DNA of 40,105 nt, from NCBI GenBank assembly GCA_023269855.1, contig JAGDWP010000125.1, forward strand, positions 1 through 40,105, in the 5' to 3' direction. Of this stretch, positions 1 through 40,105 are shown piece after piece. The translations under genes and the position numbers were made by a program. This stretch comes from Nitrososphaerales archaeon (GTDB lineage: Archaea > Thermoproteota > Nitrososphaeria_A > Caldarchaeales > Wolframiiraptoraceae). The notes under the pieces were generated by a model. It searched no databases, had not been told where the DNA came from, and saw only the letters and a program-made list of their open reading frames with translations. Position 1 is the stretch's first letter. Each line of letters starts with the position of its first letter.

Positions 1-62
1 TAGATGGCATAACCCACAATCCATAAGGGAGTCCTAACCCTCTCAAAAAGCTTCACACTCAT
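1..62 (-). CDS. 5' end of an unidentified gene running off the left edge (MSVKLFERVRTPLWIVGYAI...)
   Basis: Open frame from ATG at 62 to the window edge; short, unknown family. Confidence 0.3.
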   Translation of the reverse strand, partial: MSVKLFERVRTPLWIVGYAI

Positions 63-174
63 AACCCATCAAAAGGGATAAGACTCCCCTAAATCTTAAG
101 GTTACAGCACCACGTTTCCTACGTAAACATTAATTCTGCTAGGATTTTTTACTTAGAGTTATGATCAAAAAATA

Positions 175-1026
175 ATGGGTATGTGGGTAAGGTATAGTGG
201 CTTCAACCAGACGTTGTTTGAATTGATTACAATAGGATACGAGATACTTGATGGGAGAATACTTAATACAAATTCTAAGTGGCTAGCTGAGAAGATAACA
301 AGCATGGGTGGAAGAGTAGTTAGAATGGTTACCATAGGAGACTCTATTAAAGATATTAGTTCATCTATAAGAGAAGCCGTAAAGAGGAATGTCGACTGGA
401 TTATAACTTCAGGAGGTCTTGGACCAACCTATGACGACGTCACGCTTGAAGGCGTTGCTAAAGCTTTAAACAGAAAACTAGTCCTAAACAAGAAAGCATA
501 CGAAATGCTTAAGGAAAGATACAAAATGCTTGCAGAACAAGGCGTTGTAGAATCCTCAGAACTTACACCTTCAAGGCTTAAGATGGCTATGCTTCCAAAA
601 GGAGCTAGACCCCTCAGGAATAGAGTAGGGTCAGCTCCAGGCGTTCTATTAAAACAGGGGAGAACATGGATTGCTTGTCTTCCAGGTGTTCCAGCCGAAC
701 TATACAGTATATTTGAAGAAGAATTACAGCCCCTAATACTAAAGACTATAAAGAAAGTATATAAAGCTGATATAACGCTTCACGTTAGGAGGATTGCAGA
801 ATCAAGTATTGCTCCTAGAATCGTGCAGATCGTTAAGAGATTCGATGGAGTATATATAAAAACTCATCCCAAAACCATTGAGGATGGAATCTCCAAGATA
901 GAGATTCAAATATCAGCAATGGCGAATAGAGAAGACGTAGTGAAGAAGAAAGCCGGGGAGATAGAAAAGATAATCAAAGAAATTGTTATAGAAATGGGTG
1001 GAGAGATATATACTGTTGAGTCTTGA
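175..1026 (+). CDS. CinA N-terminal-like / molybdopterin-binding domain protein
   Basis: ITIGYEILDGRILNTNSKWLA and TSGGLGPTYDDVT motifs; true start may be TTG at 214. Confidence 0.85.
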   Translation: MGMWVRYSGFNQTLFELITIGYEILDGRILNTNSKWLAEKITSMGGRVVRMVTIGDSIKDISSSIREAVKRNVDWIITSGGLGPTYDDVTLEGVAKALNRKLVLNKKAYEMLKERYKMLAEQGVVESSELTPSRLKMAMLPKGARPLRNRVGSAPGVLLKQGRTWIACLPGVPAELYSIFEEELQPLILKTIKKVYKADITLHVRRIAESSIAPRIVQIVKRFDGVYIKTHPKTIEDGISKIEIQISAMANREDVVKKKAGEIEKIIKEIVIEMGGEIYTVES

Positions 1027-1252
1027 GAGGATGAATAATGGTGAGAAGGGTAGGCCTTACAGGATTTCTGAAAGCTATATAAGATTCCTAGACCACATTT
1101 AGCGGAGCCGTATGACAATCATGCATCCATAAGAATTTTTCGAGATTTTTGACAACTCCAGCCTGAATTAAAGTTTTAGGGTCTCCTGATAAAGTCAAAG
1201 TGTAATGTATAATTATTGATATATACGTAGATTTGTTTAGAGTAGATCTGGT

Positions 1253-1609
1253 ATGTTTGAGTTTAAGCAGGCTTTGATTATTAGGTGTGACTTGAAGATG
1301 AGTGTTGGGAAATTAGCTGTACAAGTAGCTCATGCATCAATATCTGCAGCAGAAGAATGTAGAAAAATCAATATTGAATGGTTTAATAAATGGATTAGTG
1401 AAGGTCAGAAAAAAGTTGTATTAAGAGTCCAAAGCCTCCAAGAACTACTAGACTTATACGACAAAGCAAAAATGATGAAACTACCAGCTGCCCTAATCGA
1501 GGATGCAGGATTAACAGAGCTTGAACCAGGTACGATTACAGCGTTAGGCATAGGACCTGCACCAACAGATAGAATTGATAAAGTGACTGGAAGCCTACCA
1601 CTACTATAG
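1253..1609 (+). CDS. pth2: Peptidyl-tRNA hydrolase, archaeal/eukaryal Pth2 type
   Basis: KQALIIRCDLKMSVGKLAVQVAHAS and GIGPAPTDRIDKVTGSLPLL. Confidence 0.95.
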   Translation: MFEFKQALIIRCDLKMSVGKLAVQVAHASISAAEECRKINIEWFNKWISEGQKKVVLRVQSLQELLDLYDKAKMMKLPAALIEDAGLTELEPGTITALGIGPAPTDRIDKVTGSLPLL

Positions 1610-1628
1610 ATTCCAAACATTATATTTC

Positions 1629-3053
1629 ATGCGTAATATCATGGATAATGGTTTAAGGGACTTGTTCATGGATGACTATAAACCAGTCTTGTCATCTCTT
1701 AAGATTGAGGACATTGAGAAATTCATAGGGATGACAGAGTACGTTTCAAAGAGTGTGGGCGTTGGCGGTATAATAAAAGCTAAACCTGAAGATTTCATGG
1801 TATGGGAAACCCTCGAATCAGGTGAAGACGCAAAAAGATTATTCGAATTATCTTCGTTCTTGGAGAGCTACGGTAACCATCTACTATGTGTTATGAAGAA
1901 AGTCAACATAGATACTATTAGAGCTTTAAGCTTAATAGCTAAAAGACTAAACCTTAGAAGCAGAGAAATAGGAATCTGTGGAATTAAAGATAAAGTAAGC
2001 ATTAGTTGGCAGTTCCTAACTATACCATCACATGCAGTAGAAAGCCCGAGGACGCTAGAAATAAACAGTTTCATAGAAGTTAAACCCATTAAATATGTTA
2101 AACACAAGCTGTCCTCACGTCAACTACGAAATAACACCTTCCATGTTATCATAAGATACCCGAGGATTACGGATACCTCTCTAATAGATGAAATAGTAAG
2201 AGAGTTAAAGATTAAAGGTGTTCCAAATTATTATGGTCATCAACGTTTCGGGATAACCAGACCTATTACACCTATCGTAGGATTGCTAATCATGAAAAAC
2301 GAACTAAGAAAAGCTGTAGCCGCATTCCTCTCAGATTATACGGATCTAGAAAGTGAGAGAAACAGATTATTAAGGAAGGAGCTGGCAGAAAGATGGGAGT
2401 TAGAGTGGGCCAGCGAGCATTTTCCAAGAAGCTTAACTTATGAAAGAATCTTGATTGACAGCCTCAGAAAACATCCAGGAGATTATGTTAAATGCTTGAG
2501 GGCTCTCCCATTAAGACTTAGGAGACTGCTAGTTGAGTCTGTGGCTGCTAGAATTTTCAACTCAACTCTCTCAAAGATAATAAAAGAAGATAGATTCAAT
2601 GAATTAGAAGTGGGGGACATCGTCTTACCATTAAATCCAAGCGGTCGAGCTGATAAGAATAAGCCGATAAATGTGACCAGTGGAAACATTAGACAGATTG
2701 AGAAACTTGTTAAGAATGGGAAAATGGTGGTTGCGTTACCGTCTCCCGGCTATCTATCTCCCCTACCTAGAAGTTCTAAAGGAGAAATAATGTTACAAGT
2801 GATGGAGGAGGAAGGGGTAGATTTTAAAGATTTCAAGGTTGAAGGATTACCTGAAGCATCAACTAAAGGTTCTCTGAGACCAATAAAGATTCCGAAATGG
2901 ACTTGTTCAGTAAACTCTGTAAGTGACGAGTCTGTAACATTCTTCTTCACCCTTCCACCAGGTTCATATGCAACTGTACTGTTGCGAGAGATAATGAAGC
3001 CTGAAAACCCGCTAGCATACATCGGTAGATTCCAAGACAATCCACATAGATAA
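1629..3053 (+). CDS. truD: tRNA pseudouridine synthase TruD
   Basis: GIKDK motif, PNYYGHQRFG, LPPGSYATVLLREI C-terminus. Confidence 0.93.
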   Translation: MRNIMDNGLRDLFMDDYKPVLSSLKIEDIEKFIGMTEYVSKSVGVGGIIKAKPEDFMVWETLESGEDAKRLFELSSFLESYGNHLLCVMKKVNIDTIRALSLIAKRLNLRSREIGICGIKDKVSISWQFLTIPSHAVESPRTLEINSFIEVKPIKYVKHKLSSRQLRNNTFHVIIRYPRITDTSLIDEIVRELKIKGVPNYYGHQRFGITRPITPIVGLLIMKNELRKAVAAFLSDYTDLESERNRLLRKELAERWELEWASEHFPRSLTYERILIDSLRKHPGDYVKCLRALPLRLRRLLVESVAARIFNSTLSKIIKEDRFNELEVGDIVLPLNPSGRADKNKPINVTSGNIRQIEKLVKNGKMVVALPSPGYLSPLPRSSKGEIMLQVMEEEGVDFKDFKVEGLPEASTKGSLRPIKIPKWTCSVNSVSDESVTFFFTLPPGSYATVLLREIMKPENPLAYIGRFQDNPHR

Positions 3054-3232
3054 TTTTCATAATTATCAACAGAGACCAGCATATTCTTCTCTTAAATTTT
3101 GTAGAGAAATCTTTTAATCCTTAGAGGAAGAACCTGTATATCAAGAACAGATTCTTATTCTACTTACCCGTTTGTGGTCACGATATTATTTATATTCTGA
3201 CTTAGTGTTAGATATCGTTAAGGTTTGAGGGA

Positions 3233-3868
3233 TTGTATATAGCGAGAAGCGAGAATACTAATGCTACATGGATCATCATATTAATCAATATTATTGTTTT
3301 TCTTCTGGTTAGACTAAACCCTAAACTCGTACTAGATTTTGCAACCATCCCTATACTAACTATTACATTTACTCAACCTTATAGAATACTAACCTCAATG
3401 TTCATCCACTACGATATACTACATTTATTCTTCAATATGTTTGCATTATTCATATTTGGACCAGACATAGAGAAAGTATTAGGAAAACCACGGTACTTAG
3501 CATTATACTTCATAAGCGGATTCATGGCAGCTGTTATCCATGCATATTATATCTTCCTGTTTTTCCCTGTTAGAAACTTACTGATGACTCCCGCAATAGG
3601 GGCTTCAGGCGCTATCTACGGTGTAATGGCTGCATACGGTGTACTGTTTCCAACTAGACGGTTGATAGCTTTCATCGGTTTCCCAATAATGGCCCCCGCA
3701 ATCATAGTAATAATAGTATTAGCGTTAATCCAGACCCTTTATGCCTTTGTAGCTCCATACTCTCAAGTTGCATACGCAGCTCACGTAGGAGGCTTCATCA
3801 CAGGACTAGTAATGACTTTTATTTTCAGACAAGGATTAAGAAGATATACCTTATATCACTATTTCTAA
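3233..3868 (+). CDS. Rhomboid-family intramembrane serine protease
   Basis: HLFFNMFALFIFG, GASGAIYGVMAAYG and AAHVGGFITG motifs; TTG start. Confidence 0.9.
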   Translation: MYIARSENTNATWIIILINIIVFLLVRLNPKLVLDFATIPILTITFTQPYRILTSMFIHYDILHLFFNMFALFIFGPDIEKVLGKPRYLALYFISGFMAAVIHAYYIFLFFPVRNLLMTPAIGASGAIYGVMAAYGVLFPTRRLIAFIGFPIMAPAIIVIIVLALIQTLYAFVAPYSQVAYAAHVGGFITGLVMTFIFRQGLRRYTLYHYF

Positions 3869-4080
3869 GAATCTATCGATTAAAGTTCAAGCATTTATTG
3901 CAGGGATAAATGACTCACGGTTAAGTATAGTGAGTAAATTAACTTTTTAAACTAGTCGTTAGCTTGATGTTCCAATAACGCTAATTAGTTGAGAAGTATT
4001 TTTCCACTAATTATCATTTAAATACAGCTTTTATCTTAGAAGAAAGTGACGCTTACAAATTGGGAATAGAGGTTATGTGA

Positions 4081-4740
4081 ATGACTCTTGAGCAATTTAA
4101 TCTTATTCGGAGGATTCCAAAGAAGACGAGTATATTTGGTTATACTCTCGCATACTCGAAGAACATTCTTGAAGCAATAGTTGAAGAAGTTGTTCCAGAA
4201 GATGAGAGAGAAGAAGCAATCAAAGAATATGGTTTAGGAAAACCATTGAAGATCATTAAAGGAGGAGAAACTCATTATATTCTACAAGTAATCAAGAATA
4301 ACTCATTAATACGTTACCTAGTGAACTGGGGTAGGATGGCTTCTCTATGGCCAGCTCATTTAACAACTGCATGCTGTAGCGTAGAGTTTGGAGCAGTATC
4401 TAGCTCAAGATACGATCCCGAAAGATTTGGATGGATACCTGCAACAGGTTCTCTGAGACAGTCAGATGTACTGTTAGTTGAGGGAACCGTTAACGCGAAG
4501 ATGGCTCAAAGAGTTAGGATGATCTATGACCAGATGCCGAACCCTAAATGGGTGATAGCGATGGGCGCATGCGCTATCTCTGGAGGACTATATGCTAAAG
4601 ACTCATACAATGTTATACAAGGCTTGAATGACATAGTCCCAGTAGACGTATATGTTCCAGGATGCCCACCAAGACCTGAAACACTATTTCAAGGATTCCT
4701 CCTTCTAAGAGATAAAATCCTGAAATCGAGGTTGGAGTAA
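4081..4740 (+). CDS. nuoB: NADH-quinone oxidoreductase subunit B-like (NuoB)
   Basis: TACCSVEFGA, MGACAISGG, YVPGCPPRPE cluster N2 ligand motifs. Confidence 0.93.
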   Translation: MTLEQFNLIRRIPKKTSIFGYTLAYSKNILEAIVEEVVPEDEREEAIKEYGLGKPLKIIKGGETHYILQVIKNNSLIRYLVNWGRMASLWPAHLTTACCSVEFGAVSSSRYDPERFGWIPATGSLRQSDVLLVEGTVNAKMAQRVRMIYDQMPNPKWVIAMGACAISGGLYAKDSYNVIQGLNDIVPVDVYVPGCPPRPETLFQGFLLLRDKILKSRLE

Positions 4741-4741
4741 G

Positions 4742-5233
4742 ATGACGTGGGAGAAGCTCAGAAAAATCATAGAAAACGTGAAAAGAATGTTCAAAAATGA
4801 TGTAGAAGAAGTATTCTTAGAAAAGAAGATAGCTAAGATTATAGTAAAGAAAGAAAAGCTGCTTGAACTAGCTAGATATCTTAGAGATATTCATCAATTC
4901 GACCATGTTAAAGGTGTTACTGGAGTGGATCTATCACGATTAAAAGAAGGTGGAGGACCTTACATTGAAGTAATATACCATGTTGGAAGCCTAGATGATC
5001 CAGAGCTGAATGACAGCATATTGAATGTTTCAGTGAAACTGGATATCGATAATCCCGTGGTAACTTCTCTATATTCTATCTGGCCCAGCGTTGAATATCA
5101 TGAAAGGGAAGTATATGAGATGCTGGGAGTAAACTTTCAAGGGCATCCAAACTTAAAGAGACTACTTCTCCCCGAGTACTGGATGGATTTGCCTCCTCTC
5201 AGAAAAGATTACAAAGTTCCAGGACGTGATTAA
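4742..5233 (+). CDS. nuoC: NADH-quinone oxidoreductase subunit C-like (NuoC)
   Basis: YHEREVYEMLGVNFQGHPNLKRLLLPEYW and PLRKDY. Confidence 0.93.
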   Translation: MTWEKLRKIIENVKRMFKNDVEEVFLEKKIAKIIVKKEKLLELARYLRDIHQFDHVKGVTGVDLSRLKEGGGPYIEVIYHVGSLDDPELNDSILNVSVKLDIDNPVVTSLYSIWPSVEYHEREVYEMLGVNFQGHPNLKRLLLPEYWMDLPPLRKDYKVPGRD

Positions 5234-5235
5234 AA

Positions 5236-6456
5236 ATGGTGCTAGAAGAGAAAAAGAAGATAGAAGTATACGATACTGGAGGCCCGAGACTTACTTTCAG
5301 TTATGGTCCACAGCATCCGGGGACGGGTCACTTCAGGATGATAGTAACGGTTAGCGGGGACACAGTAGTCGACTTAGAGCCTGATCCTGGATTTGTTCAT
5401 AGAGGAGAGGAAAAGATGGCTGAGTATAAGACATGGATTACGAATATACCGCATCTAGAGAGACCTGCAATCCTTGATGCAGCTGGAATGGTTATACCTT
5501 ACTGCTTAACGGTTGAGAAGCTTATAGATGTTGAGATACCAGAGAGAGCTAAATACCTTAGAACAATTGTGGCTGAACTTGACCGTATCGCAAGCCACCT
5601 ATACTGGTTCTCCCTATACGGGATATTCCTAGGTCACAGCACGATGTTTCTATGGTGTGTTAACGATAGAGAATACATACTAGACCTATCCCAGTCGATA
5701 ACTGGTCAGAGGTTCACTCATGCATACTATGTACCTGGAGGAGTGAGAAATGATGCTCCAAAACATGTACCGAAGAATCTAGTTAAAGAATTCAAGCTAT
5801 ACTACTCTAGAATGCTCGGTAGAGAGCCGAGGGAGGATGAACTAAGTGAAGACTTTAAAAAATATATCCTAGCTGTAGTAGATTTCATGGATCTTAGGCT
5901 AGACCACTACTATCAAATGTTCTTCAATAGTGAGATATTCATCGAGAGAACAAAAAATATAGGTGTGCTAAAGAGAGAAGACGCTATTAGGTTAGGTGTT
6001 CCAGGAACAACTCTAAGAGCTTCAGGAGTCAAATATGATACTAGAGTAAATGACCCGTATGACGCTTACCCATATCTGAAATTCAACATACCCGTTGGGA
6101 CTAGAGGAGACTGTTACGATAGAGCAATGGTCGGTTTTCAAGAAATAAGAGAGAGCCTAAAGATTATTCAACAAGCGGTTGAGCAGATCCCCGATGGCCC
6201 CATCAAGCTTAAACAGCATCCAATAGTTATAAGAGTTCCAAAAGGAGAAGCCATCGCTAGAGCTGAAGCAGCGAGAGGAGAAATATTATACTATATCGTA
6301 AGCGATGGCACAGACAAACCTTACAGGCTTAGAATGATCACTCCAAGCTTTAGACTTCTACCCGCCTTAAAACATCTCACGATAGGTTCTAGAATAGCAG
6401 ACATCCCACCAATATACTGGAGCCTAAACTACTGGCCAGTAGAAGCAGACAGATAA
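5236..6456 (+). CDS. nuoD: NADH-quinone oxidoreductase subunit D-like (NuoD)
   Basis: SYGPQHPGTGHFR, DPGFVHRGEEKMAE; no paired N/C-terminal CxxC of [NiFe] hydrogenases. Confidence 0.93.
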   Translation: MVLEEKKKIEVYDTGGPRLTFSYGPQHPGTGHFRMIVTVSGDTVVDLEPDPGFVHRGEEKMAEYKTWITNIPHLERPAILDAAGMVIPYCLTVEKLIDVEIPERAKYLRTIVAELDRIASHLYWFSLYGIFLGHSTMFLWCVNDREYILDLSQSITGQRFTHAYYVPGGVRNDAPKHVPKNLVKEFKLYYSRMLGREPREDELSEDFKKYILAVVDFMDLRLDHYYQMFFNSEIFIERTKNIGVLKREDAIRLGVPGTTLRASGVKYDTRVNDPYDAYPYLKFNIPVGTRGDCYDRAMVGFQEIRESLKIIQQAVEQIPDGPIKLKQHPIVIRVPKGEAIARAEAARGEILYYIVSDGTDKPYRLRMITPSFRLLPALKHLTIGSRIADIPPIYWSLNYWPVEADR

Positions 6457-6566
6457 TCTCAAAAATAATCTCTAAAACTCTGAGAAGTTAAGAAGCGAGT
6501 TTTTCTATATAATTGTTTTATATATGCTTATATAAGGCTGAAGAGAGTAATCTCTTAGACAATGCA

Positions 6567-7640
6567 ATGATAGATGAAATAGAACTAGATACTAGGAATG
6601 AGTTACTCTTAAAAACTCTAGAGGAGCTAGGTTTAACAAAGCTTGAGTCAAGAGTTTACCTTACGATCTTAAGAAAAGGGATATGTAAATCCTCAGAGAT
6701 ACTAACTGAATTGAAGATACATCAGCCTCAGCTCTACGACATAATATTATCTTTGCAGAAGAAGGGGTTTATAGTTATTCAGCCTGGGAAACCAAAATAT
6801 TATAGTGCGATTGATCCATTGGTTATAATTGAGAAGAGGATTCATCAACTTTCAGAATTAAAGAGTCATGTAAGAGAATTAATCCAAGAAATTGAGTCTT
6901 CCCGAGAGATGTATACGCCTCATATGTGGATTATTAAGGGACGTCAGAATATGATCGCTTATGCCAAGAAGCTGATCCAACAAGCTAATGTAGAGATCCA
7001 GATATTAGTCGACCATATCACTTTCTCCAAGCTTGCTGAAGAACTTGTAAAATCCAAGCTTAAAGGTGTTCACATATGTCTTATTATTTATCCACAAGAA
7101 TACGATAAATCCTTAAGAGAGTTTTTGGAGAAAATTAAAACTGTTAAACTTAGTCCTGCAGGACAATTCTGTCTAATAGTGGATTCCAGTGTGGGGATGT
7201 ATGGACCTGGTCGACTTACCACACATTTTTATGATGTTGGAAGGGATGAGTATAGTATATTGTTCGATGAAGTAATTACTGCGGAGACGTTAGCAAACTA
7301 CTTTTATCACTTATGGGCTTCTCTAAAATACCTTTTCCCTACATCAATTGACATAAATGAGTTCCCGAAAAGATTTGTAAATCATAGATCTGCTGTTTCA
7401 GAGATTCTCAAGCTAACAGAAGCAGGGTACAAAGTCCTTGCAGAAGTTAAGGGTAAATGGGCTAGGTCTGTTAAACCTTTTGTTGGCAAGGGTAAAGTAG
7501 TATGTACGGAATCTAACCCTCTTTGCGTTACATTCACGCTAGAAACTGATGATGGAAAGAAAGTCAAAGTCGGTGGAAGAGTTGGTCAACTGCATGATGT
7601 TGAAGCAGACCACATAACCCTCTTCTTAGAGAAAATATAG
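6567..7640 (+). CDS. TrmB-family transcriptional regulator (ORF track start 6513; ATG at 6567 more likely)
   Basis: N-terminal wHTH (LGLTKLESRVYLTILRKG...SEILTELKIHQPQLYDIILSLQKKGFI) plus TrmB-like sugar-binding domain; TATA-like DNA overlaps the 6513 start. Confidence 0.85.
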   Translation: MIDEIELDTRNELLLKTLEELGLTKLESRVYLTILRKGICKSSEILTELKIHQPQLYDIILSLQKKGFIVIQPGKPKYYSAIDPLVIIEKRIHQLSELKSHVRELIQEIESSREMYTPHMWIIKGRQNMIAYAKKLIQQANVEIQILVDHITFSKLAEELVKSKLKGVHICLIIYPQEYDKSLREFLEKIKTVKLSPAGQFCLIVDSSVGMYGPGRLTTHFYDVGRDEYSILFDEVITAETLANYFYHLWASLKYLFPTSIDINEFPKRFVNHRSAVSEILKLTEAGYKVLAEVKGKWARSVKPFVGKGKVVCTESNPLCVTFTLETDDGKKVKVGGRVGQLHDVEADHITLFLEKI

Positions 7641-7661
7641 AGAGGATAGATGAGCCGGGTT

Positions 7662-8591
7662 TTAATGTTTCTTCAGGTTTAATGCTTTCGCAAAGTCTTC
7701 TCTTACCCTAACTCCTTCTACAGGATTTCTAAGTATCCCTATGCCTTCGATCTCAGCTTCTATTAGATCCCCTGGATAAATAGGACCAGCTGGTGGGCTT
7801 CCACTAGTTATAATATCTCCTGGATTAAGAGTTATAAACGTAGAGATAAAGGAAATTATTTCATTGAATTTGAATCTCATATATTTAGTAGAAGATTGTG
7901 ATTCTATCCTACCATTTCTCCTTCTAACCATTTTTAAGTCTGACACATCCTTAAGCTCATCTCTAGTTACTACTATAGGTCCCATAGGAGCGAAAGTATC
8001 TATGGATTTAGCCCATTGCTGTAGTTCTCTGGTCAATAACTCTATATCATGCGCTGTAATATCATTGAATATAGTGAACCCAAAGATGTAATTCCATGCT
8101 TCATCTTCGGTAACATTTTTACATCTTTTTGAGATTATGCATGCAAGCTCATATTCATGGTATACTTCTCCATAATTTTCAGGTATCATTATGGGATCCA
8201 TGTGTCCGATGATCGCAGAAGGAGCCTTAAGAAAGATCTGAGGTACTGGTAGATATTGCAAACCGAGGATTCTTCTATAATCTTCGAAATTGAGACCTGT
8301 GCAAATTATTTTTGAAGGATTTGTTATAGGTGGAAGAAATTTAATTTCCTTAAGATCCCATAATCCTGAATGGATTCTTCCTTTTAGGGCTTCATCCTCT
8401 ATCTCTTTCGCAATATTAATAGCTTCATGATATTGAATGAAAAGTTTTAAATCAGTAAACGTATCCTTGGGTATGAGGCGCTCTTTCAAAAATCTATATG
8501 CGTTAATTCTTAGATCTATGACTTTGTTTTCTTCAGGCATTAGTAATCCTAGACGAGGTTCTCCACCAATGCTGAATGCAAGTATCCTCAT
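7662..8591 (-). CDS. Fumarylacetoacetate hydrolase-family protein (sugar-acid or diketo-acid hydrolase/dehydratase)
   Basis: KIICTGLNFEDY, YHEYELACII, GFTIFNDITA, PGDIITSGSPPAGP. Confidence 0.87.
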   Translation of the reverse strand: MRILAFSIGGEPRLGLLMPEENKVIDLRINAYRFLKERLIPKDTFTDLKLFIQYHEAINIAKEIEDEALKGRIHSGLWDLKEIKFLPPITNPSKIICTGLNFEDYRRILGLQYLPVPQIFLKAPSAIIGHMDPIMIPENYGEVYHEYELACIISKRCKNVTEDEAWNYIFGFTIFNDITAHDIELLTRELQQWAKSIDTFAPMGPIVVTRDELKDVSDLKMVRRRNGRIESQSSTKYMRFKFNEIISFISTFITLNPGDIITSGSPPAGPIYPGDLIEAEIEGIGILRNPVEGVRVREDFAKALNLKKH

Positions 8592-8601
8592 ATCTCTAAG
8601 C

Positions 8602-9375
8602 CTACGGGACTTTTATTTTAAAGACTTTTTCAGCTGTTTTATAGAGGAACGAATCCCTCTGCTCATTGTTTAGATTCATGGCGTTTACTTTAGCTAGCTC
8701 TATTGGAGTATTTGACGGTAAGTCTGTCCCGAACATTACTTTATCCGCTCCAAGCTTCTCGATAAAGAATTGTATATCTTCCATATTGCTCCACGATGTT
8801 TCTAGATAGATATTTTTGTAGTTTCTCGCCATTAAAAAAGCATCAACTGCTGAGAATACGAATCCTGCGTGAGCGAGTACTATTCTTAAGTCTGGATACA
8901 TTTCAGCATAATAAGATACGTGTGCTGGTGAAGCAAAGGGTTGACCTAGCCCGCTGTGAATCATTAAGGGGACTTCAAGCTCATCCGCGGTTTGAAATAT
9001 CATTGCTGCATCTTTTGTCATTAGATTTACAGCATGACCTATCGTGTGTAGTTTAACGCCTATGAATCCATAATCTTTAATCCATTTCCTTACTTGACTC
9101 TTCCATTCATCTGGTTCCACCACATGCGGATTAATACTTACGATTCCATATATTCTATTTTCGTATTTTCTGGATAACTCATAAATCTTATTCAGAACAT
9201 GTATTGGAGGCTGTGGAAATGCTCCTGGAAACGGTTGAACTATCATAGCTGAGAAACTATAATCATTTAGAGTTTTGACTACTTGTTCTTCTGTAACGTT
9301 TAAGTCAAATACTCTACATTCCCCTAGGTGGAAATGGGTATCCACAATCTTTATATCCCTAGAACGATTAATCAT
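8602..9375 (-). CDS. Amidohydrolase-family metal-dependent hydrolase (lactonase candidate)
   Basis: DTHFHLG, GVKLHTIGH, MIHSGLG, LAHAG, MFGTDLP. Confidence 0.85.
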   Translation of the reverse strand: MINRSRDIKIVDTHFHLGECRVFDLNVTEEQVVKTLNDYSFSAMIVQPFPGAFPQPPIHVLNKIYELSRKYENRIYGIVSINPHVVEPDEWKSQVRKWIKDYGFIGVKLHTIGHAVNLMTKDAAMIFQTADELEVPLMIHSGLGQPFASPAHVSYYAEMYPDLRIVLAHAGFVFSAVDAFLMARNYKNIYLETSWSNMEDIQFFIEKLGADKVMFGTDLPSNTPIELAKVNAMNLNNEQRDSFLYKTAEKVFKIKVP

Positions 9376-9483
9376 GGAATAATCATATGTTAAGAGACAT
9401 AAAGATTTAAAATATTTTTCTTACTAACCTGGCTTATTAAAATTTTAGGAAGTTGATGAAGTGATGCAACTATGGTGTCGTAT

Positions 9484-10581
9484 TTAAGAGTATATGGTTT
9501 CTCCTGTGTCCGGATGGAATAAATATATTTTCTCAGGGTTCAGCGTTAACATGATCTTTGATTCTTCAGTTGAAGTGAGCTTTTTCTTTACTATAGCTCT
9601 GAGTAGGATGCTGTTAACCTCTACCGATATGAGTGTTTCGGAGCCGATAGTCTGCGTTAAAACCAGTTTACCGACTATGGTATTTTCAGATGGTGGCCCC
9701 ATATGTAGATCTATATCTCTAGGTTTGATCCCAACTATGACTTCACCTTTTCTAAGCTTCTCAATAGCCGTTTTTGACAACTTTTTCTTTATCTTTAATA
9801 TTCCCTCAATATCAATTTCAACTACTTCTTTGTCGATTTCTTTGATAGCTCCTCTAAATATGTTTAAGGCAGGAATGCTGACGTATTCTGCTATATCTAT
9901 CGATTGTGGCCGCAGATATACCTCGGGCGGGGTCCCCGTCTGCCGAATGTTTCCATGCAAGAGTATTGATACTCTATCACCTATAGCCATCGCGTCTATT
10001 GGATCATGAGTAGAATAAATTACGGTTGTCTTCAATTCTCTTTGAAGCTTCTTTAACCAGCTTCTCATATTTTCTTGGATTTTTGCATCTAAATTTCTGA
10101 GAGGTTCATCCAGGAGAAGTATCTTCGGATTCCTAACTAGAGCTCTAGCTAATGCAACTCTCTGATATTCTCCACCACTATATGTTGAGGGCTGTCTATT
10201 AAGTAAATGTTTTATACCAAGTAATTCTGCCACTTCATGTACTTTCTTCTCTATTTGGTCTTTCGGCAACTTCTGTATCTTTAACGGAAATGCAATATTC
10301 TCGAATCCTGTTCTATCAGGATATATTGGCGGTATCTCAAAAACCATTCCAATATTTCTTTGACTTGGAGGCAGATTAGTTATGTCTTTTCCTTCAAGGA
10401 GTATGCTGCCTTCATCTGGTGTAATGAGACCTGCTAGAATCTTCAATAAAGTTGTCTTACCAGCTCCTGGAGGTCCTGCGATTGCAAATATTTCTCCTTC
10501 CTTTACTTCGAAAGAAATATTGTTCAAAGCTATTTTCTCTCCAAACTTCTTTGAAATATTCTTTATTTCTAAATACTCCAT
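9484..10581 (-). CDS. ABC transporter ATP-binding protein (MalK/UgpC type), canonical
   Basis: Walker A GPPGAGKTT, signature YSGGEYQR, Walker B ILLLDEP, STHD H-loop, C-terminal TOBE-like region. Confidence 0.93.
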   Translation of the reverse strand: MEYLEIKNISKKFGEKIALNNISFEVKEGEIFAIAGPPGAGKTTLLKILAGLITPDEGSILLEGKDITNLPPSQRNIGMVFEIPPIYPDRTGFENIAFPLKIQKLPKDQIEKKVHEVAELLGIKHLLNRQPSTYSGGEYQRVALARALVRNPKILLLDEPLRNLDAKIQENMRSWLKKLQRELKTTVIYSTHDPIDAMAIGDRVSILLHGNIRQTGTPPEVYLRPQSIDIAEYVSIPALNIFRGAIKEIDKEVVEIDIEGILKIKKKLSKTAIEKLRKGEVIVGIKPRDIDLHMGPPSENTIVGKLVLTQTIGSETLISVEVNSILLRAIVKKKLTSTEESKIMLTLNPEKIYLFHPDTGETIYS

Positions 10582-10590
10582 GTTCTCACC

Positions 10591-11694
10591 TCATAGAATT
10601 CTTTGTTCCGTTTCCGCATCAAAGAGAAAAATTTTATCTAAAGGTATTCTAACATATACGTTATCTCCTTCATGAAGGTCTGTTCTCAGTGGAGTTAATG
10701 CTCTTATGTATTCATCATTCATTTTTACATATATTTCCATCTTCTCTCCCATCACTTCTACGAATTCTATTTTGCCAATAATATTGTATCCCTGCATATG
10801 TTGTTTAGCTATTTCTACCTCTTCAGGTCTTATCCCAATTAACAGTTCTCTCCCAACATGCTTACCTAGAATATCGTCGTAAAGTTTTCTCTCCACTTGT
10901 ATTTTCGCTTCTTTATCCTTAATCAATATTGAAAACTTATCATTTTCGATTGTTAACTTTGAACTAAGAAGGTTTATTGTTGGGCTTCCTATGAATCTTG
11001 CTATGAAAACATTTTTTGGGCTTTCATATATCTCACTTGGAGTACCGATCTGCAGTATTTTACCAGCATTCATAACAGCGATCCTGTCAGACATCATCAT
11101 TGCTTCAAGCTGATCGTGAGTAACATAAAGTATCGTTATTCTGAGTTCTTTTTGTAACCTTCTCAATTCCCGTCTCATTGCTTCTTTAACCTTAGCGTCG
11201 ACCAAGGTTAATGGCTCATCTAGGAGCAGTATCTCCGGTTCAACTATTATGCTTCTACCAATAGCTATTCTCTGTTTTTCACTTAATCCTAACCTTCCAG
11301 CTACTTTACGGAGGCTATCTTTCAGATTTAGTGTTTCCGCAATCTCTAAGACTTTCTTTTTAATTTCTTCCTTCGGAGTTTTCCTTACTTTAAGACCGAA
11401 GGCCAAATTATCATAGACAGTCATATGTGGAAAGACTGCGAATTCTTGAAAGACTAAGCTAATGCCTCTCTCTTGAGGTAATAACTTCGTTACATCTCTG
11501 TCTTTTATAATTATTCTGCCTTCATCTGGAGTTTCAAGACCTGCTATGCATCTCAATGTTGTTGTCTTTCCACATCCACTCGGACCGAGAAGTGAGAAAA
11601 ACTCTCCTTCCATAATATCAAAGGATACGTGATCTACAGCTACTAGGTCTCCGAATCTTTTTGTAAGATTCTCTACGATAAGTTTCTTCATCAT
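10591..11694 (-). CDS. ABC transporter ATP-binding protein (MalK/UgpC type), degenerate signature
   Basis: Walker A GPSGCGKTT, Walker B ILLLDEP, VTHD; signature reads LGLSEKQR. Confidence 0.92.
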   Translation of the reverse strand: MMKKLIVENLTKRFGDLVAVDHVSFDIMEGEFFSLLGPSGCGKTTTLRCIAGLETPDEGRIIIKDRDVTKLLPQERGISLVFQEFAVFPHMTVYDNLAFGLKVRKTPKEEIKKKVLEIAETLNLKDSLRKVAGRLGLSEKQRIAIGRSIIVEPEILLLDEPLTLVDAKVKEAMRRELRRLQKELRITILYVTHDQLEAMMMSDRIAVMNAGKILQIGTPSEIYESPKNVFIARFIGSPTINLLSSKLTIENDKFSILIKDKEAKIQVERKLYDDILGKHVGRELLIGIRPEEVEIAKQHMQGYNIIGKIEFVEVMGEKMEIYVKMNDEYIRALTPLRTDLHEGDNVYVRIPLDKIFLFDAETEQRIL

Positions 11695-12545
11695 CTCACC
11701 ATTCCAAAAGTAAACGCTGTTACAAGATGTTTTTGTATAAGATATCCTATCACTACCGGGATTAAAGAACTTAGGATTCCTAATGCTGCCTGTGGACCGT
11801 AGAGTTGTCCTACTGCACCCACATACTTACTTATATGGACTGGTAGAGTAACGGCTTGAACATTGGTTAGAACGAGAGCAAAAAGTAGTTCAGCCCAATT
11901 CAGTAAAAATATGAAGAGTCCTGATACCACAAGACCGCTTTTAACTATTGGCAATGTAACTTTAAAGACTACTTGAATATGCGTAGCACCCTCTAGTAAC
12001 GCAGCCTGCTCCCACTCTACAGGTACTTGATCGATAAATCCTTTAAGAATCCATATCCCATAAGTTACTGTAACTGCAGAGTATAGCATTATCAGTCCAA
12101 GATGACTATCTAGAAGTTTAAGATTCGCATAGTATACCATTATCGGAGTTACAAAAGTTGCTGGTGGTAGCATTCTAGTTAATAAGGTAAAGAATAGAGA
12201 GAATGGTCCTGGGCTATTGTACCTGCTTGCACCGTATGCTGTGAAAAATCCTATTATTACTGCGAGAACAGTTGATGCACCGACAACTAGTAAGCTATTA
12301 ATGAATGGTAGTGTAACGGGGTCGACTAATGCTGTTGCACCCATCATACCGATAATCTGCTTCGGTTCAAATACCAATATAAAGTTCATAATCGTAGGCT
12401 CTTTAGGGAAAAAGTATGCAACTCTCCACTCTGGATAAGACTTGAAAGCTAGGGTAAACATCCAAAGTACAGGTATCAATATCCATGCTAGGAAAGCTAT
12501 TATAACAATATACCTTAAGAATTTGCTGATTATTCTTTTAGTCAT
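11691..12545 (-). CDS. ABC sugar transporter permease, MalG type
   Basis: Multi-TM; EAA loop EWEQAALLEGATHIQVVFKVTLPIVKSGL. Confidence 0.92.
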   Translation of the reverse strand: MTKRIISKFLRYIVIIAFLAWILIPVLWMFTLAFKSYPEWRVAYFFPKEPTIMNFILVFEPKQIIGMMGATALVDPVTLPFINSLLVVGASTVLAVIIGFFTAYGASRYNSPGPFSLFFTLLTRMLPPATFVTPIMVYYANLKLLDSHLGLIMLYSAVTVTYGIWILKGFIDQVPVEWEQAALLEGATHIQVVFKVTLPIVKSGLVVSGLFIFLLNWAELLFALVLTNVQAVTLPVHISKYVGAVGQLYGPQAALGILSSLIPVVIGYLIQKHLVTAFTFGMVR

Positions 12546-13438
12546 GTTCTAACCCCTCGCTCAAAAGAATACCAAATGAATGTTCTTATTATAATAGCTA
12601 GAATAACTAGCACTATTAGCGAGAGAGCCGCAGCGTACGAGATATCATGATACTCTATGGCTACTCTATAAATATAGAGTGATAATGTTTCAGTCGATGT
12701 TCCAGGTCCACCGCCAGTCATTACGTAAGCTATATCGAAGACCTTGAACGCCTCAAGTGCCCTAAGCACGACAGCTATCAATACTAGTGGTCTTATCAAA
12801 GGTAATTGTATCTTCCAAAATATTGTTCTAGTCGAGGCTCCAAGTACTTGAGCCGCCTCTATAAGCCTTTTTGACACAGCTGATAATCCTGAATACATTA
12901 TTAAGAATATAAATGGAGTCCACTGCCAAATATCAGCTATAACTAAAGATATGAATGCTGTTGTTGAAGATAAGAACCAGTGTATATTTTGTGCTGCATC
13001 TCCTAAGATAATCTTGAGAAAGATGTTGTTCATTGGTCCATAGTCTTGGAAGAATAGATAAAATATTAAAGCAACCACAACCCAGGGTAACATCAATGGG
13101 TAAATTATTAATGATAGAGAAATTTTCTTTCCTTTAAATTCCTCGATCATGAAATATGCAAGCACTAATCCTAACACAAACTCTATGCTGACGACTATTA
13201 TTACAAATGCTGTAGTTCGTCCAAGAGCAGCTAAGAACCGTGAATCCTGCAAAGCTCTAGAAAAATTATTGAGTCCCGCAAAAGGTGCTTGCCACCAGTC
13301 TACTCCCGCAGCTGGGTTCCATGAGAGAAAAGCTAAGTAGATCATTAAAGCGAAAGGGATTATTAGTGTAGCATAAAGTAGGATATTCAGTGGTATGTTT
13401 GCTAAGTAAACTATAACCTTCGGAGGCTTACTTCTCAA
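12542..13438 (-). CDS. ABC sugar transporter permease, MalF type
   Basis: Multi-TM; EAAQVLGASTRTIFWKIQLPLIRPL; 4-nt overlap with the next gene. Confidence 0.92.
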   Translation of the reverse strand: MRSKPPKVIVYLANIPLNILLYATLIIPFALMIYLAFLSWNPAAGVDWWQAPFAGLNNFSRALQDSRFLAALGRTTAFVIIVVSIEFVLGLVLAYFMIEEFKGKKISLSLIIYPLMLPWVVVALIFYLFFQDYGPMNNIFLKIILGDAAQNIHWFLSSTTAFISLVIADIWQWTPFIFLIMYSGLSAVSKRLIEAAQVLGASTRTIFWKIQLPLIRPLVLIAVVLRALEAFKVFDIAYVMTGGGPGTSTETLSLYIYRVAIEYHDISYAAALSLIVLVILAIIIRTFIWYSFERGVRT

Positions 13439-13513
13439 GAATACTCAACTCCATTACCTTCCACATTAATATTATACTCTATACAAAAATAAATAAAGTG
13501 GAGGTTTTAAAGT

Positions 13514-15178
13514 TTACATATATCCTTTAGCTTTCCAAGCTTCTTTCACATCTGCTGGGAATAGATTAGCCAAAGCTTTCCATGCCTCAAGCTGCGAATC
13601 CACCCCATACTTCTTGGTTATAGAATCCCAGTCAGCTGCAGTTTCTGACAAAGCATCTTCAGGATCCTTCGTTCCAGCCATGACAGCGTTAACATTTACT
13701 GTTAATTTTCCAAGGTATTCTGGTCCACCTCTAATCAGTAGGTCTGGGAAAGATATTTCAAGACTCTTCATGTATGCATCAACAAACTCGGATCCATACC
13801 CTTCTTCAAAGGCGGGGCGATACTTTGGATCAGTGAACCAGCATCTTCTAAACAGGTCTAGTATGACTCCTGTCAAGATTACGTCTTTCCCTATGTCTGG
13901 GCTAGTAGCGAACTGGAAGAATAAATACGTAAGTTCTGGATTCTTAGCATAATTTGATATGACCGCAACCCAGTTAACTGGGTTGGGCGCTGCCCTAACT
14001 ACTTTCTTAACTCCTCCGATGTTTACTTCAACGCCAGGGAGAACTGCGGAGCCTGCTACGTCTTTAACTAATGCAGTTGGTCTATGAGCTTCTTTTGATA
14101 GAGAAGGCCATGCAGCAGTGAATACTGTTTCTCCTTTAACAAATTTATCATACAAGTCTGCCCATGATGCTGTTACTGCTTCGGGAGGCATGTAAGGTTT
14201 AAGTCTAAGCATAACGTCGAAGGCGTATCTCCCCTCAGACGTATCAATCTTTGGATCCATCGTCTTAAGATCAAACAGTATTCCTCCAGCTTCAATGAAG
14301 ATGTTTAACCAGGTGATGTAGGCAGCGAATCTTGGCTCAGCATAAAAGTATGCTCCCCAGACTTTTCCACCGCTTGGAGCAGTTAAGTTTAGTTTCGTAA
14401 AGAATTCAGCCATCTTTATTAATTCTTCCCAAGTATCAGGTAGCTTTAACTCTATTCCGTATTCTGACTTGAATTGGTCTTTGAGTTTTGGATCAGTGAG
14501 GAGGTCTCTCCTGTATGATAATGTGAATACATCAGAATCGAATACCAGCGCATATCTCTTTCCCTTGTACAGAGTTGTATAAGATGCTAGAGGCTCTATT
14601 GGAGCTATATCTCCCGTGTAGCCTGGATCATATTTTGAGAAAAAGTCATCTATAGGTCTAGCTAGACCTGATTCAACTATATCCCCAAGCCAAGTGCTGA
14701 ATATAGTAACTGCATCAAACGTCCCAGCTTTCGTAACTGCTTCACTCATTGCCTTAGTATATACATCGGGTTCCTGCCCTAAAGTTATCAATTCAACCTT
14801 GATTTCTGGAACATATTCGCTCCATAACTCGATAGCTTTCTCTAGATTTGCTCGGGACCCAGCTACATGTAATATTCTTATAGTATCTCCTGGCTTAGCT
14901 ACACCTTTTGCGAGCAAATCTCTCACACCGTTTATGGCTCTTTGAGCTACCATGTCTATACCGACCGGGGTAGTAGTGACAGTGACGGGAGCAGTCGCAG
15001 TCACAGTCTTAGTTACTTCTCTTGTAAATGTTGTAGTCACGGTCTTCTCTGCTACGACTTCAGGCTTAAGTAACCATGCTCCTGCTGCGCCGACTACTAT
15101 TCCTAAAATTCCTGCTCCAATCGAAGCGGATATAAATCTTCTTCTAGATATTTTACTTTCGGTTTTTTCAGACATCAC
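13514..15178 (-). CDS. Extracellular solute-binding protein with Tat-type signal and Thr-rich linker
   Basis: KISRRRFISASIGAGILGIVVGAAGAWLL then TTTFTREVTKTVTATAPVTVTTT; family-1 SBP-like body; heads the ABC operon. Confidence 0.88.
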   Translation of the reverse strand: MMSEKTESKISRRRFISASIGAGILGIVVGAAGAWLLKPEVVAEKTVTTTFTREVTKTVTATAPVTVTTTPVGIDMVAQRAINGVRDLLAKGVAKPGDTIRILHVAGSRANLEKAIELWSEYVPEIKVELITLGQEPDVYTKAMSEAVTKAGTFDAVTIFSTWLGDIVESGLARPIDDFFSKYDPGYTGDIAPIEPLASYTTLYKGKRYALVFDSDVFTLSYRRDLLTDPKLKDQFKSEYGIELKLPDTWEELIKMAEFFTKLNLTAPSGGKVWGAYFYAEPRFAAYITWLNIFIEAGGILFDLKTMDPKIDTSEGRYAFDVMLRLKPYMPPEAVTASWADLYDKFVKGETVFTAAWPSLSKEAHRPTALVKDVAGSAVLPGVEVNIGGVKKVVRAAPNPVNWVAVISNYAKNPELTYLFFQFATSPDIGKDVILTGVILDLFRRCWFTDPKYRPAFEEGYGSEFVDAYMKSLEISFPDLLIRGGPEYLGKLTVNVNAVMAGTKDPEDALSETAADWDSITKKYGVDSQLEAWKALANLFPADVKEAWKAKGYM

Positions 15179-15230
15179 AATATTTTTTGAAGTAGGCGTA
15201 ATTAAATTTTAACACTCAATATTACTATTG

Positions 15231-15245
15231 CATCATAATATGATG
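15231..15245. promoter_or_regulatory. Candidate operator CATCATA-A-TATGATG in the divergent promoter region
   Basis: Perfect 7-bp arms with 1-nt spacer, between the SBP and ADH starts. Confidence 0.5.
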
Positions 15246-15255
15246 AATTAAGAAT

Positions 15256-15268
15256 AGAATATAAATAG
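15256..15268 (+). promoter_or_regulatory. Candidate TATA box of the ADH gene (gaatataaatagc)
   Basis: About 24 nt upstream of ATG 15286, consistent with a leaderless transcript. Confidence 0.45.
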
Positions 15269-15285
15269 CCATAGGCTCTAATAAA

Positions 15286-16320
15286 ATGATAGTTATGGTT
15301 AAAGGTAGAGGTTACGTATTTAAAAAATCTGGAGAAGAACCAAGTCTAGAAGTAATAGATTTTCCAGACCCCCATCATGATGAAGTCTTATTGAAGACTA
15401 AAGCTGTTGGAGTATGCCATACCGATTTAGCGACAATAGATGGTGAATTCCCTCCTCCACCTAAGATGCCGACTATTCTTGGACACGAAATAGCTGGAGA
15501 AGTTTATGCAGTTGGAGAAGAAGTCAAAGACGTGAAAGTAGGTGATAGAGTTGTCCTATCTTGGCTATGGTATACTTGTGGAAAATGTGAATTCTGTATA
15601 AGTGGAAGAGAACAATTATGTGTTAACCTGATTGAGACTGGAAGGCATGTATATGGAGGATATGCTGAATATGTATTGGCGAAAGCAAGTCATGTTATAA
15701 AGATACCCAACGGGGTACCGTGGGAGTATGCGCCATCTGCTACAGATGCTATAGCTACGCCATTCAAAGGGTTACGGCTTGCCAATGCGAAGGAGGGAGA
15801 CTTAGTAGTCGTCTGGGGAGTAGGAGGACTAGGCTTTAATGGAATTCAAGTAGCTAAAGCGAAAGGATGCACGGTTGTAGCGGTTGGGAGAAGTAAGAAA
15901 AAATTGGAGAAAGCGAAAGAAGTTGGAGCAGACTATATTGTTAGCACTTTAGAGGAAGACCCTGTAAAATTCATTAAAGGATTAGGAGGAGCAGATATAG
16001 TATTGGCGTTAGCTACATCTCCTGACCCTACCCCATATGAGCAAGGATTCTATTCTTTAAAGAAAGGTGGAATACTAGTATTGCTAGGTTATCCACCAGG
16101 AAAACTATGTTTACCAGTCATTGAATGGGGTCTTGACGAGAAATGGGTTATAGCTTCATTAGCTTTCACAAGATATGACATCACAGAGAGCTTAAGGATG
16201 ATAGCAGAAGGTAAAGTGAAACCCGTAATTGAAACATTTAACTTCGAAGAGTTCCCGAAAGCATTAGATAAACTAAGAAAAGGTGAAGTACTAGGTAGAC
16301 CTACATTGATCTACAAGTAA
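15286..16320 (+). CDS. Zinc-dependent medium-chain alcohol/sugar dehydrogenase
   Basis: GVCHTD, GHEIAGEV, structural-zinc CGKCEFCISGREQLC, VWGVGGLGFNGIQ. Confidence 0.94.
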   Translation: MIVMVKGRGYVFKKSGEEPSLEVIDFPDPHHDEVLLKTKAVGVCHTDLATIDGEFPPPPKMPTILGHEIAGEVYAVGEEVKDVKVGDRVVLSWLWYTCGKCEFCISGREQLCVNLIETGRHVYGGYAEYVLAKASHVIKIPNGVPWEYAPSATDAIATPFKGLRLANAKEGDLVVVWGVGGLGFNGIQVAKAKGCTVVAVGRSKKKLEKAKEVGADYIVSTLEEDPVKFIKGLGGADIVLALATSPDPTPYEQGFYSLKKGGILVLLGYPPGKLCLPVIEWGLDEKWVIASLAFTRYDITESLRMIAEGKVKPVIETFNFEEFPKALDKLRKGEVLGRPTLIYK

Positions 16321-16373
16321 CCCTCACCAATCTTTTTCAAGTGAAAGTAGTATATCATATCAATAAATATTAG

Positions 16374-17360
16374 GTGAAACATAATAGGAACATGTCCACC
16401 GATAACCTACATGTAATTTGTCTCGGAGAGATATTGGTACAATTTAATGCAGTAACCCCTGGACCACTAAGACATGTTACATATTTTGAAAAACATGCTG
16501 CAGGCTCGGAAGCAAATGTTGCAGTTTGTGTTAAGAGGCAGGGTCTATCATCCGGTTTCGTCACAAAATTAGGCAGTGATGAATTTGGAAAATTTCTTTA
16601 TAATTGGCTTAGGGGGGAAGGTGTAGATGTTTCTCAGATAAAGTTTGATCCCGAAGGTTTTACGGGGATATACTTTATACAGAGAGGTTTTCCGGTTCCT
16701 GGAAGAAGTTCAGTCATATACTATCGTAGAGGTTCTGCTGCAAGCAAGATAACGGAATCTGATATAGTTGAAGAATACTTTAGTAGAGCACTCATACTCC
16801 ACTTAAGCGGAATAACACCTGCTCTAAGTGAATCAGTTCTTAGAGCATCATTGAAAGCTATAGATATAGTTAAAAAGAATGAAGCCAAATTATCTTTCGA
16901 TACAAATATTAGACCTCCTCTTTGGAAGAGCATGGAAGATGCAAGGAAAACACTTTTACCTATTGTCGAGAAGTCAGATATATTGTTCACCGACATAGAT
17001 GATTCAAAAATACTCATAGGAGAATCGGATATTAAGAAAATTATACAACACTATCTTTCAATCGGAATTGAAGTGGTAGTCCTTAAGCTTGGACCGAAAG
17101 GAGCCATCGCTGCAACAAAATCAAGTTACTGCGAAGTAAACGGGTATCAAGTAAATGTTATCGACCCGATAGGAGCAGGAGATGCTTTAGCTGGAACCTT
17201 CCTAACCGGCTTATTGAAAGGCTACACTATTGAAAAATCACTTCGTAGAGCTATCGCTGCAGGTACATTAGTAGTAACGGTAAGGGGGGACCAAGAGAAT
17301 CTACCAACCGAAGATGAGATAGAAGCATTCTTAAAATACTATTCAGGCAAGCAAGACTAA
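16374..17360 (+). CDS. PfkB-family carbohydrate kinase (2-keto-3-deoxygluconate kinase-like)
   Basis: Catalytic DPIGAGDALAGTFLTGLL; N-terminal CLGEILVQFN; start may be ATG 16392. Confidence 0.9.
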   Translation: MKHNRNMSTDNLHVICLGEILVQFNAVTPGPLRHVTYFEKHAAGSEANVAVCVKRQGLSSGFVTKLGSDEFGKFLYNWLRGEGVDVSQIKFDPEGFTGIYFIQRGFPVPGRSSVIYYRRGSAASKITESDIVEEYFSRALILHLSGITPALSESVLRASLKAIDIVKKNEAKLSFDTNIRPPLWKSMEDARKTLLPIVEKSDILFTDIDDSKILIGESDIKKIIQHYLSIGIEVVVLKLGPKGAIAATKSSYCEVNGYQVNVIDPIGAGDALAGTFLTGLLKGYTIEKSLRRAIAAGTLVVTVRGDQENLPTEDEIEAFLKYYSGKQD

Positions 17361-17376
17361 GGGAAAGAAAAGTTTT

Positions 17377-17500
17377 AGCCCGGGCCGGATTCGAACCGGC
17401 GTCCCCGGGTTTCTTCTCATGCGGCCAATGATCCAAAGCCCGGGATCCCTTACCCCGTTAAGGTCCGACCAGCATGGTTTGGCCGCTAGACGACCGGGCT
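17377..17500 (-). tRNA. tRNA-Gln (anticodon UUG, 17434-17436) with a candidate anticodon-loop intron (~17411-17432) and D-loop intron (~30 nt within ~17448-17482)
   Basis: Acceptor AGCCCGG/CCGGGCU; T-arm GCCGG-TTCGAAT-CCGGC; anticodon stem CCGGG/CCCGG; span 124 nt versus ~72 nt expected mature. Confidence 0.8.
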
Positions 17501-17650
17501 TCCATGATCATTTTAGAATATACTGGTTTTTGTAGTTTTTGCACATCCTATTTTAACTTCTCCAATCTATAAAAATCGTTGTTTGATGTTTAAGCATACG
17601 TTTTTATTGCTTAAATTAATCGGAGGATACAGAAATAGAAAATAGAGAAG

Positions 17651-17721
17651 GAAGGGGGCTATCTTGGTAGCCCTAGCACCCACAGACAAGCAATAACGAG
17701 CCATGCATCAGATCCCCCTTC
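17651..17721. other. Compact inverted-repeat / candidate structured RNA, strand uncertain
   Basis: Outer arms GAAGGGGG/CCCCCTTC plus nested hairpin GGGCTA-TCTTGG-TAGCCC sharing the G-tract; GC-rich island in AT-rich intergenic DNA. Confidence 0.4.
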
Positions 17722-17766
17722 GCCTCAATAGATTAATCAGCTGCCTCAGTATAATTCTTTGTTCTC

Positions 17767-18478
17767 TTAACGTTGCTTAGCATCTTTAATAATTCTTTGA
17801 TAAAAAATATCTGAAGTTAATGGATTGCTGTACTTTGCTGCTTTTCTGTTACATTTCTTCACATTGCTTTGCCTACCCTTCTCTAAATGGATACCTAGAT
17901 AGTTTATACTTTTATTTATCGATGTAAATCCAAGACGGAACCTAAGATACGTCAGTAATCTTACTAGCTCAATCAATCCATTAACATCGTCTCTGTCTAG
18001 ACCAAGAGCTTCAGCAACTTCCTCCAATCTTGGTATAATTTTAGTAGCCTTCTCAACAATCTTTAACTGCCCCTCATATTCCTTGATATCACTTAAAACA
18101 TCTACACCAGCTTCTCGCATTCTCTGAAGACTCCTATATATCATCTGCCCCCTCATAAGCAACGGCCTCAACTCAACATCAACAACAGTCAATTCCTTAA
18201 AGTACTTATGAGTATTCCCCTTAATCAATGATAATTCATATGCTTTCCACAACAGGTATACCTCGCTCTTATCTGTCTTAGATAGTCTACATAGGATGAT
18301 GGGGAAGAAGGTGTCGACAGGATAGCTGTGTAATGGTACCTCTGTAATCCTCCTTGGAATCTTGCTGAAAACCTTCAATACCTTCTTCGTCCAACCTTCC
18401 CATCTGCTGAACCATCATTAAAACATTGTATGCCAGCAAATATACAACGACTATGCTTACAGGTAGTACAATTATCAA
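17767..18478 (-). pseudogene. Decayed transposase, IS110-family-like, frameshifted
   Basis: Overlapping frames 18287-18478 and 17767-18378; LSKTDKSEVYLLWKAYEL resembles the IS110 KTDxxDA region; GFTSINKSINYLGIHLEKGRQSNVKKCNRKAAKY resembles the C-terminal region. Confidence 0.45.
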
Positions 18479-18593
18479 GGATGTAGGTAAAGAGAGTAGA
18501 TATCTTCTAGATGTGAAGAGCTGTCCAAGATGTAGGCTACCGTTGAGATCAAGACCCAGAAGTAGGAGAAAGAATAGGATAGAGCGTTTATGA
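18411..18593 (+). other. Short open frame with Cys motif, possible 3' remnant of another gene
   Basis: Reads TIIKTLYASKYTTTMLTGSTIIKDVGKESRYLLDVKSCPRCRLPLRSRPRSRRKNRIERL*. Confidence 0.25.
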
Positions 18594-18871
18594 GTATCTC
18601 AGCTATATCTCTCAAATAGAAGTAGTCTAGGTGGCCTCTAGTTTGTAGAGTTTTTGATGAGGCTGAAGTTCAATATTTAAGAGTTTGACGAATAGAAGCT
18701 TATTAAAGAATGTCTAGACGGTAGAGAAGTTTAGGTAATAGTCTCGAGAAATGGACTGAAGGCTTACTCATTATTTCATTGAAGAATATGAGGCTATGGC
18801 CTTAAGGAGGATAGGAGAGTAGTGTTGAGGGTTAGAGATTTAAATAGATCTATGTTATTGGTTATTCGGGC

Positions 18872-19204
18872 ATGAGTACTGATTCGCTTTCTTCAGCTAT
18901 CTCGATTCTAGAAGATTTTGAGAAGAAGATTGATGAGATATTGTCTGTTAGTGAAGATTTTAAGAAGAAGATCTTGGAAGCAGCGGAAGATGAAGCACGT
19001 AGGATTAGGGAGAAGATAGTCTCTGAGGTTAGGATTGAGCTTGAGAATCTACTAAAGAATGTTGAGATGGAGGTTAGCAGAGAAGCTGAAGAATTGCTTA
19101 GGAAAGCTGAGGAAGAAGCTAAGAAGATTAGAGAAAAGTTCCATGGACAGATAGACCAGATAGTAAGTAACGTCTTAAAACTTGTATTTGAAGGAGAGAA
19201 ATAG
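18872..19204 (+). CDS. A-type ATP synthase peripheral-stalk-like coiled-coil protein (AhaH-like)
   Basis: 110-aa charged coiled coil (EEAKKIREKFHGQIDQIVSNVLKLV) directly upstream of an AtpC-like gene. Confidence 0.65.
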   Translation: MSTDSLSSAISILEDFEKKIDEILSVSEDFKKKILEAAEDEARRIREKIVSEVRIELENLLKNVEMEVSREAEELLRKAEEEAKKIREKFHGQIDQIVSNVLKLVFEGEK

Positions 19205-19205
19205 G

Positions 19206-20267
19206 ATGTCAGCTACGAAGCTTAGCAGCCTCTACTCGATAGTCCGCTCCTATGCTTTGAAGGGGATGCTCCTCGAATACTCAACCTATGAAGACTTATC
19301 CAACTCAAAGAACCTGGAAGAAATGATTGATAGACTGAGGACAACAATATACAGTGTTGTGCTAGTTGAGTCTCCTAAACCATTGAATGCGGAAAGCCTT
19401 GAAAAAATCTTCCAAACAAATCTAATAGATGTAGAATACTCTCTTATCAAGTATGTGCCTAAAGCAAGATTTCTTGAATCATATTTTCTCAGACACTTGT
19501 ATCGAAACGTCAAGACTATACTTAAAGCTAGAGCTGTCGGAACACCATATGAGGAAATAGCTAGAAAAATAAATCTCAGAGCTGAAGAATATCTTAAGAT
19601 TAGAGACTTGGTTGTTAAAGCATTAGCTGAAAAAGACTTAGAAAGTACAGTTGAGACGCTTAGAGGCACCCCTTTCTATAAAGACGTCCAAGACGCCTTA
19701 GAGATTTACCTGCGAGAAAAAGACCCTCTAATATTTGAGACATTCTTGGATCGATCATTCTATGAACGATTACTTAGTTCTCTTAAGAAAATGAAGAGAG
19801 ATGAGAGAAAACCTCTTCAATCATTGCTAGCATACGATGTTGATGGATACATTATAACAGCAGTGTTAAGATCTAGGGTCTGGAACCTAACCCCTGCTGA
19901 AGCAAGAAAGTTTATGCTATCTTCTGGGATAAAGATAAATGGAAAAAAGATTGAGAAGATGATTCAAGCAGCAAGTATCGAGGAAATTCTTTCAGAATTA
20001 AAAGATACAATATATGAAGATGTTCTAAAGAATATTGATGCATCCAATATGCTAAGAACAATCGCATTTATAGAATCCTGGTTTAAGGATGAAGTAATAA
20101 AGAAAGCGAGGAAAGCTTTCCTACAAGAAATATTCAAGCTTGCAGTAATCTACTCATTTATAAAGCTTAAAGAAGTAGAAGTAAGAAACCTCTCAGGAAT
20201 TGCTTTTGGAATAGAGTATGGACTAACATCTTCGCAAATACTTGAGAATGTTAGGAGAACGGTCTGA
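19206..20267 (+). CDS. atpC: A/V-type ATP synthase subunit C-like (AC39 family)
   Basis: YSIVRSYALKGMLL; DVDGYIITAVLRSRVWNLTPAEARKFML; ORF track start 19182 overlaps the preceding gene, ATG 19206 preferred. Confidence 0.85.
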   Translation: MSATKLSSLYSIVRSYALKGMLLEYSTYEDLSNSKNLEEMIDRLRTTIYSVVLVESPKPLNAESLEKIFQTNLIDVEYSLIKYVPKARFLESYFLRHLYRNVKTILKARAVGTPYEEIARKINLRAEEYLKIRDLVVKALAEKDLESTVETLRGTPFYKDVQDALEIYLREKDPLIFETFLDRSFYERLLSSLKKMKRDERKPLQSLLAYDVDGYIITAVLRSRVWNLTPAEARKFMLSSGIKINGKKIEKMIQAASIEEILSELKDTIYEDVLKNIDASNMLRTIAFIESWFKDEVIKKARKAFLQEIFKLAVIYSFIKLKEVEVRNLSGIAFGIEYGLTSSQILENVRRTV

Positions 20268-20296
20268 GATAATTTTCATTTTCCATAAATACAGAT

Positions 20297-20512
20297 ATGA
20301 GGAAGAGAATATATAAAATAGTTGTATGCAAGAACTGTGGCCACTTACAGATAACCTTCGCAGAACATAGTTGTAAGTGTTTTAGATGTAGTGTGAACAT
20401 AGATATTGATAGTAGCACAGTCATATTCAGAACAGATAATCCATCTAAGGCTAGAGAGAAACTTCTTAATCTTAAATCTACAAAACCAGTGGGATTCAAG
20501 AAGCTAAAGTAA
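20297..20512 (+). CDS. Small archaeal zinc-ribbon protein (DUF1922-like)
   Basis: VCKNCGHLQITFAEHSCKCFRC zinc ribbon, 71 aa. Confidence 0.65.
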   Translation: MRKRIYKIVVCKNCGHLQITFAEHSCKCFRCSVNIDIDSSTVIFRTDNPSKAREKLLNLKSTKPVGFKKLK

Positions 20513-20614
20513 TATAGAAAAACATCGATTCAGCATGTTTTCTTTAACACTTACTGTTAATAATGCATAGTAAAACTTATTGTGTACCCGTGAAATATCA
20601 TTATAGGACACAGC

Positions 20615-21454
20615 ATGTTGCTAGGAGCTCATGTCTCAATCTCTGGAACGATAGATAAAGCAGTTGATAGAGCACGTGACTTAAGGTGCACAACTTTCCA
20701 GATATTTACAAGGAATCCGAGAGGTTGGAAAGCTAAGAAGCTTAGTGATGAAGAGGTTGAAGAATTCAGGAAGAAGATGAAAGAATACAATTACAATATT
20801 GCTGTTTCTCACATGCCTTACCTACCCAATATTTCATCTCCCATACTGCAGACTTTTAGAAAATCTGTCTCATCACTCATACAAGAACTGGAGAGAAGTG
20901 GGGAACTTGGATTAAACTATCTAGTTGTACATATTGGGAGTCATTTAGGTAAAGGATTAGATGCTGGAATCAAGAAAGCAGCTGAAGCTGTTAATACTGC
21001 TCTAAGTAAAGTAGACAATGATGTAATGATTCTGCTTGAGAACATGGCTGGTCAGAGAAATAGTGTAGGCTCCAGGTTTGAAGACATAAAGAGAATACTG
21101 AATTTGATAGAATATCCTGATAGAGTTGGAGTATGCATAGATACATGTCATGCATTTGCTGCAGGATATGATCTCAGGACTAGGGAAGCTATAGAGAATA
21201 CTCTTAGAGACTTCGATGAGATAATAGGTTTAAGACTACTGAAAGTAGTGCACATTAATGATTCGAAGGGAGATCTTGGAAGCCACCTTGACAGACATGA
21301 ACACATAGGAATGGGTAAAATAGGTGAAAATGGATTCAAAGAATTATTCCACAATCCTCACATTAGAAATCTACCGTTAATCCTCGAGACACCAGTGGAT
21401 TCTAGGGGGAACTTTGCAACAAACCTTGCTAAATGTAGAGAACTATACCTATAA
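20615..21454 (+). CDS. nfo: Endonuclease IV
   Basis: LGAHVSISGTIDKAVDRA, FQIFTRNPRGW, GVCIDTCHAFAAGYD, HINDSKGDLGSHLDRHEHIG. Confidence 0.95.
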   Translation: MLLGAHVSISGTIDKAVDRARDLRCTTFQIFTRNPRGWKAKKLSDEEVEEFRKKMKEYNYNIAVSHMPYLPNISSPILQTFRKSVSSLIQELERSGELGLNYLVVHIGSHLGKGLDAGIKKAAEAVNTALSKVDNDVMILLENMAGQRNSVGSRFEDIKRILNLIEYPDRVGVCIDTCHAFAAGYDLRTREAIENTLRDFDEIIGLRLLKVVHINDSKGDLGSHLDRHEHIGMGKIGENGFKELFHNPHIRNLPLILETPVDSRGNFATNLAKCRELYL

Positions 21455-21483
21455 ATTTTTGGGAGATCGAAGAGAAGAGATAC

Positions 21484-21912
21484 ATGAAGAGTATTACAAA
21501 GTTTATCAATAAATTGTTAAAGAGAATATTCTCAGCTGAATTCATCAAGTTCAACATCGTTGGTGGAATTGGGGTTGTGGTCAATATGGCTGCATATATT
21601 TTTCTCAAAGATTGGCTCTCATTACATTATATGATTTCAGGAGGACTAGCTACGGAGATATCTATTATTAATAATTTCATTTTTAATGATTTGTGGACTT
21701 TCCGAAATAGGAATATGAAGATGAATCTCCCCTCCAGAATCTTCATCTTCCATCTCTCACGTCTTCTAGGAATGGGTGTAACGCTTGGAACATTATACAT
21801 CCTAGTTGACATCTTCAGGGTTAACGAGCTGTTAGCTTACCTAATTGCTGTAGGCTTAGGAGTGCTAGCAAACTTCTATACAAGCGATGTCTATGTATGG
21901 TCTCAGAAATAG
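21484..21912 (+). CDS. GtrA-family membrane protein
   Basis: FIKFNIVGGIGVVVNMAAYIFL, EISIINNFIFNDLWTFR, four TM segments. Confidence 0.85.
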   Translation: MKSITKFINKLLKRIFSAEFIKFNIVGGIGVVVNMAAYIFLKDWLSLHYMISGGLATEISIINNFIFNDLWTFRNRNMKMNLPSRIFIFHLSRLLGMGVTLGTLYILVDIFRVNELLAYLIAVGLGVLANFYTSDVYVWSQK

Positions 21913-22489
21913 ATGTTTTCTGGATATATGCTTTCTTGACTGTTTCTGTTAAGAGTGGCAGTACACCCAGTCTATCCAATGATAAAGCTATTAGATAGCC
22001 TATGATCGATCCAGGAACTGAGCTCGCAGCCCATCCAGCCCAGAAGACTGGTAGAAGATTGAGAACACCTTGTTCTTTTAACATTCCAACTAGTCTTACA
22101 TCCCCTATTAGAGGTGCGAAGATTAGTAGAGAGAATGTTCCACCTATCAAGACTGTACCAACTGGTTCGAGGAAAGCTGCAGAATATTTCACGAATCTAT
22201 TCTTTGCTTTTCTAGTTACCATGTATCCAAGTCCTACGAGTATTGCTCCAGGTATTCCTCCTGGGAAAGCGTACAGTGTCCCTATTCCTAGCATGTTTCT
22301 AATAGTTCCAATGAATATTGCTGCTACTGCTCCCCACCATGGTCCAATTGTTATGCCGCTTAATACGTTTACGAAGTGTTGAGTTGGATAAGCTTTCGTT
22401 GTAATAAAATGGAACCATAAAAATGGTGCCAAGGATACTCCAAGCGCAGTGTATACGGCCAGCAGAGCTATCTTCTTATTATCCATCAT
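21821..22489 (-). CDS. thiW: Energy-coupling-factor S component, ThiW-like
   Basis: HFVNVLSGITIGPWWGAVAAIFIGTIRNMLGIGTLYAFPGGIPGAILVG; 3' end overlaps GtrA antisense. Confidence 0.8.
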   Translation of the reverse strand: MMDNKKIALLAVYTALGVSLAPFLWFHFITTKAYPTQHFVNVLSGITIGPWWGAVAAIFIGTIRNMLGIGTLYAFPGGIPGAILVGLGYMVTRKAKNRFVKYSAAFLEPVGTVLIGGTFSLLIFAPLIGDVRLVGMLKEQGVLNLLPVFWAGWAASSVPGSIIGYLIALSLDRLGVLPLLTETVKKAYIQKTSISETIHRHRLYRSLLALLSLQQLGKLTAR

Positions 22490-22694
22490 CTTGAACGAAT
22501 TGTTTAACTTCCTTATAAGGAATCATATAAGCACCTTATACAGATTTTTCAACGCATTAATCAAGATTCAATAATTCATGTTAACAGTAAATATTCCATA
22601 ATGTCTTTTCGGAATCTAGATCAACTAACTTCGTCTTGAAAAATTAATCGCAATATTCTTAGATTAGTCTAGAGAAAATATCTTATGGGTAGAG

Positions 22695-24023
22695 ATGATG
22701 ATGAAGAAGAGAGTAATCGTTATGGGTGCTGCTGGAAGAGATTTCCATAATTTTAATATGTATTTTAGAGAAAACCCGTATTATGAGGTTGTAGCTTTTA
22801 CGGCTGCTCAGATACCTGGGGTAAGTGGTAGAATATATCCACCAGAACTCGCTGGAGAAAACTATCCACATGGAATACCAATCTATCCTGAGGAAATGTT
22901 GAACGAGCTAATTATGAAGTATGATGTAGATTTAGTTGTTCTATCCTATAGTGATTTAACACATGAAGAAGTAATGCATAAAGCATCACAAGTGCTCGCT
23001 GCTGGAGCAGATTTTATGCTTCTAGGTTCTAAAAGCACTATGATCGAATCGGATAAACCAGTAATAGCGGTTACCGCTGTGAGAACAGGTGCTGGTAAGA
23101 GTACAGTCACTCGGAGAATAGCTTCAATACTGAAGAAAAACAATGTAAAATTCAACATCGTGAGACATCCTATGCCATATAGTAGACTGCTAAAGTACAA
23201 GGTTCAGAGGTTTGCTTCATTCGAGGACTTAGACAAATATGAATGTACTATAGAAGAGAGAGAAGAATATGAACCACACTTGGAGATGGGGAATACAGTG
23301 TATGCTGGCGTTGATTATAGAGAGGTTTTAAGAGAAGCATCAAAAGATGCTGACCTAATATTGTGGGATGGTGGAAATAACGACTTCCCATTCTTTAAAC
23401 CAGCTATGATGGTGACAGTTGCTGATGCTCTTAGACCAGGACAGGAATATTCAACGTATCCAGGTGAAGTAAATGTAAGGATGGCTGATGTAGTGATAAT
23501 CAACAAAGTCAATTCAGCAAGCCTGGAAAATGTAAAGATAATAGAGGAGAATGTTAGAAGACTGAATCAACGTGCTCTCATAATTAAGGCATCTTCTAAA
23601 CTTTATGTGTCTAATCCTGAAGTTATTTCAGGTAAAAAGGTTCTCGTCGTAGAGGATGGTCCAACTGTAACTCATGGGGGCATGAGCTACTCAATAGGAT
23701 TGATTGCTGCAAAAACATACAATGCAAGAGAAATAGTTGACCCAAGAGACTATGCTGTCGGCTCCATTAAAGAAGCATATCAAACATATAAGCATCTAGG
23801 CCCAGTTCTTCCAGCCATGGGCTACACTAGAGAACAGATTAAAGAACTCGCAGAAACAATCAATAGTATAGAGTGCGACCTTATCATCCTAGGTACACCG
23901 ATAGATTTAGGAAGACTGATAAACTTGAAGAAACCATACGTAAAGGTGAGATATGAGCTTGAAGAAATAGGTAAACCAGACCTTGAAGACGTATTAAGGA
24001 GATTTGGACTGTTAAAGAGTTGA
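22695..24023 (+). CDS. Cyclic 2,3-diphosphoglycerate synthetase-like P-loop protein
   Basis: VMGAAGRDFHNFNMYFR, AVRTGAGKSTVTRRI, WDGGNNDFPFFKP. Confidence 0.87.
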   Translation: MMMKKRVIVMGAAGRDFHNFNMYFRENPYYEVVAFTAAQIPGVSGRIYPPELAGENYPHGIPIYPEEMLNELIMKYDVDLVVLSYSDLTHEEVMHKASQVLAAGADFMLLGSKSTMIESDKPVIAVTAVRTGAGKSTVTRRIASILKKNNVKFNIVRHPMPYSRLLKYKVQRFASFEDLDKYECTIEEREEYEPHLEMGNTVYAGVDYREVLREASKDADLILWDGGNNDFPFFKPAMMVTVADALRPGQEYSTYPGEVNVRMADVVIINKVNSASLENVKIIEENVRRLNQRALIIKASSKLYVSNPEVISGKKVLVVEDGPTVTHGGMSYSIGLIAAKTYNAREIVDPRDYAVGSIKEAYQTYKHLGPVLPAMGYTREQIKELAETINSIECDLIILGTPIDLGRLINLKKPYVKVRYELEEIGKPDLEDVLRRFGLLKS

Positions 24024-24030
24024 AAAATAT

Positions 24031-24570
24031 TTGGAAGAATTTCTTGGGAAGAAAACCTTACTGGTAGGAGAAGTCGGTACTGGTAAAACCTTATTCCTTG
24101 TAGAATTCTTAAAGTTTCTAGTAGAGAATGGTTACTCCAATGACGTCACGATCATTGATATGGCCCCCGTGCGAATCCAAGGAGTAGGCGGGTCGATGTC
24201 AGAATACACTGACCTAGTCCTATACGTTAGATATTTGAAGTCTGAGAAAGTTTGGGCACCTAGACTGTTGGGTAGAAACAAAGAAGAAGTCTTAAAATTC
24301 GCAGAAGAGAATAGAAGAAACATCGAGCCATTAATTACTACATATCTATCTAACCCGACTAGAATTCTCCTGGTAAATGATTTATCTATCTATCTTCATG
24401 CTGGTAACATCTCAAAGATCATGGAATTAATTGACGTAGCAGAGACATTCATGGCCACAGCATATGAAGGGAGGAGGCTGGAAGATGATAAAGGTTCAGG
24501 GATAACAGAGAAGGAAAGAAGATTGCTCAGTATACTCAAAGATAATGTGGATATCGTTAAGAAATTCTAA
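24031..24570 (+). CDS. Small P-loop NTPase of unknown function
   Basis: Walker A VGEVGTGKT; TTG start 8 nt after the preceding stop. Confidence 0.7.
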   Translation: MEEFLGKKTLLVGEVGTGKTLFLVEFLKFLVENGYSNDVTIIDMAPVRIQGVGGSMSEYTDLVLYVRYLKSEKVWAPRLLGRNKEEVLKFAEENRRNIEPLITTYLSNPTRILLVNDLSIYLHAGNISKIMELIDVAETFMATAYEGRRLEDDKGSGITEKERRLLSILKDNVDIVKKF

Positions 24571-24622
24571 CGAGATAAGTCACTGATATAGAGATATATT
24601 AAACAGCTTTGGAAAAACTATA

Positions 24623-25981
24623 ATGGAGATGAAGATCCCTAGAGCTTTAACAATAGCAGGCTCAGATTCGGGTGGGGGTGCAGGTATCCAAGCCGACTTG
24701 AAGACTTTCGCAGCCTTAGGAGTACACGGTATGTCTGCAATAACCTCTATCACTGCTCAAAATACTAAGACTGTAACATTGATACATGATGTCCCCGTTG
24801 AAATGATTCGTGAACAGATAAGAGTAGTAGTTGAAGATATAGGTGTAGATTCTGTAAAGACTGGGATGCTTCATACAGTTGAGATCATCTCGGCGGTTGC
24901 AGATGAACTACGGAACATTAATGCACCGATAGTTGTAGATCCAGTTATGATTGCAAAGAGCGGTGCTAAACTATTAAGAGATGACTCTATCAATACTCTT
25001 ATCGAGAAATTAATCCCCTTAGCTACTGTTGTTACACCTAATGTGAGAGAAGCTGAAGTACTGGCTAAGATGGAGATCAAGGATGTTAATGACCAGATGA
25101 AGGCTGCTGAAGAGATCGCATCGTTGGGACCTAAAGCTGTAGTCGTTAAGGGAGGACATATCGAAGGTTTAGAAGCTGTAGACATACTCTACTATCAAGG
25201 TGAATTTAGAAAATTCGTAGGAGAACGGTTGAATACAAAGAATACTCATGGAACTGGATGCACGTTTGCTTCAGCTATAGCCGCTCAATTAGCTAAAGGA
25301 TACAATATACCGGAAGCTATTCAAACAGCTAAAGAATTCGTTACTTCTGCTATTAAATATGGGCTGAATATAGGTGGAGGCCATGGTCCAGTAAACCCGA
25401 CAGGTAGGATCGTTAGAGAAGCTGAGAAATTCAGAGTATTAGAGAATCTAAGAGAAGCGATAAAAGTTATTGAAGAATCAGAGTGGATAGTAGAATTCAT
25501 ACCTGAATCCCAGAGTAATCTCGTAATGGCGATAGAGAACCCTGAAGGGTTAGATGATGTTGCAGGTATACCAGGTAGAATCGTTAAAGTAGGTGGTAGA
25601 GCTAAAGCTTCATCCCATCCATGGTTTAATTCATCAAAGCATGTAGCTTCTGCAGTAATAACAATGATGCAATATTATCCAAGTCTGAGATCAGCCATTA
25701 ACATTAAGTATTCTGAGGAAATAATATCAGCTGCTAAGAAACTTCACTACGTCGTTAGTAGTTATGATAGGAGGGAAGAACCACCTGAAATTAAGAACGT
25801 AGAAGGAAAGACGATACCCTGGGGAATTAAGACAGCGCTTGAGAAAATTGGATGGCGAACACCAGACTTGATTTATCATCTTGGAGATTGGGGTAAAGAA
25901 CCAATGATATTATTATTCGGAGAAGACGCTTTAAGAGTCGTAGAAAAATTAAAGAAAATCAGTGAGTTTCTAAGAGGTTGA
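24623..25981 (+). CDS. ThiD-ThiN fusion (HMP(-P) kinase / archaeal thiamine-phosphate synthase)
   Basis: Thi[19 protein letters not shown] and [15 protein letters not shown]; ThiN-like [15 protein letters not shown]...[12 protein letters not shown]. Confidence 0.93.
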
Positions 25982-26053
25982 GATTCCTTCATTCAAGAAT
26001 TAGCCCATCAATTATCATTACTCCACCCAGCGAACAACCAGTACACTGATGTT

Positions 26054-27583
26054 CTATAGATTTCTAGGGATCGCTTCCAAGTTTACTTCAAGTCTTTTTG
26101 CTAACTTAAGTAACTTATTCTGACACTTCCTTAGATAGATTCTATAATACTTTTCGGGAATATATATTCTAATCGTATCATCATCTTCTTCTATCTTGAA
26201 TTCGGGAATATACCTATGTAGAAAGCTACTAATCTGTCTTACTGGCGTACTAGCTTCTTCTCTGAGCTTTTTTATTGGAACTACGAAGGTTCTCTCTCCG
26301 AAGACATATAATTCATATTTTGGTTCTCCTGACAGGAAATCTTTAACAATTACTGTTGGTCTAGCTAAGTCTGCCTTCTTTAACCCTGCTGGAACTTTGA
26401 CAGTCATCTCTAAAGTGTATATTTCCGATACTTCTCCTTTATCCATGAATATTACTGTGTCTATGATTGATGGTAGAACTCCTACGTCTACTTTGTTAGC
26501 TATTCTCTGTATAGCGTCTATAGGCGTGGTTGCATGGATTACTCCAACCATCCCTATCCCTGCAAACCTAAGATCTATGAAGAGATCGAAATCTTCTGAA
26601 CTTCTAATTTCATCAAAGATTGTGTAGTCTGGTCTACTAAGAAGGAGAACATCATGTAATTCATCTTCTCTAGAAGCAGACTTAGAATACTGGGTAATAT
26701 CTGGGGAGACATGTAGATCTCTGGGGCTCTCGATAGTTTTAACAATCTTATTCATCTGTCTATAGTGTTCTGCTAATGATTGGGCGAAAGTTGATTTACC
26801 CATTCCAGGTGGACCGGCAACTAAGATTCCTTCTGCGTGAACCTCAAGTCTTTCAACTACTTCTCTAGGTAGGTTATAGTCTTTCAAATTCTTCTTCAGT
26901 ATAGGTCTAACTACTGTAAGTTCAAACCCGTCTGAGAAAGGTGGTCTAGTAACAACTATTCTATAATCTCTAAGCTGGAAAATCTTTACACCTGGCTTAT
27001 CGACTTCTATGAATGCATTTATTCCAAAAGATGAATAAGCTTCTTTCATTAAGTGAGCTATCAGAAGCTCTAGGTCTTCACGACTCATAGGTTTATCAGA
27101 GATCTCTTCTAGTCTCCACCTGCCTGGGACTCCCCTCTTAACTCTCGGTGGCAATCCCTCTTTTAAATGGATACTCATAACGTCTTCAGAGAACAGGTCA
27201 TCTATCTTGAAGGGTGGCGGAGGCAGCTCGTAAAATACTTTAATACCTATAGATTGAGCTAGCCTAGCTGTTATAGGGTCGCATGTAACTAGATTCGCAT
27301 TAAGCTTTCTCGCTTCTTCTAGGATGATTAACCTATCTTTCTCACCGTCTTTATCATATGAACCGCTATACGTTATCTCAACGTTATGCTGTCCACATGT
27401 GTATTCTAATTCTTCTAAGCCTCTTATAGCTAGGGTATCACCCATAGATGCTTGCTCTTCTATATTTGATAAGATTACTCTATGGATTACCAGCCTACCT
27501 TTGAGTAGCCCTTCTCTCACTAGATATGAGGCTGCCCTAAGCTGGATTGCGGAGAGATCGACTAGTGAAATCTGCTCCATCAA
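26054..27583 (-). CDS. PIN-domain + PilT-like ATPase + C-terminal RNA-binding domain protein
   Basis: PIN-like N-terminus, Walker A VAGPPGMGKSTFAQS, DYTIFDEIRSSEDFDLF, GVIHATTPIDAIQR. Confidence 0.88.
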   Translation of the reverse strand: MMEQISLVDLSAIQLRAASYLVREGLLKGRLVIHRVILSNIEEQASMGDTLAIRGLEELEYTCGQHNVEITYSGSYDKDGEKDRLIILEEARKLNANLVTCDPITARLAQSIGIKVFYELPPPPFKIDDLFSEDVMSIHLKEGLPPRVKRGVPGRWRLEEISDKPMSREDLELLIAHLMKEAYSSFGINAFIEVDKPGVKIFQLRDYRIVVTRPPFSDGFELTVVRPILKKNLKDYNLPREVVERLEVHAEGILVAGPPGMGKSTFAQSLAEHYRQMNKIVKTIESPRDLHVSPDITQYSKSASREDELHDVLLLSRPDYTIFDEIRSSEDFDLFIDLRFAGIGMVGVIHATTPIDAIQRIANKVDVGVLPSIIDTVIFMDKGEVSEIYTLEMTVKVPAGLKKADLARPTVIVKDFLSGEPKYELYVFGERTFVVPIKKLREEASTPVRQISSFLHRYIPEFKIEEDDDTIRIYIPEKYYRIYLRKCQNKLLKLAKRLEVNLEAIPRNL

Positions 27584-27706
27584 TTATTCAACCGTTCTTT
27601 CCTGCCTTATCCCATAACCTACTACTTAATAAATACGACTGTCCATCCGTATAGAATTAACATGAACATGTAAAGGAGACTACCTTAGATAACTGTTTGA
27701 ACCAGG

Positions 27707-27997
27707 TTAGTCTTTAGTCTTCTCAATTCTGTAACTGACGATGAATCTCTCATCTGTAACCTGTTCATAGTCTTGTAAAGATGCTTTATACTCATCTGTA
27801 ACCCTCTGCATTTCATAGACAAAGTCTTCAAGATAATCTATAAACCCGCATGTATGACAGAGTGTTCCAGAAATCTCAGCCAGTAACTCTCCATTATCAT
27901 TCATCTTTAGCATTTTAGCTTCTGCCACCGACTTTCTATACTTGTTATATTCTTCAATCGTTTTCTCAACTACTTCCTCCAACTCCATACCTATCAT
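27707..27997 (-). CDS. Conserved hypothetical archaeal protein with one CxxC
   Basis: 96 aa with CHTCGFIDYLEDF; divergent from trm5. Confidence 0.6.
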   Translation of the reverse strand: MIGMELEEVVEKTIEEYNKYRKSVAEAKMLKMNDNGELLAEISGTLCHTCGFIDYLEDFVYEMQRVTDEYKASLQDYEQVTDERFIVSYRIEKTKD

Positions 27998-28007
27998 AAC
28001 CTATTCG

Positions 28008-29105
28008 ATGCTCATATTTTTAAGTATTCCCCAACATCAACATTATAAGAGAGAATTGGAAGAGAAGATAGCCGTCAAAGTTGAGAGATGCAAAGCCGAA
28101 GAAGTAAGAAGAAAACTACAATTGCTAAGGTTGATTGATAATGATTTCAAGCCTATGTTTGAAGGAGGTTATGTTTATTTTCCAGTGAAAACAGTCAATG
28201 GGTTAAATAGCTTACACAAAGAGTATTCAGTGGAAGTTGTTCAAGCGTTTTTTGAAAAGCGATTGAGGAAGCCGAAGAGCTTAAGAGAAGCTTTAGAGAA
28301 AATTCTTCCAAACGATCTTCACTCGTATATTCCATCATCGATAGACTTAGTTGGAGACATAGCCCTAATCACTATACCTGAGAAACTAGAAAGCTACAGT
28401 AGAGAGATTGGGACAGCTATAATTGATCTTTATCCGAGAGTTAAGACTGTACTTTCAAAACAGGGTGAAACAATTGGAGAATATCGGATAAGATTGTTTA
28501 ATATAATCGCAGGCGGACCGGATACTGAGACGATTCACAGAGAGCACGGGTGTATGTATAAAGTGGATTTAATGAAAGCTTTTTTCAACTCTAGAATGAG
28601 TGGTGAAAGATTGAGAGTAGCTCTCCAAGTTAGAGATAAAGAAAATATTTTAGACATGTTTGCGGGTGTCGGCCCATTCTCAATTCTCATAGCAAAGAAG
28701 AATCCGACAGTAACTATTACAGCTATTGAGCTTAATCCAGATGCTTACAACTACCTTCTAACCAATATTTCATTGAATAAAGTTGAAGATAGAGTAAAGC
28801 CATATCTTGGAGATGCTAGACAAATCCTAGAAGATTTTAAACCAATATTTGACCGGATAATCATGGACCTCCCATTCAATTCATTGAATTTTCTCGACAT
28901 AGCATTAAGCAAGCTAAAAAATCATGGAGTAATCCACTTATACCATGTTGAAAGTGGGGTTGACTCAATAGATAGAGCGAAGCTTAGAGTAACTAGGCTA
29001 GCGGAAGAGATTGGTCATAGAATAGAAATAACCTACTCACGGCAAGTACTAGAGGTAGCTCCTAGAAAATTCATTATAGCTTTAGACATAAAGAAGATAA
29101 GCTAA
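28008..29105 (+). CDS. trm5: tRNA (guanine37-N1)-methyltransferase, Trm5 type
   Basis: ENILDMFAGVGPFSILIAKK, IIMDLPFNS, LIDLYPRVKTVLSKQG; start 28008 preferred over ORF track 27942. Confidence 0.9.
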   Translation: MLIFLSIPQHQHYKRELEEKIAVKVERCKAEEVRRKLQLLRLIDNDFKPMFEGGYVYFPVKTVNGLNSLHKEYSVEVVQAFFEKRLRKPKSLREALEKILPNDLHSYIPSSIDLVGDIALITIPEKLESYSREIGTAIIDLYPRVKTVLSKQGETIGEYRIRLFNIIAGGPDTETIHREHGCMYKVDLMKAFFNSRMSGERLRVALQVRDKENILDMFAGVGPFSILIAKKNPTVTITAIELNPDAYNYLLTNISLNKVEDRVKPYLGDARQILEDFKPIFDRIIMDLPFNSLNFLDIALSKLKNHGVIHLYHVESGVDSIDRAKLRVTRLAEEIGHRIEITYSRQVLEVAPRKFIIALDIKKIS

Positions 29106-29273
29106 AACATTTAGACGCTTCCAAGATTCAGAGAGAAGACTAGTAGGCAAACGGCTAAGTAATTGTGAACAATAACCTTGATAGTTAATCTCTAGATGAT
29201 AATCTATAACTGGATTGAGGATAATGATTTATACATGTTATCTCTATATTGTTTATGGAAGAGTTGAGGTAGG

Positions 29274-30308
29274 ATGGGTGTAAAACTTGGAGACTTGATT
29301 CCTGAAGAAATTATTGAGAAGACGAGTTTGGAGGGTCTTAGAGGGAAGGTCATAGCTCTTGATGCATACAACATGCTTTACCAATTCATTACTATTATTC
29401 GTGGGCAAGACGGTAGACCATTAATGGATAGACATGGAAGAATTACAAGCCATTTAAGTGGATTATTCTTTAGAACTATAAATTTCCTGAAGGTAGGTAT
29501 CAAACCCATCTTCGTCTATGATGGTAGACCACCAGAACTCAAGAAAGGGGAAATAGAGAAGAGAATGGAGAAGAGGACTGAAGCAGCTATGCTTTATCGT
29601 CAAGCATTGGAGGAAGGGAGAATTGAAGAGGCTAGAAAGTATGCTCAACAAGCAGCTGTACTCGACGAATTCATAGTTGAAAGCTCTAAGAAACTAATAC
29701 GTTTAATGGGGTTGCCTGTAGTTCAAGCACCAAGTGAAGGTGAAGCTCAAGCAGCATATATAGCTTTGAGAGGAGATGCTTATGCTTCAGCATCCCAAGA
29801 TATGGATTCACTACTATTCGGTTCACCTAGACTAGTTAGAAACCTCTCAATAGTTGGTAAAAGGAAGCTTCCAGGTAGAAAAGAGTATGTAGAAGTTGTC
29901 CCAGAAGTTATACATTTAGACAGACTCTTAAATGCTTTAAAGATAACTAGAGAACAGTTGATAGATATTGGTATCCTTGTGGGAACTGACTACTGGGAGG
30001 GAGTGAAAGGGATAGGTCCAAAGAAAGCTCTAAAACTAATTAAGGATTACGGGTCAGCAGAGAATGTTCTGAAAAACTTAAACATGAAAGCTGACGTAGA
30101 TATACAAGAGATTAGGAATATTTTCTTAAAGCCAAATGTGACTAAATCGTATAAGATAGAATGGAGTGGACCTGATTATCAGGGCATTCAAGATATGTTA
30201 TGTGGGGAGCATGATTTCTCAGTTGAGAGAGTTAAGAAAGCATTGAGTGAACTAGAGAATTTTATGAGAGGAGAACGTGGAAAAACAAGTTTAGATGAAT
30301 GGTTCTAG
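29274..30308 (+). CDS. fen: Flap endonuclease 1
   Basis: ALDAYNMLYQF, FVYDGRPPELKK, APSEGEAQAAY, ASQDMDSLLFG, GTDYWEGVKGIGPKKALKLI. Confidence 0.97.
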   Translation: MGVKLGDLIPEEIIEKTSLEGLRGKVIALDAYNMLYQFITIIRGQDGRPLMDRHGRITSHLSGLFFRTINFLKVGIKPIFVYDGRPPELKKGEIEKRMEKRTEAAMLYRQALEEGRIEEARKYAQQAAVLDEFIVESSKKLIRLMGLPVVQAPSEGEAQAAYIALRGDAYASASQDMDSLLFGSPRLVRNLSIVGKRKLPGRKEYVEVVPEVIHLDRLLNALKITREQLIDIGILVGTDYWEGVKGIGPKKALKLIKDYGSAENVLKNLNMKADVDIQEIRNIFLKPNVTKSYKIEWSGPDYQGIQDMLCGEHDFSVERVKKALSELENFMRGERGKTSLDEWF

Positions 30309-30356
30309 TCAATCACGAAGACTGGGCAATATATGAATAGAGAATAGTATCGCTTG

Positions 30357-30596
30357 TCATGTTTTAGTAGTTAACTCAACTAGTTTTCTTTCCTCATCTA
30401 AGCTTATTACCCTTATCTTATCATGGATCTCCAACTTCATTAATACACTTCTAAGACTAGATAACGTAACCTCAATACCTCTCTTCCTCAATTCTTCTAG
30501 AATGTTTTCTTCTAATGCTTTCCCACCGCTTCTCTGAAGTATTTCTAACACTCTTGAAGATAATTCAGTTACGAGAATGAGGTGTTTCTTACTCAA
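30357..30596 (-). CDS. Small winged-helix-like protein
   Basis: 79 aa, ELSSRVLEILQRSGGKALEENILEELRKRGIEVTLSSLRSVLMKL; just downstream of cdc48. Confidence 0.55.
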   Translation of the reverse strand: MSKKHLILVTELSSRVLEILQRSGGKALEENILEELRKRGIEVTLSSLRSVLMKLEIHDKIRVISLDEERKLVELTTKT

Positions 30597-30610
30597 AGCT
30601 CAACTCCCTT

Positions 30611-32809
30611 TTAGCCTATCATTGTTAACTGCTTCTCAGCATATCGTAAGACTTCTCTAACCCTCTCATATTCTCTCACCATTTGAGGTGATATGCTAGG
30701 TTTAACGATCTTCAATGCTTCTTCAAAATCTTCTTTAGTAACATATTCTGCCTCAATGTTCTTTCTTAGAGCGTTTAAAGCTGCTTCTCTACATAGAGAC
30801 TCTAAGTCTGCTCCTGAGAACCCTTCAGTTCTAGCTGCTAGTTCTCTCAACTTTACGTCGGGGGCCAAAGGCATCTTCCTCGTATATATCTTTAGGATAG
30901 AGTATCTAGCCTTTTCATCTGGTGGAGGAACATAGATCAGTCTATCAAGTCTTCCAGGTCTCATAGCTGCTGGATCTATTAGGTCTGGTCTATTAGTTGC
31001 ACCGATAACTATTACATCTGATAATTCTTCTACACCATCCATCTCTGATAGGAATTGGCTTGAGACTCTATTTGTTACACCTGAAGAATCGTCTACGAAG
31101 TCTTTCCTAGGTATGATAGACTCGATCTCATCAAAGAATATTATGCATGGAGCTGCTTGTCTCGCTTTCCTAAATATCTCTCTTATAGCTTTCTCAGACT
31201 CTCCAACCCATTTATTGAATATTTCAGGTCCCTTTACGCTTATAAAGTTGGCTTCAGATTCGGTAGCTATTGCTTTAGCTAGTAGTGTCTTACCACATCC
31301 AGGTGGACCGTAAAGAAGTATTCCTCTAGGAGGCTTAATACCGAATTTTTCAAATTTTTCAGGATATTTTAAAGGCCATTCAACAGCTTCTACAAGTCTC
31401 TGCTTTATTTCTTCTAGTCCGCCGACGTCTTCCCATCTAACGTTAGGTATCTCGACCTCAACCTCCCTCAAAGCTGTAGGCGTTATTTCTTTAAATGCAT
31501 CTAGGAAGTCTTTCATTGTAACCACTAAGCTATCAAGTATCTCTGGAGATATGTGTTCTTCATTGAAGTCTATGCTTGGAAGTATCCTCCTAATTGCTTT
31601 CATTGCAGCTTCACGGCATAATGCTGCAAGGTCTGCTCCAGTATATCCTCTAGTCATCTCTGCAAGTCTATCAATGTTTACGTCTTCTGCGAGAGGCATA
31701 CCTCGTGTATGTATTTGAAGGATCTCTCTTCTACCCTTCTTGTCAGGTATACCTATCTCTATCTCTCTATCGAATCTTCCAGGTCTCCTGAGAGCCGGGT
31801 CTAAAGCATTCGGTCTATTCGTGGCACCTATAACTATTACTTGACCTCTCGTTTCCAGTCCATCCATTAGAGCGAGTAGCTGAGCAACAACCCTCTTCTC
31901 TACTTCTCCTGTCACCTCACTCCTCTTAGGAGCTATAGCGTCAATCTCATCGATGAATACTATGCTTGGAGCTTCTTCTTCAGCTTTCCTAAATATCTCT
32001 CTAAGCCTCGCCTCAGTCTCTCCATAATATTTATTCATGATCTCCGGTCCATTGATCAATATGAAGTTTGCTTCCGCCTCCGTCGCTACAGCTTTAGCGA
32101 GTAGTGTCTTACCACATCCAGGTGGACCATACAATAGGACACCTTTCGGAGGCTCTATTCCAAGTTTCTGGAATAATTCAGGATATCTAAGAGGTAATTC
32201 TATCATTTCTCTAATTCTCTGTATCTGTTCTTGCAGTCCTCCAATGTCTTCATATGTAACGCTTGTTCTGAATGCTTTTTCTTGTATGATTTTGCTGTGG
32301 ATTACGAGTTTAGTCTTGGGTGTGATCTTAACTATTCCAGTAGGTCTAGTTTGAACGACTGCGAAAGTGAATAAGTTCCCGAAGAATAATACTGGGACTA
32401 TATTCTTCTGCACGAGAGGATACTCTATAAGTCTACTCTTAACAAGTCTAGTAAAGTTTTCATCAGGTTTAACAGTTGTATTAACAGGTGCAAGGACTAC
32501 TAGTTGTGCCTCCTTAACCTCGGCTTTACGTACTATTACCCAATCATTTAATGCTACTCCAGCATTGCTCCGAATGTATCCATCAATTCTAATAACATCT
32601 TTCTCATCTTCAAGATATCCAAGCCAGAGGGTTGCAGCTGCAATCTTCTTCCCCCTGATCTCAACCATATCTCCTGTCTGGAAGCCTGCGCTAGCTCCTA
32701 CTTCTCTATCAATTCTAGCTATACCGTATCCGACATCTCTCTGTCTAGCTTCTGCAACCCTCAACCGAAGTTCTTTAGGCGTCATCCTCAACCAAGATAC
32801 TCCATCCAC
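30611..32809 (-). CDS. cdc48: AAA+ ATPase Cdc48/VCP/p97
   Basis: Two AAA modules ([13 protein letters not shown] twice, [24 protein letters not shown]), N-terminal CDC48 domain. Confidence 0.97.
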
Positions 32810-32984
32810 TATTTAAATGACAACTTCTAGAAAATGTTCAATCTTTGAATAAACTTATGAGAATCGTAGGAAAGATTATATCTGAGTAAGTCTAGACAGG
32901 GTTAATAAGCTTTAACAACTATCAGTTGCTATTGATAGCTGTGATACAGAAATAAGTTTAAGTGGATGGATTCTACAGTTGAGT

Positions 32985-33257
32985 TTAGGAGCTAACTCTA
33001 CTCATTGATACTACTTCTAGTTCTCCTACTTCCTCAAACCCTTTCAGATATTCTTCTAGTTTTAGAGGGTAGCCTTCCTCGTCAGGCATCTTGAATAAAG
33101 CATTTACTACATTGATACCGAAGACGAATGGTTCAGTCTTTACAGAGATCAACTCAATATTCTCTGGGAGATTAGATCTTATTTTTAATAATAATCCATC
33201 TATGTCAACTGAATCATCTACAGGCATTATTCTAACTAGTACTGCTACTTTCGCCAT
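32985..33257 (-). CDS. ef1b: Archaeal elongation factor 1-beta
   Basis: MAKVAVLVRIMPVDDSVDID...; internal ATG at 33257 preferred over ORF track 33329. Confidence 0.9.
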   Translation of the reverse strand: MAKVAVLVRIMPVDDSVDIDGLLLKIRSNLPENIELISVKTEPFVFGINVVNALFKMPDEEGYPLKLEEYLKGFEEVGELEVVSMSRVSS

Positions 33258-33264
33258 ATCTATC

Positions 33265-33438
33265 TCACGGCCCCTCGAAACCACAAGATGGGCAAATATA
33301 TGTTTTAGCAAGCTCTCTACAAAGCTCACATCTCCATATTCTTACTCTTCCACAGTTTGGGCATGGGAAATTTACTGCTGACTCTCCTGGCGCTATAGGC
33401 TTATTACATGATGTACAGAGTGGCGTCCGCTTACTCAT
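33265..33438 (-). CDS. Small archaeal zinc-ribbon protein, 57 aa (missing from ORF track)
   Basis: Hand translation [57 protein letters not shown], four CxxC. Confidence 0.9.
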
Positions 33439-33613
33439 ACCACTTCTCTTTCCTAACTCTACAATATAAAGCCATCCTAATCTTAATTATACTCGCTGTC
33501 CAGAAAACCCCCTCAATATACTTAATACTTCTAGAAAAGAGAAAACACATTATCTCCTCTAAGATAGGTAAATATTTAAGAAAATGAGTAACCCTATTCA
33601 GTAGGGTAGAGAA

Positions 33614-33784
33614 TTGGGTCTAAGAGAATTCATTAAGAATTCAATAGTATTGTTTAAGCTGGCTAGGAAACCGTCTAGGAATGAGTTTCTACTAGCATTG
33701 AGGATAACCTTGATCGGAGTAGGGATCATAGGTACAATAGCGTTTATTATAAGGTTTGTAGCATTAGCTATTCAAGGAGTATAG
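33614..33784 (+). CDS. secE: Protein translocase SecE/Sec61-gamma, 56 aa (missing from ORF track)
   Basis: TTG start; MGLREFIKNSIVLFKLARKPSRNEFLLALRITLIGVGIIGTIAFIIRFVALAIQGV*; single TM, directly upstream of spt5. Confidence 0.92.
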   Translation: MGLREFIKNSIVLFKLARKPSRNEFLLALRITLIGVGIIGTIAFIIRFVALAIQGV

Positions 33785-33795
33785 GTGGATAGAGA

Positions 33796-34305
33796 TTGTC
33801 TACGGCTTCTCCAAGATACTTCGCGGTTAAAGTAACTGTGGGTCAAGAGAGAAATGTGGCCAGAATAATTGAGAGCAAAATCATTAAAGAAACTATCCAG
33901 GATGGGAAAGTAGTGAATAGAGAGATAGTAGTAGATGGCATATACTCTATAATAGTTCTCCCAAACATTAAGGGATACATATTCATTGAAGCGGAAAGCA
34001 AAGAAAAAGTATCGTTAATAACTCAGGGGATAAGACATGTAAAATCTAGACCTACTCTAATTGTTAAGAAGGAAGAAATTATGCAACACTTAATCGAGAA
34101 ACCAATCATTGAGTCAATCTCTATCGGAGATGTAGTTGAGATAATTGCTGGCCCACTAAGAGGAATATATGGTAAAGTAATAAGGATAGATAAACCTAAA
34201 AATGAGCTTACAATAGAACCTACTGATGCAGCTTTCCCACTCCCAATCTCTATCTCAGCAGATCAAGTTAGAATAGCTCAGCAACAAGTTAGAGGAGGTG
34301 GTTAA
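33796..34305 (+). CDS. spt5: Transcription elongation factor Spt5 (NusG + KOW)
   Basis: FAVKVTVGQERNVARIIESK, IKGYIFIEAESKE, VEIIAGPLRGIYGKVIRID. Confidence 0.95.
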   Translation: MSTASPRYFAVKVTVGQERNVARIIESKIIKETIQDGKVVNREIVVDGIYSIIVLPNIKGYIFIEAESKEKVSLITQGIRHVKSRPTLIVKKEEIMQHLIEKPIIESISIGDVVEIIAGPLRGIYGKVIRIDKPKNELTIEPTDAAFPLPISISADQVRIAQQQVRGGG

Positions 34306-34306
34306 G

Positions 34307-34786
34307 ATGCCTGAGAAAACAGTTAGATTCCTAGTACCAGGAGGAGAGGCAACAGCTGGTCCTCCAATAGGTCCAGCCCTCGGCCCCCTAGGAGTAAACG
34401 TGCTACAAATAGTTGAAGAGATAAACAGGGTTACATCAGAATTCAAGGGAATGAGGGTTCCCGTAGAAGTAACCGTTAACACTGATACGAAAGAGTTTAA
34501 GGTAGTAGTTGGAACACCGACCACTACTGCTTTGATAGTCAAGGAAGCAGGTATAGAGAAGGGTGCGAAGATGCCTGGGAGAGAGAATGTTGGCGAGATC
34601 AGCTTAGACCAAGTAATAAAGATAGCAAGAGTAAAGATGGATGATATGCGTGCTAAAACTTTGAAATCAGCTGTAAAACAAGTTCTTGGAACATGTTTAA
34701 GTATGGGTATATTAGTCGATGGAAAAAACCCGAAGGAAGTAATTAGAGAAATAGATTCCGGAATATATGATGATAAGCTATCGTGA
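34307..34786 (+). CDS. rpl11: Ribosomal protein uL11
   Basis: FLVPGGEATAGPPIGPALGPLGVNV; ATG 34307 preferred over GTG 34298. Confidence 0.96.
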   Translation: MPEKTVRFLVPGGEATAGPPIGPALGPLGVNVLQIVEEINRVTSEFKGMRVPVEVTVNTDTKEFKVVVGTPTTTALIVKEAGIEKGAKMPGRENVGEISLDQVIKIARVKMDDMRAKTLKSAVKQVLGTCLSMGILVDGKNPKEVIREIDSGIYDDKLS

Positions 34787-35196
34787 ATCAAGGGAGGCTT
34801 AAACCTTATCTTCTCTCTAATGAGACCAAGTATTATTAATCCTTTACCTGAAATAATATCTATTTTCATGTAGATACTTGTTATGGTTTGTCTGCCTCAT
34901 CTTCTCTATCAGAATGTATCTTCTCAACTCTCCAGACTTGATGCTTCTTCTAAATCTTACTATACATCTTCTACTATATGTTCTATACTCAACCAAAGAC
35001 CTTATTTTAAAGCCTCTATTATTATATCTTCATCTACATATTCTAGATAATAGTTCTATCTATTTGTCGAAGACTTCAATACTCTCCAACTTCTCAAATA
35101 TTGTAACTTCTAAACCATTATAATCTATTGTTTCACTTTATAATGTCTTTGATATACATTTAAAACACTTCTAATATACAACTACATCTTAGACAC

Positions 35197-35346
35197 TTAA
35201 ATATCTATAAACTCATAGTTATAATCATCAGGATATATAATGGTATTACATTCTGGGTATACAATCTCGCCATCATCATCATCTACAACCATTTCACAGT
35301 CTGCTCTTTTTTGAACAACTGCATGACTGTGAAATGGATCCAGCGG
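35197..35346 (-). pseudogene. Possible remnant of a zinc-ribbon (TFB N-terminus-like) coding sequence
   Basis: Frame reads PLDPFHSHAVVQKRADCEMVVDDDDGEIVYPECNTIIYPDDYNYEFIDI*; EMVVDDDDGEIVYPEC resembles a TFB zinc ribbon with lost Cys residues. Confidence 0.25.
35289..35337. repeat. 13-bp perfect inverted repeat CCATTTCACAGTC ... GACTGTGAAATGG, 23-nt spacer
   Basis: Read directly (35289-35301 and 35325-35337). Confidence 0.75.
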
Positions 35347-35450
35347 CTAGAACAATAACAATATCGATTTAAACCCATTCTAATTTAAGTTGCCATACCT
35401 TTATTCGCTGTTACACGCAGTCCCATATTCTAACTATTTAGAGCCGAATT

Positions 35451-36357
35451 TCATTTGATCTCATCCATAATGACATTCAAAAATTTTCCCCTGACCGACC
35501 GGTCAAAGAGAAATATGCAGAGATTTAAGACCAATAGAACAACAAAACCTGCTATTCCAGTAACACCAACGGTTAAGTCATCGCCTCCTCTAATCATTAT
35601 AATTGCTAATCCTGCATTAGCATTAAGGGAGCCATGAAAAATTCCGGCAGCAATAACAGATTTTGACCTTAGTCTAACAATAGCTAATATAGGGGAAAGA
35701 AGCAAACAAAAAATTATCATCATAAATACTCCAATAACTGGATTTTGTGGATAGTTATGCCCTTGAAGGATGAGCGGTGCATGCCATATCCCCCATATTA
35801 GCCCGACAATTGCAGATGATTTCCAAAAGCCCATATGACCAAATTCTCTTAGAAGGAAACCTCTCCATCCCAATTCCTCACCAAATCCGGCAACAGCATT
35901 TATAGTAATTCCAGCGATTAATCCCTGGATTAAGGCAATCCAAAAGATATGGATGGGGAAGATGGCCATTTGTTCTTTCATTTGCTGAAGCTGTTCAGGT
36001 GGTATGATTCCTTCGAACCTTTCAAAAAATCCAGCTATATCAGGAGAATAAGTTACTTCAGGGATGAGGAAGCTAATTCCCATTGTGGCAAAAGCGATAA
36101 GTGGTGGTAGTAACCAAGCTACCAACCACCACCTGTTTATTTTAAAGGAAATTCCGAGGGGCTTTATCGGTTCTTTGTAAAATTTCTGAACTACGATTGC
36201 AGATGTCATAGGAATGAACATGATAGCTGTCCCTATCATCATCGATTCGATGGTATGCCACTTTCCACCAAAGACAAAAAATAAGATTGCTATAAGCCAA
36301 CTGAGTCCAAAGGTTATTCCAATAAATAATCCTACTTTTTTTGACTCTCTTATTCAT
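35451..36357 (-). pseudogene. CPBP-family intramembrane metalloprotease, apparently frameshifted near its start
   Basis: 35451-36242 frame has GFGEELGWRGFLLREFG and GIWHAPLI; upstream in-frame ESKKVGLFIGITFGLSWLIAILFFVFGG lacks a start, MNKRVKK is in another frame across an A7 run. Confidence 0.6.
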
Positions 36358-36539
36358 GATACATCACCTTTGAAAAGGGATTGTGTATAACGTTCTAAAG
36401 ATATGCAAAGTTTCACCAGCCTCACCTTCCTTCAAATAATGTAATTTTCCAATAATTTTTATCTCTTTATCCTTAAAGATGCTTTGTGGCCTAATTCTTT
36501 GAGCTTGATACTCTTGTCTCATGTTGGGGTCTTGTTTTT

Positions 36540-37110
36540 CTATGGTGTTACTGTCTTTAAGAGTATTTTGGTTATTAGTTCTACATCTATCCATCTATGC
36601 TTCCTAGAGAGGAGATATTCTCTGAAGAATGTTTTGAATCTTGATATTGCTGTCTCAGCCATCCATCTCCTACCATAACCTACTATCCTACTCCAAGCTC
36701 TATACCCATAATCTCTAATAATTCTTGTAGCTGAGCTCCTGGATGGAGGTCCTCTATCCGTCCTAGCATCTCCTAGACTTAATTATTGGAGTTACCCCGT
36801 TACCTTCTAAGTATCTTATGAACTTTCTAGAATCGTATGCTTCATCACCTATAACAGTAACTACATTCCTAGACTTTGAGGATTCTTCAATCATCTTTTT
36901 AGCAAACTCAGAGTCGTGTACCATACTGCTTGTCCTCTCCATGTATATTATCTCTTCAGTCTTAGCATCTATAGCGAAATGTATCTTGAGATATCTCCTC
37001 CTAGAATACTTCTTCTCAAGCCATGAACTATACCTTCTCACTTTTACCCCCGTAGAGTCTAAGACTATTACGATTGGCTCAGGAGATTCTCTCAGACTTT
37101 TATACTAACA
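36540..37110 (-). pseudogene. IS5-family-like DDE transposase remnant, N-terminally truncated and frameshifted
   Basis: IVIVLDSTGVKVRRYSSWLEKKYSRRRYLKIHFAIDAKTEEI ... GDEAYDSRKF, then in a shifted frame DARTDRGPPSRSS...GYGRRWMAETAISRFKTFFREYLLSRK...LLKTVTP*. Confidence 0.85.
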
Positions 37111-37152
37111 TATCCTTAAATTAACCTGGCTTCTCAAATGTTGTGAAGAAGT

Positions 37153-37818
37153 ATGTTAAGAGCTTTGGAAGCAAACCTTGCGAAAGCAATTGAAGAAGTC
37201 AAGAAGAGTAATAGGACTCGAAAGTTTAAGCAGAGTATAGAATTAATGATAAATATTGAGGGTATAGATTTAAAGAAGCCTGAGAATCGATTCGTTGAAG
37301 ATATTGAGCTTCCGCATGGTCTAGGTGGGAAGAAGAGGAAAATATGTGTTATAGCCACACCTGCCTTAGCATCTGAAGCAAAGAAGATACCTGAGATTGA
37401 TAGAGTAATTGAGAGAGATGAATTAGAAGCGCTTGTAGGGAATAAGAGAGCAGCAAAAAAGATTGCCTCTCAATATGACTACTTCTTAGTTGATCCTCCA
37501 CTGATGGGGTTAACAGCTAAAGCTCTTGGAGCAGCTCTAGGTGGTAGAGGTAAAAGACCTATCCCAATACCTCCCGGAGCCAATATTGTAGACCTTGCTA
37601 AAAGATATAGTAGGACTGTAACTGTTAATGTTAGGAAGAATCCTCAAGCGATGTGCATGATTGGTGTTGAGACAATGGATGAAAAAAGTCTAGTTGAGAA
37701 TGCTTTAGCAGTAGTCTCGAAAGTAGCTGATAGATTAGAGAAACACTTCGACAATATTAAATCCATATATGTGAAGAAGACTATGGATAAACCTGTTAAA
37801 GTAGTCCTAGAAGAATAA
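37153..37818 (+). CDS. rpl1: Ribosomal protein uL1
   Basis: DLKKPENRFVEDIELPHGLGGKKRKICV, DYFLVDPPLMG, RGKRPIPIPPG. Confidence 0.95.
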   Translation: MLRALEANLAKAIEEVKKSNRTRKFKQSIELMINIEGIDLKKPENRFVEDIELPHGLGGKKRKICVIATPALASEAKKIPEIDRVIERDELEALVGNKRAAKKIASQYDYFLVDPPLMGLTAKALGAALGGRGKRPIPIPPGANIVDLAKRYSRTVTVNVRKNPQAMCMIGVETMDEKSLVENALAVVSKVADRLEKHFDNIKSIYVKKTMDKPVKVVLEE

Positions 37819-37877
37819 CCCATAAGCACTCCGAGTACAATAGTAAGACATATCTACACGCTCTTCCCTTCATCTTA

Positions 37878-38486
37878 TTGAACTTGAAGCAAAAACTTGG
37901 GTTGAAGATCTTAAGGATCCTAATACGTAATAGCGATTGCAACGTGGTTGGACTTCTATGTAGTAAGAAGATAGAAGCCGAATTTAAGAAGATAAGGATT
38001 AGTGAATCACAGTCTACTCATCTATTGAAGTTGTCTAGACCTATTCGAAAAGATGAGTTGTCAAGTTTTCCAGGCTCATATATGCTGCTACCAAATAATT
38101 ATCTCTGGATAACAACTGCAAGTTGTTCAGCTTGTAGAGTCTACTCTCAGCTTCCAGTAATAGTTGACTCAGTCTTCTATGTAGAGCCGCTGGGCATTAT
38201 CTCAAAAATCGTGATACCTGGCAGATTATTCCAGAAAAAGCTTATTGAAAACCTCAAGAATGCAGGTTTAGATGTCGAGGTTCTCTCAGTGAGAGACTTC
38301 GAGGATTATGAGTTGACTCAGAAACAGAAGGAACTTCTAACAACTCTGTTAAAGTCAGGCTACTTAGATAGTAAGAGAGAGACTAAGATGAAAGATATCG
38401 CATTCCTTCTAGGATTAAATCCTTCAACCGTCTCTAGAATGTATAGATCTGCAGTAAAGAGAATTCTTATCAGAACATTTGACTAG
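37878..38486 (+). CDS. HTH_10 (bacterio-opsin activator-like) transcriptional regulator
   Basis: YELTQKQKELLTTLLKSGYLDSKRETKMKDIAFLLGLNPSTVSRMYRSAVKRIL; internal CSAC motif. Confidence 0.75.
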   Translation: MNLKQKLGLKILRILIRNSDCNVVGLLCSKKIEAEFKKIRISESQSTHLLKLSRPIRKDELSSFPGSYMLLPNNYLWITTASCSACRVYSQLPVIVDSVFYVEPLGIISKIVIPGRLFQKKLIENLKNAGLDVEVLSVRDFEDYELTQKQKELLTTLLKSGYLDSKRETKMKDIAFLLGLNPSTVSRMYRSAVKRILIRTFD

Positions 38487-38517
38487 CTGGATAGTCGAGC
38501 GGAAAATTAAGTCATAA

Positions 38518-38533
38518 ATGCAATATATTGCAT
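38518..38533. promoter_or_regulatory. 16-bp perfect palindrome ATGCAATATATTGCAT, candidate operator
   Basis: Read directly; abuts an AT-rich TATA-like stretch (38535-38548) upstream of the oxidase operon. Confidence 0.55.
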
Positions 38534-38572
38534 AGATTATATAAGTTTAACAATAAATAATTATTATCTGAT

Positions 38573-39145
38573 ATGGCCCCCCAGCTTTTTATCGAGTATG
38601 TATATTTCGCCATAATATCGATAGTAATCGGCTTCATAATAGCTTTCTACATATTAACTCAAAGAAGCGGGAAGAAATCAGAAGATCCAGAAGATAGTAA
38701 AAGTGAGAGCAGGGGAATGAAGAAGGGAAAGAGGAGATGGTTGATCTTCTTATTCATCATAGTAATTATCGGAAACATACTAATGCTATCTCCAGTACTA
38801 CCATCTGCAAGAAATGCATTATGGTTGGATAAAGAACCAGAGATAACTATTACTATAGAAGTGAAAAACTACGAGTTTATACTACCGGAGAAGCCGATAA
38901 CTATTCCAGCAGGCGTACCCGTAGAATTTATCGTAAAATCCCATGACGTTGTTTACGGTTTCGGGGTATTCAGGAAAGATGGGTTAATGGTTTTCCAGAT
39001 GCAAGTTGTTCCACAGCCCTACGTAAACCGTATCGTATGGGTATTCGATGAACCCGGCTACTATGATCTGCGATCAACCGAGTATAGTGGACCTAAACAT
39101 CCATACATGTATGTTGCGGATGCTATACATGTAGTGGGAGGATGA
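38573..39145 (+). CDS. Heme-copper oxidase-type subunit II lacking CuA cysteines
   Basis: Two N-terminal TMs, cupredoxin domain VKNYEFILPEKPITIPAGVPVEFIVKSHDVVYGFGV...GYYDLRSTEYSGPKHPYM. Confidence 0.82.
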   Translation: MAPQLFIEYVYFAIISIVIGFIIAFYILTQRSGKKSEDPEDSKSESRGMKKGKRRWLIFLFIIVIIGNILMLSPVLPSARNALWLDKEPEITITIEVKNYEFILPEKPITIPAGVPVEFIVKSHDVVYGFGVFRKDGLMVFQMQVVPQPYVNRIVWVFDEPGYYDLRSTEYSGPKHPYMYVADAIHVVGG

Positions 39146-39151
39146 GAATAG

Positions 39152-40105
39152 ATGAATGAAGAAGAAAGGAAGATTCTCTCAATAAGGTTTGTTGTTGTTT
39201 CATTAATCTTTCTAGCTCTAACGGGGATCGAAGGAATACTAATGAGGTTCAGAATCATGAATTATCTAACTGACTTCTTTGATGAAAAGCATTTCTATTC
39301 CATGATGACGGCTCACCCATTCGTCGGCATATATGGATGGGCATACATGGCAGTGATGGGTGCATTCTACTTTCTTGTACCATACATTCTCAAAAAAGAT
39401 GTTTATAGTAAGAAAGCTGCTTATGCTAGCTTCTGGTTAATGATAATAGGTGTCCTAACATTATGGACTACTACATTCATAACACATTATGCTCCATTAT
39501 ACACACTCTATTGGCCGATACCTGTCGCCTATAATATAATTGGCTGGGAATTACATAGCATACTATTCTTCGGACTGGGCGTATCCTTGATACTTGCCTC
39601 AGTACTAGTATTCTTTGGGAACATGTTTGCAACAATCTTCCTGCCTCCACGTCATACTAATGGAGCATCTGTCAGCCCATGGTACATAATGAAAGAACTA
39701 TTAATAACAGCGTTCGATCTTGACAAGATTAAAGCGAAGCTTCACCGAATACCAGAATATGCTTCAAAAGCTTCAAATTATCCAGTATTCGTGGTCGCAG
39801 TCTTTAGAGGATGTGTTGATACAACTCTTAATGCATTCGTCATCTGTGGCGTAGGAGTATTGTTAACTGTCTTCGCAGTATCTCACTTCATCCCAGGGGC
39901 AGCCATACCGGTCACGGCGATAGACCCATTAGTCTATAAGAATGTGTTCTGGTGGGGTTTAGACTTAATCGCTGATGGAAACGTATTGATCTTTACTGCT
40001 GGAACATGGTATCTCATCGTACCACTCCTTCTGAATAGAAGACTATATGGAATCTGTAGTCATGGTATTCACCGACGGGTGATTGATGAATTACCATCAT
40101 ATATG
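39152..40105 (+). CDS. Heme-copper oxidase-superfamily subunit I, 5' part (318 codons, open at right edge, missing from ORF track)
   Basis: Hand translation MNEEERKILSIRFVVVSLIFLALTGIEG...MMTAHPFVGIYGWAYMAVMGAFYFLVP...FWWGLDLIADGNVLIFTAGTWYLIVPLL; overlap-free start 7 nt after subunit II. Confidence 0.8.
   Translation, partial: MNEEERKILSIRFVVVSLIFLALTGIEGILMRFRIMNYLTDFFDEKHFYSMMTAHPFVGIYGWAYMAVMGAFYFLVPYILKKDVYSKKAAYASFWLMIIGVLTLWTTTFITHYAPLYTLYWPIPVAYNIIGWELHSILFFGLGVSLILASVLVFFGNMFATIFLPPRHTNGASVSPWYIMKELLITAFDLDKIKAKLHRIPEYASKASNYPVFVVAVFRGCVDTTLNAFVICGVGVLLTVFAVSHFIPGAAIPVTAIDPLVYKNVFWWGLDLIADGNVLIFTAGTWYLIVPLLLNRRLYGICSHGIHRRVIDELPSYM

Follow-up and report, generated by a model that had tools for sequence, protein, structure and literature searches.

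At the end of the window, by which we mean the whole stretch of 40,105 nucleotides analyzed here, the last open reading frame starts at 39152 and stays open up to the final base. An earlier note, made from the letters alone, had read its product as a divergent heme-copper oxidase-like subunit I with an unusual metal site, possibly from one of the proposed non-canonical NO reductase families. One such family is gNOR (norGH), proposed by Sievert et al. 2008, Hemp and Gennis 2008 and Murali et al. 2024, as these are cited in PMC8756737 and PMC11388526. It is described as a quinone-oxidizing norGH NO reductase (PMC8906906); PMC8756737 Table A4 states that it has no proton-pumping channel and lists it, with active-site residue D, for Sulfurimonas, Sulfurovum and Persephonella. 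The question is whether the gene encodes such an enzyme, an O2 reductase with an odd CuB site, a heme-copper enzyme with some other task, or a product of decay or misassembly.

A subunit I gene on two contigs

The source genome is assembled in 131 contigs (1.64 Mb, 96% complete), of which the window is contig C18. Residues 1-300 of the ~522 residues of the catalytic subunit I, comprising helices I-VI, are encoded at 39152..40051 on the plus strand; this fragment scored 79.6 bits against the Pfam COX1 model, which is over the cut-off, and was 78-81% identical to full-length orthologues from the same genus. The other half lies on contig C9 (L006:9763-10422, minus strand) beside rpl10, where 221 of the ~522 codons encode residues ~302 onward. 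Together the two contigs supply the 522-residue protein minus one or two residues. The join is supported because the order L1, HTH_10 regulator, subunit II, subunit I, L10 is unbroken on single contigs of same-genus orthologues (L058, L060). The C9 half also settles a point that the earlier note had left for checking, namely the remaining CuB His pair and the heme His of helix X: the HH and H-x-H motifs are both there, intact.

The earlier note was right that the rest of the gene lies outside the window, but the gene sequence itself ends at 40051 and the last 55 bp are foreign. Homology of subunit I to its relatives stops at residue 300-301, and the 55-bp tail (40051..40105, plus strand, outside the gene) encodes residues absent from every relative. 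The tail is most likely a chimeric assembly tip, because it exactly matches part of galT on another contig of the assembly (L026, contig C37). The C9 side of the break likewise carries 55 bp of unrelated sequence (L006:10423-10477), for which a sequence search found no second occurrence in the assembly. As 55 bp is a typical assembly k-mer length, both tails look like a k-mer artefact. An intein, an intron or an insertion at the window end was ruled out by the exact 55-bp match to galT. The galT gene that shares this tail adjoins a gene for a Rieske-type [2Fe-2S] protein, apparently split across two frames (L026:785-1273).

A chimeric contig end naturally raises the suspicion that the altered active site is itself the mark of a pseudogene or of misassembly. 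Decay does occur in the genus: the sister genome G026 has lost the gNOR genes except for the last ~70 codons of subunit I, which remain between the HTH_10 and L10 genes (L041:1072-1770), and the cassette is therefore dispensable. Against decay or misassembly at the window's own locus, both halves of subunit I keep an open frame and show purifying selection (pN 0.13-0.14 vs pS 0.66-0.79), and the gene order given above is intact on single contigs. The Asp pair described below is moreover invariant in 80 independent loci, which refutes an artefact as the source of the Asp site itself. Taken as a whole, an explanation by decay or misassembly is extremely improbable, and we treat the gene as genuine.

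Helix VI metal site and the remaining ligands

The hand translation of the helix II and helix VI regions in the earlier note was confirmed, with MTAHPFVGIYGWAY in helix II and KNVFWWGLDLIADGNV in helix VI. Three positions of the window matter here. The predicted low-spin heme ligand of helix II, H55 (39314..39316, plus strand), is invariant in 35/35 aligned gNORs. In helix VI, D271 (39962..39964, plus strand) is matched by alignment, spacing and hhalign with the first CuB/FeB His, and was found in 80/80 homologues by motif and 35/35 by alignment. Four residues on, D275 (39974..39976, plus strand) is likewise invariant and occupies the position held by the cross-linked Tyr of oxidases and by the FeB Glu of cNOR (PMC8756737 Table A4 gives D as the gNOR active-site residue), so that the second Asp, which the earlier note had matched to the NOR Glu, falls on the oxidase Tyr position as well.

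A motif scan recovered WWGLD[LM][IV]ADG in helix VI of all 80 homologues, and a His in this segment in none of them. Outside helix VI, the His ligands (one in helix II and two each in helices VII and X) did not vary among the 35 aligned and 80 motif-scanned relatives; one homologue misses the helix X motif through replacement of its W, yet keeps both His in the alignment. Five of the six His that the superfamily carries in helices II, VI, VII and X are thus kept, and the helix VI His is replaced by Asp. In helix VIII, E344, T341 and T347 are conserved in the alignment.

Which of the two Asp stands in for the His depends on the register of helix VI. The conserved DP lies 13 residues before the ligand position in gNOR (34 of the 80 homologues, those with a matchable motif), as it does in the O2 reductases having DP there (12 sequences). 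The HH of helix VII follows the ligand position at a distance of 50 residues in gNOR (51 in one sequence); O2 reductases have 49 and cNOR has 51. An hhalign comparison of gNOR with cNOR ran without gaps through this region (WWVIHLWVE against WWGLDLIAD) and paired D271 with the His. Because both spacings and the gapless cNOR alignment agree, we favor D271 in place of His and D275 in place of Tyr/Glu, and the earlier note's alignment on the WW pair, which put Asp at the CuB/FeB His, is upheld. Aligned with O2 reductases alone, hhalign opened a 4-residue gap in helix VI and paired their His with D275. This pairing appears less likely because it needs a gap within a membrane helix and a compensating insertion.

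The model of the closest full-length orthologue, made with AlphaFold from 35 sequences and without cofactors (pLDDT 85, pTM 0.87), is a complete heme-copper subunit I with a TM score of ~0.8 to bacterial and mitochondrial oxidases. Because its fold, its sequence homology and each of its other ligands agree with those of the superfamily, subunit I belongs there by descent and carries a variant site, much as the earlier note had supposed. The profile alignment with A-/B-type O2 reductases extends over 472 columns (E 7e-48), and gNOR shares their fold and remaining ligands; unlike these enzymes, which have a His and a cross-linked Tyr in helix VI, gNOR has Asp at both places. With cNOR and qNOR it shares a helix VI carboxylate four residues past the first ligand position, but they keep the first His (HxxxE, as in HLWVE) and the window protein has DxxxD. 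The cNOR sequence is only remotely similar to gNOR (hhalign Probab 17%). The heme-copper NO reductases eNOR, sNOR and bNOR (CuANOR) likewise have two subunits laid out as in oxidases. At the Tyr position, where the window protein has Asp, PMC8756737 Table A4 gives them Gln, Asn and Asn.

Could the protein nevertheless reduce O2, as a quinol oxidase whose CuB site is unusual? It matches Pfam COX1, its partner subunit is CoxB/CyoA-like, and its profile matches were to CtaD, QoxB, CyoB and SoxB, albeit all far under cut-off. On the other hand, neither of the known places for a cross-linkable Tyr holds one in any relative: helix VI has D275, and the cbb3-type place in helix VII (position 325) has Ala, Ser or Gly. 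The lack at both positions counts against O2 reduction. The first CuB His is likewise absent in every relative, in the tree the family stands apart from the A/B-type oxidases sampled (support 100/100), and the host genus has a cytochrome bd-type oxidase besides. O2 reduction is accordingly very unlikely, and NO remains the favored substrate. Two findings would have spoken against the earlier note's reading, a His conserved at another place in helix VI and a position within a standard oxidase family; both were looked for, and neither was found.

Family membership, subunit II and the probable electron donor

A family scan of named genomes, from which 80 homologues were fetched, gave matches in Caldarchaeales, Geothermarchaeota, Crenarchaeota MAGs, Chloroflexi and Campylobacterota (Sulfurimonas, Sulfurovum, Nitratiruptor), and further matches in Bacteroidetes, Acidobacteria, Omnitrophica and one Myxococcales MAG. 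Scanning viral_contigs with the family alignment returned no relative, and plasmids yielded distant oxidases only. The Sulfurimonas and Sulfurovum proteins align over residues 9-520 at ~42-45% identity. In the one Sulfurimonas and one Sulfurovum genome inspected, the other recognized heme-copper enzymes are only cbb3 (CcoN) and cNOR (HLWVE), so the Asp-bearing protein corresponds to the gNOR published for these genera. Judged by its sequence, the window protein is a gNOR from the archaeal genus Geocrenenecus (Caldarchaeales, 'Aigarchaeota'), which gives a name (PMC8756737 Table A4) to what the earlier note could only call a possible non-canonical NO reductase; NO reduction itself would follow by analogy. 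The family and its D residue are already known, and this member is new.

Within the family, the tree resolved an archaeal clade that includes the window sequence, a group of Chloroflexi and Crenarchaeota, and a group of Campylobacterota and Bacteroidetes. Full-length alignment and tree thus place the window protein in the same family as the gNORs of Sulfurimonas, Sulfurovum and Persephonella, with which it shares the helix VI Asp pair, HH and H-x-H. It also shares with them a CuA-less cupredoxin-type subunit II, encoded immediately upstream, in place of a cytochrome c. It differs in belonging to a separate archaeal clade (~43% identity to the Campylobacterota proteins) and in its setting, the archaeal genes being accompanied by an HTH_10 gene and, in several Geocrenenecus genomes, lying within the L1-L10 ribosomal region.

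The subunit II gene (38573..39145, plus strand) was recognized from CoxB, CyoA and SoxA profile matches, all under cut-off, and from motif comparison. Its product has lost the CuA ligands, the first His being replaced by Tyr and both Cys by Ser (DVVYGF...STEYSGPKHPYM). The STEY[SA]G core of this variant recurred in every relative with an identified subunit II, with one exception; for L074 the search returned an unrelated protein. Since subunit II is without CuA, the natural reading is that quinol would be the electron donor, which agrees with the description of gNOR in PMC8906906.

The exception, which stands on a single low-coverage contig, is the subunit II of a Thermofilaceae MAG (L073:1713-2285, the same as L039:910-1482), whose CuA motif is intact (DVTHGF...CTEYCGFRHSEM) with all ligands present: His, Cys, Cys, His and Met. 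The L073 subunit I is sister to that of L079, which is CuA-less (support 97/95), and a tree with L073 outside the remaining gNORs was rejected (AU p 0.008). The L073 subunit II groups with the archaeal set, its exact placement being weakly fixed. These relationships suggest that CuA was regained in the L073 line, or else was lost repeatedly with identical three replacements.

Genomic setting and a possible role

Upstream of subunit II the window carries an HTH_10 transcription regulator (37878..38486, plus strand; PF04967) with a conserved CxxC (SCSAC), and before it the gene for ribosomal protein L1 (37153..37818, plus strand; PF00687), which forms one flank of the cassette; rpl10, on C9, forms the other. 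The HTH_10 gene is syntenic in G000, G026, L058, L059 and L060, and lies nearby, at another position, in L063, L067, L068 and L039/L073. In haloarchaea, NarO, a protein of the HTH_10 type with Cys ligands, regulates denitrification. Conserved synteny makes the window's HTH_10 protein the probable regulator of the gNOR cassette. Among the neighbors in Sulfurimonas, Chloroflexi and other archaea, no shared accessory gene was found besides subunit II and the archaeal HTH_10; the Dehalococcoides copy is flanked by a Crp-type regulator and a UbiA-family gene. Between L11 and L1 the window also holds a CAAX-protease-like gene (35451-36242) and a transposase DDE fragment (36763-37041).

In the Geocrenenecus genomes, gNOR was the sole full heme-copper enzyme found. 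Two apparently membrane proteins of 171-176 aa in the source genome (L007:1222-1749, minus strand, and L008:5405-5917) show weak similarity to the C-terminal part of COX1 only (E ~5e-5 to 8e-5), and there is a comparable small COX1-like match in G. huangii (L152); they are possibly small cousins of subunit I. Family searches found none of NirK, NirS and NosZ in Geocrenenecus, the window's genome included. TIGR02376 had no match in the genus and, elsewhere, multicopper matches under cut-off only; PF02239 had no matches, and TIGR01580 gave weak molybdopterin-oxidoreductase matches only. In the wider order, NosZ occurs in 4/11 gNOR-bearing genomes vs 2/33 others (Fisher p 0.027, a test that ignores phylogeny).

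These patterns bear on whether the enzyme might have a different substrate or role: it could, for instance, dismutate NO, carry out chemistry on nitrite or sulfur species, or act as a sensor. We know of no gNOR enzyme that has been purified and tested, and of no characterized parallel to an Asp2His2 site. The absence of NirK, NirS and NosZ means that the organism's own genome lends denitrification no support, which leaves room for another function. Against this, Sulfurimonas, a holder of gNOR, is a denitrifier, NosZ is enriched among gNOR-bearing genomes, and the pair of carboxylates by the second metal is reminiscent of the Glu in cNOR and qNOR. Another substrate or task is quite unlikely on balance, even though the family is proposed and biochemically uncharacterized (PMC11388526).

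We therefore return to NO reduction, and think that the gene product is probably the catalytic subunit of a heme-copper NO reductase of the gNOR type, which belongs to a Caldarchaeales (Geocrenenecus) archaeon and would work as follows. Electrons would enter from membrane quinol, subunit II being CuA-less, and pass through the low-spin heme (H55, H412) to a binuclear center of high-spin heme (H410) and a non-heme metal. This metal, which may be copper or another, would be held by H321 and H322 of helix VII and by one or two helix VI carboxylates (D271, D275). Two NO would be joined at the binuclear center to give N2O and water; that NO is the substrate is suggested by family placement and by a carboxylate near the metal as in cNOR. 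The enzyme may serve to clear NO of outside or side-reaction origin, under control of the adjacent HTH_10 protein. Removal of NO appears the likeliest role, more so than denitrification in Geocrenenecus, because no NO-forming denitrification gene was found in the genome. It is unlikely, by comparison, that three departures hold together: a distinct site of 2 His and 2 Asp, possibly with iron or another metal for copper; a task in Geocrenenecus beyond denitrification-linked NO reduction; and a regained, working CuA in L073.

A gNOR with an Asp-Asp site is thus the only heme-copper enzyme found in a hot-spring archaeal genus whose family is described as anaerobic and thermophilic. Members of the gNOR family, which general models score as cytochrome oxidase only, occur in Caldarchaeales, Geothermarchaeota, Chloroflexi, Bacteroidetes and others. 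If gNOR reduces NO, its hosts would be overlooked sources of N2O; if it does not, the family would be a misnamed enzyme. In both cases, the tolerance of the binuclear heme center for loss of a CuB His becomes a testable question through the Asp2His2 site.
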